64,000 nucleotides of DNA, from contig JAJDBJ010000020.1 in NCBI GenBank assembly GCA_029261395.1, positions 1 to 64,000 on the forward strand. Direction: 5' to 3'. The position numbers were made by a program, and so were the translations under genes. The notes below the pieces were generated by a model. That model was given only the letters and a program-made list of their open reading frames with translations. It made no database searches and was not told the DNA's origin. The DNA comes from Nitrospinaceae bacterium. GTDB lineage: Bacteria; Nitrospinota; Nitrospinia; Nitrospinales; Nitrospinaceae. Positions 1-64,000 of this stretch are shown here, in pieces. How positions within the stretch are numbered: the first letter of the stretch is position 1; every line of letters begins with the position of its first letter.

Positions 1-835
1 ACTCGAGCCCCAACGACCGGCTATCTTTGATCGTTTTAATTTTGATCAGCCGGTATTTATCTTTAAGCGGCTTGCGGTAATTGGGGTCGATGAAGGGTTT
101 CTCGACGGGATGATCGGGGATATCTCCAAAATATTGCCGGGCCAGGTGCTCCTGCTCACTCAGCGAGAGATTGGAAAGTATCGCCAGTCTCATATTGGAG
201 GCGGCGTAATATTTTTTGTGGAATGCCAGGAGAACCGTACGGTTATCCCCTGCCAGGGTTTCCTTACTGCCGATGCCGAACTTCCTTACCGGATGGCCCT
301 CCTCACTCATCTGATTAATCAAATGATTGGCCCGCCAGCCGTCCTGCAAACGATTTTTATCAAACTCACTGTTGACGGCGTTGACTTCACGCGCGGCATA
401 CTTCTCGGCAAACAGTGGCTCCCGAAAAAATCCGCTGAAGCGGTCGAGCGCCCCATCAAAGGCATGATGGCTGACTTGCAGAAAATAATTCGTGATATCC
501 GCACCCGTGTAGGCATTGCTTCTTCCTGAATTGGCATTGAGGTAATCCTTGAATGAACTGACCTCGGGATATTTTTTCGTTCCCAGAAAAAGCATGTGCT
601 CCAAATAGTGAGCCAATCCCTGCTTTTCCCATGGATCATGCAATTGCCCTATTCCCACCGACAAAGCGGCCGCACTTCGATCCACATCAGGATCATGTAC
701 GAGTAGCACCTGTAATCCATTATCCAGGACCAGAGTCCGGGTATCACGTTGGGCGGCTTCGGCGGAAGACCATGAAATGACCAACCACAACGCAACGAAA
801 ACTTTTAGGAACAAACGAATCGAAAAGAATTTCAC
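1..835 (-). CDS. M16 (insulinase/pitrilysin-type) zinc metallopeptidase, partial
   Basis: The reading frame runs off the left edge, so only the first 278 residues are visible and the C-terminus is missing. It starts at a GTG (833-835) preceded by AGAGG at about 6 nt. Residues 1-28 form a signal peptide (basic start, hydrophobic core, Ala-rich end), so the enzyme is exported. The inverted zinc motif HxxEH is at H76-E79-H80, followed by the typical MLFLGT stretch, and E150 and E157 supply the downstream glutamates that complete the M16 metal site. The spacing is that of large single-chain pitrilysin/insulinase proteins. By family it degrades peptides in the periplasm. It lies downstream of the EamA transporter on the same strand, but a TATAAT-like box in the 130-bp gap suggests its own promoter. 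Confidence 0.9.
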   Translation of the reverse strand, partial: MKFFSIRLFLKVFVALWLVISWSSAEAAQRDTRTLVLDNGLQVLLVHDPDVDRSAAALSVGIGQLHDPWEKQGLAHYLEHMLFLGTKKYPEVSSFKDYLNANSGRSNAYTGADITNYFLQVSHHAFDGALDRFSGFFREPLFAEKYAAREVNAVNSEFDKNRLQDGWRANHLINQMSEEGHPVRKFGIGSKETLAGDNRTVLLAFHKKYYAASNMRLAILSNLSLSEQEHLARQYFGDIPDHPVEKPFIDPNYRKPLKDKYRLIKIKTIKDSRSLGLE

Positions 836-909
836 AAAACACCTCTTAGGTCAGTAAAAAGAAAATCTCGGATAGAATGAGGCCGCACTCTGAACGCAAC
901 CTCACACTT

Positions 910-938
910 ATTATAGTGGCCCACTCCGCAATAAGAAC
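910..938 (-). promoter_or_regulatory. Putative promoter of the M16 peptidase gene
   Basis: On the minus strand a perfect TATAAT occupies 910-915, about 75 nt upstream of the GTG start at 835. No good -35 box is visible at 16-18 nt (the best is TTCTTA). This is a call from the -10 box only. Confidence 0.35.
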
Positions 939-965
939 ATTAAATCTTTTTAATAAAAGGGAGAC

Positions 966-1862
966 TCAATCCCACGCGATCAACCCGACACCCAATATCG
1001 TCAGACAAGCGGCCACAATCCTCTGTTTTCCGAAAGGTTCGCTCAATTTCCAGCATCCCCAGACCACCACCATGAGTACGCTGGTCTGACGCACCGCCAC
1101 CACCTGCCCCACTGGCTCGGATTGCAGGACCACGCAGATCAGTCCATACGATCCAACGGTAGCCAACCCGGCAAGCAACCCCCTCAGCCATTCCGTCCGC
1201 CAGACACTCACAATCTCCTGCCGTGGATATTTCCAGAACAGGTAAAGATTGCAGATCGAAAACCCGATCAAGGCTTCGGTGAAGAAAAACGTGAGGCCAT
1301 TGGCGAGCTTCTCATCGGGCCGGTGCAGGAAGAACAGGTCCATCCCCTGTTTATCCACCAGACTGTAGGACACGACCAAAGCCAGGGTGATGAAAGCCCA
1401 ACGCAAATCTTTATGCAGAATAGCGTCCCAAAGATTTTTAAAACCCCGGATCAGATGGCCGTCGAAATGCAGGGTGTAAACCGCCAGTAGAATCATGGCA
1501 ATGGCGAGGAAGGAAACCCATCCCAATTGCTCTCCTAATAATATCCACGAAAAAAAAGGAACAAATACCGGAGCCGAGCGAGCAATCGGATACACATAGG
1601 AAATATCCTGAACGCTATACGCTTTGGACAGGCTTAAAATGTACAGTCCGTGCAGGACACCCGACAATACAATCCAAATACCTATTTCCGGCGGGAAAAA
1701 TTTGTCACCCGTCAAGCCATAGACCATCAATCCCAGGACCATGATCCACACCCCTTTCAGTCCGGAAAGCAGGCTGGAATTGCGGCTCGTCTGGGTCATC
1801 ACATTCCACAAGGCGTGAAACAGGGAGGACAAAAGAATGAGACCTATACTGGTTAATGACAA
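966..1862 (-). CDS. EamA/DMT-superfamily transporter
   Basis: A 298-residue integral membrane protein with about ten hydrophobic segments arranged as two five-helix halves, the size and layout of the drug/metabolite transporter superfamily (EamA domains). The substrate cannot be told from sequence. The start is a TTG (1860-1862) with AGGAG eight bases upstream, which favours this start over internal codons. A sigma-70-like promoter lies about 90 bp upstream (1953-1982). The gene is divergent from the LplT-Aas gene and upstream of the M16 peptidase on the same strand. No truncation is visible. Confidence 0.85.
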   Translation of the reverse strand: MSLTSIGLILLSSLFHALWNVMTQTSRNSSLLSGLKGVWIMVLGLMVYGLTGDKFFPPEIGIWIVLSGVLHGLYILSLSKAYSVQDISYVYPIARSAPVFVPFFSWILLGEQLGWVSFLAIAMILLAVYTLHFDGHLIRGFKNLWDAILHKDLRWAFITLALVVSYSLVDKQGMDLFFLHRPDEKLANGLTFFFTEALIGFSICNLYLFWKYPRQEIVSVWRTEWLRGLLAGLATVGSYGLICVVLQSEPVGQVVAVRQTSVLMVVVWGCWKLSEPFGKQRIVAACLTILGVGLIAWD

Positions 1863-1952
1863 CCGAATGACTCCTGAATCTCAATGGGTGTAAATGGAGG
1901 ACAGCAGAGAAACCGCTGAAGGCCGCGGGCGGGGACTCACCTACTCACTAAA

Positions 1953-1982
1953 ACTATAATCGCCGGGAACTCTATAAGTCAA
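1953..1982 (-). promoter_or_regulatory. Putative sigma-70-type promoter for the EamA gene
   Basis: Minus strand: TTGACT (1977-1982), an 18-bp spacer and TATAGT (1953-1958). Five of six bases match consensus in both boxes. The predicted leader to the TTG start is roughly 85 nt. Confidence 0.5.
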
Positions 1983-2088
1983 TCGGCGAAACCAGGCCAT
2001 TGTAAAACCTGTTTTCTTCATCTGAAAAACCCCTTACATTATTGAATCCGTTTAGTGCTAAAATATCCATCCAACGGGTGTCATTTTT

Positions 2089-5000
2089 TTGGCCGATTCT
2101 GAATCCCAACCCGAATTCACTTTCATTCGCAGAGACCTCATGGCACACAACCAGTTTGAACTGCTCAAAACCCGCCGTTTTCTACCCTTATTCATTACTC
2201 AATTTCTTGGCGCTTTTAACGATAACGTATTCAAAAATGCGCTGGTGATTTTGATCACCTATGTGGTGGCTGAAAAAGCGGGGCTCAACTCGCAGATCAT
2301 GGTCACTGCCGCGGCGGGGATTTTCATTCTGCCTTTCTTTCTATTTTCCGCAACAGCGGGACAGTTGGCCGATAAATATGAAAAAGCTTTTCTTATCCGT
2401 ATCATCAAATTCGTCGAAATACTTCTCATGATCGGGGCAACGGTAGGATTCTACATGGAAAGCGTCTGGTTTCTGATGACCATCCTGTTCCTCATGGGTA
2501 CCCAATCGACTTTCTTCGGCCCTATTAAATACGGCATCCTTCCAGAAAAGATCAAGGAAGACGAACTGATTGGAGGCAACGGCCTGATCGAAGCGGGCAC
2601 CTTCATCTCCATCCTGATTGGAACCCTGGTCGGCGGCTTATTGATTCTCACCGAAAACGGAATTCTACTGATATCCGGCATGGTTATCCTCATTGCCGTC
2701 CTGGGTTGGGTGAGCAGTTTTTACATTCCCAAAGGACAACCCGCATCGCCCCAGCTGAAGGTGGATTATAACTTTCTAAGGGAAACCTGGGTCATCGTTA
2801 CACACGCCAAGCAAAACCGGGAAATTTTTCTTTCGATTCTCGGGATCTCCTGGTTCTGGCTCGTCGGCGCCACTTTCCTGGCACAATTCCCGACTTACTC
2901 CAAAGACATTATTGGTGGCAACGAAGAACTGGTCACCTTGTTTCTATCCATATTCACTATCGGTGTGGGCATCGGTTCCCTGCTGTGCAATCAATTACTG
3001 AAAGGGGAAGTCGAAGCCACATTTGTTCCTCTGGCAATCATTGGAGTCACGGTATTCACGGTGGACCTCTATTTTGCCAGTCAGTATATGTTTACCAACG
3101 GAAGCGATGAACTGATTGGCGCCGCCGCATTTCTTTCTCATATCTCAAGTTGGCGCATTTTAGGCGATATGTTCATGATCAGCGTTTCCAGCGGAATCTA
3201 TATCGTACCCTTGTACGCCATCATTCAGGCAAGAAGCGAACCGAACTACCGCTCCCGGATCATCGCCAGCAATAATATATTGAACGCTCTTTTCATGGTG
3301 GTTTCCGCAATCGGCACGGTGGCCATGCTGACCCTGAGCTTCGACGTCAATCAGGTATTTTTGACCATCGCCCTTCTGAATGGCGTGGTGGCCCTCTACG
3401 CCTGCCAGTTACTGCCCGCGGCTCTCCTCAGATCCATCCTGTACTGGGTTTTCAATGCCTGCTACAAAGTTGAAGTGAAGGGGATGGGGAACTTCAAAGC
3501 GATTCAAGATGAAAAGGTCATCATTGTCGCCAACCATCTGTCTTATCTGGATGCGGCACTGATCGCCACTTACTTCCCTTCCAAGTTAACGTTTGCGATC
3601 AACACCCAGGTCGCACAGCACTGGCTGGTCAGGCCTTTCTTGAAATTGATAGAAACCTTTCCCCTTGACCCGACCAACCCCATGGCCGCCAAGTCGCTGA
3701 TTGAATCCATCAAAGATAAAAATCATGTCGTTATTTTTCCCGAAGGCCGGATCACCGTCACCGGCGGACTCATGAAAGTGTACGAAGGTTCGGGCATGAT
3801 CGCCGATAAGTCCGGCGCTCACATTCTTCCGGTTCGCATAGACGGCGCACAATTCACACCGTTCTCGCGATTGAAAGGCAACACCCGAACCCAGTGGTTC
3901 CCAAAAATCACCCTGACTATACTCGAACCGAAAAAATTCGACATTCCTGAAGATATTAAAGGCGGTGCCCGCAGGAATATGGCGGGCTCTCAATTATCCG
4001 ACATGATGACTCTGATGATGTTTCAGGCAAGCAATTACCGTCAACACCTGTTTCAGTCTCTGTTGGACGCCAAAGTCACCCACGGATCAAGCCGTGTTAT
4101 CGCCGAGGATATACAACGATCCCCTATTACTTTTAAGGGTCTCATCACCAAGTGTTTTGTTTTGGGAAAACCCATTTCGGAAATCACACAACCCGATGAG
4201 TATGTTGGAATTCTGTTACCCAATATGGTCAGCACAATGGTTACCTTCTTCGCTCTGCAAGCCTACGGAAGAGTTCCCGCCATGCTCAATTTTTCCGTGG
4301 GGAAACGGAACATCCTGTCTGCCTGTGAAACCGCCCGTATCAAAACCGTTTTCACCTCTCGCAAATTTGTGGAAACTGCCAATATGGAAGATACGGCTCA
4401 AGCCATCGAAGAGGCCGGGGTCCGGTTAATTTATCTGGAAGATTTTGCAAAAAAAATCAGTTTGCTGGACAAAGCAGTCGGTTTCTTCGGCGGATTCTTC
4501 CCTCAATCATATTACAACCGGGTGTGCAGTAACAAAAACCCAGATGCTCCGGCCTTCGTATTGTTCACTTCCGGATCGGAAGGCACGCCCAAGGGAGTGG
4601 TCCTGAGTCACGCCAATATTCTCGCCAACCGCTACCAAACCGGCGCACGGCTCGACTTTGGACCGAACGATGTCATATTTAATGCCATGCCCGTGTTCCA
4701 TTCATTTGGATTGATTGGCACCCTAATCCCCATTCTGTCCGGTGCCAGGGTTTTTTTCTATCCTTCGCCACTCCATTACCGTATTATTCCAGAACTCTCA
4801 TACGATACCAATGCGACCGTCCTATTCGGTACAGACACCTTTCTCTCCGGCTATGCGCATTACGGACATCCCTACGATTTTTACAGCCTGCGTTATGTGA
4901 TCGCCGGAGCCGAAAAGCTGAAAGACGAAACCCGCAAACTGTGGTCGGAAAAATTTGGCGTCCGTATCTTCGAAGGCTACGGGACCACCGAAACCTCACC

Positions 5001-5571
5001 GATCTTATCAGTGAACACACCCATGCAGAGCAAACCGGGAACGGTGGGACGTCTCGTGCCGGGCATTCAATACAAACTCAAAGAAGTACCGGGAATTAAA
5101 GAAGGCGGCCGACTCCACGTTTCCGGGCCTAATATTATGCAGGGATATCTATTGTCCAAGGACCCAGGTGTACTAGTACCGCCAGAAGACGGATGGTATG
5201 ACACGGGCGATATTGTAGATATCGACGACGAGGGCTATATCAGCATCAAAGGCCGGGCCAAGCGTTTTGCGAAGGTGGGAGGAGAGATGATCTCTCTTAC
5301 CGCAATAGAAGGATTTCTGTCCGAGTTATGGCCGAACCACGCCCATGCGATCGTTGCCATCCCGGACGAGAAAAAAGGAGAGCAGTTAATTCTATTGACT
5401 GAAAACAAGGAAGCGCAGAGACAGGAGATCATCGAATTCGTCCGCAAGCAGGGCCTGTCGGAACTCGGCCTACCCAAAAAGATCATTTATGTCGATCAGA
5501 TCCCCGTCCTCGGCACCGGCAAAATCGACTACCCCACTGCTCAGGAGATCGTGAAAAAGCAGAGCGATTAG
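2089..5571 (+). CDS. aas: LplT-Aas fusion: lysophospholipid transporter / acyltransferase / acyl-ACP synthetase
   Basis: A single 1160-residue protein with three functions in order. An MFS/LplT-type transporter spans about residues 20-450 (around 12 hydrophobic segments; GAFNDNVFKNAL near the start). A PlsC-type acyltransferase follows, with NHLSYLD (HX4D) near residue 482 and FPEGR about 65 residues later. The C-terminal part is an AMP-forming acyl-ACP/CoA ligase with P-loop TSGSEGTPKG near 827, GYGTTET, YDTGD, and catalytic lysine in GTGKIDYP near 1144. In E. coli, LplT and the two-domain Aas are separate adjacent genes that flip and reacylate 2-acyl-lysophosphatidylethanolamine at the inner membrane. 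The fused form should do both. The first codon given is TTG at 2089; an ATG at 2140 (MAHNQFELL) is a good alternative and would remove 17 residues. The gene converges with the ceramidase-like gene with a 4-bp overlap. Confidence 0.93.
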   Translation: MADSESQPEFTFIRRDLMAHNQFELLKTRRFLPLFITQFLGAFNDNVFKNALVILITYVVAEKAGLNSQIMVTAAAGIFILPFFLFSATAGQLADKYEKAFLIRIIKFVEILLMIGATVGFYMESVWFLMTILFLMGTQSTFFGPIKYGILPEKIKEDELIGGNGLIEAGTFISILIGTLVGGLLILTENGILLISGMVILIAVLGWVSSFYIPKGQPASPQLKVDYNFLRETWVIVTHAKQNREIFLSILGISWFWLVGATFLAQFPTYSKDIIGGNEELVTLFLSIFTIGVGIGSLLCNQLLKGEVEATFVPLAIIGVTVFTVDLYFASQYMFTNGSDELIGAAAFLSHISSWRILGDMFMISVSSGIYIVPLYAIIQARSEPNYRSRIIASNNILNALFMVVSAIGTVAMLTLSFDVNQVFLTIALLNGVVALYACQLLPAALLRSILYWVFNACYKVEVKGMGNFKAIQDEKVIIVANHLSYLDAALIATYFPSKLTFAINTQVAQHWLVRPFLKLIETFPLDPTNPMAAKSLIESIKDKNHVVIFPEGRITVTGGLMKVYEGSGMIADKSGAHILPVRIDGAQFTPFSRLKGNTRTQWFPKITLTILEPKKFDIPEDIKGGARRNMAGSQLSDMMTLMMFQASNYRQHLFQSLLDAKVTHGSSRVIAEDIQRSPITFKGLITKCFVLGKPISEITQPDEYVGILLPNMVSTMVTFFALQAYGRVPAMLNFSVGKRNILSACETARIKTVFTSRKFVETANMEDTAQAIEEAGVRLIYLEDFAKKISLLDKAVGFFGGFFPQSYYNRVCSNKNPDAPAFVLFTSGSEGTPKGVVLSHANILANRYQTGARLDFGPNDVIFNAMPVFHSFGLIGTLIPILSGARVFFYPSPLHYRIIPELSYDTNATVLFGTDTFLSGYAHYGHPYDFYSLRYVIAGAEKLKDETRKLWSEKFGVRIFEGYGTTETSPILSVNTPMQSKPGTVGRLVPGIQYKLKEVPGIKEGGRLHVSGPNIMQGYLLSKDPGVLVPPEDGWYDTGDIVDIDDEGYISIKGRAKRFAKVGGEMISLTAIEGFLSELWPNHAHAIVAIPDEKKGEQLILLTENKEAQRQEIIEFVRKQGLSELGLPKKIIYVDQIPVLGTGKIDYPTAQEIVKKQSD

Positions 5572-6365
5572 TCATCGGTAACCAGGGACTCAACTGCAAC
5601 CGGCTGACGATGTTTCAAATAACGCACCAGCGCGTAAATGCCCCAGGCGGCAACACAATGCTTGAGTGAATGTCCCCCAATCCATCCGCCTGTCCATCCC
5701 CAGATAACTGCATCCAAAAACTCCAATACCTTGGCGACAATATACCAACCGATCATTTCGACCAGATACCGCGTACCGCTGTAACGCGCTGGAAACAACC
5801 AGAGAATCATCGGAATAAGCAGTACCGGTAGAAACTGAATCACCGCATAAGGCCGCAGGTCACCCCTTGCCAGCTGTTCGGTCACATTCCAATACGCCAC
5901 ACTGGCCGCACCCACTATCAATAACGGAATCAATAAATTAGAACCGACTTTAATACTGATTCTCTCCCCAAGAACTACCGAGAAGATCCCCATGAACGTG
6001 AGGGTCATTGGTAACCGATCCCACACCAGAGTTCCGTTGGAGGGCGCCCAGTGATAATAGGATGATCCCAGGAAGATCAAAACAGCACCGGTAAAAGCCA
6101 CTGCGAAGGGAATCATTTCCTCTTTTAGAATAAAGCGGGAACGGTCCTCACGTATTTGCACAAGCTTCCACAATCCTAAAACACCTACTATAAGGAAAGC
6201 CAGGTTGGATGCGACATCAAAGAAATTCGGGACACCTGCAATGATCCGGTGGTCCATCAGATCGTGATAATTCGGATCTTGTGCTATCGGTGGAATAAAG
6301 AACGTGGCCGCGACCACAATGACACTGAATCCCAAAAGAAAACCGATGCGTTGATTTCGGCTCAT
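5568..6365 (-). CDS. CREST-superfamily (alkaline ceramidase-like) membrane hydrolase
   Basis: A 265-residue protein with about seven hydrophobic segments. The full CREST metal-hydrolase signature is present: S101-x3-H105 (SSYYH), D116 in WDRLPM, and H232-x3-H236 (HSLKH). The N-terminal DHR...NFFDVASN stretch is also typical of alkaline ceramidase relatives. Family members are integral membrane zinc amidases or hydrolases acting on ceramides or other lipids. The bacterial substrate is unknown, so ceramidase activity should not be assumed. The stop overlaps the LplT-Aas stop by 4 bp (convergent), and the ATG overlaps the end of the upstream lipase gene by 4 bp (6362-6365), indicating translational coupling with a lipid-active partner. 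Confidence 0.85.
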   Translation of the reverse strand: MSRNQRIGFLLGFSVIVVAATFFIPPIAQDPNYHDLMDHRIIAGVPNFFDVASNLAFLIVGVLGLWKLVQIREDRSRFILKEEMIPFAVAFTGAVLIFLGSSYYHWAPSNGTLVWDRLPMTLTFMGIFSVVLGERISIKVGSNLLIPLLIVGAASVAYWNVTEQLARGDLRPYAVIQFLPVLLIPMILWLFPARYSGTRYLVEMIGWYIVAKVLEFLDAVIWGWTGGWIGGHSLKHCVAAWGIYALVRYLKHRQPVAVESLVTDD

Positions 6366-7033
6366 GCAACAGGGGTCCTGTTAAATTTTCCGTTAACAAG
6401 AAAATGGAGGGTTTGGCTCCACGCCTCCCGATTGTAGATGATAAACGTGTGGGTGGCAGGGATGATAATGTGATCGGTCAGGCCCGTCACTTTCGTGTTT
6501 TCCACAGAAACCTTACCGTCGTTGGGACCTTGGATCAGCATGGATGAAATCGGGTCCCAGGTCCGGTTACCGGCGATGACCCCCAACTCAAAATCAACCG
6601 GCCCCAGAATCTTGTCAATATTCTTTTCTTGGGTGCCCAGTTCCTGACCCGCCGGACCGAAAATCCACTTGAATAGAAAATTATTTTTCCAAAAATCAGC
6701 CACTTCACTTCCCTGATTGGGCGAGGCCAATTGAACCACCCGCCCCAGATTGAGAGGCCGATACTTATTAATAACCCCTCGCGCCAGCAATCCTCCCATC
6801 GAATACCCTACAAAATGGATCTTTCTCTGATGATCGCGATTGAAAACCTCCACCTTTCGGTGGACATGCTCAATCAGCGGTTCCAGTGGAAAGCGTGTCG
6901 AGGGATAACCCACATTCAGTACCAGATACCCCTGAGCTTTCAGGTAGTTTGACAGCGAACGCATGCAACGGTAGGTTCGGGCGATGCCGTGCAAAATCAC
7001 GACATAATCTTTACTCGGAGCAGAATCGGACAA
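6362..7033 (-). CDS. Alpha/beta-hydrolase lipase/esterase
   Basis: A 223-residue cytosolic-looking alpha/beta hydrolase with no signal peptide. It has the oxyanion HG motif (VVILHG, residues 11-16), nucleophile elbow GYSMGG with S78, a probable acid D172 in GPNDGKV, and H195 in PATHTF. This arrangement matches small triacylglycerol lipase/PGAP1-like esterases. It begins with TTG (7031-7033) preceded by TTGAGG about 9 nt away. The end overlaps the CREST-hydrolase ATG by 4 bp, so the two are co-translated. With the LplT-Aas gene next door, a role in membrane lipid turnover is a reasonable inference, but the substrate is unknown. Confidence 0.85.
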   Translation of the reverse strand: MSDSAPSKDYVVILHGIARTYRCMRSLSNYLKAQGYLVLNVGYPSTRFPLEPLIEHVHRKVEVFNRDHQRKIHFVGYSMGGLLARGVINKYRPLNLGRVVQLASPNQGSEVADFWKNNFLFKWIFGPAGQELGTQEKNIDKILGPVDFELGVIAGNRTWDPISSMLIQGPNDGKVSVENTKVTGLTDHIIIPATHTFIIYNREAWSQTLHFLVNGKFNRTPVA

Positions 7034-7120
7034 ACGACAAACCTCAAAGAATTATTCTGTATAATAGTATACGATATTTATCTTCAGCCAGATCAGGATC
7101 AGCAGGGATGTCAGACTCCT

Positions 7121-7489
7121 ATGTTTGAAAAAATAGCCTTTATTCACTACTGCACACAGAATCTGGAGCAAGCCCTTAAGTTCTACAGGGATATACTGGG
7201 CCTCAAGCTTTTGGTTAAAGATAAGGAGTGGTTGGAATTTGAAGTGGGCGGTCAACGGCTGGCTTTACATCGGGTTGATCTAATGCCTCCAAGACCAGAA
7301 GGCCCACATCCCTACGGTGCCATGATCTGGCTGGAAGCCCAGCCGATCGAAAAATCCATCGCCTTTCTAAAAGAAAAAAATATTAATATTATCAATGAGA
7401 TAGAGATATTTCCCTACGGTAAAACAACAACTTTTAAAGACCCCGACGGTAATCTCATCGGCCTCTATGAACCTCCTTCCAAAGAATAA
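7121..7489 (+). CDS. VOC-superfamily (glyoxalase/dioxygenase fold) protein
   Basis: From the ATG at 7121 the product is 122 residues, the size of one VOC unit with two beta-alpha-beta-beta-beta halves. It starts FIHYCTQNLEQALKFYRDIL, the usual first strand and helix, and ends with TTTFKDPDGNLIGLYEP, the typical C-terminal metal/substrate strand. The family includes glyoxalase I, fosfomycin resistance proteins and extradiol dioxygenases. The specific reaction cannot be assigned. The frame is open further upstream to 6989, but that extension overlaps the divergent lipase gene and has no family resemblance. The end overlaps the next gene by 23 bp. Confidence 0.85.
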   Translation: MFEKIAFIHYCTQNLEQALKFYRDILGLKLLVKDKEWLEFEVGGQRLALHRVDLMPPRPEGPHPYGAMIWLEAQPIEKSIAFLKEKNINIINEIEIFPYGKTTTFKDPDGNLIGLYEPPSKE

Positions 7490-8096
7490 TTTTGCCAAAG
7501 TAGCTTTAATCGCCTTTGGAGCCACTTTATTCTATTGGTCCTTTGGGGTTTACCTCATTCACTTATTACCTTATCAACATGGGTTTCAACCCGCCTCCGA
7601 AGTCTACGCCAAGTCCGGTTTGTTGTTTTTTGGGTTTGTAGCCCTATCCAACCTGTACACAGTGATTGCTTTCATACGAGCTAAATGGAGCAGGAAGGAA
7701 ATGCCCCCCAATATTGCCATTGGCCCGGCCATCTCACTGACTCTTATATTCATATGGAGCATGAAACCCTATATACCCAGCTTCTTACCCAGCGGTTCCC
7801 ATTTACAACCGTTTAATTCCGAACTATGGATTGCAGACGATTCCACCATTGCGCGGGAAGGCATCACCGTTCGGCAAAAAATGCTGGGAGATGTAGTCGA
7901 GAATATTCTGCCGGGAAAGTCCCGAAACGAAATCATAAGACTTCTGGGACTGTCCAGCGACGACTCACTTCAACCCACCCTGCGCTTTTATCTGGGACCC
8001 GCTCGCGGTGCTTTTTTCGGAGAAGTAGAATGGCTGAAGGTCTATTTGGGTCACTCCGGATATTTTAAAAACTATGAGGTTTTCCGTGAAGATTAG
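7467..8096 (+). CDS. Membrane protein of unknown function with a soluble C-terminal domain
   Basis: I do not recognise this 209-residue protein as a named family. Three hydrophobic segments are visible (about residues 10-34, 48-68 and 83-103), followed by a soluble part of about 105 residues. Within it, the stretch near residues 145-163 (ILPGKSRNEIIRLLG) resembles the G-x-s-r-x-e-I-x-x-l-L-G turn of BamE/SmpA-like repeats. That is only a resemblance. Its ATG lies inside the VOC gene (23-bp overlap, different frame), so the two are probably co-translated. It is followed by an 84-bp gap with the moaC promoter. Confidence 0.75.
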   Translation: MNLLPKNNFAKVALIAFGATLFYWSFGVYLIHLLPYQHGFQPASEVYAKSGLLFFGFVALSNLYTVIAFIRAKWSRKEMPPNIAIGPAISLTLIFIWSMKPYIPSFLPSGSHLQPFNSELWIADDSTIAREGITVRQKMLGDVVENILPGKSRNEIIRLLGLSSDDSLQPTLRFYLGPARGAFFGEVEWLKVYLGHSGYFKNYEVFRED

Positions 8097-8146
8097 ACCT
8101 CTAAAACCCATTGAATATTATATACTTTTGATATTCTTGGATAGGC

Positions 8147-8174
8147 TTGACTCGCAAGACAATTGTTGTAAGAT
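8147..8174 (+). promoter_or_regulatory. Putative promoter of moaCDE, placed for a leaderless start
   Basis: TTGACT (8147-8152), a 16-bp spacer and TAAGAT (8169-8174). The -10 box ends only 6 nt before the moaC ATG at 8181, so transcription would begin at or next to the start codon. No clear Shine-Dalgarno sequence lies before the ATG. Confidence 0.45.
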
Positions 8175-8180
8175 AGTGCC

Positions 8181-8690
8181 ATGACGAATCCTCTGACACA
8201 TTTCAACGAAGAAGGCCGCGCCAAGATGGTGGACGTCACCGACAAGACGGTCACCGAGCGCATCGCCACCGCCCAGGGCATGGTTTACATGAAACCGGAG
8301 ACTCTGCGCCTGATCGAGGAGGGCCAGATCAAGAAAGGCGACGTGCTGGCTGTAGCTCAGGTGGCGGGCATTATGGGCGCCAAAAAGACCTCGGATATCA
8401 TCCCCATGTGCCATCCCTTGTCGCTCACCGGGGTGGATATCAGCTTCGAGCAGAATTTTGATGCCGATTCGAAAAACGGGTTATGCTCCATTAAAGTTAC
8501 CGCAACGGCCAAAGTCACCGGCAAGACCGGAGTCGAAATGGAAGCGCTCACGGCGGTCTCCATCGCGGCACTCACTATTTACGATATGTGCAAGGCGGTG
8601 GACAAGGGGATGTTCTTCAATCAAATCGGTCTGACCTATAAAGCGGGCGGCAAAACCGGCACCTTCTCGCAAGAGATAGGCGGAGCTTGA
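8181..8690 (+). CDS. moaC: Cyclic pyranopterin monophosphate synthase
   Basis: A 169-residue protein that converts the MoaA product (3',8-cyclo-7,8-dihydro-GTP) to cyclic pyranopterin monophosphate, the first stable intermediate in molybdenum cofactor synthesis. The family signatures IPMCHPL with H78 and [26 protein letters not shown] with D135 and K138 are intact. The N-terminus [18 protein letters not shown] aligns with the E. coli start, which supports the ATG at 8181 even though no ribosome binding site precedes it. moaD begins inside or just past its stop. moaA is not in this window. Confidence 0.96.
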
Positions 8691-8947
8691 GTATTATGGT
8701 TACTGTAAAATATTTTGCCAACCTCAAGCAAATGGCCGGCAAGGATGAGGATCAATTTGACATTAAAGAAGGAACCACCCTCGCGCAATTGAGCGATTTG
8801 ATCAAGCAGTCGGTCCCGAAAATCGGTGACATGGTTCGTGAAAAGAAAGTGATGATCTCTCTCAACTACGACGTGGTTCCGCTCGACACGGTGGTGAAAG
8901 ATGGCGACGAGATCGCCCTGCTCCCGCCCTTCTCCGGCGGAATTTGA
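8687..8947 (+). CDS. moaD: Molybdopterin synthase small subunit (MoaD-type sulfur carrier)
   Basis: A beta-grasp (ubiquitin-like) protein that carries the sulfur used by MoaE to build the dithiolene of molybdopterin. Two starts are possible: TTG at 8687, overlapping the moaC stop, or ATG at 8696 (83 residues, [10 protein letters not shown]), which has a better distance from the upstream GGCGGA. The C-terminus [14 protein letters not shown] is typical of MoaD, but one more residue, Ile, follows the di-glycine, so the protein ends GGI, followed by tandem stops TGA TAA. Normally the terminal Gly is adenylated by MoeB. This extra residue would have to be removed or tolerated. moaE follows 13 bp later. 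Confidence 0.92.
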
Positions 8948-8960
8948 TAAGGAACTATAT

Positions 8961-9398
8961 ATGAGTACTGCATTGGAATCCAAAATCAGAATTCAACGGG
9001 AAGATTTTTCCGTGACCGATGAAATTGAGTTCATGAAAAAGTCCTCGCGCAATATCGGCGGCATCACCATTTTCCTCGGCACGGGCCGGGAGTTGAACAA
9101 GGGCGAAAGCATTTCCGAACTCAACTTTGAGCATTACCCGCAAATGGCGGAAAAAAAGCTCGGCGAAATCCGCGAAAAGGGAATCAAGGATTTCGGCCTG
9201 ATCGACATGAGTATCATTCACCGTATCGGCCACATCGAAATCGGCGAAAACATCGTATTGATCATCGCCTGTGGAGAACACCGCCAGGAAACATTCAAAG
9301 CCTGCGAATGGGCAATCGCAGAACTCAAACGCACCACGCCCATCTGGAAACGGGAAACCACGACCAAAGGCGAAGTCTGGGTTCAGGCGACACCCTGA
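8961..9398 (+). CDS. moaE: Molybdopterin synthase catalytic subunit
   Basis: From ATG 8961 (AAGGAA seven bases upstream) the product is 145 residues. It joins with MoaD to insert two sulfurs into cyclic pyranopterin monophosphate. The motifs FLGTGRELNKG, LNFEHYPQMAEKKL, the RIGHIEIGE strand and HR (107-108) are present, and so is LKRTTPIWKRE with the active-site lysines K123 and K130. An open frame to 8901 overlaps moaD and lacks homology, so the shorter start is preferred. It is the last gene of the moaCDE cluster. The 46 bp to the next gene hold no visible terminator. Confidence 0.96.
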   Translation: MSTALESKIRIQREDFSVTDEIEFMKKSSRNIGGITIFLGTGRELNKGESISELNFEHYPQMAEKKLGEIREKGIKDFGLIDMSIIHRIGHIEIGENIVLIIACGEHRQETFKACEWAIAELKRTTPIWKRETTTKGEVWVQATP

Positions 9399-9444
9399 CG
9401 TTTTGCTGAAACCTTCATCACCTCTCACTCACCGTTGACCTCAC

Positions 9445-12105
9445 ATGGTCGATAGCCTGACACTCACAGTCAATTCACGCCTGGCCCGTTGGCTATTACT
9501 TCATTACAGCCGGCAACAATCTCTGGACGGACATGAAGTTTGGAAAAAACCTGCCATCCATTCAATAGACGAATGGATGCGGGAGTCCTGGCTACAATCC
9601 TGGCCCGACCAATACGTCCTAACGGAACTGCAATCCAGGCACCTCTGGCAAAGAATCATTCAGGAAGATTCGGCAACCTCTGACCTCAATTTACTGCATG
9701 TTCAGGGAGCGGCCAGTCATGCCTTCAAAGCGTACCAGTTGATCTGCGAATACCGTTTACCGGAAGACCCGGCAGGGTTCAACAATTACACCGAGGAAAC
9801 TCAGGCTTTCCGGCGATGGCTGACCCATTATAGGAAACAACTCAAAGAATGGCAGGCGCTCGATCCTGCGGAACTTTTGGATGCCGTAACCGAGCGCATG
9901 GAACAAGGACACATTCCCCTGCCTGAAACAATCATTCTCCATGGATTTGATGAGATCACTCCCCAGTTTAATGACTGGTTGAGTTTTCTGAAAATAAAAG
10001 ATGTTCCGGTTCATTTCAAACCCTTCGAGCCCGCCCCTGTTGCAACAGATCATCTCCAAACTCTTCTCACCGAAAAAAAAGCCACCGTTCAAAAGTACGA
10101 AGACGCCAACGAGGAAGTCATCCAGTGCGCTCGCTGGATACGCTCTGTTTACCAGGAAGGAAAAACGATTGGCATCGTCGTCCCGGAACTGGAAACCTAC
10201 CGGGAAATCCTGGAACGGGAACTCAAAGCCGAACTGGCACCGGCAAGTGTTTTTCCGTGGGAAGACCGGCACCTCCCCTTTAATATATCGATGGGAACAC
10301 CGTTGTCGCACGAACCCATGGTGCACCTGGCGCTTCTTCTGTTATCACAAAAGAACAAACGAATCCCGCTGTTGACCTTTTCAACATTAATCACGTCGCC
10401 CTTCTTAAAAAATCCACCTGACGAAACTGAAGCACGCCGGGAACTGGATTGGAGTTTACGCGGCAGTAACACCACTCACGTTTTTCTTCCGCAAGCGCTC
10501 GACCCAAAACAACGCGACCGATACCCGACACTGGTGACTCTGCTTGATGCATTGATGAGTTGGGTGGATGACACCTCGTTTCGCCTGCCCAGCGAGTGGG
10601 CTCGTGGAATTTCAAAATTTCTAAAGAAGGTTCAATGGCCCACCGACAACGAAACTTTATCGAGCTTGCAGTATCAGGCATTGAGTTCCTGGAATGAATG
10701 TTTGGACAGCTTATCCAGCCTCGATCGTGTATTACAAAAGATCAATCGTCATCAAGCGGTTTCGCATTTAGCTCACATCGCCAGTGAAACTCAATTCCAA
10801 CCGCAAACACATGAGGAACCGATTCAAGTTGTCGGCTTGCTGGAGTCGGCGGGTATGGAATTCGATCACCTGTGGATCATGGGGTGTCACGCCGAGACCC
10901 TGCCGCCTTATCCCAGTCCCAATCCGTTCCTTCCCTTCATGAGCCACCAAAAACCATTCAACCTGCCGCACTCCACCGCAGAGCAGGAATTGATCTTTGC
11001 CGAACAAACTCTGTACCGACTTGCCCATGCCTGCAAGGAAATGGTATTCAGTTATCCCGCGTGGCAGGGCGAAACCGAAATGGCGCCCAGCCCCCTGTTG
11101 ACTCACTGGCTCTTGGACAACAACACCATTCAAAGTTCAAATTCCAACAAGGTGCAAGATCATCCCGGGTTTGCGGTCCAACTCGAGAGCGTTCAGGATT
11201 ATTTCGCGATCCCGGTTTCGCCGGAGGAAACAGAACATATCCGAGGTGGCACGGGTATTCTCAAAAACCAGGCCGAGTGCCCGTTTCGCGCTTTCGCCAT
11301 CCATCGCCTGTCATCCCAATCAAGAGATTTCCCCGAACTGGATATGGACGATTCGCTCAAAGGTTCACTCATTCATAAAATTCTAGAGCTCTTCTGGAAG
11401 AAGGTTCGAACCAGTGAACGCCTGCATCAACTCCATGACTCAAATAAACTTCTGGAGCAGATACGTCAATCGATTCAGGATGGAATGCAAACATTTGAAT
11501 TCGACACCAACACACAAGGCATTTTTTTGGAAATCGAACAGGAACGATTGACGGAACTGATTCACGGTTGGATGGAATACGAACGCGAACGGAGCGACTT
11601 TGAAGTTCTGGCTGTGGAAAGTGAAATATCCATTAAACTGAACGACCTGCCCTTAACACTCAAGGTTGATCGCATCGATCAGACTCCGGATGGGAAAACC
11701 GTTTTGATTGATTATAAAACGGGTCTCGTCGCTAATCTTAAAAAATGGTTTGGCGAACGCATCGAAGAACCTCAACTTCCCCTCTATTCAATGGAGGTGA
11801 ATGCCGACGCCATCGTCTTCGCCAACATCCGCAAGGGCAGTTCACGGTACCGGGGATTATCCCGCGAAGAAAATTTCATCCCCAAGGTGACAGCCAACAT
11901 TATCAAAGAGCACCCGGATCTGGAAACCTGGGAAGACTTACAGAATTTTTGGAAGAACGGTCTGAATCTACTGGCAAAGGAATTTCTAGACGGGTATTTA
12001 CGTGTGTCACCGCTTCATGACGATGACACTTGTAAATATTGCGACCAATTGACGCTTTGCCGAAAAACTGAACTATTGACCTCCAATAACGGAGAAGAAG
12101 AATGA
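9445..12105 (+). CDS. AddB-like PD-(D/E)XK nuclease subunit
   Basis: An 886-residue protein resembling the RecB-family nuclease/AddB-like proteins of Gram-negative bacteria that pair with a UvrD-type helicase. The C-terminal nuclease is clear: GSLIHKILELFW, then AVESEISIKL, VDRID and LIDYKTG (the D...DYK core of PD-(D/E)XK enzymes). Cys in NQAECPFRAF plus the terminal CKYCDQLTLC (CX2CX5C) reproduce the four-cysteine iron-sulfur staple of AddB nucleases. I see no Walker A motif at the N-terminus, unlike Bacillus AddB, so this half is probably not an active ATPase. The ATG of the partner overlaps the stop by 4 bp (ATGA), consistent with a complex that processes double-strand breaks. Confidence 0.87.
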   Translation: MVDSLTLTVNSRLARWLLLHYSRQQSLDGHEVWKKPAIHSIDEWMRESWLQSWPDQYVLTELQSRHLWQRIIQEDSATSDLNLLHVQGAASHAFKAYQLICEYRLPEDPAGFNNYTEETQAFRRWLTHYRKQLKEWQALDPAELLDAVTERMEQGHIPLPETIILHGFDEITPQFNDWLSFLKIKDVPVHFKPFEPAPVATDHLQTLLTEKKATVQKYEDANEEVIQCARWIRSVYQEGKTIGIVVPELETYREILERELKAELAPASVFPWEDRHLPFNISMGTPLSHEPMVHLALLLLSQKNKRIPLLTFSTLITSPFLKNPPDETEARRELDWSLRGSNTTHVFLPQALDPKQRDRYPTLVTLLDALMSWVDDTSFRLPSEWARGISKFLKKVQWPTDNETLSSLQYQALSSWNECLDSLSSLDRVLQKINRHQAVSHLAHIASETQFQPQTHEEPIQVVGLLESAGMEFDHLWIMGCHAETLPPYPSPNPFLPFMSHQKPFNLPHSTAEQELIFAEQTLYRLAHACKEMVFSYPAWQGETEMAPSPLLTHWLLDNNTIQSSNSNKVQDHPGFAVQLESVQDYFAIPVSPEETEHIRGGTGILKNQAECPFRAFAIHRLSSQSRDFPELDMDDSLKGSLIHKILELFWKKVRTSERLHQLHDSNKLLEQIRQSIQDGMQTFEFDTNTQGIFLEIEQERLTELIHGWMEYERERSDFEVLAVESEISIKLNDLPLTLKVDRIDQTPDGKTVLIDYKTGLVANLKKWFGERIEEPQLPLYSMEVNADAIVFANIRKGSSRYRGLSREENFIPKVTANIIKEHPDLETWEDLQNFWKNGLNLLAKEFLDGYLRVSPLHDDDTCKYCDQLTLCRKTELLTSNNGEEE

Positions 12106-15100
12106 CCGCTTCGGTCACAGATCAAGAAGCACGCCGGGAAGCATTGAACATCAAGGCTTCGCATATCGTTCAGGCGCCTGCGGGGTCCGGCAAAACCGAA
12201 TTATTGATTCAGCGTTTTTTGAAACTTCTGGGACACGTTGAAAAACCCGAGCGGATTCTCGCCATGACATTCACCCGCAAAGCCGCCGGTGAAATGAAGA
12301 ATCGTGTGCTGGACGCTCTGAAACGCGCTCGCGATGCCACCTCTCCTGAAGAAGCGCATGAAAAAACTACATGGGAGATTGCCCGTCAAGCTCTGCACCA
12401 TAGCGAAAAACAGGAATGGCGCATACTCGACAATCCACAGCGTCTTAAAATCCAAACCATTGATTCCTTCTGCGCTTCTCTGGTCAAGCAAACTCCCCTT
12501 CTTTCCGGCATGGGGTCCCTGCTCGAAATCGAGGAAAACGTCGGTGACCTCTACCGCGAAACCGCGCATCAGATCCTGGAACGCGTGGAAGAGGATTCCA
12601 CAATCGGACTCGCGGTCCGGGCCATTCTCAAACGGCTCGACAATTCCAAATCCCGATTCCTGGACCGTATTGTACAACTGATCAACAAACGCGATCAGTG
12701 GATGATTTCATTTTTTGAAAACGCCGATGAATACCGCTCACGGGAGGACCAAGAACGTATCCTTTCAGAATTGGTCGAATCTTTTTTAAAAGAATGCCAT
12801 CAGTGCGTACCCCCATCACTTAAAACAGAGTTGACGCAACTGGCTCGTTACAGCGGAAACAATATCGCAGCCACTGATCCCGATCACCCGCTGGCCTGTT
12901 TGGAAAATATTGAAGGGTTCCCAGAGCCCTTCGCACATCAATTAAGCCACTGGAAAGCTCTCGTTTCCATGCTGTTAACGACTGAGGGGAAACCCAGAAA
13001 AAAACCTAACAAAAGTATCGGCTTCCCTGCCGATAAAAATGATATCGCTCTGGACATGAAAGATCGAATGCAGGGAATCCTCGATCGACTGAATGAGCAG
13101 GCAAGTCTGGTTGAATTACTGTCCAAGGTTAAAACCCTGCCGAATCCACGGCTGAGTGATGAGGAATGGCAGTTTCTTGAAAATATGCTCGAACTTCTAC
13201 CTGAAATCGATGGAACTCTTCGCAAAACTTTTACCGAGCGCGGGAAAATTGATTTCGCGGAAATTGCCCTGTCGTCAAAAAAATCGTTGGGGCAGGAAAT
13301 GGCCCCCAGTGACCTTCTATTGAAACTCGATTCAAAATTGGATCACATTCTGGTCGATGAGTTTCAGGACACCTCGTTCAAGCAAATTGCCCTGCTCAAA
13401 CTTCTGACGGAAGGCTGGGAGCCCGACAAAGGCCATACACTATTTCTGGTGGGCGATCCCATGCAGTCGATTTACCGGTTCCGGGATGCAGAGGTCGGCC
13501 TGTTTGTGCAAGCCAAGGAAAATGGACTGGGCAACATTCGACTAAAAAAACTTCAACTGCTGGCTAACTTCCGGTCGCAAAAACTTATCGTCGATTGGGT
13601 CAATCAATGCTTCTCAAGAATATTACCGGAAACCGACGACCCGGACCGTGGCGCTATCGCTTACACCCAATGCTCGGCTGTACAGGGCGAAAGCGTGGAA
13701 CCCGGAGTGGCCCTCCACCCGGCAACCGACTCCCAATCAGACGAAGAAGCCCACAATGTGGTCAACGTCATCAAGGATATCCGCACTCGCTATCCGGAGG
13801 AGTCCATCGCCATCCTGGTGCGGGCCCGTCCTCACCTCCTCAATATCGTACCCCTCCTGCAGGAAGCGGGCATACAGTTCCGAGCCGAAGAAATCGATCC
13901 CCTGACCTCCCGGCCCGCCATCCTGGATTTGCTGGCGTTGATGCGTGCGTTGATTTCGCCGTTGGACCGCGTGTCATGGTTATCTATTCTACGCGCTCCC
14001 TGGTGTGGATTGTCCCTGGAGGATTTGCACCGACTGTGCCGTCTCGATCACAAGTCGCCGGTTTGGGATTTGTTGAATAATCCGGAGCGTTTTAAACAAT
14101 TGAGTGAGGAGGGTCAACAACGAGCCAACCGATTAATCTTGGCGCTCAAGCCTGCATTAGACTCATTTCCTGCAATCAATTTTCGCAATCTTCTGGAGGG
14201 ATGCTGGATCAAACTCGGCGGCCCTGCCTGTATCGATACCTACACACAAAAGGATATCCAGGTCTTCTTCGATAAAGTCACTGAAGTTTTGGATGGCGGT
14301 GAGTTCGACAATCTGCACAACTTCGAGGGCATTCTTAAAAGTCTATTTGCCAATCCTTCCACCGGCGAGGGTCACGCTGTACAGATCATGACCATACACA
14401 AAGCCAAAGGCCTGGAGTTCGATTTCGTCCTGCTCCCCGGGTTGGGGAAAAAACAGAAATCAGACGAAAAACAACTGATCAACTGGATCACCCATGGCGA
14501 CAATCTACTGTTCGCCCCCATTCCACATGTCGGTGAAGATGATTCTGATATATACAAATTCTTGAAGCTGTTGGAAAAGGATCGTAGTCTCTATGAGACC
14601 CGCCGACTCCTGTACGTCGCCGCGACCCGCACCAAGAAACAACTACACCTGTTCGGCCACACTCAACCCACCAAGGACGGTATCGCACCACAATCCCCAT
14701 CCGGATTGCATCACCTCTGGAATTTTATCGCCGATGATTGGCAAGAAGCTTATGCCAATATAAAACCGCCTCCTGTAACAATCCTCAAACCCAAGGAAGC
14801 GGCACAGCATCTGCACCGTCTGCCTCTCAATTTTGAAACACCGGCCGCACCGCCGGATATTAAAACGGAGCTGGCTTTGGATATCAGCCTGGAAGAAGAA
14901 GTTCCTTATGAATGGGCGGGTACTGAAGCGCGGTGTCTGGGGAATGTTCTGCATCGATCCTTTGAAACCATCGTCAAAGAAGGACTTGACCAATGGGACG
15001 AGCGGCGGGTGGATCAAATGAAATCTTCTCTGGAAGCGGCCCTGATGGCGGAGGGGATGTCACCTCTAAACTTAAAAGATACCACCGAAAAAGGAATGCG

Positions 15101-15449
15101 CGCGCTAAAAAATATCCTGAAGGATGAGGCCGGACGGAAAATTTTAAAGCGGCATGAATACGAAGAAGCAGAGTATGCGTTAACGTTTAAAGATAACCGG
15201 AATTTTAGAACCAAGATCGTTGATCGCACTTACGTGGACGAAAAAGGGGTGCGCTGGATCATTGATTACAAAACCGGGGAGCGTAAGGGCGGAAATGTAG
15301 AGGGATTTTTCAAGCAGGAAATAGAACGATACCGATCGCAATTGGACTCCTACGAACATCTGATCCGCCTGCAAGGCGAAACCCGTCCCATTAAAAAAGC
15401 ACTGTACTACCCCCTGCACAAACGACTGGTAGAAATTCTATCCGATTAA
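12102..15449 (+). CDS. addA: AddA/RecB-like UvrD helicase-nuclease
   Basis: A 1115-residue SF1A helicase with a C-terminal nuclease. Walker A APAGSGKT is near residue 25, followed by the TFTRKAAGEMK motif Ia region, the Walker B motif DEFQDTS near 418, VGDPMQSIYRFRDA, IMTIHKAKGLEFD and YVAATRTKK (motifs III, V and VI). The C-terminal PD-(D/E)XK part has WIIDYKTG near 1057. This is the layout of AddA/RecB subunits that unwind and resect DNA ends before RecA loading. It starts in a 4-bp overlap with the AddB-like gene, so expression is coupled. It converges with clpB, and the 27 bp between the stops hold no clear hairpin. Confidence 0.93.
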   Translation: MTASVTDQEARREALNIKASHIVQAPAGSGKTELLIQRFLKLLGHVEKPERILAMTFTRKAAGEMKNRVLDALKRARDATSPEEAHEKTTWEIARQALHHSEKQEWRILDNPQRLKIQTIDSFCASLVKQTPLLSGMGSLLEIEENVGDLYRETAHQILERVEEDSTIGLAVRAILKRLDNSKSRFLDRIVQLINKRDQWMISFFENADEYRSREDQERILSELVESFLKECHQCVPPSLKTELTQLARYSGNNIAATDPDHPLACLENIEGFPEPFAHQLSHWKALVSMLLTTEGKPRKKPNKSIGFPADKNDIALDMKDRMQGILDRLNEQASLVELLSKVKTLPNPRLSDEEWQFLENMLELLPEIDGTLRKTFTERGKIDFAEIALSSKKSLGQEMAPSDLLLKLDSKLDHILVDEFQDTSFKQIALLKLLTEGWEPDKGHTLFLVGDPMQSIYRFRDAEVGLFVQAKENGLGNIRLKKLQLLANFRSQKLIVDWVNQCFSRILPETDDPDRGAIAYTQCSAVQGESVEPGVALHPATDSQSDEEAHNVVNVIKDIRTRYPEESIAILVRARPHLLNIVPLLQEAGIQFRAEEIDPLTSRPAILDLLALMRALISPLDRVSWLSILRAPWCGLSLEDLHRLCRLDHKSPVWDLLNNPERFKQLSEEGQQRANRLILALKPALDSFPAINFRNLLEGCWIKLGGPACIDTYTQKDIQVFFDKVTEVLDGGEFDNLHNFEGILKSLFANPSTGEGHAVQIMTIHKAKGLEFDFVLLPGLGKKQKSDEKQLINWITHGDNLLFAPIPHVGEDDSDIYKFLKLLEKDRSLYETRRLLYVAATRTKKQLHLFGHTQPTKDGIAPQSPSGLHHLWNFIADDWQEAYANIKPPPVTILKPKEAAQHLHRLPLNFETPAAPPDIKTELALDISLEEEVPYEWAGTEARCLGNVLHRSFETIVKEGLDQWDERRVDQMKSSLEAALMAEGMSPLNLKDTTEKGMRALKNILKDEAGRKILKRHEYEEAEYALTFKDNRNFRTKIVDRTYVDEKGVRWIIDYKTGERKGGNVEGFFKQEIERYRSQLDSYEHLIRLQGETRPIKKALYYPLHKRLVEILSD

Positions 15450-15476
15450 CTTTTCTCATTGTATCGCATCATCATC

Positions 15477-18113
15477 TTAGCGTTTATCTTTCCTACTGAA
15501 AGTCAAAACGTCTCCCGACAATTCGACTTGGATTTGGTCCCCATCACCAAATTCTTCTTCAAGAATTTTGCGTGACAGTGGATCTTGAATGTATTTTTGG
15601 ACTACCCGTTTCAAAGGCCGGGCTCCAAATGCCGGATCGTATCCCTTCTCAGCCAACAAGCCCTTAACTTCTTCAGTTAAAGACACCGTGATATTTCGGT
15701 CTGCCAGGCGTTTTCTGAGATCGTCCACCTGAATGTCCACAATATCTTTGATTTGGTCACGGGTCAGATTTCTGAATATTACGATATCGTCGATCCGGTT
15801 TAGAAATTCAGGCCGGAAATGACTTCGCAGTTCCTGCCGAACTGCTTCCTGGATTGTGTCATACCCGCGTTCCCAATCCACCGGCCCTTCCTTTTCCAAA
15901 TTCGCCAACTGCATACCGGTATCTTCAATCATTTTGCCGGCAATATTGGAAGTCATGATGATCAGGGTATTTTTAAAGTCTACCGTCTTTCCGTGCCCAT
16001 CTGTAAGACGACCATCATCCAGTATTTGCAGAAATAGGTTAAAGATATCAGCATGCGCCTTTTCGATTTCATCAAACAAGATTACCGAATAAGGTTTTCT
16101 GCGCACCTGTTCTGTCAAGTAGCCGCCCTCTTCGTAGCCCACATAACCTGGAGGGGCACCGATCAATCGGGCCATCGAATGTTTCTCCATGTACTCTGAC
16201 ATATCGACACGGATCATCGCCTGCTCGTCATCAAATAGAAATTCCGCAAGTGAACGCGCCAGTTGGGTTTTGCCCACCCCTGTCGGACCCAAAAACAGGA
16301 AGGTACCCAGAGGCCGGTCAGGATCCTGCAAACCCGCTCGCGCACGCCGAATAGTATTGGAAACCAGCCGAACCGCTTCGTTTTGCCCTACAACACGTTT
16401 GTGGAGGTACTGTTCCATATCCAATAATCGTTTCTTTTCCGATTGCATCATTTTTGAAACTGGAATACCGGTCCAACGGGACACGATGGAGGCGATTTCC
16501 TCTTCTCCCACCTCCTCATTCAACATCTTCTTTTCGGTCTGAACTTCTCCCAGTCGGTTTTCCAGTTTATTCATTTCTTTTTCCAGGCGCGGAAGCGTAC
16601 TGTATTTCAATTCCGCCGCCTGTTCCAGGTGCCCTTCCCTTTCCGCGTTGGCTGCTTCCCGTCGAGCCTGTTCTACCTGCTCTTTTAAACTTCGTTTTTC
16701 CGCAATCACTTTCTTTTCCTGTTCCCATTGTGCTTTCATAGAATCACAGGAAGATTTGAGAGCGGTGATTTCGGTTTCGATTTTATCCAGGCGTTGCTTG
16801 GATTGAGAATCACTTTCTTTTTTGAGAGCTTCTCGTTCGATTTCCAATTGGGTAATCTTCCTTTGGTACTGGTCAATTTCAGCTGGTAAAGAATCGATTT
16901 GCATACGCAGACTGGAGGCCGCTTCATCGATCAAATCAATTGCTTTATCCGGAAGAAAGCGATCCGAAATGTACCGGTCAGACAATTTAGCGGCAGCCAG
17001 AATCGCCGCATCCTGGATACGAACGCCGTGATGCACCTCATACTTCTCTTTGAGTCCGCGTAAAATGGAAACGGTGTCTTCGATGGTGGGCTCACCTACC
17101 TGCACAGGTTGAAATCGTCTTTCAAGGGCGGCGTCTTTTTCGATATATTTACGATATTCATTCAGTGTGGTGGCTCCGACACAGTGAAGCTCCCCTCTTG
17201 CCAAAGCCGGTTTCAGCATATTGGAGGCATCCATTGAGCCTTCCGCCGAACCCGCTCCCACCAGCGTATGCAACTCGTCAATGAATAAAATTATTTCACC
17301 TTCACTGCTGCTGATTTCCTTCAGAACAGCCTTCAGGCGATCCTCAAATTCTCCTCGGTATTTGGTTCCAGCCACGAGTGCGGCGAGATCCAGGGCGACA
17401 ATACGCTTCTCCTTCAATCCTTCGGGTACATCACCATGAAATATGCGCTGGGCCAGCCCTTCCACAATAGCGGTTTTACCTACTCCCGGTTCACCAATAA
17501 GCACGGGATTATTTTTAGTCCGACGAGAAAGAACCTGGACAACTCTTCTAATTTCGGTATCACGACCGATCACCGGGTCCAACTTTTCGCTACGGGCTCT
17601 TTGAGTGAGGTCAACGCAATACTTCTCCAAGACCTGATACTTCGACTCTGGATTCTGGTCGGTCACACGCTGACTGCCACGCAAGGCCAGCAAAGCTTTG
17701 AGAAGTGCTTCATGGCGGATGCCATGCGCTTTAAATAATTGACCAGCACCCGTTTTAGTATTTTGGGAAACGGCAAGGAGAATATGTTCCCCACTGAGAA
17801 ATTCATCCTTGAGGTGTCCGGCCTGTTCAGAAGCCCGGTCAAGAACTTGTTTAAGATCGTTCGAAACATAAACCTGAGAAGAACCGGCTTCTACTTTGGG
17901 TAATTTGGCGTAACGGTCCTCAAGTTCGGAAATCAGTTTGGGCGTTTCCACACCTAGCTTTTTAAGTAAAGCCAAGGCAATGCCTTCACCATCCTTTAAC
18001 AGAGATAACAAAAGATGCTCTGGCTCAATTGCTGGATGGCGTTCTCGTTCGCACTCAGCCTGAGCCTGAGAAAAGGCTTCCTGTAATTTGATTGTCATCT
18101 GGTCAAAACGCAT
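15477..18113 (-). CDS. clpB: ATP-dependent disaggregase ClpB
   Basis: An 878-residue Hsp100 chaperone that works with DnaK to dissolve protein aggregates. It shows two N-terminal Clp repeats, a first AAA module (GEPGVGKT Walker A), the coiled-coil M domain (Glu/Lys/Arg-rich, about residues 390-525), a second AAA module (GPTGVGKT) and the C-terminal D2-small region. The start is fixed by AAGGAGG six bases before ATG 18113 ([10 protein letters not shown]). An open extension of 17 codons upstream has no homology. The gene lies 127 bp after trxB on the same strand, with a possible promoter at 18150-18180. I see no certain sigma-32 box. Confidence 0.97.
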
Positions 18114-18149
18114 GGATTTCCTCCTTGAAGATGAAACATTACTCCAAAG

Positions 18150-18180
18150 ATTAGATAAGATCAATATAAGGGCAGGTCAA
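18150..18180 (-). promoter_or_regulatory. Possible clpB promoter
   Basis: Minus strand: TTGACC (18175-18180), a 19-bp spacer and TCTAAT (18150-18155). The spacer is long, so this is tentative. It sits about 40 bp upstream of the clpB ribosome binding site in the trxB-clpB gap. Confidence 0.3.
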
Positions 18181-18240
18181 GCCGAAGCGGAGGAATTCCG
18201 TGGTTTGGAAGGAAACAAAAAAGGATGGAACATGATAGGG

Positions 18241-19194
18241 TCAGGCGATACCTTGTTCGCCGAGCCAGCGTTCGGCTTCAAGCGCGGCGGCGCAACCGGT
18301 TCCGGCGGCAGTGACGGCTTGCCGGTATTTGTGATCGTGCACATCTCCAGCGGCAAATACGCCTTCGACACTGGTTTCCTGGGTTCCGGGTTTCACCTTA
18401 ATGTAACCGGTTTCATCGAGATCGATCTGGCCTTTGAAGGGTTGGGTATTGGGCACGTGACCGATGGCGTAAAAGATACCCGCAACTTCGAGTTCTTTCA
18501 CTTCATCTGTTTTAACGTTCTTGATGCGCGCACCGGTGACAAACTGTTCGCCCACGGCATCTTCCAGCACTGAGTCCCAGACCATTTCAATCTTTTTATT
18601 TTCCAGCGCACGTTTTTGCATGATCTTGGAAGCACGCAGTTCGTCTCTGCGATGCACCAGATAAACCACGCTTCCGAATTTAGTGAGGTAGGTCGCCTCT
18701 TCCACGGCGGTATCCCCTCCTCCGATGACCATCAGCGGTTGGTTCTTGAAAAACGGCAGGGCGCCGTCACACACGGCACAGGCGGACATGCCCTGGTTCC
18801 ATAATTTTTCTTCACTGGGAACAAACATCCGTTTGGCGGTCGCTCCGGTGGAAATGATAACCGAATGCGCTTTCACTTCCGTCTTGTCGCCTTTGATGGT
18901 GAACGGGCGCTTGCTGAAATCTACCTCATGCACATCCTCGCCGACCATTTCGGTGCCAAAGCGTGCGGCCTGCTTGCGGAACAATTGCATGAGTTCCGGT
19001 CCGCTGACCCCTTCGGGGAAACCGGGGTAATTTTCGACATCAGTGGTGGTGGTCAGCTGTCCACCCGCAGATCCGCCGACGACATATCCTTCATACATGA
19101 ATGGTTTCAGGTTGGCCCGTGCCGCGTAAATGGCGGCGGTGTGCCCTGCCGGACCTGAACCGATAATGGCTACTTGCTTCACATCATCTGTCAT
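18241..19194 (-). CDS. trxB: Thioredoxin reductase
   Basis: A 317-residue FAD/NADPH disulfide reductase that reduces thioredoxin. FAD-binding GSGPAGHTAA (residues 12-21), redox-active CAVC (C139 and C142) followed by DGA, NADPH-binding GGGDTAVEEA and the HRR of NADPH specificity, and the C-terminal FAD motif GVFAAGDV are all present. Start ATG 19194 has AGGAAAAG at 4-6 nt. It lies 92 bp after thrC on the same strand and ahead of clpB, so it may be read from the upstream amino-acid operon or from its own promoter. Low-molecular-weight TrxB length is normal. Confidence 0.97.
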   Translation of the reverse strand: MTDDVKQVAIIGSGPAGHTAAIYAARANLKPFMYEGYVVGGSAGGQLTTTTDVENYPGFPEGVSGPELMQLFRKQAARFGTEMVGEDVHEVDFSKRPFTIKGDKTEVKAHSVIISTGATAKRMFVPSEEKLWNQGMSACAVCDGALPFFKNQPLMVIGGGDTAVEEATYLTKFGSVVYLVHRRDELRASKIMQKRALENKKIEMVWDSVLEDAVGEQFVTGARIKNVKTDEVKELEVAGIFYAIGHVPNTQPFKGQIDLDETGYIKVKPGTQETSVEGVFAAGDVHDHKYRQAVTAAGTGCAAALEAERWLGEQGIA

Positions 19195-19286
19195 TGATCT
19201 TTTCCTGACTTAGAAATAGGTTGCTCAATTGGAATCGATTTATTCTTTGGATGCATATCCCCGCTCTATGGATTCGGTTTTTTAAA

Positions 19287-20627
19287 TCAAGAGGACATAT
19301 GCTCACTTAATTTCTCATGGATGGTTTTGCGGATCAAATCATGATCGGCAGGCAGTTCCACCGGCTGGAACACATGTTGAGATTTCACATCCGGCAGTTC
19401 ATCGGCATGATATTTCAAAAGAAAATCCGTGAACTTTAAACCGTTTGCCGTCGAGATAACGATGACTTTGTCCTTCGGCTTGATCACACCTTTGGCGGCA
19501 AGTTTTTCCAACGCTCCCAATGCAACACCCGTGTGTGGGCAACACAGCAAGCCGGTGCGATTGGCCCGCCCGACAGCATTGGCCAGTTCATTTTCCGTCG
19601 CTTGCTCGACAATACCGTCGAACTCCTTCAAAGAACGAATCGCCTTGTTGACGCTGACTGGATCGCCAATTTGAATGGCGCTGGCTTGAGTCGTTTTAGC
19701 CTGAACCGAATGAAACTCTTTGAATCCGTTCTGATAGCTCAAATAAAGCGGATTGGCCCGCTCCGCCTGGGCGCATACCAGCCTCGGCAGTTTATTGATC
19801 AGGCCCAGTTCATACATCATCTTAAACCCTTTGCCCAGGGCGCTGACATTGCCGAGGTTGCCACCGGGGACAATGACAAAATCCGGAACAACACCGTCTA
19901 ATTGATGAACCAACTCAAAACCGATGGTTTTTTGCCCTTCGATGCGCAAAGAGTTCATGGAGTTTGCCAGGTAAATCTCATCCTCTGCGCACAACGCTTG
20001 AACGGCTTTCATACAGCCGTCGAAATCGGTATCGAGAGAAAGCGTGAGCACCCCGTGGGTGATCGGCTGGATCAGTTGAGTGAGCGATACTTTATCTTTT
20101 GGAAGAAAGACGATCGCAGGGATATCAGCGACCGCACAATAGGCGGCCAATGCGGCAGAAGTGTCTCCGGTAGAAGCGCAGGCCACGGCCCGGATATTTT
20201 TTCCCTCGGATCGCATTTGCTTGACCATGGACACCAGCACGGTCATCCCCAGATCTTTGAACGATCCGGTATGCGCCATGCCACACTGCTTGATCCACAA
20301 ATCCTGCAATCCCATTTGTTTGCCCAGGCGTTCCGCCCAAAACAAATTGGTTCCGCCCTCATAGGTGGACACGATATTTTCATTATCCACCCCGGGACAC
20401 ACCAGCTCTTTTTTGCCCCAGACCGAACTTCCGTAAGGCCAAACGTTTTTGCGGTAACGCTCATCAAAAAGTTCGTTCCATTGACTAGCAGAACGCTTCT
20501 TGAGCTTATCCATATCGTGAGTGACTTCCAGCAGGTTGTCGCAGTCCGGACACCGATAGATAATCTGATTTAAAGGATATCGGCCCGAACACCCGTTGAC
20601 ACACTGAAACCACGCTTCATATTCCAT
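19287..20627 (-). CDS. thrC: Threonine synthase
   Basis: A 446-residue PLP enzyme that converts O-phosphohomoserine to threonine. The PLP lysine is K124 in GSFKDLGMT. The phosphate-binding glycine-rich loop PGGNLGN and the conserved GDPVS stretch are present. The N-terminus has a small zinc-ribbon-like set C9, C13, C26 and C29, seen in one class of threonine synthases. The start lies only 2 bp after the hom stop, so hom and thrC are translationally coupled. Hom makes homoserine for it. The homoserine kinase gene is not in this window. Confidence 0.95.
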   Translation of the reverse strand: MEYEAWFQCVNGCSGRYPLNQIIYRCPDCDNLLEVTHDMDKLKKRSASQWNELFDERYRKNVWPYGSSVWGKKELVCPGVDNENIVSTYEGGTNLFWAERLGKQMGLQDLWIKQCGMAHTGSFKDLGMTVLVSMVKQMRSEGKNIRAVACASTGDTSAALAAYCAVADIPAIVFLPKDKVSLTQLIQPITHGVLTLSLDTDFDGCMKAVQALCAEDEIYLANSMNSLRIEGQKTIGFELVHQLDGVVPDFVIVPGGNLGNVSALGKGFKMMYELGLINKLPRLVCAQAERANPLYLSYQNGFKEFHSVQAKTTQASAIQIGDPVSVNKAIRSLKEFDGIVEQATENELANAVGRANRTGLLCCPHTGVALGALEKLAAKGVIKPKDKVIVISTANGLKFTDFLLKYHADELPDVKSQHVFQPVELPADHDLIRKTIHEKLSEHMSS

Positions 20628-20629
20628 CG

Positions 20630-21934
20630 TTATTTTTCCACTCTAATCAAAACAGTTTTCCCAAACACTTCTTCCATATGATTGATTTCTTTCAAAGCCG
20701 CCTGAATATTTTTTTCTTTGGCATTATGGCTCATCATCACCAGCGGCACGCCCTCACGATTATCATCCTTGATCCTCTGGATCACCGACTCAATACTGAT
20801 GTCATGGTTACCAAGAATTCCTGAAATCTGGGACAGCACCCCGGGTTTATCCAGCACCCAGAACCGCAGATAATATTCGCCTTCAATCTGTGAAATGTCT
20901 TTTAGAGGAATATTCCGAATACTGGATGTTTGAAAGGATTGGGGTGGCACGCGGTCTTGAGCGCCCGAAATCATATTGCGGGCAATTTCGACGACATCCG
21001 CCACCACCGCACTTCCGGTTGGCAATGCACCTGCGCCATGACCCACCAGAATATTTTCTTCCATTAAATCATCACAAACCATGATGGCGTTCAATACACC
21101 ATTGACGTTGGCCATCGGCTTGTCCTCGGGAATCATCGCCGGATGCACACGAATATCGATGGCTTTCCCATCAAATTTGGAAATCGCCAACAGTTTAATG
21201 CGATAACCAAACTCGTGAGCGCATTTAATGTCCAACGAGGAGATACTGGAAATGCCCTGTACGTAAATATCGTCGAGGCTCACCGGAGTGCCGTATGCCA
21301 ACCGGGTCAATACGGCAATCTTGTGGGCGGAGTCGATCCCTTCGATATCAAAGGTGGGATCTGCTTCTGCGTATCCCTTATCCTGCGCTTCCTTCAATAC
21401 GGTATCGAAATCATGGTCGCCGTCTGACATTTTACTCAAAATGTAATTGGCGGTGCCGTTCATGATGCCTTCGATTGCCTGAATTTGATTGGCAACAAAC
21501 GCCTCTTTGATAGAACGGATAATGGGAATGGCTCCACCCACGGAAGCTTCAAACCCAACGCCGACATTATTTTTCCCCGCGGCGGCAAATACCTCATCGC
21601 CATGAACTGCCAACAAAGCTTTGTTGGCAGTGACCACATGCTTTTTGTTTTCGATCGCCTTGAGGATGAAAGAACGTGCCGGCTCATAGCCGCCCATCAG
21701 CTCGACCACAATATCGATATCCGGGTGATCCAGCACCTCATTGACATCGGTGGTCAGCAGACTGGGATCGACTTTCACTCCGCGATCCGTGGTGATATCG
21801 AGATCGGCGATTTTGACGATGTCTACAGACGCTCCCAGCCGGTCTTTAATTATATTTCGATTGTCCTGAAGGATTTTGACCACCCCGCAACCGATGGTGC
21901 CAAACCCGATCAAGCCTATTTTAATCGTTTTCAT
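20630..21934 (-). CDS. hom: Homoserine dehydrogenase
   Basis: A 434-residue NAD(P)-dependent enzyme reducing aspartate semialdehyde to homoserine for threonine and methionine synthesis. The N-terminal Rossmann GFGTIGCGVV, central catalytic region (GIMNGTANYILSKM, then YAEADPTFDIEGIDSAHK) and C-terminal ACT regulatory domain (LRFWVLDKPGVLSQISGILG, about residues 352-430) are all there. The ACT domain suggests threonine feedback. It lies 17 bp after the aminotransferase gene and 2 bp before thrC, forming a three-gene unit on the minus strand. Confidence 0.96.
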   Translation of the reverse strand: MKTIKIGLIGFGTIGCGVVKILQDNRNIIKDRLGASVDIVKIADLDITTDRGVKVDPSLLTTDVNEVLDHPDIDIVVELMGGYEPARSFILKAIENKKHVVTANKALLAVHGDEVFAAAGKNNVGVGFEASVGGAIPIIRSIKEAFVANQIQAIEGIMNGTANYILSKMSDGDHDFDTVLKEAQDKGYAEADPTFDIEGIDSAHKIAVLTRLAYGTPVSLDDIYVQGISSISSLDIKCAHEFGYRIKLLAISKFDGKAIDIRVHPAMIPEDKPMANVNGVLNAIMVCDDLMEENILVGHGAGALPTGSAVVADVVEIARNMISGAQDRVPPQSFQTSSIRNIPLKDISQIEGEYYLRFWVLDKPGVLSQISGILGNHDISIESVIQRIKDDNREGVPLVMMSHNAKEKNIQAALKEINHMEEVFGKTVLIRVEK

Positions 21935-21951
21935 GATTTGAGTTTTTGGAG

Positions 21952-23118
21952 TTAAAAAATTTCCCGGATACCCTGAATCGCCTGGCGGATCCGATGTTCA
22001 TTTTCAATGAGAGAAATACGGACAAAGTGATCGCCGCCTTCCCCAAACCCGATGCCGGGAGATACAGCGACCTTGGCTTTGTCTATGAGGAGTTTTGAGA
22101 ACTCCAGCGATCCCATGGACTTGAATTGATCCGGGATCTCGGCCCAGACAAACATGGTGGCTTTGGGAACATCAACGCTCCAGCCGACACGGTTCAGGCC
22201 TTCGCACAAAACATCTCGCCGTTTTTTATAAGTCGCGCAAATTTCATCCACGCAATCCCTCGGACCGTTCAAAGCGATGATGGCCGCAATCTGGATCGGC
22301 TGAAACATCCCATAGTCCTGATAACTCTTCATCCGGGCCAGCGCGTGAATAATATCACGATTTCCCACCATAAACCCGACCCGCCATCCGGGCATATTAT
22401 AACTTTTGGATAGCGTAAAACATTCCACTCCGACTTCCTTGGCGCCTTTGACCTGAAGCATGCTGGGTGCCTGGTAGCCATCGTACACCAAGTCGGCATA
22501 GGCAAAATCGTGGATCACGATCAGGTCATGCTCCTGAGCGAAAGCCACCACCTTTTCAAAAAATTCCATACCCACCACTTGAGTGGTCGGGTTATGCGGA
22601 AAATTGATGATCAACGCCTTGGGTCGAGGCCAATTTTGTTTGTAGGCCTGAAGCAAAGCCTCAAAAAAATCGGTATTCTTATCCATGGGAACTCCGATCA
22701 CATCCCCGTTAGATAAAATGAAAGCATAGGTGTGAATAGGATAGGTAGGCGTCGGCACCAGAACGGAATCCCCCGGACTGGTAATGGCCAAAGCCAGATG
22801 AGAAATCCCTTCCTTGGATCCGATGGTGGCAATGGCCTCCGTTTCCGGGTCCAGATCCACCTGGAAATTGCGTTTGTACCAGTCCGTGATCGCCAACCGA
22901 AGCTTGGGAATTCCTTTAGATTGGGAATACCGGTGATTAGGCCCCTTGGTGGCCGCCTCGCATAATTTATCGACAATATGCTTCGGGGTTGGCATGTCGG
23001 GGTTGCCCATTCCAAAGTCAACAATATCCTCACCCCGTCGCCGGGCCTGTAATTTTAACTGTCCGACGATATCAAACACGTAGGGAGGCAAACGGTTTAT
23101 TCTGGAAAACTCCCTCAT
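21952..23118 (-). CDS. alaC: AlaC-type class I/II aminotransferase
   Basis: A 388-residue PLP-dependent aminotransferase. The PLP-binding lysine is in [23 protein letters not shown] and the C-terminal arginine in HFVRISL (carboxylate binding) are intact. The sequence style ([20 protein letters not shown]...GNPDMPTP) is that of glutamate-pyruvate aminotransferase AlaC and related LL-diaminopimelate aminotransferases. Alanine synthesis is the likelier role, but substrate cannot be proven from sequence. It heads the operon with hom and thrC and has a strong promoter-like sequence about 90 bp upstream. Confidence 0.88.
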
Positions 23119-23598
23119 GAAAAACCCCTAATTCCCGAACCCAGGCTCAGATTCTTTATATTCAAAAAACTCAAACCGCTTTCAGCCAGCACGACCAAAC
23201 TCCTTTAAATATAGTACTTTCCATCAAAATCAGTCAACATAGCATAAATAGGAATCGCCAGCAAATTTATAAATTCTCACGGATGGAGAAGCGAGCGATT
23301 CTACAGGCTGGTTTTATTCTATCAACAAAAATGATAACCGTTACCTCAACCACTTTTATTATAAAGATACTTACTGTCGCCGCAGGAAATTTTTTCTGCG
23401 ATCAAAAATGATTCCTGTCCATCATCTACCGGATTCAATAAGTAGGAGAATTGTCCGGCCAATTTTGCTAAAATGAATCTTCTTAAGATCGTTCACGGGT
23501 CATTGCTGACAGTGAACAGTCATCAGCCTGATCGCGGCAAAAACCAGCGCGATTACTTTCCAATTTTTTCTATTTCGATGAACTCATAATCATAAACT
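23119..23598. other. Divergent intergenic region alaC / uppP
   Basis: 480 bp without a gene. It holds the alaC promoter (23208-23237, minus). Two small inverted repeats lie closer to uppP: CGCAG/CTGCG around an AT loop near 23379-23398, and GCTGAC...GTCATCAGC near 23502-23526. No uppP promoter convinced me: a CATAAT box exists at 23585-23590, but it is too close to the ATG and lacks a -35. No tRNA or small ORF with a ribosome binding site was seen. Confidence 0.6.
23208..23237 (-). promoter_or_regulatory. Putative sigma-70 promoter of alaC-hom-thrC
   Basis: Minus strand: TTGACT (23232-23237), an 18-bp spacer and TATATT (23208-23213), each box one base from consensus. The predicted leader is about 80 nt before the ATG at 23118. 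Confidence 0.55.
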
Positions 23599-24411
23599 AT
23601 GGAACTTCTTCAGGCCATCCTGCTGGGTCTTATCCAGGGGTTAACCGAATTCCTTCCCGTCTCCAGCTCAGGACACCTTATCCTCGTGCCTCATTTATTG
23701 GGTCTGGAGGACCAAGGCCTGGCCATGGATGCCATTCTTCACCTGGCAACCGTATTGGCAATTATCATTTATTTTCGCAGAGACCTTTCCAAATTGCTAA
23801 TAAGTTTATTCGCCAACAAGAAGGGTGATCCTTATCGGTCGTTAGCATGGAGTATTGTAGCGGCCAGCTTTCCGGCAGGTTTAGCAGGTCTGTTTCTGGG
23901 GGACTGGATAGAATCCAACCTCCGGGATTCCACTTTTGTCGCGGGCAACCTGATGTTTTGGTCGATCATCTTTTTGGTCGCAGACCGCAACTCCACCAAA
24001 AAAGAGGCTGAGTCTGACGAGTTGGTACATTTGGGATGGCGCAAGGTTCTATTGATCGGATTTGCCCAGGCCATCGCCTTGCTTCCCGGAACTTCTCGTT
24101 CGGGAATAACCATTACCGCAGGGCTATTCAGCAACTTGTCTCAACCGGCGGCGGCCCGGTTTTCATTTCTCCTGGGCACCCCTATTATTCTCGCGGCAGG
24201 TCTCCACAAGAGCGTATCCGTTTTAGGCGATGCCAGCCATGAGTTCCTGTTCACTCCCTTCCAGTTTTTCATGGGTTTTCTGGTCGCCTTTGTCGTTGGC
24301 TATTTGTCCATTAAATGGTTGCTGGCGATTGTTTCACGGGTGGGATTATTGCCCTTCATCATTTACCGGGTGTTGCTGGCGGGATTTATTTTCGTTTACC
24401 TCGGGCAATAA
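23599..24411 (+). CDS. uppP: Undecaprenyl-diphosphatase
   Basis: A 270-residue integral membrane phosphatase of the BacA/UppP family. It recycles undecaprenyl diphosphate to the monophosphate used in peptidoglycan and O-antigen assembly. The first signature GLTEFLPVSSSGH (E17 to H26) and the second PGTSRSG with its catalytic arginine are intact, with about eight hydrophobic segments. The gene stands alone and is closed by a bidirectional hairpin terminator. It can confer bacitracin tolerance in this family. Confidence 0.96.
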   Translation: MELLQAILLGLIQGLTEFLPVSSSGHLILVPHLLGLEDQGLAMDAILHLATVLAIIIYFRRDLSKLLISLFANKKGDPYRSLAWSIVAASFPAGLAGLFLGDWIESNLRDSTFVAGNLMFWSIIFLVADRNSTKKEAESDELVHLGWRKVLLIGFAQAIALLPGTSRSGITITAGLFSNLSQPAAARFSFLLGTPIILAAGLHKSVSVLGDASHEFLFTPFQFFMGFLVAFVVGYLSIKWLLAIVSRVGLLPFIIYRVLLAGFIFVYLGQ

Positions 24412-24413
24412 AA

Positions 24414-24443
24414 AAACCGGCCTGCGTTTCCGCAGACCGGTTT
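24414..24443. terminator. Bidirectional intrinsic terminator between uppP and the exported-protein gene
   Basis: An inverted repeat AAACCGG-(CCTGCG tttc CGCAG)-A-CCGGTTT, almost perfect over 13 bases per arm with a single unpaired base. It is flanked by A-rich sequence on the left and TTTC on the right. The A-run gives a U-tract to transcripts from the minus strand, and the plus strand also gets a short U-run. Confidence 0.8.
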
Positions 24444-24461
24444 CTATAAAGCGAAAAAGAA

Positions 24462-24884
24462 TTAACCGCAGGTTACGTTCATGTTAACCGTACCTGTGTT
24501 GGTGATGCGAACTTCACCACTAATATCCCCTAAGGAGTCGCCGCGGCTGAAGTTATTCTGGTGACGCAATACAACTTTGTCGCGTCCCATGCTGTGCATG
24601 TTCTGAATGCCTACTTTACCGGCACCCGCCGCACCACCTGGAAAATTATTGTGATCTTTCGGTCCTAAAGAAATAGGAATCGTCGTCGCGTTGGAAGATT
24701 TCCAGATCACCGCATTAGCATTAGTGCGATCACCCTCGGAAGAAGTCCCAGCAGACTCCAATGTGATTTGGCTTGCATTGTTGCATGAAATCTTCTGGCC
24801 CGGCTTCAAGGTTCCTGCATAGGCGGAAGCGGCAAAACAAAGAGCAACAACACTAAGGATAGTAAAGAGCGCTAATTTTCTCAT
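24462..24884 (-). CDS. Small exported protein of unknown function
   Basis: I do not recognise a family. The 140-residue product begins with a clear Sec signal peptide (residues 1-23, ending SAYAG). The mature part is about 117 residues, rich in Asn, Gly, Ser and Thr. It has only two cysteines, one near the new N-terminus (KISCNN) and one as the penultimate residue (NVTCG). This suggests one disulfide joining both ends of a small beta-type domain, or a closed ring. The start has GGAGG five to six bases upstream, a promoter-like sequence lies close by, and a strong terminator follows. That makes it a well-expressed single gene by appearance. Confidence 0.8.
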   Translation of the reverse strand: MRKLALFTILSVVALCFAASAYAGTLKPGQKISCNNASQITLESAGTSSEGDRTNANAVIWKSSNATTIPISLGPKDHNNFPGGAAGAGKVGIQNMHSMGRDKVVLRHQNNFSRGDSLGDISGEVRITNTGTVNMNVTCG

Positions 24885-25362
24885 GGTTTTCCTCCGTTAC
24901 CCAAAATTATTAAAGATTAAAACTCCCCTGAAATCTTTGTTCAATGACCCCTGGTAACCACCAAGTCACGAACACAAACAAACATTAAACCTGAATTCTT
25001 ATATTCAAATTGTTTTCTCAACCGGTAATAATTTCAAATAGAATCCAAACCCAGCTGGAACTCATTGGAAAGCTTGTAATAACCGATAATCCAAACTAAT
25101 TCTTTTGGCTGTCAGTATACTTACGGCGAGAAACAAGTCAACTGTTTTTTAGGACTTTTCCTATAAGAAGTATAACGTATTTCCTATACCACGAGAGCCC
25201 TACCTCCTACCCCTTGTTTCAACTATAATATTGATTTTATTAAATTTAGGCGATTAACCTTAATAAATATAAGTTTTTATTTCAAAAACGATAACTTATA
25301 CTGAGTTCAACCCAAATCACTATGATTTCTTCCAGGCACTCTCACGTAAAATACTGGCGATT
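24885..25362. other. AT-rich divergent intergenic region
   Basis: 478 bp. The left part carries the promoter of the exported-protein gene (24916-24944). The right part, near 25269-25299, contains a nested inverted repeat: outer arms ATAAGT/ACTTAT and an inner GTTTTT-atttc-AAAAAC. A TATACT box (25297-25302) overlaps its end. This could be an operator or promoter for the TVP38 gene, but no good -35 is visible. No ORF with a ribosome binding site was found. Confidence 0.5.
24916..24944 (-). promoter_or_regulatory. Putative promoter of the exported-protein gene
   Basis: Minus strand: TTGAAC (24939-24944), a 17-bp spacer and TTTAAT (24916-24921), about 30 nt upstream of the ATG at 24884. Confidence 0.45.
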
Positions 25363-26067
25363 ATGAGCGATAACAATCCCACTCCAGAGCATCCATCCTC
25401 CCTCTTCAAGGCTAAAAAAAAGTTTCTTAAGTTTATTGCATTGATCCTTATAGGCATAATTGTAGGGGCTTATTTCACACGCAAGGGAATCCATCTGACG
25501 CCTGAATCCTTTAAAGCATTTGTGCTTACCCTGGGGATTTTCGGGCCCATTATTTATGTTGGAATATTTGTTATTCGGCCTCTGTTTCTAATTCCATCCA
25601 TCGCGCTATTTATCGGTGGGGGACTGGCTTTCGGTCCCATTCTAGGCCCGACTTACGCATCGTTCGGGGCTGCCTTGGGGGGAACAGTGGGGTTCTGGTT
25701 TTCCCGTAAAATGGGACACGATTACGCCGTGAAAAAGCTAAAGTTGGGAGCTGATTTAATCGATACCACCAAGTTCAGCTTTTCGATGGTCTTTCTACTC
25801 AGCCTGCTACCGATCATGCCTGTCACCGTGATCAATTACGGAGCAGGCCTTTCTACAATGAAGTTCAAAAATTATATCGTGGCTCATATTTTGGGAATAA
25901 CGCCGCGGGCATTTGCATATGGATTTTTCGGGAGTACCCTTTTGGAAATGGGTTCCGCCAAGTTCCGCATCGGCCTGTTGGCTCTTATGATTATAGGTAT
26001 TGTCACCGCGTATTATCGCCTGCGATCCAGACAGAAAAAGCGGGAGCCTTTGGCTGAAGAAGCCTAA
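25363..26067 (+). CDS. TVP38/TMEM64-family (VTT/DedA-like) membrane protein
   Basis: A 234-residue inner-membrane protein with about six hydrophobic segments. The VTT-domain core is visible: IRPLFLIPSIALFIGGGLAFGPILG, then GAALGGTVGFWFSRKMG, and later LLPIMPVTVINYGAGLSTMKFKNYI. Members of the DedA/VTT superfamily act as lipid scramblases or flippases, or in membrane homeostasis. The specific cargo here is unknown. The product has a short charged N-terminus and a basic C-terminus, both likely cytosolic. It converges with the UDP-glucose pyrophosphorylase gene. Confidence 0.88.
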   Translation: MSDNNPTPEHPSSLFKAKKKFLKFIALILIGIIVGAYFTRKGIHLTPESFKAFVLTLGIFGPIIYVGIFVIRPLFLIPSIALFIGGGLAFGPILGPTYASFGAALGGTVGFWFSRKMGHDYAVKKLKLGADLIDTTKFSFSMVFLLSLLPIMPVTVINYGAGLSTMKFKNYIVAHILGITPRAFAYGFFGSTLLEMGSAKFRIGLLALMIIGIVTAYYRLRSRQKKREPLAEEA

Positions 26068-26094
26068 CCGCCTTACTGACCTTTCGACCTCTAT

Positions 26095-27462
26095 TTATTG
26101 GATAATTTCACGGTTTTCCAGGCAGGTTCCCGGTGGGATACGAACGGGTTTATCGTTTCCGATAAGAACCACACGGCCTTTGAGAGAAACTTCCCCCTCG
26201 AAGGTGACATCGCCCTCCATCACCAGAGATTCCAGTTCCCGCATATCAGGAATAACCGGAATCCTTTTCTGGAATTCCTCCAAGTGGGTGAATGGTGCTT
26301 TCCATGCAACCAAGGGTAATATTTTCTGATTGTGGGTAGGACGATGAATCATCCGTCCGCTTTCGAAAACAAACAGACCGGATTGGATCAGCATCAGGTC
26401 GCTGGTATTCTTGACCGGAAGAAAACGATCCCTCCCGACCACCAATCCTTTTGCGCCAGCAAAGCTTTCCAGACCTGCGCCAATAGCAGTTTCCAATTGG
26501 ATGATTGGACGACCCACCACTTGCTTCTCGTTCACGATCAGGTTGAGGTTCATTGGACCCTGCTCCATCCTCTTTTTGAGATGGCGCAGGTTGATCCAAA
26601 TATTATTGGTATTGAACACCGTAAACTTCCGGGTACTGCAAAATTCGTCCACATGCTCTGGCGGCACCTGGGCCAGTTCCAGCAGATGAAGTGTGCCTTC
26701 CAAATCCTCGCACAAAGTTCCCCCTTTGATATCAGCGGGAGTCTTTGGCGTCATTTCCATGACAAAGGGAATGTCGTTTTCCAGCATGGTGTGAGCGATC
26801 CTGGGATCGGACACTGCACCCAGATTATCGGCATTGGAAACGAACAAAATCTCCTTGCCCTCACTTAACAACCTGTCCATCAAGCCCTGGCTTTTAAGAC
26901 AAGTATAAATATCGCCGTGACCGGGTGGATACCATGCATCTTCGCCCACTAGATTGGGATCCAGCGGTTGATCGGTATCTTTATCTATCCGGAGAAACCG
27001 GTTCTGCTGAAAGCATTCGATGGGGAAAGAGGTTTTACGGCCTTCCAATAATTTCAAGGTCTCCCGATGGGTATGAAAACTGTTCATCAAGAGTAATGGA
27101 ATATTTACATTTCTGATTTTTCCGATATGCTCCAACTGCAGTAGGATCAAATCCAGAAAAGATCGTCCGTTTTTGACCACAATCGAAGATTTTGGTCCAG
27201 CGCACCCCATACTGGTGCCCAGTCCTCCGTTGAGTTTACAAACGGCAAGCCGCGACAAAGCATCGGTAGCTTGCGTGTCATCTGGTGCAGTCAACGATCC
27301 ATAAGAAACCAGACGGGACGGATCGGGAGACCGGAGGTCATCCCACTCTATGCTGTTCGTCCGGGATTGTTTGAACCGGGTGAACAATTGCAAGAATTCA
27401 GACTGCGCCTCATCAGATAGTCCGAACGGCTTCAGAGCTGTTTTAAATTTAGATAAATCCAT
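26095..27462 (-). CDS. UTP--glucose-1-phosphate uridylyltransferase (eukaryotic UGP type)
   Basis: A 455-residue UDPGP-family nucleotidyltransferase, closer to eukaryotic UGP2 than to bacterial GalU. The signature KLNGGLGTSMGCAGPKS begins at residue 76, with catalytic/UTP-binding K91. LLLMNSFHTH, the NADNLG stretch and the GGTLCE region follow. The last 55 residues form a short left-handed beta-helix-like tail (VMEGDVTFEGEVSLKGRVV). It makes UDP-glucose from glucose-1-phosphate. It is divergent from glycogen phosphorylase, which releases glucose-1-phosphate, with only 96 bp between the starts. GAGGAGG precedes the ATG by about 12 nt. Confidence 0.93.
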   Translation of the reverse strand: MDLSKFKTALKPFGLSDEAQSEFLQLFTRFKQSRTNSIEWDDLRSPDPSRLVSYGSLTAPDDTQATDALSRLAVCKLNGGLGTSMGCAGPKSSIVVKNGRSFLDLILLQLEHIGKIRNVNIPLLLMNSFHTHRETLKLLEGRKTSFPIECFQQNRFLRIDKDTDQPLDPNLVGEDAWYPPGHGDIYTCLKSQGLMDRLLSEGKEILFVSNADNLGAVSDPRIAHTMLENDIPFVMEMTPKTPADIKGGTLCEDLEGTLHLLELAQVPPEHVDEFCSTRKFTVFNTNNIWINLRHLKKRMEQGPMNLNLIVNEKQVVGRPIIQLETAIGAGLESFAGAKGLVVGRDRFLPVKNTSDLMLIQSGLFVFESGRMIHRPTHNQKILPLVAWKAPFTHLEEFQKRIPVIPDMRELESLVMEGDVTFEGEVSLKGRVVLIGNDKPVRIPPGTCLENREIIQ

Positions 27463-27558
27463 TGTTTATCGCTATCCTCCTCAGATAAACTATAGTAAGA
27501 GATTTTGGAAAATCATTCCATTGAAACCGCAAAACTATAAACGAGCCAATTAACCACT

Positions 27559-30027
27559 ATGCTTAAATCATCGAAATCTCACGCCTCCACTTCCCCCAAT
27601 GGCAACGGTTCGGAGGATTTGAAAGAATCCATCGGAAACCACCTGAAATACTCACAGGCCAAGAATTGGGAAACGTCTACCCCACTCGATCATTACACCA
27701 GCGTGGCCTTAACCGTGCGGGATCGCCTGGTGGAACGCTGGATCAATACCCAGCACGAATACCACGTAAAAGATCCGAAACGAATCTACTATCTTTCCAT
27801 GGAGTTTCTGGTAGGCCGGGCTCTGAGCAATTATCTGGTCAATCTCGATTTCAAAAATGATTTTTACCAGGCGGTGAAAGATCTGGGCATCCGCCTGGAA
27901 GATCTGGAAGAAAACGATATTGAAGCGGGACTGGGCAACGGCGGTCTGGGTCGACTGGCGGCCTGTTATCTGGACTCCATGGCAACCCTCGGTTTACCGG
28001 CTTATGGCTACGGCATCCGTTATGAATACGGAATTTTCTATCAGAAAATCATCGATGGGTATCAGGTGGAAACAGCGGACAACTGGCTTCGCACCGGAAC
28101 CCCCTGGGAAATTCCCCGCCCGGATTACATGTACGCGGTTAAATTTTACGGCACCACGCGGCAGGGAATCGGCCAGGAAGGGCAACCGATCTCCGAATGG
28201 GTCGATACCCATGACGACGTCATGGCCATGGCTTACGATATCCCCATCCCCGGTTATCACAATCAAACCGTCAACAACCTCCGGCTCTGGGGCGCCCGCT
28301 CGACACGCGAGTTTGATTTGGGTGTTTTCAATGAGGGGGATTATGTGCAGGCGGTCAGCCGCAAACAGCAATCGGAAACCATTTCCAAAGTGCTGTATCC
28401 CAACGATCAAAACATGTGGGGCAAGGAACTGCGTTTGAAACAGGAATATTTTTTCGTCTCCGCGACACTGCAGGACATCATTCGCCGGTACAAGCGAACC
28501 CATGCGACGTACGAAAAGTTCAGCAGTAAAGTGGCCATCCAACTGAACGATACCCACCCGGCACTCGCCATACCGGAATTGATGCGCATTCTGGTCGATA
28601 AAGAATGCCGTCCCTGGGAAGAAGCCTGGGAGGTTGTAGTCGCAACTTTTGGCTATACCAACCATACAGTCCTTCCGGAAGCCCTCGAAAAATGGACTGT
28701 GGAGTTGATGGGGCGTGTCCTACCCCGCCACCTTGAAATCATCTATGAGATCAACCAACGATTCCTGGAGCAAGCCCGGAAAGAATATCCTAATGATAAG
28801 AAGCGTATTGAGCGGTTGTCTTTAATAGAGGAAAATCCGGTCAAGTCCATCCGCATGTCCAGCCTTGCTATCGTCGGTAGCCATGCCGTCAACGGCGTCG
28901 CCCAACTCCATTCAGAGATATTAAAAAACAAGGTCTTCAAAGATTACAAAGACTTGTTTCCGGAACGATTCCATAACATCACCAACGGCATCACACAGCG
29001 TCTCTGGTTGAAATCCTGCAATCCTGAACTGGCGGAACTTATCACGGAAACTGTGGGCGACAAGTGGACCACCCATTTGGACACCCTCCGGCAACTGCTC
29101 CCTTATGTCAAAGATGATGACTTTCGGCAACGCTGGAAAGAAATAAAACAAAACAACAAAGCGCGTCTGGCACGGCATGTCAAACAGGAGCTCTCCATAG
29201 ACCTGAATCCCGATTCCTTGTTCGACGTACACGTGAAACGCCTCCACGAATACAAACGCCAGTTATTGTGCGCGCTTCATGCCATCGTTATTTACAATCG
29301 TCTCAAAGAACACCCTGTCATGGAGTGTGTCCCACGAACCATCCTCTTTGCCGGCAAAGCGGCCCCCGGCTACGAAATGGCCAAACTGGTTATCAAGTTG
29401 ATCACCAGCATTGCGGATAAAGTTAACGGCGATCCCGACACCTCGGATAAACTCAAAGTTATCTTTGTTCCCAATTACAGTGTCACCAAGGCAGAGTGGA
29501 TCATTCCCGGTGCGGACTTGTCGGAGCAGGTATCGACGGCCGGCCACGAAGCTTCGGGAACGGGCAACATGAAATTGTCGCTGAACGGCGCCTTGACCAT
29601 CGGCACATTGGACGGAGCTAATGTGGAAATCAGGGATCGGGTAGGTGAGGAGAATATTTTTATATTCGGATTGACGGCGGAGGAAGTCGAACAAACAAGA
29701 AAGACAGAATACCATCCCAGAGATTATTACGACTCAAACCCGGAACTCAAACAGGCGCTCGACATGATCCGGGACGGGTACTTTGCCCCCAAACATCCCC
29801 ATATTTTTTTACCTTTGATTGATTCGCTCCTGAAACATGGCGATCCCTATCGGGTGCTGGCAGATTTTGGCAGTTATATCGAGACCCAGAAAAAGGTAGA
29901 AACCCTGTATCGAAACCCTGACGCCTGGACACGTAAATCCATTATCAATTCTGCAAACATGGGATCTTTTTCAAGCGACCGATCCATCCGTGAATATTGC
30001 CGCCTGATTTGGGGCATCGAACCTTGA
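27559..30027 (+). CDS. glgP: Glycogen/maltodextrin phosphorylase
   Basis: An 822-residue GT35 enzyme that phosphorolyses alpha-1,4-glucan to glucose-1-phosphate. GNGGLGRLAACYLDSMA near residue 127, the PLP-binding lysine K672 in TGNMKLSLNGALTIGTLDGANVE and the VNDTHPA-type segment (QLNDTHPAL) are intact. Length is normal and full domain order is present. The divergent uridylyltransferase could use its product. An unknown protein (30061) follows after 33 bp on the same strand and may be co-transcribed. Confidence 0.97.
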   Translation: MLKSSKSHASTSPNGNGSEDLKESIGNHLKYSQAKNWETSTPLDHYTSVALTVRDRLVERWINTQHEYHVKDPKRIYYLSMEFLVGRALSNYLVNLDFKNDFYQAVKDLGIRLEDLEENDIEAGLGNGGLGRLAACYLDSMATLGLPAYGYGIRYEYGIFYQKIIDGYQVETADNWLRTGTPWEIPRPDYMYAVKFYGTTRQGIGQEGQPISEWVDTHDDVMAMAYDIPIPGYHNQTVNNLRLWGARSTREFDLGVFNEGDYVQAVSRKQQSETISKVLYPNDQNMWGKELRLKQEYFFVSATLQDIIRRYKRTHATYEKFSSKVAIQLNDTHPALAIPELMRILVDKECRPWEEAWEVVVATFGYTNHTVLPEALEKWTVELMGRVLPRHLEIIYEINQRFLEQARKEYPNDKKRIERLSLIEENPVKSIRMSSLAIVGSHAVNGVAQLHSEILKNKVFKDYKDLFPERFHNITNGITQRLWLKSCNPELAELITETVGDKWTTHLDTLRQLLPYVKDDDFRQRWKEIKQNNKARLARHVKQELSIDLNPDSLFDVHVKRLHEYKRQLLCALHAIVIYNRLKEHPVMECVPRTILFAGKAAPGYEMAKLVIKLITSIADKVNGDPDTSDKLKVIFVPNYSVTKAEWIIPGADLSEQVSTAGHEASGTGNMKLSLNGALTIGTLDGANVEIRDRVGEENIFIFGLTAEEVEQTRKTEYHPRDYYDSNPELKQALDMIRDGYFAPKHPHIFLPLIDSLLKHGDPYRVLADFGSYIETQKKVETLYRNPDAWTRKSIINSANMGSFSSDRSIREYCRLIWGIEP

Positions 30028-30060
30028 CTCAAACCTCGAAAGCTATTCAGCTTTTTCGCC

Positions 30061-30744
30061 ATGCTGGTGTTTAAAAAAAACATCTATCTGGACCCTTTTC
30101 GATCCCGAAATTCTTCTAACAGTAAAGAATTTCGGGATGAAGAAGACCCGAGTCCCCTCCCCTTTAGTTTTATTTACAAAGCGCTGTTCAACTCCCAAAA
30201 ATTATTTCAGGAAATCGAAGGCAAGAAAGACCGGGGATTATCCGACCAATTGGGAATTCTATTTCCTCATGCTTCCCGTTTGGGGAATATTGGAATTTTG
30301 AGCGATCTGTCTCATCGGTTATTCACCGGCCTGACTGACACTCAAACCTGGTTTACGATGAATTGCTATCATCAGTGTTTTCTTTATGATTGTCTACTGG
30401 ATATCGTCGAAGACTACAGTTACAACGATGAAACGGAGCGCCGGGAACTGTTTCCAGAAATGAAGGGGCAGGCATTGGATTTTAATAAATTCCTGCTTGA
30501 GTATTTTTTCAACACTACTTTTCTTATTGCACCGGAACGATTCAACCCAATGAACCCAGAGGAAAGAAAACAGTTACTCCGATCACCGGATTTTGGACAG
30601 GACTTCCCACAACTGAAACGATTTTCCGAGCCAGAGGATCCGACACTGGCCAAGGTGATCAACCACATCCCTCCTGAACCCGAGGAAATGGCACTGAAAC
30701 CGCTGACACAAAATCCCTACCTCCTTCCCAAAATCATCCTCTAA
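30061..30744 (+). CDS. Uncharacterised protein, paralogue of the 45655 gene
   Basis: A 227-residue soluble protein with no signal peptide or transmembrane segment and no family known to me. Residues 68-111 align without gaps with residues 73-116 of the protein at 45655-46515, with 13 identities in 44 positions. Shared residues include F-P-x-A, then G, T, and the block W97-x2-M100-N101-x-Y103 ... D110-C111. Both also have a later DF (140-141 here) followed by an aromatic-rich helix. So these are two members of one family. It lies 33 bp after glgP on the same strand and 86 bp before the NAD(P)HX repair gene. The C-terminal 60 residues are Pro-rich and absent from the relative. Confidence 0.8.
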   Translation: MLVFKKNIYLDPFRSRNSSNSKEFRDEEDPSPLPFSFIYKALFNSQKLFQEIEGKKDRGLSDQLGILFPHASRLGNIGILSDLSHRLFTGLTDTQTWFTMNCYHQCFLYDCLLDIVEDYSYNDETERRELFPEMKGQALDFNKFLLEYFFNTTFLIAPERFNPMNPEERKQLLRSPDFGQDFPQLKRFSEPEDPTLAKVINHIPPEPEEMALKPLTQNPYLLPKIIL

Positions 30745-30830
30745 ATGCCATCCCCTCACTGCAAATATATTTGCTAGAATGAAACCGAACGATTTTTGAA
30801 TCCACCTAATTTTTTCCTATTGAGGTCCCT

Positions 30831-32381
30831 TTGCAAAAAATTGTTACCGCAAGTGAAATGCAGGCAATTGACCGCACCGCAATCGAAAAATTCGGCATTC
30901 CCGGTTTGATACTGATGGAAAACGCCGGACTGGCCGCGGCTTCCCTGCTCCATGAGAACGTCCCTGATCTGGAGGAGAAAAAAGTCCTTATCGTCTGCGG
31001 TAAAGGCAACAATGGCGGGGACGGGTTTGTTATCGCCCGCCATTTGTTTAATGACGGCGTACAGGTGGATATTCTCTTACTGGGAAAAAGACAACAGTTG
31101 AAATCCGATGCCAGGGTCAATGCCGATATCGCATTCAAAATGGGAATCCCCATCCATGAGGTCACTGATAAAAATCTTAACGCGCAAAGTCACCTGCTCC
31201 GCCACTGTCACATCATTATTGATGCCCTGTTCGGTACCGGACTTACCAAACCCGCCGGAGGACTATTCGAAAAGGTCATCAAAAAAATAAACACTGCCCA
31301 AAAATATGTGTTTGCAGTCGATATCCCTTCCGGAGTGGATTCCGACACGGGGCATTTGATCGGTCCGCATATCAAGGCCACCGTCACCGCCGCGCTGGTA
31401 CTGTTAAAACGCAGTCATCTCCTGTTCCCCGCCGCAGAAAGTATGGGGGAAGTCCAGATACTCGACATCAGCATTCCGCATGAAGCCATTGAGAAACAGA
31501 ACATCCCGGTCGCGTGGATGGAATTGGGCGATATTCAATCGTTGATTCCCGAAAGATCCGCCGATACTCATAAAGGAGAATACGGGCACACTCTGGTGCT
31601 CGCGGGTTCCAGGGGCAAGGGAGGCGCCGCCGGGTTGACGGGTTTGGCCGCCTTACGAGCAGGAGCGGGACTGGTCACTCTGGCAGTCCCTGAATCCTGT
31701 CAGCAGGCTTTGGAATTCAATCCGTTGGAAACCATGACCGTGGCTTTGCCGGAAACCAAAAGCGGGTGCGTCTCCACAAAAGCCATTGATACCATCCTGA
31801 AAAGCCTCAAGGGAAAAAGCACCCTGGCAATCGGTCCAGGGCTGTCCACGGATAAAGAAACGGTTCGATTGCTGGCAACGCTCCTGCCCCTGATAGAGTG
31901 CCCTCTGGTCATCGATGCCGATGGCATTAATGCTCTCGATAAAAGCGGAAAACTGATCGATCAAATTCGAGCTGAGACGGTATTGACGCCACATCCAAAA
32001 GAAATGTCCCAACTGTCCGGATGGAGCGTGCAGGATATTCTGAGCCAGAGGATTGAACGGGCGAGTGAATACGCACAACAGCATGATGTCACCCTCCTTC
32101 TCAAGGGAGCGCGAACTTTGGTGGCATTTGCCGATGGCACGGTACTGGTCAATCCCACCGGCAATCCGGGCATGGCAACGGCTGGCTCGGGTGACGTATT
32201 GACTGGCTTGATCGCAGGATTAATCTCACAGGGGTTGAGCGTGCCTTCCGCAACTTCAGTAGGGGCTTTCATTCATGGGATGGCGGGTGATATTTACGTG
32301 GAATCCAATCACGAAGTCCCACTCATCGCCAGCGATCTTCTCGATAAGATCCCGGAAGCCATCAAGAGGATCCTCAGTTGA
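30831..32381 (+). CDS. nnr: Bifunctional NAD(P)HX epimerase / ADP-dependent NAD(P)HX dehydratase
   Basis: A 516-residue two-domain repair enzyme (YjeF_N plus carbohydrate-kinase-like domain) that repairs hydrated NADH and NADPH. The N-terminal epimerase shows ASEMQAIDR, LMENAG and GKGNNGGDGFV, plus AVDIPSGVDSDTG. The C-terminal dehydratase has AGSRGKGGAAGLTG, LTPHPKEMSQL and NPTGNPGMATAGSGDVLTG. The start is TTG at 30831, with GAGG about 7 nt upstream and homology from the second codon. Its TGA overlaps the TTG start of tsaE by 4 bp. The nnr-tsaE pairing is common in Gram-negative genomes. Confidence 0.95.
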   Translation: MQKIVTASEMQAIDRTAIEKFGIPGLILMENAGLAAASLLHENVPDLEEKKVLIVCGKGNNGGDGFVIARHLFNDGVQVDILLLGKRQQLKSDARVNADIAFKMGIPIHEVTDKNLNAQSHLLRHCHIIIDALFGTGLTKPAGGLFEKVIKKINTAQKYVFAVDIPSGVDSDTGHLIGPHIKATVTAALVLLKRSHLLFPAAESMGEVQILDISIPHEAIEKQNIPVAWMELGDIQSLIPERSADTHKGEYGHTLVLAGSRGKGGAAGLTGLAALRAGAGLVTLAVPESCQQALEFNPLETMTVALPETKSGCVSTKAIDTILKSLKGKSTLAIGPGLSTDKETVRLLATLLPLIECPLVIDADGINALDKSGKLIDQIRAETVLTPHPKEMSQLSGWSVQDILSQRIERASEYAQQHDVTLLLKGARTLVAFADGTVLVNPTGNPGMATAGSGDVLTGLIAGLISQGLSVPSATSVGAFIHGMAGDIYVESNHEVPLIASDLLDKIPEAIKRILS

Positions 32382-32866
32382 ATATACAGTTTGAAACTCA
32401 TTCTGCAGACGACGCACTGATCCTGGGAGAGAAGATAGGACGGCATTTGGAGGCTGGAGACATCGTTTTCCTGTTCGGAGACCTGGGTGCCGGAAAAACC
32501 ACCCTTACGCAAGGAATCGCACGGGGTCTGGGAGTTGCCAAAGAAGAATATGTCCGAAGCCCGACCTTCACACTGGTGAACCAGTACAAGGGCAAAATCC
32601 CAGTGTTTCATATCGATCTATACCGGATCGAGTCACCTCATGAATTGGAAGATCTCGGTCTTGAGGAGGTTTTTTCAAGTGAGGGGGTTTCTATCGTGGA
32701 ATGGGCGGAAAAATTATTTACCCACGAGGATGCTTCTCTGCCCCTGTTGGGAATCGAACGATGGATAGAAATCCATATTAAAATCGAACAGAAAGACTCC
32801 AGAAAACTGGACCTGAAAACCCGGAATATGGGGTCTACAGAGCACCCCGTTTTCGCTTTACATTAA
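32378..32866 (+). CDS. tsaE: tRNA threonylcarbamoyladenosine biosynthesis ATPase TsaE
   Basis: A 162-residue P-loop ATPase that works with TsaB and TsaD to attach threonylcarbamoyl to A37 of ANN-decoding tRNAs. Walker A GDLGAGKT (34-41), the switch-like SPTFTLVNQY and the HIDLYRIE...EDLGLEE block are all typical. It starts at TTG, overlapping the nnr stop (TTGA), so it is coupled. The last 25 residues after the WIEIHIK strand are not conserved in shape with standard TsaE. Confidence 0.94.
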   Translation: MNIQFETHSADDALILGEKIGRHLEAGDIVFLFGDLGAGKTTLTQGIARGLGVAKEEYVRSPTFTLVNQYKGKIPVFHIDLYRIESPHELEDLGLEEVFSSEGVSIVEWAEKLFTHEDASLPLLGIERWIEIHIKIEQKDSRKLDLKTRNMGSTEHPVFALH

Positions 32867-32906
32867 ATGTGCATTATGGCAAAATTCAAATTGGTACATC
32901 CTTTGC

Positions 32907-33365
32907 ATGCACTCAGAAAGCTTCCCCATGCAAAAAAATAATATCAGAAAAATTCTATTGGGATTCATTCTTCTCCTCATGACTGTCTCCGCATATAGCT
33001 TAATCAAGTTATTGAATAAGGGAACTTTACCCATAGAGACCCTGAAAACGATGGACAAGAATATCGATATTGAAATCGAAAACTTTAAGGTGAAGCATGA
33101 GGGGTTGGGCGATAGAAGCTGGGAAATTAAGGCAAAAGATGCAAAAGTAAAAAACGAGGAGAATACCATTATTCTGACAGACGTGAATGTGACCCTGAAC
33201 GCCGAAGAAAACCGGAAATCCACCATTTCCGCTGATGCCGGCACCATAGATAGCGAAACCAAAGACATCCACTTAGAGGGAAATGTCAAATTCAAAGCGG
33301 ATGCCAACAATTTTTTCGGTCAGTTCCAAAAGCAGAGCGAAGAACCAATCGAACCCGACAAATAA
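32907..33365 (+). CDS. lptC: LPS export system protein LptC
   Basis: A 152-residue bitopic protein: one N-terminal transmembrane helix (about residues 14-35) and a periplasmic LptC/OstA-like beta-jellyroll domain (DIEIENFKVKHEGLGDRSWEIKAKDA..., and later HLEGNVKFKA). It bridges the LptB2FG transporter and periplasmic LptA. The ATG at 32907 gives the frame shown; an ATG at 32928 (MQKNNIRK) is equally plausible, as neither has a clear ribosome binding site. It is immediately upstream of lptA and lptB. Confidence 0.9.
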   Translation: MHSESFPMQKNNIRKILLGFILLLMTVSAYSLIKLLNKGTLPIETLKTMDKNIDIEIENFKVKHEGLGDRSWEIKAKDAKVKNEENTIILTDVNVTLNAEENRKSTISADAGTIDSETKDIHLEGNVKFKADANNFFGQFQKQSEEPIEPDK

Positions 33366-33381
33366 GTAAAGGATACGGCCC

Positions 33382-33948
33382 TTGCGAACTTTCAAGACCC
33401 TAATCATATTCCTCGTCTGCCTTTCTCTTTTGGGAATGAATCCGGGAAACACCTTTTCCGCAAAATCCAAGGAATCCTTAAAGAAGGAGCAGGAAAAGAG
33501 CCCGATAGAAATTCAATCGGATAAATTACGGTCTGAAAATGAGGGCAAAAAATTCATTTTTACTGGAAATGTGTTGAGCACCTGGGGAGATTTGGAGATA
33601 AAGTCCGATATTCTGGAGGTTTATGCCAATCCAGACAGCAAAACAGACCGGAAAAAAGCGACCGATGATGTCGGCCAGGCGAGTCAGGATCTGGAAAAAA
33701 TTATTGCCATCGGCAATGTGGATATCAAGAAGGGAGACCGGCGAGCGAAGGGTGACCGCGCATATTATGACAATAAAAAACAGATCATTATAGTGACAGG
33801 AGAACCCAATGCCACTGCTTGGGAAGGGAAAAATATCATCCGGGGCAAGAAAATGACATTTGTACTGGAGAAGGACTTATTCAAGGTAGAGGGACGGGTC
33901 AACCTGGTACTTAACCCAAAGAGCCCTCCTCCAAAAAAGAAAAAATAA
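33382..33948 (+). CDS. lptA: LPS transport periplasmic protein LptA
   Basis: A 188-residue exported OstA-like protein: signal peptide about residues 1-27, then [24 protein letters not shown], the usual LptA opening, and [19 protein letters not shown] near the middle. It forms the periplasmic bridge that carries LPS. The start is TTG 33382 with AAAGGA about 10 nt upstream. It ends with a Pro/Lys tail. It lies 16 bp after lptC and 49 bp before lptB. Confidence 0.93.
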
Positions 33949-33997
33949 CCGAACCCCATACGGCACAAATCAAGGCCGTCTCTCTATAAAGAAAACT

Positions 33998-34720
33998 GTG
34001 CAAAGTCTCAAAACGAATAAGCTGGTCAAGGCCTATAAAAACCGGCGGGTGGTCAATCAGGTCAGCATTGAGGTCAAGCAAGGCGAAATTGTCGGATTGC
34101 TGGGGCCTAACGGTGCGGGAAAAACCACCACCTTTTACATGGTCGTGGGCCTTACCCGTCCAGATATGGGCCAAGTTTTGCTAGACCGGGAAGATGTGAC
34201 CGCTTACCCTATGTATATGAGGGCGCAGAGAGGAATCAGCTACCTCCCTCAAGAGCCATCCATTTTTCGGAAATTGACAGTCGAAGAAAATATTCTGGCA
34301 GTATTGGAACATCTGAAAATCCCCCATAAGGCAAAGATCAAACGGGTCCGTTCCTTACTGAATGAATTTAATATTGAACATATTAGAGAAGCCAAGGGGT
34401 TTTCCCTTTCTGGGGGCGAACGACGGAGAGTTGAAATCAGCAGAGCTTTAGCGACCTCACCCTCTTTTATATTGCTGGACGAACCTTTTGCCGGGATTGA
34501 CCCGATAGCCGTATCGGACATTCAATCGATTATACAGAAGCTGAAAACCAAAGGGATCGGCGTTTTGATCACGGACCATAATGTCCGAGAGACGTTAAAC
34601 ATCACCGACCACGCCTATATAATCAGCGAGGGCAAGATCATCGCCGCCGGTGATCCGGATACTGTCGCCAACAATCCCAAAGTAAGACAAACTTATTTAG
34701 GGGAAAATTTTACTTTTTAA
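33998..34720 (+). CDS. lptB: LPS export ABC transporter ATPase LptB
   Basis: A 240-residue ABC ATPase. Walker [10 protein letters not shown]-loop, signature [15 protein letters not shown], Walker [14 protein letters not shown] and the switch ITDHNVRET are all present, and the last motif is characteristic of LptB. It powers LPS extraction with LptF/LptG. The only LptF/G-type gene in this window is distant (59659). It begins with GTG at 33998; the ribosome binding site is weak (AAAGAAAA). rpoN follows 28 bp after the stop, a widely conserved gene order. Confidence 0.96.
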
Positions 34721-34748
34721 AACCTTCGTGTGAGTTGAGAGATTGCCC

Positions 34749-36197
34749 ATGGCAATGGAGATGAAGTTAAATTTCAAGCAAGAGATGCGGCTCGTGCCGA
34801 CTCCCATGTTGCAACAGGCGATCAAGCTTCTCCAGCTCTCACGCCTCGAATTGGTCCAGGCAGTGCAACAGGAAATGATCGAAAATCCTATCCTGGAAGA
34901 AATCCTTGAAGAAGAAGAAGAAGACCAGGATCAAAAGCAGGAAAGCCCGGAAGACCCCTCCCTGGACTCCATCGGCCAGACTCAGGAAGAACCTTCTTCC
35001 GAAAGCCAAAGTGACCCGCTTGAATGCGAGCAGGATTGGGATAATTATATTCAGGATAATCTGTCCCAGGGAAGTTCTGCGGACAACTATACGGAAAAGC
35101 CTTCTATAGAAGCGACTTATAAAAAAGAAGCCACCCTGGCCGATCACCTGATGTGGCAGTTGAATCTTTCGGTGAATGAGGATTTGGATAAATTCATCGG
35201 GTCCGTCATTATCGGCAATATCCAAAATGACGGATACTGTATCGCTGAACTGGCAGAGATCGCGGAAGTCAGCCACGCCTCCGAAGAGGATGTCTTAAGG
35301 GTTCTTCAAGTTATCCAGACCTTTGAGCCATCCGGAGTGGGGGCGCGAACCCTAAAAGAATGCCTTTTGATTCAAGCCAAAATATTGCCGGAACGTCTCC
35401 CTCTGGTGGAAAAACTGATCGAAAACTATCTTGAGCGCATAAACGAAAGGTACTATCAGAAAATTGCCTCCGAACTCAAGGTTACGGTAGACGAAATCAT
35501 CTCCGCCGTGAATGCAATTAAAACCCTGGATCCTAAACCGGGGCTTCAGTTCAGCTCCGAGGGCATCGACTATGTCGTGCCCGACCTGGTGGTGGTGAAG
35601 ACGGAATTGGGATACGATGTTGTCTTAAACGACGACGGTCTCCCAAATGTCAAAATCAGCCCTTATTACCATCACCTTTTGCAAAACACATCCGAACCCA
35701 AAACCAAGGAGTACCTTAAAAAGAAGCACCAGGCCGCTGAATTTTTAATTAAGAGTATCGATAAGAGACGGGAAACGATTTACAAGGTTGGGAAAAGTAT
35801 TGTTAAACTGCAGGTAGAATTCCTGGATCATGGCTTGTCTCACCTCAAACCCATGGTCCTGAAGGATGTCGCAAAGGATATAGAAATGCACGAATCTACC
35901 GTGAGCCGAATCACCACCAATAAATATATTGATACCCCTCAAGGTATCCTTGAGCTTAAATTCTTCTTCCATAGCGGTATCAAATCATTTATCGGAAGTA
36001 GCGAAATGTCCTCCCTCCGGGTCAAAAATATGATCCAGGAAATCATTAAATCGGAAGACCCTTTGAAACCTCTGACCGACGACGAGATGGTGGAAGCTTT
36101 AGTGAAGCGAAACGCCAAAATCGCCCGGCGAACGGTGACCAAATATCGCAAGGAACTGAGTATTCTTCCGGCCAGCAAGCGGAAAAAAATTTATTGA
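34749..36197 (+). CDS. rpoN: RNA polymerase sigma-54 factor
   Basis: A 482-residue sigma-54. Region I (MLQQAIKLLQLSRLELVQAVQQE) is glutamine/leucine-rich and contacts enhancer-binding ATPases. An acidic region II follows (long Glu/Asp run near residues 50-90). The C-terminal RpoN box ARRTVTKYRKELSI recognises the -24 element. ATG 34749 with GAGAGA 7 nt upstream is preferred to a TTG six bases earlier. It lies between lptB and hpf-ptsN, as in many Gram-negative bacteria. Sigma-54 promoters for the neighbours were not found by eye. Confidence 0.96.
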   Translation: MAMEMKLNFKQEMRLVPTPMLQQAIKLLQLSRLELVQAVQQEMIENPILEEILEEEEEDQDQKQESPEDPSLDSIGQTQEEPSSESQSDPLECEQDWDNYIQDNLSQGSSADNYTEKPSIEATYKKEATLADHLMWQLNLSVNEDLDKFIGSVIIGNIQNDGYCIAELAEIAEVSHASEEDVLRVLQVIQTFEPSGVGARTLKECLLIQAKILPERLPLVEKLIENYLERINERYYQKIASELKVTVDEIISAVNAIKTLDPKPGLQFSSEGIDYVVPDLVVVKTELGYDVVLNDDGLPNVKISPYYHHLLQNTSEPKTKEYLKKKHQAAEFLIKSIDKRRETIYKVGKSIVKLQVEFLDHGLSHLKPMVLKDVAKDIEMHESTVSRITTNKYIDTPQGILELKFFFHSGIKSFIGSSEMSSLRVKNMIQEIIKSEDPLKPLTDDEMVEALVKRNAKIARRTVTKYRKELSILPASKRKKIY

Positions 36198-36282
36198 TCC
36201 CTCTCTTTACACTCTTGAAATTTTTGATGGACCACGCTACTCTTAGCCCCCTAATCAACCAGCTTTTTAGGAGAACCTATTT

Positions 36283-36612
36283 ATGAAATTGACGGTCGCA
36301 GGAATAAAAATAAAGATAACGCAAGCGATCGAGGATCACTTACACAAGAAAATTGAGAAGTCCCTGAAAAGCCTGCCAGAATCCGCAGATGTCCACGTCG
36401 CTCTAACCGTCGAAAAGTACCGGCATTTTGCAGAGGTCACCGTCAAGGATAAAGGGTATACCGTGCATGGGGAATCCGAAACCAATGACCTGTACACCGC
36501 TATGGATGAAGCCGTCGAAAGGACAGAAAAACAACTCAAAAAGCACAGAGATCGGTCCAAATCACTTAAAATCAAGCAAAATGCTGCAGAAAAAGACAAA
36601 CAAGTCGACTGA
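36283..36612 (+). CDS. hpf: Ribosome hibernation promoting factor (short HPF/YfiA type)
   Basis: A 109-residue protein of the short HPF/RaiA class: beta-alpha-beta-beta-beta-alpha layout, with MKLTVAGIKIKITQAIEDHLHKK and LYTAMDEAVERTEKQLKKHR, the helix that lies in the 30S mRNA/tRNA channel. It silences or dimerises ribosomes in slow growth. TAGGAGA is 7-8 nt before the ATG. The C-terminal long-form domain is absent, so any 100S formation would need another factor. Confidence 0.93.
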   Translation: MKLTVAGIKIKITQAIEDHLHKKIEKSLKSLPESADVHVALTVEKYRHFAEVTVKDKGYTVHGESETNDLYTAMDEAVERTEKQLKKHRDRSKSLKIKQNAAEKDKQVD

Positions 36613-36668
36613 TCTATTAAATCACTGCCTTTCCCTTTCAAAACATAACAAACCGGCCTAATTCTTCC

Positions 36669-37133
36669 ATGAAGATCAGCGATATACTTAAAGAGGACTG
36701 CATCATTGCAGATTTAGATGCTACTGACAAAGAAGGAACATTGAGCGAAGTTTCACTTTTTTTGGAGCATAAGGGAATTATTCAGGATCACGCCAAGTTA
36801 CTTTTAGCACTATTAGACCGGGAAAAATTGGGAAGCACCGGGATCGGCGACAATATGGCCATTCCTCACGCCAAGTATGAAGGCATTGAAAACATTACCA
36901 CGGTATTCGCCCGGTCCCGGAAAGGTATCGATTTCCAATCCCTGGATCGAAAACCAGTTCACTTTGTTTTCCTGCTCCTGGCTCCCCCAGCATCGACCGG
37001 ATTGCACCTGAAAGCTTTAGCTAAAATCGCCCGACTCTTTAAAAGTCCGTCCTTGCGTGAAAATATTTTACAGGCGGAGGATGCCGATACAATCAACTCA
37101 TTAATTTTGGAAGAAGATTCCAAAATCAGCTAG
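36669..37133 (+). CDS. ptsN: Nitrogen-PTS enzyme IIA
   Basis: A 154-residue EIIA-Ntr/fructose-type domain. The phosphorylated histidine is H67 in MAIPHAKYE, and the LGSTGIGDN loop before it is typical. It relays phosphate from the PTS chain to regulatory targets such as potassium transport and stress responses, and takes no part in sugar uptake. It follows hpf by 56 bp and precedes ptsI by 46 bp. The HPr partner (PtsH/PtsO) that should sit between EI and EIIA is not in this window. Confidence 0.93.
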   Translation: MKISDILKEDCIIADLDATDKEGTLSEVSLFLEHKGIIQDHAKLLLALLDREKLGSTGIGDNMAIPHAKYEGIENITTVFARSRKGIDFQSLDRKPVHFVFLLLAPPASTGLHLKALAKIARLFKSPSLRENILQAEDADTINSLILEEDSKIS

Positions 37134-37179
37134 ACCCGCCGAACATGGGCGGATTATTCCTTTTTCTTGAGAGAGTTTC

Positions 37180-38943
37180 GTGTATTCCGGAATTGCTGTA
37201 TCCAGCGGAGTCGCCATCGGGAAAGCCTACCTGCTTGACCGGTCCAAGGTGTGCGTCATCAAGCGCCGTATTCCTGAGAAAGGACTTGAAAAGGAAATCA
37301 AGCGCCTGCGCGATGCGATTGCAATGTCCAAAGCTCAGATGAAGGACATCAAACAACGTGCCAGTTCCATTGCCGACAAGTACGCCATCATCCTCGAGAC
37401 CTACACCCTGTTACTGGAAGATGAAATACTGGTTACCGAAACCATCGAAACCATCAACCGGGAACGTTGCAACGCCGAATGGGCTCTGACGGCAACTCTC
37501 GAAAAATTTACCAATCTGTTCAACAATATCAACGATGAGTATCTAAAAGGCAAGAAGGATGATCTGAACTTGGTGGTCCATGGGGTCATCAAGAACCTGA
37601 TCGGCCATCACCAGGAAAGCCTGGCGGATGTCGACGAGCCGGTTATCGTCATCACCCATGAGTTGAGCCCCTCAGACACCATCATTATGCCCAAAAGCTA
37701 TATCCTGGGAATGGCCACGGAAGTGGGCGGCAAAACTTCGCACGTCGGCATTTTTGCATCCGCTCTGGGGATACCGGCAGTGGTCGGTCTGGGAAATCTC
37801 ACCGAGTTTGTCAACTCCGGTGATACTGTGATTATCGACGGTATTCAGGGTGAAGTGATTATTGATCCTGATAAGAAGCAATTAAATCATTATCAGAAAA
37901 AACAGAAGAACTACCATCGATATGAAAAAACCTTATTAAAAGACATTGGCTTGGAAGCAGAAACGCTGGACGGAGAAAAAGTTCAGTTGATGGCCAATAT
38001 CGAGACCATTCACGAAGCCAAATCCATCCGCAAATACGGGGGCGAAGGTATCGGTCTCTACCGGACGGAGTTCCTGTATCTGGCGGCCAGTTCACTGCCG
38101 ACCGAGAATGACCTGTACGCAAACTTTAAAAAAGTTGTGCAAACCATGGAACCCTACCCAGTGGTGATCCGCACCCTGGATATCGGAGCCGACAAGCAAC
38201 TTTTGAAAGTCAACAATGCCCCGGAAGATAATCCGGCGCTGGGCTTGAGGGGCATTCGTCTGTCACTGGTTCAACCCGACCATCTGATGAGTCAATTGAA
38301 GGGGATTTTAAGAGCAAGCCTTTACGGAAAAATAAAAATCCTATATCCTATGGTCTCCAGCGTAGAGGAAATCGTTGAAGCCAACGGCTATCTGGATAAA
38401 GCCAAAGAGGAATTGAGAAGCGCACAAATTCCTTTCCAAGAGAACATCCCCGTGGGAGCCATGATAGAAACTCCGGCGGCGGCTCTCATTGTCGACCGAA
38501 TTTTGGAAATCGTCGACTATATCAGCATCGGCACCAATGATTTGATACAATATGTGCTGGCGGTGGACCGCATCAACGAAAATGTAGCCCACCTCTATCA
38601 GCCATTTCATCCCTCGGTCCTGAGAATTTTAAGAGAAATTTTCGTAACGGCCGAGAAAATGGGAAAACCCGTCTCCATTTGCGGAGAATTAGGAGGAGAC
38701 CCCATGGCTACCTTTTTACTTTTGGGTTTGGGCAAGGTTCATGAATTGAGCATGGAGCCACATTCCATACCTAAAGTGAAAAAAATTCTAAGAAAAGTAA
38801 CATTGGAGCAAGCCCGTGAATTAGCCGATCACGCCTTAAGTCTGTCTACATCTGAGGAAATCAACCGGTTTATCAATAATGAAATGCAGAGCCGTTTCCC
38901 ATCTGATTTCGACCGAGACCTGGCTTTTAGCGAGAAAAAATAA
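37180..38943 (+). CDS. ptsI: PEP-protein phosphotransferase, PTS enzyme I
   Basis: A 587-residue enzyme I. The phosphohistidine is H188 in GGKTSHVGIFASALGIPAVVG. The PEP-binding TIM-barrel motifs GLYRTEFLYL, DIGADKQL, NPALGLRGIR and the catalytic cysteine in SICGELGGD follow. There is no N-terminal GAF domain, so it is the short EI form and not the PtsP/EI-Ntr form, although it sits beside ptsN. The start is GTG 37180 with GAGAGAG close upstream. A hairpin (38949-38983) follows. Confidence 0.95.
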   Translation: MYSGIAVSSGVAIGKAYLLDRSKVCVIKRRIPEKGLEKEIKRLRDAIAMSKAQMKDIKQRASSIADKYAIILETYTLLLEDEILVTETIETINRERCNAEWALTATLEKFTNLFNNINDEYLKGKKDDLNLVVHGVIKNLIGHHQESLADVDEPVIVITHELSPSDTIIMPKSYILGMATEVGGKTSHVGIFASALGIPAVVGLGNLTEFVNSGDTVIIDGIQGEVIIDPDKKQLNHYQKKQKNYHRYEKTLLKDIGLEAETLDGEKVQLMANIETIHEAKSIRKYGGEGIGLYRTEFLYLAASSLPTENDLYANFKKVVQTMEPYPVVIRTLDIGADKQLLKVNNAPEDNPALGLRGIRLSLVQPDHLMSQLKGILRASLYGKIKILYPMVSSVEEIVEANGYLDKAKEELRSAQIPFQENIPVGAMIETPAAALIVDRILEIVDYISIGTNDLIQYVLAVDRINENVAHLYQPFHPSVLRILREIFVTAEKMGKPVSICGELGGDPMATFLLLGLGKVHELSMEPHSIPKVKKILRKVTLEQARELADHALSLSTSEEINRFINNEMQSRFPSDFDRDLAFSEKK

Positions 38944-38948
38944 ATAAC

Positions 38949-38983
38949 AGAAGCTCAACTCATCTGTACGGTGCGGGGCTTCT
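38949..38983 (+). terminator. Hairpin between ptsI and metK (terminator or leader)
   Basis: AGAAGCTC pairs with GGGGCTTCT (8 pairs, one G-U) around a 19-nt loop, followed by the pyrimidine-rich CTTTCAATCTCT. It is a weak intrinsic terminator for the ptsI operon or part of the metK leader. It does not match the SAM riboswitch consensus sequences I know. Confidence 0.4.
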
Positions 38984-39039
38984 CTTTCAATCTCTAAAAT
39001 TCTAAATAATCTTTCCACCCTCAAACAAGGTAAGCTTCT

Positions 39040-40200
39040 ATGAGCTCAGGTAATTACTTATTCACCTCCGAATCCGTTTCCGAAGGACATCCCGACAAAA
39101 TCGCCGATCAGATTTCGGATTCCATTCTCGATGCACTGTTAAAACAAGATCCCAACTCCCGTGTCGCCTGTGAAACTCTGGTGACCACGGGACTTGTCGT
39201 TATATCCGGTGAGGTAACCACCAAAGCCTACGTGGAAATCCCAAAAATCGCACGTCAAACCATCAAGGAAATCGGTTACACCCACTCCGACATGGGGTTT
39301 GATTATCAGACCTGCGGAGTGATGGTTACGTTGGACGAACAATCCCAGGACATCTCACAGGGTGTAGATGACGATCAGCACGAGCAGGGTGCCGGAGACC
39401 AGGGCATGATGTTCGGTTACGCCTCCAATGAGACCAAGGAGTTAATGCCTGCTCCCATTGTGTACGCACATAAGCTGGTCAAGAAACTGGCCGATGTTCG
39501 CAAGAAAGGCATTCTGCCGTTTCTCCGACCAGACAGCAAATCACAGGTTTCGGTACGCTATGAAAAAGGAAAACCGGTTTGCGTCGAAACCGTCGTTATC
39601 TCTTCTCAACATGAACCCGACGTCTCCACCAAAAAAATCCGATCGGAAGTCATTGAGGAAGTGATTCAGCAGGTAATCCCAAAAAAATTCCAAGCCAAGA
39701 AGATGAAAATCCATGTCAATCCCACCGGTCGGTTTGTCATTGGAGGTCCTCAAGGAGATTGTGGTTTGACGGGCCGCAAAATCATAGTCGACACTTACGG
39801 CGGATTTGCCCGCCATGGAGGAGGCGCATTTTCCGGCAAGGATTCCTCCAAAGTGGATCGTTCTGCCGCCTACATGGCCCGTTACATCGCCAAAAACCTG
39901 GTCGCCGCCAAGATCGCCGACCGCTGTGAGGTGCAATTGGCCTACGCAATCGGCGTCGCCGATCCCGTTTCCATTTTCGTCGACACTTTCAATACGCACC
40001 ATATCAATCCAAAACACATCGAAGGCCTGATTAGAGATCACTTTGAATTAAAACCTGCGGGCATTATAAAATCGCTGGACCTAAAAAAACCCCGATTCAA
40101 ACAAACGGCGACCTACGGTCATTTCGGTAGAAAAGAAAAGAGCTTTACCTGGGAGCAAACCGATAAGGCGGCGAAATTAAAAAAATCGGCAGGCTTATAA
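39040..40200 (+). CDS. metK: S-adenosylmethionine synthetase
   Basis: A 386-residue enzyme that makes S-adenosylmethionine from methionine and ATP. The N-terminal [18 protein letters not shown] with the ATP-contacting histidine and [16 protein letters not shown] are present, along with [25 protein letters not shown], the signature P-loop-like stretch. Length is standard. A weak AAGG about 11 nt before the ATG is the only ribosome binding site. SAM users in the window include lipA, the radical SAM protein and a methyltransferase. It stands alone between ptsI and the Gfo/Idh gene. Confidence 0.97.
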
Positions 40201-40265
40201 CCTTTTGCAGGAATGTAATATTGAATTGGGGTTAAGGAAGTGTGGCTTCTCATATAACTGTTTAT

Positions 40266-40295
40266 TTGAATCAGACAGCTTTATATTATTATAGA
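40266..40295 (+). promoter_or_regulatory. Possible promoter of the Gfo/Idh/MocA gene
   Basis: TTGAAT (40266-40271), an 18-bp spacer and TATAGA (40290-40295), 14 nt before the ATG at 40309. A TATTAT overlaps at 15-bp spacing. Weak. Confidence 0.3.
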
Positions 40296-40308
40296 GTGAA
40301 GGTTTTAT

Positions 40309-41361
40309 ATGACCACTGAAGTAATTCGCGTCGGTATCATTGGAGCGGGTGCCAATACCCGGAAAGTTCATATTCCGAACCTCCAAGCCCTACAAGGAGT
40401 GCAAATTGTTGAGGTCGCGAATCGGACCACAGCCTCTGCCCGAAAAGTAGCTGACGAGTTCCAAATCCCCACCGTTCGAGATCATTGGAAAGAGGTTATC
40501 GAGTCCAAGGAAGTCGATGCCATCCTGATCGGAACCTGGCCTGACCTGCATTCAGAAGCCACCTGCGCGGCTTTACAGGCCGGCAAGCATGTGCTTTGCG
40601 AGGCACGAATGGCTATGGATGAAGTCGAAGCGCGAACCATGCTTCAAGCTGCCTATAAGGACCCGGTATGCGTAGCGCAAATTGTTCCCTCCCCTTTTAC
40701 GTTGCATGTCGATCCAACCCTGCTCAATATGCTCGACAGTGGTGACATAGGAACGCCTCGGTTTTTTCGTTTCGAATACCAGGCGCCTCCATTGGTTCCA
40801 CCGGGAGGAACACTTCATTGGCGACGAAATAAAAAGTACAGCGGCTCCAACATTATGGTACTGGGGATTATCTACGAATCCCTTCTGCGTTGGTTCGGTT
40901 CCGCTGAATGGGTGGATGCGCATGCAGAAGTAATCAACAACCGTGCAGTGGACCCCGAAACCAACAAGGAAGTCGAGGTCGAAATTCCCGATTACTTATC
41001 GGTTCAGATGAAAATGACCAACGGCATAATCGGCTCGCTGTTTGTTCATGAACTCAGCACCCGTCCCACCAGTTCCTCCATCAAAATATATGGTGACAAA
41101 GGCTTCATTCATTTGGATTTCGAAATAGGTGGCAAACTCTATTTGTCGACAGGTTCAGGAAACGAGTTGAGTGAAGTGCAAATACCGCCCGAAAAATCTG
41201 GTAAATGGCGGGCGGAAGAAGAATTCATCAACACCATCCGAGGCCTCGAAGATACGGAATACACCACTTTCACCACCGGCGTGGAATACATGAAGTTCAC
41301 ACAAGCGGTGAATGAAAGTTTCAATGGTGACGGAGAACGCATCATCATCCCACCGGGTTAA
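40309..41361 (+). CDS. Gfo/Idh/MocA-fold protein lacking canonical catalytic residues
   Basis: A 350-residue protein with an N-terminal Rossmann fold (VGIIGAGANTRKVHIPNL) and the C-terminal alpha/beta domain of the Gfo/Idh/MocA oxidoreductase family. The motif that normally reads C-E-K-P is C97-E98-A99-R100, so the catalytic lysine is Ala. In the second half, the usual D-x-G-x-H segment aligns as MVLGIIYESLLRW, replacing both Asp and His with hydrophobic residues. The NAD-binding part looks sound. It may bind a nucleotide or sugar without standard dehydrogenation, or belong to a divergent subgroup. The substrate is unknown. It converges with the methyltransferase gene. Confidence 0.85.
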   Translation: MTTEVIRVGIIGAGANTRKVHIPNLQALQGVQIVEVANRTTASARKVADEFQIPTVRDHWKEVIESKEVDAILIGTWPDLHSEATCAALQAGKHVLCEARMAMDEVEARTMLQAAYKDPVCVAQIVPSPFTLHVDPTLLNMLDSGDIGTPRFFRFEYQAPPLVPPGGTLHWRRNKKYSGSNIMVLGIIYESLLRWFGSAEWVDAHAEVINNRAVDPETNKEVEVEIPDYLSVQMKMTNGIIGSLFVHELSTRPTSSSIKIYGDKGFIHLDFEIGGKLYLSTGSGNELSEVQIPPEKSGKWRAEEEFINTIRGLEDTEYTTFTTGVEYMKFTQAVNESFNGDGERIIIPPG

Positions 41362-41407
41362 ACCGCCCGGATTTATTTCCCAACCGAAGCCTCCCCCTCT
41401 TTAAAAA

Positions 41408-42181
41408 TCACGTTTTCTTCCCGACCACAAGAAATCCACTTCCGCCATACACCCTCTCGGAGTGTTCAATGGCAAAACCCGCCTGAGCAATTTCATCACG
41501 CAACTCTTCAGGTCGATAGCCATGCCACCGACCTGATTTTAATTGTTTTTCGATATATTTTAATCCCAAATAAAGAGTCAGCGGATATAACCCATATTTT
41601 TTAACGATCCAAGGCCTTTCCTGATTTTTCAAACTTTCCAGACTGGCACGGATGATTTGTTTCGCGTTATAAAAGTGTGTGGGGTTGGCCGTCACCAACA
41701 CCCCTCCCGGCTTTACAATACGAAAAAGCTCCTGATATGCCCGCCTCCGATCTTTTTCCTCCGGCAATGTGTAAACCGAAAAGTGCGCGGCCACACAAGA
41801 GACAGAGGCATCTGCCAGTGGCAAGCTCCTGGAAAGATCGGCCTGTACTCCTGAAACGGAACCATTCAAGTTTAACCGGTTCGCTCTGGGTCCCAGGGAC
41901 GCGAGACCCGTCGGAAGGATATCCATACCCAAATAGCGTTCACCCTGGGTCAATCGATCTGCCAGCACTGGTAGTAATAATCCCGAACCACACCCCACAT
42001 CCAACACCCATTCCCCCTCATTGAGCTTTATTAAATCCGCTACACGCTGAAGTGACTCAATATAAGCCTCAGGGGACAACCCGTCATAGAGTCGGGTATA
42101 GAATCCGATCTCCCAGTATTTTTTATAGAGTGATGAAAAAATAATCGATTCTCCGTCTTGTTCGGTAACACCAAAGTCCAT
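41408..42181 (-). CDS. Class I SAM-dependent methyltransferase
   Basis: A 257-residue Rossmann-type methyltransferase. Motif I VLDVGCGSGLLLP lies near residues 58-70, a GMDILPTGL acidic strand follows, and LPLADASVSCVAAHFSVYTL corresponds to motif IV. The later REYG-like C-terminal half has aromatic and basic residues but no recognised substrate domain. Such proteins methylate small molecules, lipids or quinone intermediates, and I cannot choose. It is divergent from the unknown gene at 42220 with 38 bp between starts. Confidence 0.87.
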   Translation of the reverse strand: MDFGVTEQDGESIIFSSLYKKYWEIGFYTRLYDGLSPEAYIESLQRVADLIKLNEGEWVLDVGCGSGLLLPVLADRLTQGERYLGMDILPTGLASLGPRANRLNLNGSVSGVQADLSRSLPLADASVSCVAAHFSVYTLPEEKDRRRAYQELFRIVKPGGVLVTANPTHFYNAKQIIRASLESLKNQERPWIVKKYGLYPLTLYLGLKYIEKQLKSGRWHGYRPEELRDEIAQAGFAIEHSERVYGGSGFLVVGKKT

Positions 42182-42219
42182 ATAATAGAATTAAACGTTG
42201 CTCAATTGGGAGATTAATT

Positions 42220-42654
42220 TTGGCGAAAAAACCCTTCATCAACAAATACGGTTTTGTGGAATACCCCTTCCTGCACGACGATCGCAAGGGTAAAAACTGG
42301 TGGTTTTCCAATCTATTGGAGGATCACTTGAAACGTCGGTGCCGAAAGAAACTCGGTCCGGACTATACCAAACAGGATATGCACGACGACATGCTGACGT
42401 TCCTGCACGATACCAATCTGAAATTTTATGTTCTATTGCCCTCTGGGATGGGTATGGAATTCAAACTGATTGGCAAATACAAAACCCCAGACCTGATTCA
42501 CCTTGAGGATCCGGTGCCCTACATCACCGAAAAATACGGTGGCGGTAAATTCAAGGTCAACATCTACCACGAAGGCACCTTCGCCGGCACGGAAAATTTT
42601 AAAACCCACGGCGATCCCAAATGGGTTGAAATTCCAGATGACGATCTGACTTGA
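42220..42654 (+). CDS. Conserved-looking soluble protein of unknown function
   Basis: A 144-residue protein with no family I can name. It starts at TTG 42220 with GGGAG seven bases upstream. It is basic and aromatic in its first half (KNWWFSNLLEDHLKRRCRKK), then beta-rich (KFYVLLPSGMGMEFKLIGKYK, and later GGKFKVNIYHEGTFAGTENF), and ends acidic. No signal peptide, membrane segment or metal-type cysteine cluster is present (one Cys only). It is divergent from the methyltransferase and 61 bp upstream of the LCAT-like lipoprotein gene on the same strand. Confidence 0.75.
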   Translation: MAKKPFINKYGFVEYPFLHDDRKGKNWWFSNLLEDHLKRRCRKKLGPDYTKQDMHDDMLTFLHDTNLKFYVLLPSGMGMEFKLIGKYKTPDLIHLEDPVPYITEKYGGGKFKVNIYHEGTFAGTENFKTHGDPKWVEIPDDDLT

Positions 42655-42715
42655 TTGCATCTTATCAATTGAAGAGGATTGCCAATCCATATCCTCTCAC
42701 CTCCACAGGGCGAAG

Positions 42716-44128
42716 ATGCCTAAATATATCAGAATACTGTCTGTTTTATTTCTTTTAGTCTCCGCCTGTAGCAGTGTCCACGCCCCTGACTTGGGTGGCC
42801 TTTATAATGAACTCGCCCAGAATGAGGATCCTTACCGCAATCCTGTAATCGTAATTCCCGGCCTCATAGGATCTAAACTTGTCGATCAGGATACGAATGA
42901 AATGGTTTGGGGAACTTTCGGGCTGGGGCAAGTAGATCCCAATACACCTACAGGCGCACGGCAGTTTGCCCTCCCCATGGGAAAAGGAAAAAAACTGAAA
43001 GAACTGCGTGACCATGTAAAACCTGCCGGCTCACTGGACCGGGTGGTTGTTAACTTTTTTGGAATCCCCGTCGAGCTCAACGCCTACTACAATATTTTAC
43101 AAGTCTTGGGGATAGGCGGTTACCGGGATGAAGCACTGGGTATAGCGGGGGCTGTCGACTACGGAGAAGGTCATTACACGTGCTTTCAATTTGCTTATGA
43201 CTGGCGCCGGGATATTGTCGAAAGCGCCAAGGAGTTGGACCATTTCATAAAGACAAGGGCGCAATATGTCCAGAAGGAAACTGAAAAACGTTTCGGCATA
43301 AAAATAGCCAAGGTGAAGTTTGACCTCGTCGCCCATTCCATGGGCGGATTGGTTGCGCGCTATTATCTCCGGTACGGCGCCGCAGACCTTCCGGAAGATG
43401 GCAGTCTTCCAAAACTCACCTGGGCTGGAGCCGAGCATGTCGAACACTTGGTCATCATCGGGACCCCCAACGCCGGGTCCATAGATTCCCTGGAGTATAT
43501 GATTCATGGGGCGAGTGTGGACTCCCTGTTCCCACGCTATCCCGCCGCGGTGTTGAGTACCATGCCCTCCATGTATCAATTACTCCCTCGAGGACGTCAT
43601 TCTCCTCTGCTTCGGGCGGACGGCGAACCGGTCGCCGATCTCTATAATCCGGAACTTTGGAAAAATCAACAGTGGGGCCTGGCGGACCCCAAACAGGATA
43701 CTGTACTCAAACTACTTCTTCCAAATATCGAAAGCCCGGAACAGCGGCGCGAAATCGCGCTGGATCATCAAGCCAAGGCCTTGCACCGCGCCCGCCAATT
43801 CACCTCGGCAATGGACCTTCCGGCCAAACCGCCGGACTCGGTCCAGTTGCTTTTGATTGTGGGAGACGCCGAGGAAACTAAAATGATTGCTCAAATTAAT
43901 CCTGAAGGGGGGATAAAAATAGTTAAAACCGGCCCGGGGGATGGCACCGTGTTACGCAGTAGCGCTCTCATGGACGAGCGGCTGTCTCCTCATCTTAACC
44001 GTCGGTTGCGCTCACCGATCCACTGGCGACAGGTGCACTTTATTTTTTCCGACCACCTGGGACTTACCCAAAATCCCGCCTTTACCGACAACGTACTTTA
44101 TTTTTTACTGGAGAGTCCCCGGAATTAG
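42716..44128 (+). CDS. LCAT/phospholipid-acyltransferase-like lipase lipoprotein
   Basis: A 470-residue exported lipoprotein: lipobox LVSAC with C18. The mature part is an alpha/beta hydrolase of the lecithin:cholesterol acyltransferase type. VIVIPGLIGSKL supplies the oxyanion loop, nucleophile S208 sits in AHSMGGLVARYY, a candidate Asp is in GPGDGTVL and a candidate His is in IFSDHLGL near the C-terminus. It probably acts on lipids in the outer membrane or periplasm, by acyl transfer or hydrolysis, and its substrate is unknown. It converges with the radical SAM gene, with 16 bp between stops and no clear terminator. Confidence 0.88.
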   Translation: MPKYIRILSVLFLLVSACSSVHAPDLGGLYNELAQNEDPYRNPVIVIPGLIGSKLVDQDTNEMVWGTFGLGQVDPNTPTGARQFALPMGKGKKLKELRDHVKPAGSLDRVVVNFFGIPVELNAYYNILQVLGIGGYRDEALGIAGAVDYGEGHYTCFQFAYDWRRDIVESAKELDHFIKTRAQYVQKETEKRFGIKIAKVKFDLVAHSMGGLVARYYLRYGAADLPEDGSLPKLTWAGAEHVEHLVIIGTPNAGSIDSLEYMIHGASVDSLFPRYPAAVLSTMPSMYQLLPRGRHSPLLRADGEPVADLYNPELWKNQQWGLADPKQDTVLKLLLPNIESPEQRREIALDHQAKALHRARQFTSAMDLPAKPPDSVQLLLIVGDAEETKMIAQINPEGGIKIVKTGPGDGTVLRSSALMDERLSPHLNRRLRSPIHWRQVHFIFSDHLGLTQNPAFTDNVLYFLLESPRN

Positions 44129-44144
44129 TGCGGACCTGATGGCA

Positions 44145-45212
44145 TCAAGTGAAATTGTAGGCAAAACATCCACTGGTACAGCGCACCATATAATGCGGAC
44201 AACTTTTGCAGGGTTCTTTCGCTTGCGTGTCCTCAAAAACATGGCTGAGAAATTTGGTGTGCATTTTCTTCACAGCGATGTCGTTGACTTCCTTAAAATC
44301 CTGGACATTCCCCAATTTGAGGCCATGAAACGGGAAACAATTGAAGCAGTCGCCTTTGGGGTCAACGTCCATCGGGCTGTCATCGGCGCAACCCAGGTAT
44401 AAATCTTTATCCTTCCATTCCGTTATATTCGGAACCGGCTGGTTGGCGTGATAAAAAAACCGCTCCACGAGAGGAAACTCCTCCTCATTAATGCTATCCA
44501 ACAGACAGGGCGGAAACGAACAGTCAAACCGGAATGTCAACTGCGGAAACTCTTTAAGAATATCGATCATCTTGCGTCCCATCCTGGGGTAATCCTTGAT
44601 CGGTAACGTGACGTTCTCCTCCTCCCCGACAATCGGGAAAGCAGGGCTGACCCGGATTTTGTAACTCTGCCCTTCCGGTAAACCCAAGTCTTGATAAATG
44701 CCGTCGATTTCGCGACACTGCGTTTCAAGATCCTGATCCACCGAATACAAATTGAGGCTGAACATGAGGCTGTAGCCGCTTTCTCCAAGAATCGCCTCCG
44801 CCACCTCGCGGCAACGTTGATGATTCTTCTCGCTGATATTCTCCTTGGTCTGCCAGTTCAGGAGCACCGAAAACTGAATGTTGCGCTCGATACTGCCCCC
44901 CGGCCCGACCGTCTTCAACAACAAGTCCAGAGTCTTTTCCGGCATCAACCCATTGGTGAAGACTCCGAGATAAGTGAACGGCTGCATGGTCTTCAAAGTG
45001 CTGGAAAGGATATCGTTGAATTGAGGATGCAGGGTCGGCTCCCCGCCCATGAAGTTGATGAGAGTGACATTTTTAACCCGTGGCAACATTTCATCGGTGA
45101 AAAATTCGTAATCCATGGATTTCCCTGGGGTCTTCACGTTCTCTCCCATGTATTCATCGGCGAAGCAGTAATTACACTTCAAATTACAATAACTATTCAA
45201 AATTATGTTCAT
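44145..45212 (-). CDS. Radical SAM protein with SPASM-like C-terminus
   Basis: From ATG 45212 (AAGGGA about 8 nt upstream) the product is 355 residues. The radical SAM cluster is C9-x3-C13-x2-C16 (CNLKCNYC), followed by the GGEPTLH motif. The C-terminus is cysteine-rich: GC near the start of the region, GDCFNC, then CKSC-x6-C-x3-C, suited to one or two auxiliary Fe-S clusters as in SPASM proteins. Relatives modify peptides or act in anaerobic sulfatase-type maturation. I see no peptide substrate gene next to it. A TTG ten codons upstream is an alternative start but lacks a ribosome binding site. The 442-bp upstream gap contains several inverted repeats. Confidence 0.88.
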   Translation of the reverse strand: MNIILNSYCNLKCNYCFADEYMGENVKTPGKSMDYEFFTDEMLPRVKNVTLINFMGGEPTLHPQFNDILSSTLKTMQPFTYLGVFTNGLMPEKTLDLLLKTVGPGGSIERNIQFSVLLNWQTKENISEKNHQRCREVAEAILGESGYSLMFSLNLYSVDQDLETQCREIDGIYQDLGLPEGQSYKIRVSPAFPIVGEEENVTLPIKDYPRMGRKMIDILKEFPQLTFRFDCSFPPCLLDSINEEEFPLVERFFYHANQPVPNITEWKDKDLYLGCADDSPMDVDPKGDCFNCFPFHGLKLGNVQDFKEVNDIAVKKMHTKFLSHVFEDTQAKEPCKSCPHYMVRCTSGCFAYNFT

Positions 45213-45335
45213 TTCAGGGATCCCTTTTCGTGATCGGGTCAATCATACAAAGATTGGAATACACAGCGATTGGACTCGATAGTCCTTATAGGAGCAAGTC
45301 TTGGCCGTCACATGAAAAGGAAATCAGTAGCGGAA

Positions 45336-45355
45336 TGATTGTGAAACCACAATCA
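45336..45355. repeat. Perfect 8-bp inverted repeat with 4-nt loop
   Basis: TGATTGTG, loop AAAC, CACAATCA. It forms a strong small hairpin on either strand. It lacks a following T-run, so it is more likely an operator or RNA structure in the radical SAM leader than a terminator. Confidence 0.7.
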
Positions 45356-45367
45356 GAATTGATCCCT

Positions 45368-45422
45368 TAAGTATACGTTGCACTATATAGGAATATTCCT
45401 ATATAGTGTCGGAATATACTTA
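45368..45422. repeat. 28-bp perfect palindrome with outer inverted arms
   Basis: The core 45381-45408 is a perfect palindrome, with left arm CACTATATAGGAAT and right arm its exact reverse complement, no spacer. TAAGTATA (45368-45375) and TATACTTA (45415-45422) flank it as a second inverted repeat at almost equal distance (5 and 6 bases). It could be a large operator, a cruciform or a repeat-element remnant. Confidence 0.9.
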
Positions 45423-45654
45423 CATATTTCTCGTTTTCAAGGATTGGGACCTGGGCCCTACTCCTCCCTACCAAAGTAGAATAGTTGCTTCCCCAGCACG
45501 CCAGAATACACCGCATCAGGCGGACAAACAGAGGGATAACAACCTGAAACCCGTTGATTCTTATTACCTTTTTGCTATTCAGACTCCCAATTGAATAAAA
45601 CCTTAGCCAGGCTGGACATGCCTATAGGCGTGACCACCAAGTTTTGGAGGAATC

Positions 45655-46515
45655 ATGCTGGCCTTTGCCAAAGACATCACCCAAAACCAACCAAACCACC
45701 GCGATGAGGATAAAAATCCCGAATTGAAGAACTACATGAACTATCAACGGAATCTGGACCACACCCGCATCGTCTATTACTCCCTGAAACACGCCAAAAA
45801 CGAACTTCAGGAAATCATTCAACAAAAAAGAAAAAGCGGTAAAAGCGCGGAAGCTTATCTTGAGCAGGCATTTCCGTTAGCACATCACTTCGCGGATGAT
45901 AAAACCCTCACGTTGATGCTGAAAAAACTGGTCGGCGGACATAATGAAACCAATCAGTGGTACCGGATGAACGACTATTACCACGCATTGGTTTTTGATT
46001 GCATGGACCGATTCATCAAATATTACAATCAAATGGTACGCGACTCCGCGGAAGAAGCCGGTGAATTCACCTTTGCGGGTGGGGGAGAAATCGATTTTGG
46101 CGATTGGGTCTATTTATACTTTTCACATTTAGATTTTCATATCGGCACCCCACTGGATCAATCTCAATATCCTTTCGCCAAGCGCAACAAAGTCATTGAA
46201 GAAGCGATCGAAAAGAAAACACTCAACGGGGAGACGCTCGAAGAAGCGCTGAAATCTCTCAAGGAGGAGTACAATATCGACGACATTGCCATCAAGGTAC
46301 TTCTTCATAAAACCATCAACCATGACGATCTGGAGTTATTTCACACGTCGATTAAAACTCCGATCTATGAATTGCTGACGCATCGGCAGAAGGGAAGCTG
46401 GGATGCTCTGGAAGGCGAAACCCTGATGGACCAGGCCTATAATTTCGGATCGCAATTGAAGATATGGACCTGGGGCAAGAAAAAGAAGAAAGTAAAAGTG
46501 GAAGAATCGTCCTAA
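45655..46515 (+). CDS. Uncharacterised protein, second member of the 30061 family
   Basis: A 286-residue soluble protein without signal peptide or membrane helix, preceded by GGAGG five bases before the ATG. Residues 73-116 align without gaps to residues 68-111 of the protein at 30061. The shared block is W102-x2-M105-N106-x-Y108-x5-F-D115-C116, plus DF at 147-148 and an aromatic helix. It carries a charged helical N-terminal half and a C-terminal domain of about 110 residues (KTLNGETLEEALKSLKEEYNID..., ending in a Lys run) not found in its relative. Function is unknown. It converges with the Rieske gene, 7 bp between stops. Confidence 0.85.
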   Translation: MLAFAKDITQNQPNHRDEDKNPELKNYMNYQRNLDHTRIVYYSLKHAKNELQEIIQQKRKSGKSAEAYLEQAFPLAHHFADDKTLTLMLKKLVGGHNETNQWYRMNDYYHALVFDCMDRFIKYYNQMVRDSAEEAGEFTFAGGGEIDFGDWVYLYFSHLDFHIGTPLDQSQYPFAKRNKVIEEAIEKKTLNGETLEEALKSLKEEYNIDDIAIKVLLHKTINHDDLELFHTSIKTPIYELLTHRQKGSWDALEGETLMDQAYNFGSQLKIWTWGKKKKKVKVEESS

Positions 46516-46522
46516 GTTTTAC

Positions 46523-46948
46523 TTAAAGCGTTTCGTCGGGATTGATCGGTTTTTGGATGGTAGGGATTTTGAATTTTAGAGCTTCCGGTGGTTTACTCGA
46601 ACCCTTACCCACCGCTTTCAGGTGCGCGTCCTTTTCCAGTACTTCGAGGCCGATCCGGATCTTCCCCTTGTGCAGGCGTACGGGGTAGATCTTCGTTTTC
46701 ATGAACGGATTTTGTCGGCAGTATCCGGTTTCCAGATCGTACCGCCATTCGTGGTTGGGACAAATGATGACGCCTTCCTCGATCCGCCCTTCCCCCAAGG
46801 GTGAACCTTTGTGCAGGCACTTGTTGGCAACGGCGAAGTACTTGCCCTTGTAATTGAACAGGGCAATCTCGTCCTCTCCTGCCGATATGATTGCGGATTT
46901 GCCGGGCGGCAATTCCTCTTCATCCATGACCTTGACAAATTTCAGCAT
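46523..46948 (-). CDS. Rieske [2Fe-2S] protein, NirD-like
   Basis: A 141-residue protein with a single Rieske domain: C44-x-H46 (CLHKGS) and C63-x2-H66 (CPNHEW) bind the 2Fe-2S cluster, with the surrounding GSPLGEG and YDLETG loops intact. It resembles stand-alone ferredoxin-like subunits (NirD or dioxygenase ferredoxins). It has no signal peptide, so it is cytosolic, and its electron partner is not visible here. The last 35 residues are a Lys/Pro-rich tail. It follows trigger factor by 45 bp on the same strand and may share its transcript. Confidence 0.9.
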   Translation of the reverse strand: MLKFVKVMDEEELPPGKSAIISAGEDEIALFNYKGKYFAVANKCLHKGSPLGEGRIEEGVIICPNHEWRYDLETGYCRQNPFMKTKIYPVRLHKGKIRIGLEVLEKDAHLKAVGKGSSKPPEALKFKIPTIQKPINPDETL

Positions 46949-46993
46949 AACAACCTTCTATGTATGACTCCGAGCCGTTTGGGATCGGATGGT

Positions 46994-48385
46994 TTATTTT
47001 AATTGAGCGTTTTCCCGTTCTCTTTTTTCCAGTTCTATTTCCATATCCGCTTCCGACAGATATTCATATTCGCAGTGCGAAAAAATCAGATTCAGCGCTT
47101 TCTGTCCGAGGATACGGTTGCTGGTCTGGGTCATATAATCCTGGTTGGAGAACAGTGACTGTTTGACCTCTTCCACCGATTTCTTGGTTTCCTCGGCCAG
47201 ACGCTTGTACTCCACCTCCATATCTGACTGCGCGACATGTAGCTTTTCGGCCTTGGCAATGCCTTCCAGAATAACGTATCCCTTGGCATTGAACGCCGCA
47301 CGCAGGCGCCATTCCTGTTCCGCCTGTTCCGGATTGAAGCCCGAGTCTTCCAGCTTCATACCGGATTGCTGAATCTGAAACTTCATCCCCTCGATCATAA
47401 ACTTCAATTCCTGTTTGATCAGCGACTCGGGTGTTTCGATGTCGTGTTCCTTCACCAGGTAATTGAAAATATCCTGTTTGATGCGGACTTCCTCGGCATA
47501 CTCTTTCATGCTCTGGATGCCGGTCTTGACTTTTCGACGGAAAGATTCGACAGACTCCTCCCCCTGCTGCTGAACGAACTCATCGGTCAATTCCGGTAGA
47601 TTCAACTTTTTAATTTCCTTGATCAACACATGAAAGGTCGCCATGTCATCGGGCTCCTGTTCGGGCGCTCCCGGAATCGGCATGCTCACCCGCCGCACTT
47701 TATTGTTCCAGTCGACTGGCAGGGTAACCTTCACCTCAAACTCTTCGTTTGCCTTATGCCCGATCAATTGATCTTCGAAACCAGCGATCATTTTCCCCTC
47801 GCCCACAAGCACCGGATAATCTTTGGCGACGCCGTTCTCCAGAGGCTCGCCATTGAGATGACCTTCGAAATCCATTACCAGATAATCACCCAACTGAACC
47901 TCATGACCCTCCCGGAAGATTTCAAACGTCCCGAACGGTTTCAGGTGATTTTGGACAGAGGCTTCCACCTCGGCATCGGTCACTTCGAATATCGTTTTTT
48001 TGAATTTCAGCCCCTTGTATTCCTTGAATTTGACTTCCGGTTTGATGTCCAACACCACCGAAAAAGAGAACGGCTTGTCTCTCTTGATTTCATTGATCGC
48101 GGAATGGTCGATTTCCGGCGGCCCGGCGGGAACCATCCCGGTTTCCATGAGCGCCTTGTCGTAATACTCCTGCATCAGTCCCTGCCACAACTCAGACATG
48201 GACTCCAGAGGCACCTGCTTTTCCAGGACATCCTGGGGGATTTTACCTGATCGAAAACCGGGCATTTTAACCTGTTTATTGATTTCCTTGTAAGCGCGGG
48301 TGACCCTTTGCGAAACCACACTCTCCGGTATTTCGATTTCCAGCTTGCGCCGGACCCCTTCCAGTTCTTCTACTTTAAATTCCAT
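46994..48385 (-). CDS. tig: Trigger factor
   Basis: A 463-residue ribosome-associated chaperone and peptidyl-prolyl isomerase. The ribosome-binding N-terminal domain has the GFRSGKIP loop (usually GFRxGKxP). The FKBP-type PPIase domain is next (DYLVMDFEGHLNGEPLENG, and VGEGKMIAGFEDQLIGHK), then the helical C-terminal domain. Within the PPIase part, a Pro-rich insert (SMPIPGAPEQEPDD) interrupts the last strands. It lies 23 bp after ispG on the same strand, so the two are probably co-transcribed. The usual clpP-clpX neighbours are absent. Confidence 0.94.
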   Translation of the reverse strand: MEFKVEELEGVRRKLEIEIPESVVSQRVTRAYKEINKQVKMPGFRSGKIPQDVLEKQVPLESMSELWQGLMQEYYDKALMETGMVPAGPPEIDHSAINEIKRDKPFSFSVVLDIKPEVKFKEYKGLKFKKTIFEVTDAEVEASVQNHLKPFGTFEIFREGHEVQLGDYLVMDFEGHLNGEPLENGVAKDYPVLVGEGKMIAGFEDQLIGHKANEEFEVKVTLPVDWNNKVRRVSMPIPGAPEQEPDDMATFHVLIKEIKKLNLPELTDEFVQQQGEESVESFRRKVKTGIQSMKEYAEEVRIKQDIFNYLVKEHDIETPESLIKQELKFMIEGMKFQIQQSGMKLEDSGFNPEQAEQEWRLRAAFNAKGYVILEGIAKAEKLHVAQSDMEVEYKRLAEETKKSVEEVKQSLFSNQDYMTQTSNRILGQKALNLIFSHCEYEYLSEADMEIELEKRERENAQLK

Positions 48386-48408
48386 TGATCGTCTCTTAAT
48401 AGAATAAA

Positions 48409-49569
48409 TTAATCAGGAACCACCTGCGCGCCATACTTCTGTTCGATCAGCTGGTCGAGTTCTTCTCTGAGCTTCCCCAGAATTTCATCGTAGCTGAACG
48501 CTCCGACTTCCTCCGTACCTTTTTTCAGGTTGACGTGAGCCGGACCGCACCAGAGACCGAGATCGGCGTCGTCGGTTTCACCGGGGCCGTTCACCCGACA
48601 CCCCATGACCGCGATGGTGATCTTATATTTCTCGGCGTATTCGGTCATTCTACGCACATCCTGCGCTAAATCCACAAATTTTCCATTCTCGACACGGGAA
48701 CAGCTGGGACAGGCGATAATGTTCAGACCTTCCAAAAAATTCTTCGGAACGGACCTGAACCTCCCTGCCTCAATATCCTGGAGTATAGAGCGCCCTACGG
48801 CAATCTCCTCGCCCTTGTCATCGTCGGGAACAGTGAGGGATACCCGGATGGTATCGCCAATTCCCGCCGGAATCAATTGCTCAAACGCGATTCGGGTTTT
48901 GATGACTCCCTCCGGCGGCATCCCCGCTTCGGTAACTCCCAGGTGCAAGGGGACATCCGGCCGTTCCGCTGAGAAACGCTTGTTGGCCTCGATCACTTCC
49001 TTATAATCCGAATCTTTGAGAGAAACGCAATAATTCTCGAACCCCAGATCATCCAATAATGCGCAATGATCCACCGCGCACCGAACCATGGCTTCGATAG
49101 AATCGTCTGGATACCGGGCCTTGTAATCGGGATCCACGGAGCCGCAATTGACCCCGATGCGGATGGCGCAATCGTTCTCCTGAGCGGCTTTTACGATAAA
49201 TTCGACCTTTTCCGGAATACTCAGATGCTTGTCGAGATGATATAAATGGCCGGGATTGTACCGGATTTTATCCACATAAGGAGCCACCAGCGGCGCCAGC
49301 CGGTAATTTTCCTGCAGGTCCACCGAAAATACCGCTTTGGAAGCCTGCCGAAGGGTTTTCAGCGCTTCGACGTCTTCCTTGCTGTCAACGGCGATGCGAA
49401 TGACATCGGCGCCAGCCTTTTCAAGAATCTGGATTTGCCGGGCGGTGGCGTCGATATCCACAGTCCGGGTAGCGGTCATGCTCTGTACGGCTATCGGAGA
49501 ATCGCCTCCAATCGTCAGGGAGCCGACACGGATTTTTCGGGTTTTACGAGGTTGGATTTGCGAATTCAC
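48409..49569 (-). CDS. ispG: 4-hydroxy-3-methylbut-2-enyl-diphosphate synthase
   Basis: From the GTG at 49569 the product is 386 residues, matching the usual IspG length. It carries out the penultimate step of the MEP isoprenoid pathway using a 4Fe-4S cluster. The [24 protein letters not shown] opening and the cluster cysteines in CPSCSR plus [10 protein letters not shown] are intact. The reading frame is open for 37 more codons from a TTG at 49680, but that extension has no resemblance to the family. The ribosome binding site before GTG is weak. tig follows 23 bp downstream. Confidence 0.93.
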
Positions 49570-49789
49570 AGCGCGGATTCTTTCTATAAAGGGTTGGTGG
49601 GAATGGATAAGTAATATCAAAAGGTTATCAGAAACAAGCCCGGTTCTCAATCGAATCCTTGAGTTTCCAAAGTCCGTCAACCCATTCTACCGCAAGTTGC
49701 TTCCTTGGAATCATCAAGATTTTGATTTATAGTCTTAAACTAGCAAATACGCATTATTGCTCAGACAGCATCTGCATAGCATTCAATCG

Positions 49790-49805
49790 GGTTCCAGTCG
49801 GAACC
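49790..49805 (+). repeat. Short perfect hairpin in the yejA leader
   Basis: GGTTCC, loop AGTC, GGAACC, ending 31 bp before the yejA ATG. No T-run follows. It may affect initiation or mRNA stability. Confidence 0.4.
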
Positions 49806-49836
49806 GGGACAGTAAAACCATCTAAAAGGCATTTTC

Positions 49837-51720
49837 ATGAAAAAACACTTTTTCTTACCGGTCCTCCTGCTAGGATTCGTTCTACTGTATCCTCCTTTCG
49901 CCTTTGGGGGAAAAACCTCGCACGGGCTGTCGTTGTACGGTCCGCAGGATCTCAAATACAAACCCGGTGAACCTTACCGCTACGGCAATCCCAAGGCACC
50001 TAAAGGAGGGCATCTGGTGCTGAATGTTTTGGGAACATTTACCAAGCTCAATCCCTCTTCTTTAAAGGGAGTGGCAGGCGCCCTGGTCAATCAGCTGGTT
50101 TTTCAAACGCCTATGGACAGTTCCGCGGATGATGACGAGCCTTTTTCCCAGTACGGCAACCTGGTGGAAAAAGTAGAGCTTGCGGATGACCGTTTGACCA
50201 TGATTTATCACATCCATAAAAACGCAAAGTTTTCCGATGGACATGCGGTAACGGCGGACGATTTTGTGTTTTCTTTCAACCTTCTCAAGGACCCCGAATA
50301 TCACCCGATTTACAAACAATATTTCGTTGATATTAAAAACGCTGAAAAGCTCGATACCCACCGCGTCAAATACACCTTTGCTTATTACAATCAGGAGCTG
50401 CCCCTCATCACCGGTCAAATGCTGATTTTCCCCAAACACATTTACGGTGAGAAAGGAAAAAACTTCGGATCGGATTTTGATGCCAAGGCCGTGGGCAGTG
50501 GTCCTTACATAATAAAAAAATACGAGTTCGGAAAATACATCACCTACAAACGCAATCCCAAATGGTGGGGCAAAAAACTGGCCATCAACAAGGGTCGCTA
50601 CAATTTTGATGAAATCACCGTCAAGGTGTATTTGGATCCGGTCGCGATGCGCGAAGCATTCAAGGGTGGCGAATACGATATGGATTTAGTGAGCAGTTCG
50701 CGCGACTGGGCGTTGGACTACAAAGGTGATTTTGTCAAAAAAGGTTATTACCTACGGAAAGAAATTCCACACACTCGCGTATCGGGTATGCAGGGATTTG
50801 CCATGAATACGAGAAAACCCGTATTTAAATCACGCAAAGTGCGGGCCGCTATCGCCATGGTCATGGATTTCGACTGGAGCAACCGGAATCTTTTCTACAA
50901 CCAGTATACGCGCAGTGATTGCTATTTCGACAACAACCCAGAATTGAAACCTCAAGGACTGCCTCAAGGAGAGGTCAGAGCGATGTTGCTGAATCTCAGG
51001 AAAAAACACGGCAAGGAGTTTGTTCCCAAGACTGTGTTCACTAAACCGGTCGGTGCACCGGGACAGGGGATCCCCATTGAGAAAAATATCGCACTGGCAA
51101 ATAAATTATTGAATTCAGACGGCTGGGTACGCGGCCCCGACGGTTTTCGCAGGAAAAACAATCAGACTCTGCAAATTGAATTTCTTTATTTCAATCAACT
51201 CTGGGAACGCATTATCGAACCCTATAAAAATAATTTACAAAAAATTGGAGTTAAGTTGAAATTCAAGCGCGTCCAGGCCGCTCAATATGAGGAACGGTTG
51301 CGTGAGTTTAAGTATGACATGGTTCTTACCAGCTTCTTCGCGGGCCGCTCGCCTGGGAACGAGCAACGCAATATGTGGACCAGCCAAGCGGCAAAGGTGC
51401 CCGGTTCCCAAAACTATATGGGCATCCGAAATCCGGCGATCGACGAACTGGTGGATACGCTCGTCAAAGCCAAAACACGCCGGGAACTGGTCAATGCCGT
51501 TCAAGCCCTGGACCGCATTTTAACTCATCAATTTTATATCGTTCCTCACTGGTTTATCAGTTACGACCGCATGGTGCACTGGAATAAATTTTCACATCCC
51601 GAAATTCTCCCTTCGGCGTCGTCCCGTTATAATCATTTCCTGGAGTGGTGGTGGTGGGATGAAGCAAAAGTCCAAAAATTAAGAATTGCCCGGGAGGCTA
51701 ACCTGCCAGTGAATGAGTAA
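49837..51720 (+). CDS. yejA: YejA-type ABC transporter substrate-binding protein
   Basis: A 627-residue solute-binding protein of family 5 (oligopeptide/dipeptide type). It has a signal peptide at residues 1-24 (ending FAFGG) and the YejA opening HGLSLYGPQDLKYKPGEPYRYGNPKAPKGG. SAD-DFVFSFNLL and the GSGPYIIKKYEFGKYITYKRN core follow. It captures peptides (microcin C-type uptake in E. coli) for the permease encoded downstream. A hairpin lies between this gene and yejB and could protect the upstream message. Confidence 0.94.
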   Translation: MKKHFFLPVLLLGFVLLYPPFAFGGKTSHGLSLYGPQDLKYKPGEPYRYGNPKAPKGGHLVLNVLGTFTKLNPSSLKGVAGALVNQLVFQTPMDSSADDDEPFSQYGNLVEKVELADDRLTMIYHIHKNAKFSDGHAVTADDFVFSFNLLKDPEYHPIYKQYFVDIKNAEKLDTHRVKYTFAYYNQELPLITGQMLIFPKHIYGEKGKNFGSDFDAKAVGSGPYIIKKYEFGKYITYKRNPKWWGKKLAINKGRYNFDEITVKVYLDPVAMREAFKGGEYDMDLVSSSRDWALDYKGDFVKKGYYLRKEIPHTRVSGMQGFAMNTRKPVFKSRKVRAAIAMVMDFDWSNRNLFYNQYTRSDCYFDNNPELKPQGLPQGEVRAMLLNLRKKHGKEFVPKTVFTKPVGAPGQGIPIEKNIALANKLLNSDGWVRGPDGFRRKNNQTLQIEFLYFNQLWERIIEPYKNNLQKIGVKLKFKRVQAAQYEERLREFKYDMVLTSFFAGRSPGNEQRNMWTSQAAKVPGSQNYMGIRNPAIDELVDTLVKAKTRRELVNAVQALDRILTHQFYIVPHWFISYDRMVHWNKFSHPEILPSASSRYNHFLEWWWWDEAKVQKLRIAREANLPVNE

Positions 51721-51733
51721 ACCGGTCGCTTTC

Positions 51734-51756
51734 CAATTCTTTATTAACGAGAATTG
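51734..51756 (+). repeat. Intercistronic hairpin between yejA and yejB
   Basis: CAATTCT pairs perfectly with AGAATTG around a 9-nt loop. Outer TTTC/GAAA bases can extend it with bulges. No U-tract follows, so it is more likely a stabilising or processing structure than a terminator. Confidence 0.45.
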
Positions 51757-51848
51757 TTGAAAGATTGATAAAATTGTCGGCTAGGGAGACTTAACTAAAT
51801 GATGCTCCAAAAACTTACCTGACCCTATGATCCGGCACCGATAGTCTT

Positions 51849-52991
51849 ATGACCACCTATATCATCCGCAGACTGATGTTGATGTTCCCCACTCTGATCG
51901 GTATTTTAACGATCACCTTTTTGATTATCCAATTCGTTCCTGGTGGACCGATTGATCAAATGAGGTCCCTCCTGCGCGGACACGCAGGTGAATTGGGCGA
52001 GGCGGGAGGCGGTGGTCAACTGGGAGCCATGGGCCTAAAAGCCCAGGAGATGGATCCCAAATTTCTCGAAGAACTTAAAAAAACCTACCATCTCGACCGG
52101 CCCCTCTGGGAGCGGTATCTCCGCACCTTCATCTGGTACTCGCCGAAGGACATGAATCAACCGTTCACCGAACGGTTTTTCAACCGCGACAATTGGGATG
52201 GGTTTCTGATGTTCAAATTCGGAAATTCCTTCTATCGCAACAAGTCCGTACTGGAACTAATCAAAGAAAAACTGCCCGTCTCAGCCTCTCTTGGCATTAT
52301 CAGTTTTTTTATGACCTATATCATCTGCGTCACCCTGGGTATCGCCAAGGCGGTGAGAAGTGGCTCTCGCTTCGACACAATATCCAGCGTTATAGTTCTG
52401 ATCGGTTACAGCACGCCTGGTTTTGTCCTGGGACTCTTGCTGATCGTATTTTTCGGGCCGGGCGACCGGGCGATCGCCCACATGATTCCCATCGCCGGGC
52501 TCACCTCGGTAGGCACTCCCGGTTATGAGGAGTGGACCTTCTGGCAGAAATTTATCGATTACCTGCATCACCTGGCGGCACCGTTGATTTGTTACGTCAT
52601 CGGCGGTTTTGCCACGCTCACCATGCTGACCAAGAACGCGATCATTGAAGAAATGCACAAACAATATGTACTCACTGCCCGTTCCAAGGGACTTACGGAA
52701 AACTTTATCCTCTACAAGCATATCCTGAAAAATGCACTGATTCCCCTGATTACCGGTTTTCCCATCGCCTTCCTGACCATGTTTTTTTCCGGTTCATTAT
52801 TGATCGAGCAGATCTTCACGCTGGACGGCCTCGGTCTGCTGTCGTATCAAGCTGTGATCCAGAGGGACTACCCCATCGTCCTGGGCAGTCTGTTTATTTT
52901 CACCTTACTGTATTTGGTCGGGCAATTGTTGACCGATATTTCCTACGTCCTCATCGACCGCCGGATTTCATTCGAGGAGTCGCAAGGCTAG
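51849..52991 (+). CDS. yejB: ABC transporter permease YejB
   Basis: A 380-residue inner-membrane permease of the OppB/DppB type. It has an N-terminal helix (MLMFPTLIGILTITFLIIQF), a periplasmic stretch to about residue 140, then five or more helices. The EAA-like loop (HKQYVLTARSKGLTENFILYKHILKNALIPLI) contacts the ATPase. It pairs with YejE to form the channel. Its TAG shares the last base with the yejE GTG, giving tight translational coupling. Confidence 0.94.
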   Translation: MTTYIIRRLMLMFPTLIGILTITFLIIQFVPGGPIDQMRSLLRGHAGELGEAGGGGQLGAMGLKAQEMDPKFLEELKKTYHLDRPLWERYLRTFIWYSPKDMNQPFTERFFNRDNWDGFLMFKFGNSFYRNKSVLELIKEKLPVSASLGIISFFMTYIICVTLGIAKAVRSGSRFDTISSVIVLIGYSTPGFVLGLLLIVFFGPGDRAIAHMIPIAGLTSVGTPGYEEWTFWQKFIDYLHHLAAPLICYVIGGFATLTMLTKNAIIEEMHKQYVLTARSKGLTENFILYKHILKNALIPLITGFPIAFLTMFFSGSLLIEQIFTLDGLGLLSYQAVIQRDYPIVLGSLFIFTLLYLVGQLLTDISYVLIDRRISFEESQG

Positions 52992-54304
52992 TGGCCATCA
53001 AAATAAATAGAGACCTGCAGGTCAAACTTCAACGATTCAATCGCGACAAACGGGCGCGCTACAGCCTGCTCGCCCTGATGGCGCTTTTTTTCCTGACCCT
53101 GCCCGCCGAATTTCTGTGCAACGTCCGTCCCATCCTCCTGGTCGTCGACAGCAAACCCTACTTTCCCATACTCTTCTCCTATAGCGAACAGGACTTCGGC
53201 GGCCCACTATCCTCTGAACCCGATTACAAATCAGAACGATTTCTAAGGATTCTCAAAGGCGAATCGCCCGATCTCACAACAGACACCAATTCGAACGGAT
53301 TTGAGGCAAATACCAATACCGGTCTTATCCTGAGTCTGGAGGACTTTGAAGAAGGGGAAGAAGATCTTTCGTCTGTTCCCATGGAATTGAGTTTGAACGA
53401 TTTTGAAGAAGACGATGCCATCACTCCAACCCCTCAAACTAAAAATAAAATCGTTCCTGAAGCAACCGTTGCCGTTACCTCCCCTCGTGACTATTGGATA
53501 ATCTGGCCACCAGTACGCTATGACTACCAATACATTCCGAGTTACAGCGAAACCGGTCGTATCGCCCTGGCCGCTCCATATAAAACTTTATCCGCCGACC
53601 GAAGCAGAACCATCCCCTCGGCCTGGCAGGATGGTCATTACCTGGGCACCGACGATCGGGGCCGGGATGTGCTGGCGCGCCTGGTTTATGGCTTCCGCAT
53701 TTCCATGATTTTTGGCTTGTCGCTGGCGGTAACGGGAACTCTTCTTGGATGCCTTCTGGGCGGCATTCAGGGATTTTTCGGCGGCTGGATAGATTTGATC
53801 GGGCAACGTCTTACGGAGATATGGGGCTCCATCCCTCGCCTTTATATTCTCATTATTTTGAGCGCCATGCTGGCACCCTCGGCCTTACTCCTGTTTGTAA
53901 TTCTGAACCTGACCGCGTGGATGGGCATGGCCGCCTACATCCGAGCTGAGTTTTTAAAAGGACGCAATCTTGAATATGTCAAAGCCGCCAAGGCGCTGGG
54001 GGTTTCCAACTTCAGCATCATGAGAAAACATATTCTGCCAAATTCGCTGACACCGGTCATCACCTTCTTTCCGTTTGAAGTGACGGCAGGCATTCTGGCA
54101 CTGGTGAGTCTCGATTTCCTGAACCTCGGTGTACCCAGTCCTGCGCCGAGCATCGGTGAACTGCTGTCACAGGGTAAAACCAATCTGCAGGCCATCTGGA
54201 TACTGATCCCGACCTTTGTCGTGTTAACCGGGGCTCTCACTCTGCTGACCTTCGTCGGCGACGGCATTCGCAACGCCTTTGATCCCAGAAAGGCGGCCAA
54301 CTGA
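52991..54304 (+). CDS. yejE: ABC transporter permease YejE with an acidic periplasmic insert
   Basis: A 437-residue permease of the OppC/DppC type. Start is GTG 52991, overlapping the yejB stop by one base. It has an N-terminal helix, then a periplasmic region of about 150 residues. The C-terminal membrane domain follows, with GTDDRGRDVLARLVYGFRIS and the EAA loop (NLEYVKAAKALGVSNFSIMRKHILPNSL). E. coli YejE is about 341 residues, so this protein is about 95 longer. The extra part (about residues 85-170) is Glu/Asp/Ser-rich and carries two copies of a motif LSL-[EN]-DFEE-[GD] at about residues 113 and 133. The conserved channel part is intact. Confidence 0.93.
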   Translation: MAIKINRDLQVKLQRFNRDKRARYSLLALMALFFLTLPAEFLCNVRPILLVVDSKPYFPILFSYSEQDFGGPLSSEPDYKSERFLRILKGESPDLTTDTNSNGFEANTNTGLILSLEDFEEGEEDLSSVPMELSLNDFEEDDAITPTPQTKNKIVPEATVAVTSPRDYWIIWPPVRYDYQYIPSYSETGRIALAAPYKTLSADRSRTIPSAWQDGHYLGTDDRGRDVLARLVYGFRISMIFGLSLAVTGTLLGCLLGGIQGFFGGWIDLIGQRLTEIWGSIPRLYILIILSAMLAPSALLLFVILNLTAWMGMAAYIRAEFLKGRNLEYVKAAKALGVSNFSIMRKHILPNSLTPVITFFPFEVTAGILALVSLDFLNLGVPSPAPSIGELLSQGKTNLQAIWILIPTFVVLTGALTLLTFVGDGIRNAFDPRKAAN

Positions 54305-56314
54305 ATGTTGCTCGAAATCGATAATCTAAAAACTTATTTTCGTGTGGGCCTGACACAGGTCGCGCAAGCGGTTAACGGCATTTCTTTGCAACTGGACCAA
54401 GGCAAAACCCTGGCGTTGGTGGGTGAATCCGGGTGCGGCAAATCACAGACCGCGTTTTCTATCATTCGCCTCATTGCCGAAAACGGGTATCATCCTTCCG
54501 GCAAGATTCTGTTCAACGGGGAAAACCTGTCACAAAAATCCGAAGAAGACATGCGCCATATTCGCGGCAACGATATCGCCATGGTCTTTCAGGAACCGAT
54601 GACCTCGCTCAATCCGTTGTACCGGATCGGCAATCAACTGGAAGAACCGCTTCGCATGCACCGCAAACTGCAAAAAGGTCCGGCACGCAAACGCGCGATC
54701 GAATTACTGGACCATGTCGGCCTCCCCGATCCGGACAAACGCATCGACGACTTTCCTCATCAACTGTCCGGCGGTATGAAGCAGAGGGTGATGATCGCCA
54801 TGGCATTGGCCTGTGAACCCAAACTGCTGATCGCCGACGAGCCGACCACGGCGCTCGATGTGACGATTCAAGCCCAGGTGTTACGGTTGATGGCCGACCT
54901 GCAAAAAGAAACGGGTATGGCAATTCTACTCATCACGCACGATATGGGTATCGTCAACCAGATGGCAGACGACGTGAACATCATGTACGCCGGGAAAATC
55001 GTGGAACAGGGAAGCCGCGATCAGGTTTTCAAGAATATGATGCACCCCTATACACGGCGGTTATTCGAATCCATTCCCAAGCCCGGTGACGAATTGTATG
55101 AGCTTAACACCATTCCCGGACTGGTCCCGCCCGCAACGGATTACGGAGAAGGATGTTTGTTTGCCGACCGGTGTGCCCACACCATGGACGTGTGCCGCAG
55201 TCATGATAGTAAAATCTATACCCTGCAACCGGGCCATACGGTGCGCTGTCATTTGTTTGAATCCGGTATGACCCAAACAGAGAAACTGGAAGATCCTAAG
55301 ATTCCCGCTCCCAAAAAACCGATAGGGAACGAACCTTTGATCACCGTTGAAGGGCTGAAAACATGGTTTCCGGTACGCAAAGGAATTTTTCGCAAAATTG
55401 CCAACTATGTCAAAGCGGTGGATCACGTTGACTTGAAATTGATAAAAGGGTCCACAGTGGCTCTGGTAGGCGAATCCGGTTGCGGTAAAACCACCTTGGG
55501 GGAGTCCATCCTGCGTCTCAACCGGGAAGTGCAGGGAACGGTGCGTTTCCAGGATACCGACGTGATGAGCCTGCCGACGAGCGAGTTAAAACAAATCCGT
55601 CAGCATATGCAAATCATATTTCAGGATCCTTTCGGCTCCCTGTCGCCCCGCCTGCGGGTCCGGGAGATCATTGGCGAAGGCTTAGCCGTTCATTTTCCGG
55701 AACTGAGTCCGAAGGAAACCGATGATAAAATTTCCAAGGTGTTGAGAGAGGTGGGGATGGACCCTTCTGTTGCCGACAGGTATCCACACGAGTTTTCCGG
55801 AGGGCAACGGCAACGCATCAGCATCGCCCGGGCATTGATTCTGGAGCCGGAGTTTCTGGTGCTCGACGAACCCACCAGCGCTCTGGATGTTTCCGTGCAG
55901 GCGCAGGTGCTCAACCTGCTCAGGGAATTGCAGGCCAAACGAAATCTGACCTATCTGTTCATCACCCACAACTTGAATGTGGTGCAGTATATTTCCGATG
56001 AAGTGGCCATCATGTATCTGGGGCGTATCGTGGAGTATGCGACGGCGAAGGAGTTGTTCCAGCAACCGAAACACCCCTATACACAATCACTGCTCAAAGC
56101 GGTGCCCTCGCTGGGCGAACGCAAACCCTTTGAAACGGTGGTTGGGGACGTACCTTCACCGCTCAATCCGCCGACAGGATGCCACTTTCACCCCCGCTGT
56201 CCGATCCTATTGAACGAGCCGGAAGGATCACCGTTGCGCCAAAAATGCCGAAACGAGTATCCGGCAAAGAAACGTCAGGGTAACGCATTTGTGGCCTGCC
56301 ATGCGGTGGAGTAG
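54305..56314 (+). CDS. yejF: ABC transporter ATP-binding protein YejF (two fused NBDs)
   Basis: A 669-residue protein with two complete ABC ATPase domains. NBD1 has GESGCGKSQT, LSGGMKQRV and the DEPTTALDVT Walker B. NBD2 has GESGCGKTTL, FSGGQRQRI and DEPTSALDVS. Each NBD is followed by the C-terminal oligopeptide-transporter extension with Cys (FADRCAHTMDVC and FHPRCPIL). This is longer than E. coli YejF (about 529 residues) because of the first extension and linker. The ATG begins directly after the yejE stop. The yejABEF set is complete. Confidence 0.94.
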   Translation: MLLEIDNLKTYFRVGLTQVAQAVNGISLQLDQGKTLALVGESGCGKSQTAFSIIRLIAENGYHPSGKILFNGENLSQKSEEDMRHIRGNDIAMVFQEPMTSLNPLYRIGNQLEEPLRMHRKLQKGPARKRAIELLDHVGLPDPDKRIDDFPHQLSGGMKQRVMIAMALACEPKLLIADEPTTALDVTIQAQVLRLMADLQKETGMAILLITHDMGIVNQMADDVNIMYAGKIVEQGSRDQVFKNMMHPYTRRLFESIPKPGDELYELNTIPGLVPPATDYGEGCLFADRCAHTMDVCRSHDSKIYTLQPGHTVRCHLFESGMTQTEKLEDPKIPAPKKPIGNEPLITVEGLKTWFPVRKGIFRKIANYVKAVDHVDLKLIKGSTVALVGESGCGKTTLGESILRLNREVQGTVRFQDTDVMSLPTSELKQIRQHMQIIFQDPFGSLSPRLRVREIIGEGLAVHFPELSPKETDDKISKVLREVGMDPSVADRYPHEFSGGQRQRISIARALILEPEFLVLDEPTSALDVSVQAQVLNLLRELQAKRNLTYLFITHNLNVVQYISDEVAIMYLGRIVEYATAKELFQQPKHPYTQSLLKAVPSLGERKPFETVVGDVPSPLNPPTGCHFHPRCPILLNEPEGSPLRQKCRNEYPAKKRQGNAFVACHAVE

Positions 56315-56342
56315 GCTGGCAATTCAAGAATTTTCAAAAGAA

Positions 56343-56435
56343 TCAGCCGGACTTGTAGCTGTTCACCAGATAAAAGAGCAACGTAAAAACGGCGATAAAT
56401 CCCAAGGCGATAAAAACCAGACACTGTACGTTCAT
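56343..56435 (-). CDS. 30-residue single-pass membrane peptide (candidate small gene)
   Basis: ATG 56433-56435 on the minus strand is preceded by GAGGAG with 4-5 nt spacing, a good ribosome binding site. The product is 30 residues: a short polar start, a hydrophobic helix of about 20 residues (LVFIALGFIAVFTLLFYLV), and a basic end NSYKSG. The stop is TGA at 56343-56345. It stands alone between yejF and proline dehydrogenase, on the opposite strand to both. It resembles small regulatory membrane subunits (CydX or KdpF size) only in size and shape, and no partner gene is adjacent. Confidence 0.5.
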   Translation of the reverse strand: MNVQCLVFIALGFIAVFTLLFYLVNSYKSG

Positions 56436-56527
56436 AACACTCCTCAAAACTTAAAAAATCAAAGGTGAGATTCTATATCATTCCAGGGATCAAACCCAAG
56501 CTAATAATCCAGCGGCATTCTAAATTT

Positions 56528-56556
56528 TTGCCCCATCCTGCTGGATCGTTTATATT
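56528..56556 (+). promoter_or_regulatory. Putative promoter of the proline dehydrogenase operon
   Basis: TTGCCC (56528-56533), a 17-bp spacer and TATATT (56551-56556), with TATTAT overlapping. The leader would be about 54 nt to the ATG at 56617. Confidence 0.5.
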
Positions 56557-56616
56557 ATAAGTGTAAGTAATAGTGTGAACTTTATCTTCAGCCCCAAAAT
56601 ATGAGGGTGATATACG

Positions 56617-57483
56617 ATGCGTATTCTGTATCCTTTCGCCAAACGGTTTATCGCCGGGGAGGACCGGGCCACGGCGGTGAAAAACATCAAATCCCTGTAT
56701 GATCAGGGGTTTCTCTGCACTGTGGATGTCCTGGGCGAAAGTGTTCATACCGAGGACCAGGCTCTAGCGGCAAAAAACGAATACCTGGCACTGTTAAAAG
56801 ACATCGCAAGCTTTCATCGTCCGGTTGACATTTCAGCCAAGGTCAGCGCTTTGGGAATGGATATCAGCTATGACCTCTGCAAAAAGAACGTGGAGGATTT
56901 GATTGACGCAGTGGGCCACCACACCGTCCGGTTTGATATGGAAGGTTCGGATCTAACCGCGCGCACCTTGAAGTTAGGCCTCGAACTGCAGAAAACCCAT
57001 AAGAACCTGGGAGTGGTGTTGCAGGCTTATTTACGCCGGACTGATCAGGACATTCAATCGGTCATTGATCAAGGGGTTTCCACTCGATTATGCAAAGGCG
57101 CCTACAAGGAGCCGGAGACCCTGGCTTATCAATCGATGAATGAAATCCGTAAAAATTTTTTGAAGCAGGCGTTCCGTCTTCTAAAAGAAGGAAACCTGCC
57201 CGCTATTGCCACTCACGATGAAATCCTGATTGAGCAAATCAGAGACTTCATTGAAAAAGAAAATATTCCACGCGAATCCTTTTATTTTGAATTGCTGTAT
57301 GGGGTGCGGCGGGATATCCAACAGGCGCTTCTCAACAAGGGATATCAGGTGCGCATTTATGTTCCCTATGGCAAAGCCTGGCTCCCTTACACCTTGAGAC
57401 GACTGGCGGAGAGAAAAGAGAATATTATCTTTGTCGTGAAAAATCTGATCCGGGAAACCCTGGGCTTGAGCAAAGTAAAATAA
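56617..57483 (+). CDS. Proline dehydrogenase
   Basis: A 288-residue FAD enzyme of the PRODH barrel, oxidising proline to pyrroline-5-carboxylate. VDVLGESV, FDMEGSD, LQAYLRRTDQD, RLCKGAYKEPE, ATHDE and the C-terminal YVPYGKAWLPYTLRRLAERKEN with its conserved arginines (R-R-x-x-E-R) all match the monofunctional enzyme of the Gram-positive/Thermus type. The P5C dehydrogenase partner is not adjacent. GAGGGTG is 7 nt before the ATG. A glycosyltransferase gene starts 27 bp after the stop. Confidence 0.95.
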   Translation: MRILYPFAKRFIAGEDRATAVKNIKSLYDQGFLCTVDVLGESVHTEDQALAAKNEYLALLKDIASFHRPVDISAKVSALGMDISYDLCKKNVEDLIDAVGHHTVRFDMEGSDLTARTLKLGLELQKTHKNLGVVLQAYLRRTDQDIQSVIDQGVSTRLCKGAYKEPETLAYQSMNEIRKNFLKQAFRLLKEGNLPAIATHDEILIEQIRDFIEKENIPRESFYFELLYGVRRDIQQALLNKGYQVRIYVPYGKAWLPYTLRRLAERKENIIFVVKNLIRETLGLSKVK

Positions 57484-57510
57484 CCCTCGTCCTCCATTAT
57501 CCATTCATAC

Positions 57511-58650
57511 ATGACACTCAACGTTTTAACCATTTATTACAAGCACCGGAGAGGCGGGTTCTGCAAACGGTTCCGGTTGAAACTCGAAGCTTACCTGAAA
57601 GCGGGCTGGCAGGTGCATTACATTGCAGTGGAGCCTTACCCCTATCAGCACAAAAACCTGATTCCTCATATACTCCCCTGCCCCTTTAAAAAACATTCTG
57701 GATTATTTTTCTGGACTTACTTTTTCACAACAGCACTCATCCATGCACTTATTTTGGGATTGCGCTACAAATTCAATCTCATCTCAGCCGCCGCCCCGGT
57801 CTATGCCTGGATTAGTGGGCCGGTTAAATGGTTGCGCAAAACACCAATGGTGACACTTTTATTAACCAATCCCCAGTTCACCACCGATTGCCATGAAGAC
57901 TACCGATCTCTTAACAAACTGGAAAATGTTCTGGAGCGATGGGGTACCCGATGGTCGGACAACATGATCGCCAATTCCGAAGCCTGCCGCAGATCATGGA
58001 TTCAGCGCTATCAATTGGAGGCCGGAAAGGTTGAAGTGTACCCGAATCATGTCGATGCTCCCCATTTCGAAAAAGAAGATCAACGAAAACGACTCATCCA
58101 TGAATTGAAACTTCTGGATGACGCCTTCATCATCGTCAATACCAGCATTTTTGAACCTCATAAAAACCTGGAGTTTTTGATCTCCGCCTTTTCACATGTA
58201 GACTCTGAACGGGCCGTTTTGATACTGATCGGAGCCGGGGAACAACGGTCCCACCTGAAAAAGGTCGCACGGGCTTTGGGAATTGCGGAACGTGTTGTTT
58301 TCACCGGGTGGCGGGATGATGCCCGGAAACTGGTGCAGGGATCGGATTTATTTGTGTTTCCCTCTTTGCGGGAAGGCATGTCCGAATCTCTTTTGGAAGC
58401 AACCACCAGCAAAATTCCGTGTCTGGTGAGTTCCATTCCTGAAAATATGGAAGTCATCCGTAATACCGAACAACATTTCAACCCACATCAAACGCACGAG
58501 CTGATTCAAAAATTAAACCGGTGTATGGAAGATAAAAGTTACTACGATGATCTACTGAAACAAACCGAGATTGATGGCAATCGGTATGTTTTTGATTGGG
58601 GAAAAGGTTGGGTTGAGAAAATTCAGCAGATAATAAATCAAAAGATCTAA
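57511..58650 (+). CDS. GT4-family glycosyltransferase
   Basis: A 379-residue GT-B glycosyltransferase of family 4. The C-terminal nucleotide-sugar half has IIVNTSIFEPHKNLEFLISAF, LILIGAGEQRSHL, VVFTGWRDDARKLVQGSDLFVFPSLREGMSESLLEA (the E-x7-E motif) and a late SSIPENMEVI. The N-terminal half has a hydrophobic patch near residues 70-90 that may sit on the membrane. Donor and acceptor are unknown; cell-envelope polysaccharide or glycolipid is likely by family. It converges with lipA with a 4-bp overlap and probably shares the proline dehydrogenase transcript. Confidence 0.9.
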   Translation: MTLNVLTIYYKHRRGGFCKRFRLKLEAYLKAGWQVHYIAVEPYPYQHKNLIPHILPCPFKKHSGLFFWTYFFTTALIHALILGLRYKFNLISAAAPVYAWISGPVKWLRKTPMVTLLLTNPQFTTDCHEDYRSLNKLENVLERWGTRWSDNMIANSEACRRSWIQRYQLEAGKVEVYPNHVDAPHFEKEDQRKRLIHELKLLDDAFIIVNTSIFEPHKNLEFLISAFSHVDSERAVLILIGAGEQRSHLKKVARALGIAERVVFTGWRDDARKLVQGSDLFVFPSLREGMSESLLEATTSKIPCLVSSIPENMEVIRNTEQHFNPHQTHELIQKLNRCMEDKSYYDDLLKQTEIDGNRYVFDWGKGWVEKIQQIINQKI

Positions 58651-59540
58651 ACAATTCCGGCGGCACCGGCTTGTTGATCGGCACGGAATGAACTGCGAAC
58701 GAGTGGACCGGACTCGACGTGATCAAATCCCAAGTCCTCGCCGATTTGTTTGTATTCGGCAAACACATCGGGATGGACATATTCCATAACCTCAAGATGA
58801 GTTTGGGTAGGTTGCAGGTATTGTCCGATGGACAACATCCGACATCCCGTCTGCCTCAGATCATTCATGGTCTGAGCCACTTCCTGCCGGGTTTCGCCAT
58901 GGCCCAGCATCAGACTGCTTTTGGTGACCATTCCAAATTGCTGAGCGGCAACGGACAGCGTTTTGAGGGACCAGTCATAGCGACATTGTGGACGAACACG
59001 TTTCTGTAACGATTCCACCGTCTCAATATTGTGCGCGAACACATCCGGTTGAGCCAGACATACTGTTTCAATCAAAGGCACTTCGGCTTTGAAATCCGGC
59101 ACAAGAACCTCTACTCCGAGCCCAGGACACAGCTCATGAATCTGCCGGAGAGTTTCGGCCCAATGTAGGGCACCTCCATCAGGCAGATCATCCCGATCCA
59201 CGGAAGTGATGACAACATAATTCAAGTTCAAGCGCGAAAGCATTTCCGCCACCTGTCGGGGCTCATTGTCATCAGGCGGCAACATCTGACCAGTGGGAAC
59301 ATCACAAAACCGGCAGGCGCGGGAACAGTGGTCGCCTAGAATCATCAAGGTCAATGTACCTTTTCCCCAACATTCGCCGATATTGGGGCAGGAAGCCGAT
59401 TCGCATACGGTGTGCAATTGGTGCTTCCGGACTAAAGATCTCAGGCGGAAAAACTCCTCCCCGGAAGGCAAGGATGTTTTCAGCCAGGCCGGGAGTCGAT
59501 GACGTGACGCAAGGGGGATCGGAGTTTTCTTCAACGCCAT
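58647..59540 (-). CDS. lipA: Lipoyl synthase
   Basis: A 297-residue radical SAM enzyme that inserts two sulfurs into octanoyl groups on lipoyl domains. The auxiliary cluster Cys motif C46-x4-C51-x5-C57 and the radical SAM C72-x3-C76-x2-C79 (CSRACRFC) are intact, and so is the C-terminal RSSFRA (the RSSYxA serine ligand). ATG 59540 with AGGA three to four bases upstream fits the usual start (MALKKTPIPLASRHRLPAWL). An open extension of 43 codons upstream to 59669 would overlap the LptF-type gene and is not conserved. lipB is not in the window. Confidence 0.96.
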   Translation of the reverse strand: MALKKTPIPLASRHRLPAWLKTSLPSGEEFFRLRSLVRKHQLHTVCESASCPNIGECWGKGTLTLMILGDHCSRACRFCDVPTGQMLPPDDNEPRQVAEMLSRLNLNYVVITSVDRDDLPDGGALHWAETLRQIHELCPGLGVEVLVPDFKAEVPLIETVCLAQPDVFAHNIETVESLQKRVRPQCRYDWSLKTLSVAAQQFGMVTKSSLMLGHGETRQEVAQTMNDLRQTGCRMLSIGQYLQPTQTHLEVMEYVHPDVFAEYKQIGEDLGFDHVESGPLVRSSFRADQQAGAAGIV

Positions 59541-59658
59541 TTTCCTGAACAGAGCGGGTGGATAAATAGTATAATAATAGGACAAATCGTTTTGAGAGCA
59601 AGCCTCACGCCTGATAGCAAGCGCGGGGATTCCAGCCACCGAGATTCTACCAATATTC

Positions 59659-60879
59659 ATGAAAATCATCCACCGCTATATTTTTACAGAAAATTTTAAA
59701 ATTTTCGCCCTGAGCACCATGTTTCTAACCATGGTCATGTTCCTTGACAAGGCTATGTTCATGACCGACCTGATCCTCAATCGCGGGCTGACGATTTTTG
59801 AGGTGGGCAAAATGGTTCTTTATATTTCACCCATATTTCTATCGATTACCATTCCTATCAGTGTTCTGGTAGCGTCTGTGGTGACTTTCAACCAGTTCTC
59901 GGCGGAAAATGAGTTTGTCGTTATGAAGTCTTGCGGCTGGAGTTTCATGTACCTGCTCCGCCCTATCCTTCTATTTTCATTTCTTGCTTACATTACGACC
60001 AATATCATAATTTTTTATGCCCTCCCCGCCGGCAATCAGGCCTTGAAACAGATGATCTTCGAAATTGTAAAAACCCGAGCCAATATCGACATCAAACCCA
60101 ACGTATTCAACCGTGACTTTGACAACAGGGTATTGATGATCAAAGAAAAAAATGGTGCGAATGGTTTCAAAGGAGTTTTTATCGCGGACAGTTCTTCCAA
60201 AGGGTCAACCAAAATCATTCTCTCCGAACAAGGTTTTATTCTGACAGACCCGGCCAACTTCAGAATTCAACTACAATTGAGAAACGGGTCGATTCACGAC
60301 CTGACCAAACAGGGCGAAGATTATCAAATCATGAAATTTGATCGATACGATTTGACCCTGGATATTCCAGGAACCGACCAACTCAAGAAAAAGAAAATCC
60401 TAAAACCCAGAGAGATGTCAGTTTCCGAACTGCGAAAGCGAATCAAGGAGAATGAAAACAGAAAATGGCAGGACGATGTGGAAAAAGTTGAACTGAGCAA
60501 GCGATTCTCCATTCCGTTAACCTGCATTCTTTTTGGAATAGTAGGAGTACCACTTGGCATCACTTCACGACGATCTGGAAAATCCGGAGGATTCATTTTT
60601 GCGATCCTCATTATTCTGATATATTACGTCGGCCTGGTACTCATGCAAAATTTCGGTCGTAGCGGAACAATCAATCCCTATTTTTCAGTATGGATTCCCA
60701 ACATCGCCCTGTTAATTTTTACCGTTTACGTTAGCTATAAAACCCAAAAGGAAATGCCCTTCAGAACTTTTAATAAAATTAATGATTTGATCAGCAGGCT
60801 ATGGGAATACCTTTTAAACAAACTCAGTTCCACTGAAATCCGTCCAGAAACAAACAATCCTTCTAAAAACCCAGATTGA
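59659..60879 (+). CDS. lptF: LptF/LptG-family LPS export permease
   Basis: A 406-residue YjgP/YjgQ-type membrane protein: three N-terminal helices, a periplasmic beta-jellyroll domain of about 180 residues, and three C-terminal helices ending with a charged tail. IIHRYIFTENFKIFAL and ENEFVVMKSCGWSF (the family loop) are typical. It extracts LPS with LptB and LptC, whose genes lie 25 kb away. Normally two such permeases (LptF and LptG) are adjacent. Only one is here, so the other must be elsewhere or one protein must act alone. The promoter region is shared with lipA. Confidence 0.9.
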   Translation: MKIIHRYIFTENFKIFALSTMFLTMVMFLDKAMFMTDLILNRGLTIFEVGKMVLYISPIFLSITIPISVLVASVVTFNQFSAENEFVVMKSCGWSFMYLLRPILLFSFLAYITTNIIIFYALPAGNQALKQMIFEIVKTRANIDIKPNVFNRDFDNRVLMIKEKNGANGFKGVFIADSSSKGSTKIILSEQGFILTDPANFRIQLQLRNGSIHDLTKQGEDYQIMKFDRYDLTLDIPGTDQLKKKKILKPREMSVSELRKRIKENENRKWQDDVEKVELSKRFSIPLTCILFGIVGVPLGITSRRSGKSGGFIFAILIILIYYVGLVLMQNFGRSGTINPYFSVWIPNIALLIFTVYVSYKTQKEMPFRTFNKINDLISRLWEYLLNKLSSTEIRPETNNPSKNPD

Positions 60880-60887
60880 GGTCCTAA

Positions 60888-61334
60888 ATGATTACCGCTA
60901 AAGAAATTATGAGCGAGGAAGTGATTACAGTCACTAAAAACACCTCCATAAAAGACTTGTCCGACATGTTCATCAAACACAAAGTAAATGGTTTTCCAGT
61001 ATTGGACGATGATGGACTGCTGACCGGTATTGTTACCGAAAAGAACCTGATAGAGCAAAACAAAAACCTTCATATTCCTACAGTGATCGCTCTATTCGAT
61101 GCGGTCATTTATCTGGAGAGCGGTAAAAAGTTTGAGGAAGAAGTGAAGCATTTAAATGCGACCCTGGTTAAGGATATTTACACTCCCGATGTGGTTACCG
61201 TTGCACCCGAGACCAGCATCCATGAAATAGCGTCACTGATGGCCGAAAAAAGCATCCATTCAATTCCGGTCGTGGATGGCAAGAAAATACTGGGAATAAT
61301 CGGCAAGCTGGACATCATCAAAGGTTTAGCGTAG
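60888..61334 (+). CDS. CBS-domain-pair protein
   Basis: A 148-residue protein that is one Bateman module: CBS1 (about 8-60, AKEIMSEEVITVTKNTSIKDLSDMFIKHKVNGFPVLDDDGLLTGIVTEKNL) and CBS2 (about 90-145, VKDIYTPDVVTVAPETSIHEIASLMAEKSIHSIPVVDGKKILGIIGKLDI). Such proteins sense adenosyl nucleotides. No catalytic domain is attached. It starts 8 bp after lptF with GAGG before the ATG, so it is co-expressed with the LPS permease. Confidence 0.93.
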   Translation: MITAKEIMSEEVITVTKNTSIKDLSDMFIKHKVNGFPVLDDDGLLTGIVTEKNLIEQNKNLHIPTVIALFDAVIYLESGKKFEEEVKHLNATLVKDIYTPDVVTVAPETSIHEIASLMAEKSIHSIPVVDGKKILGIIGKLDIIKGLA

Positions 61335-61445
61335 AGTTAGCCTTTATTTCAATCAATTTGGGCTTTCATTTTTTAGAATTTCAGGTATAACGAAAGCATA
61401 GGCGCGTTGCAGAAATCTCCACAAGAAAACAGAGGAGGTGTCGCC

Positions 61446-64000
<2,555 letters not shown>

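Follow-up and report, generated by a model that had tools for sequence, protein, structure and literature searches.

The GerE helix-turn-helix dimer of E. coli NarL reads inverted half-sites, TACYYMT heptamers in 7-2-7 order, and the motif of the staphylococcal regulator NreC is TAGGG-N4-CCCTA. NreC is a NarL-family regulator that binds a GC-rich palindrome before nitrate and nitrite genes (PMC8139620). In enterobacteria, the RcsAB consensus is TaAGaatatTCcta (PMC4325325), and the crystal structure of RcsB with DNA shows K180 and S184 in contact with the half-site TTAGGAA (PMC5829831).

The palindrome described here, found in a window of 64,000 nucleotides of Nitrospinaceae DNA, shares features with all of these operators. 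Its core, TAGGAATATTCCTA, is a 14-bp dyad like the RcsAB/RcsB box and agrees with the RcsAB consensus at 13 of 14 positions; the half-site TAGGAA seen with RcsB is also present in the palindrome, and one relative (G030) carries TAAGAATATTCCTA exactly. The core departs from the RcsAB-box consensus at position 3, where the conserved A is replaced by G. The one linked regulator scanned (the G053 orthologue) scored 71 bits against RcsB, with a cut-off of 235, and by this measure is not an RcsB orthologue. The NreC operator has the same layout as the TAGGA-N4-TCCTA dyad, but its half-site is TAGGG rather than TAGGA and it belongs to a different phylum. The NarL sites likewise present inverted half-sites to a GerE helix-turn-helix dimer, whereas their TACYYMT heptamers stand in 7-2-7 order and the TAGGA half-sites have 4-5 bases between them. 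These likenesses fit a model in which the palindrome is probably, though not securely, a site where a response regulator of the NarL/FixJ family binds as a dimer; this operator would have an RcsB-like TAGGAA half-site, belong to a Nitrospinota-wide set and overlap a core promoter.

The palindrome and its neighboring genes

The palindrome sits between two divergent genes, as follows.

45381..45408, no strand: full-extent predicted operator, perfect 28-bp palindrome
45388..45401, no strand: core operator TAGGAATATTCCTA, fits TAGGA-N4-TCCTA
44145..45212, minus strand: radical-SAM/SPASM gene from a conserved ATG near 45212, the probable principal target
45655..46515, plus strand: 286-aa protein gene, possible second target

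The perfect symmetry reported in the initial annotation is borne out, since CACTATATAGGAATATTCCTATATAGTG has 14-bp arms and no spacer. Its view that such a palindrome is unlikely to arise by chance also holds, with expectations of 2.3e-4 per 64 kb and 0.011 per 2.94-Mb genome. A second perfect palindrome of 26 bp (ACTGCCAACAAAGCTTTGTTGGCAGT, 21606-21631) nonetheless shares the window; it lies in a homoserine-dehydrogenase-like coding frame (20630-21934, minus strand) and is probably a coincidence. Rarity by itself is therefore weak proof for the 28-bp palindrome, and conservation decides. The near-symmetric outer arms that had also been described, TAAGTATA at 45368-45375 and TATACTTA at 45415-45422, are both present here and are not seen in aligned relatives, for which reason they were rejected as part of the conserved operator. 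Most likely their presence is incidental, or else they form part of a −10 element on the minus strand that is specific to this genome.

The ATG of the radical-SAM gene was placed near 45212 by the conserved start MNIILNSYCNLKCNYC, while the listed open reading frame begins at 45242 with TTG. The 286-aa protein has no Pfam family and no meaningful NCBIfam or PDB sequence match, and its AlphaFold model (mean pLDDT 74) gave no Foldseek match below E = 2. All 61 Nitrospinota genomes searched contain its family, each with several paralogues, and no evident site was seen in the upstream regions of these paralogues. Within 45425-45650, on the way from the operator to the 286-aa gene, about 165 bp are common to G007 and absent from G001, G003, G004 and G005.

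Conservation of the dyad

The initial annotation had proposed looking for copies of the element elsewhere in the genome and in relatives. No repeats were found in the source genome, a 2.94-Mb Nitrospinota MAG whose nearest named relatives are Nitrospinaceae and other Nitrospinota MAGs; the 28-mer occurs there once. Close relatives do keep one conserved copy at the gene pair. Five same-genus genomes (G001, G003, G004, G005 and G007) carry the core dyad in the orthologous intergenic region, in the form TTGCAYTATATARGA plus a right half that resembles TCCTATA, and genomes of other families (G024, G026 and G047) also keep the element. At the orthologous place the core operator is exact in the source genome (G000), G001, G003, G005 and G026, and has one or two mismatches in G007 and G024. 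All four zero-mismatch matches to TATAGGANNNNTCCTATA among 61 genomes are this locus, and in many g4 genomes the site is weak or lost. Across relatives the TAGGA-N4-TCCTA dyad is kept, whereas the extent of the symmetry and its perfection are not.

The position of the element points to its target. In a profile scan, its distance to the radical-SAM start codon is near-constant at 133-172 bp among genomes that score above shuffled sequence and in which this start could be placed, while anything from 84 to 256 bp separates it from the 286-aa gene. Furthermore, a radical-SAM gene of G017 that lacks the 286-aa neighbor has an exact site 146 bp ahead of it. Together these make the radical-SAM gene the probable principal target and the 286-aa gene a possible second one. 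An initial idea, that of a promoter directed towards the 286-aa gene only, was revised once the near-constant radical-SAM distance emerged.

A lineage-wide set of TAGGA dyads

Exact TAGGA-N4/5-TCCTA sites number two each in G000, G001 and G005, and in all three they stand before the same two orthologous genes. The other site of the source genome and its predicted target are as follows.

25150..25163, minus strand: the one further exact TAGGA-N4/5-TCCTA site in the source genome, upstream of TTGACT-N16-TATACT
24462..24884, minus strand: small secreted protein gene, predicted target of this second site

The small secreted-protein family is conserved in 55 of 61 relatives. Its promoter (25116-25215) contains a row of three TAGGA sites together with TTGACT-N16-GTAAG-TATACT, an arrangement kept in six same-genus genomes, in which the three sites lie upstream of the −35 element.

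Spacers of 0-10 bases were scanned in two sets of 30 regions, one taken from upstream of the secreted-protein family and the other from the DNA that follows a NarL-type regulator gene, and no more than one mismatch was allowed. Spacer 4 was found in 13/30 and spacer 5 in 8/30 of the former, and in 8/30 and 17/30 of the latter, respectively; every other spacer was found in 0-2 regions. In promoter regions the inverted half-sites thus stand a fixed, short distance apart, as expected of NarL/FixJ-family operators. A 3-base-spacer pattern gave matches near chance only.

Across 61 genomes, 20 of the 75 exact N4 sites listed lie near module genes, where 0.07 would be expected by area; near here means no more than 300 bp ahead of a secreted-protein, 286-aa or radical-SAM gene, or the same distance past a regulator gene. 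The probability stays near 2e-23 even when a tenfold excess is granted to promoter regions, a value that is too small because related genomes are not independent. The reversed control pattern gave one module-gene case, judged by eye, among about 75 listed matches. Overall motif counts in the 61 genomes are not above those of this control, which places the information in position. Exact matches inside coding frames, such as that in an FtsX-like gene of G007, are taken as chance. Other recurrent neighbors of the sites are a Tll0287-like protein identified by Pfam (G028, G030, G044, G049 and G052) and, with names read from sequence, a TPR protein with its downstream gene (G012, G023 and G024) and SulP-type transporters (G008 and G052). 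The best reading of these patterns is that the palindrome belongs to a Nitrospinota-wide set of predicted TAGGA-N4/5-TCCTA operators.

Linked regulators and nxrA

The sites are linked to genes for regulators with receiver and GerE domains, lying 43-236 bp downstream of them in seven genomes; the source genome has an N5 variant at contig C77. A kinase gene comes first there, followed by the NarL-type regulator gene, the N5 site with its one mismatch, the gene of a small secreted protein and that of a secreted-protein paralogue. A conserved module of a GAF/HisKA-type kinase, a NarL-type regulator, an operator and two small secreted proteins without a Pfam family was seen (L203 2014-5383). The C77 regulator, encoded at 33108-33737 of that contig, has Response_reg and GerE domains, and its nearest PDB matches are VraR and NarL, with RcsB also among the matches.

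Site-linked regulators mostly carry the helix KT[IV]S[TA]HR. No site follows the genes of the two aligned paralogues in which Asn replaces Lys, while the linked regulator L211 has Thr at this position. The nxrA-linked regulator of the source genome has Lys, yet only a degenerate site lies nearby. The source genome encodes several NarL-type regulators, and a NarL/RcsB-like regulator is the best candidate binder of the TAGGA dyad.

G026 has an exact site in the interval that separates a NarL-type regulator gene from nxrA. By sequence, the source-genome counterpart of this nxrA encodes subunit A of nitrite oxidoreductase (E = 1.5e-75 to 7b04), and its intergenic region with the regulator gene holds a degenerate site, not an exact one. 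A NarL-type regulator gene stands directly upstream of nxrA in both G026 and the source genome, at contig C9 of the latter (L208 1-1548; L206 1-1567), where the regulator gene occupies 929-1546.

Promoter-like elements and a model of regulation

Three promoter-like elements were recognized around the operator.

45378..45407, plus strand: sigma-70-like elements TTGCAC, 18 bp, TATAGT towards the 286-aa gene, a consensus match and candidate promoter
45382..45387, minus strand: −10-like TATAGT that adjoins the operator downstream and faces the radical-SAM gene
45413..45440, minus strand: promoter-like TTGAAA, 16 bp, TATATT with GTAAG before the −10

The plus-strand elements are TTGCAT, 16 bp, TATAAT in G001, G003, G004 and G005, and the operator occupies the spacer between TTGCAY and TATAAT/TATAGT. 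Most relatives in which the operator element persists read TATAAT or TATAGT at the minus-strand −10-like position, and no good −35 is seen for this −10. The element at 45413..45440 contains the right outer arm, is not conserved in relatives and is of a type found once against 1.5 expected in shuffles; the operator lies just downstream of this genome-specific TTGAAA-N16-TATATT. All core promoter-like elements recognized at the locus overlap the operator or are so placed that RNA polymerase could be blocked.

In the proposed mechanism, a dimer of a NarL/FixJ-family regulator would bind the two half-sites of the palindrome, presumably in a phosphorylation-dependent manner. The bound regulator would block RNA polymerase at the radical-SAM/SPASM promoter, and possibly at the 286-aa promoter, most likely resulting in repression. 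At the secreted-protein promoter, the row of TAGGA sites upstream of the −35 occupies the usual position for activation and would probably act in that sense. This difference in placement favors repression at the palindrome and activation at the secreted-protein promoter, with the sign read from promoter geometry.

Alternative explanations

The same NarL-type operator could instead be an activator site at the palindrome, with a start site further downstream. A conserved TTATAT, seen by eye about 37 bp from the operator center in G001, G003, G004 and G005, has the spacing of the secreted-protein promoter −10 and would agree with this, as would a minus-strand −10 that has no good −35. No element at this spacing is found in the source genome or G007, however, and each recognized core promoter-like element overlaps the operator, which leaves activation here somewhat unlikely. 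Unlikelier still is that the site serves an unrelated dimeric factor, for example of the Rrf2, MarR or MerR type, which shares the TAGGA half-site and has its targets near NarL-type genes by accident. Spacers of 4 and 5 both occur, and a dyad in the promoter spacer is also typical of MerR-type promoters, both of which would suit such a factor. The MerR version is a misfit, as MerR spacers are 19-20 bp and those here are 16-18 bp; moreover, sites recur just downstream of diverse NarL-type regulator genes, and the half-site equals that of RcsB.

Explanations by structure or mobility fare far worse. A cruciform is physically possible, as the initial annotation had suggested, and a transcript hairpin would be stable (−24.7 kcal/mol, z −5.5), but relatives keep the TAGGA-N4-TCCTA dyad instead of long or perfect symmetry. 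An intrinsic terminator was rejected because no GC-rich hairpin with a T-tract downstream of a gene was found and the flanking genes diverge. An RNA element was rejected as well, with no Rfam family near its gathering score and only a sub-threshold mir-297 match, and G007 aligns through the site at 72% identity. A structural element of any of these kinds, or an assembly fold-back, is thus very improbable. A dispersed or mobile repeat (MITE or REP), another early suggestion, has length and symmetry in its favor; the single copy of the 28-mer, where several would be expected, excludes it for practical purposes. Viral contigs lack the exact core, which argues further against mobility and led to rejection of a viral origin. 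Neither a dispersed repeat nor a terminator nor an assembly artefact accounts for the palindrome. The reading as an operator, also raised at the outset, is by comparison strongly supported by one conserved copy before the gene pair and a lineage-wide dyad family in promoters.

Implications

Nitrospinota are major nitrite oxidizers of the ocean, and a literature search on how they control transcription turned up no more than a genome paper on Nitrospira. Such operators are already well known; the novelty lies in a set that spans the lineage and in its connection to a gene of nitrite oxidation. A tentative extension, given somewhat less than an even chance, is a Nitrospinota two-component regulon in which RcsB-like NarL-family regulators, acting through TAGGA-N4/5-TCCTA, would link nxrA with radical-SAM, small secreted and Tll0287-type sensor proteins. 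If true, this would be the first cis-regulatory code for Nitrospinota nitrite oxidizers. A defined candidate operator with named neighbor genes, nxrA among them, makes this control directly testable. The site also suggests that RcsB-like regulators use the TAGGA(A) half-site code well beyond the enterobacteria.
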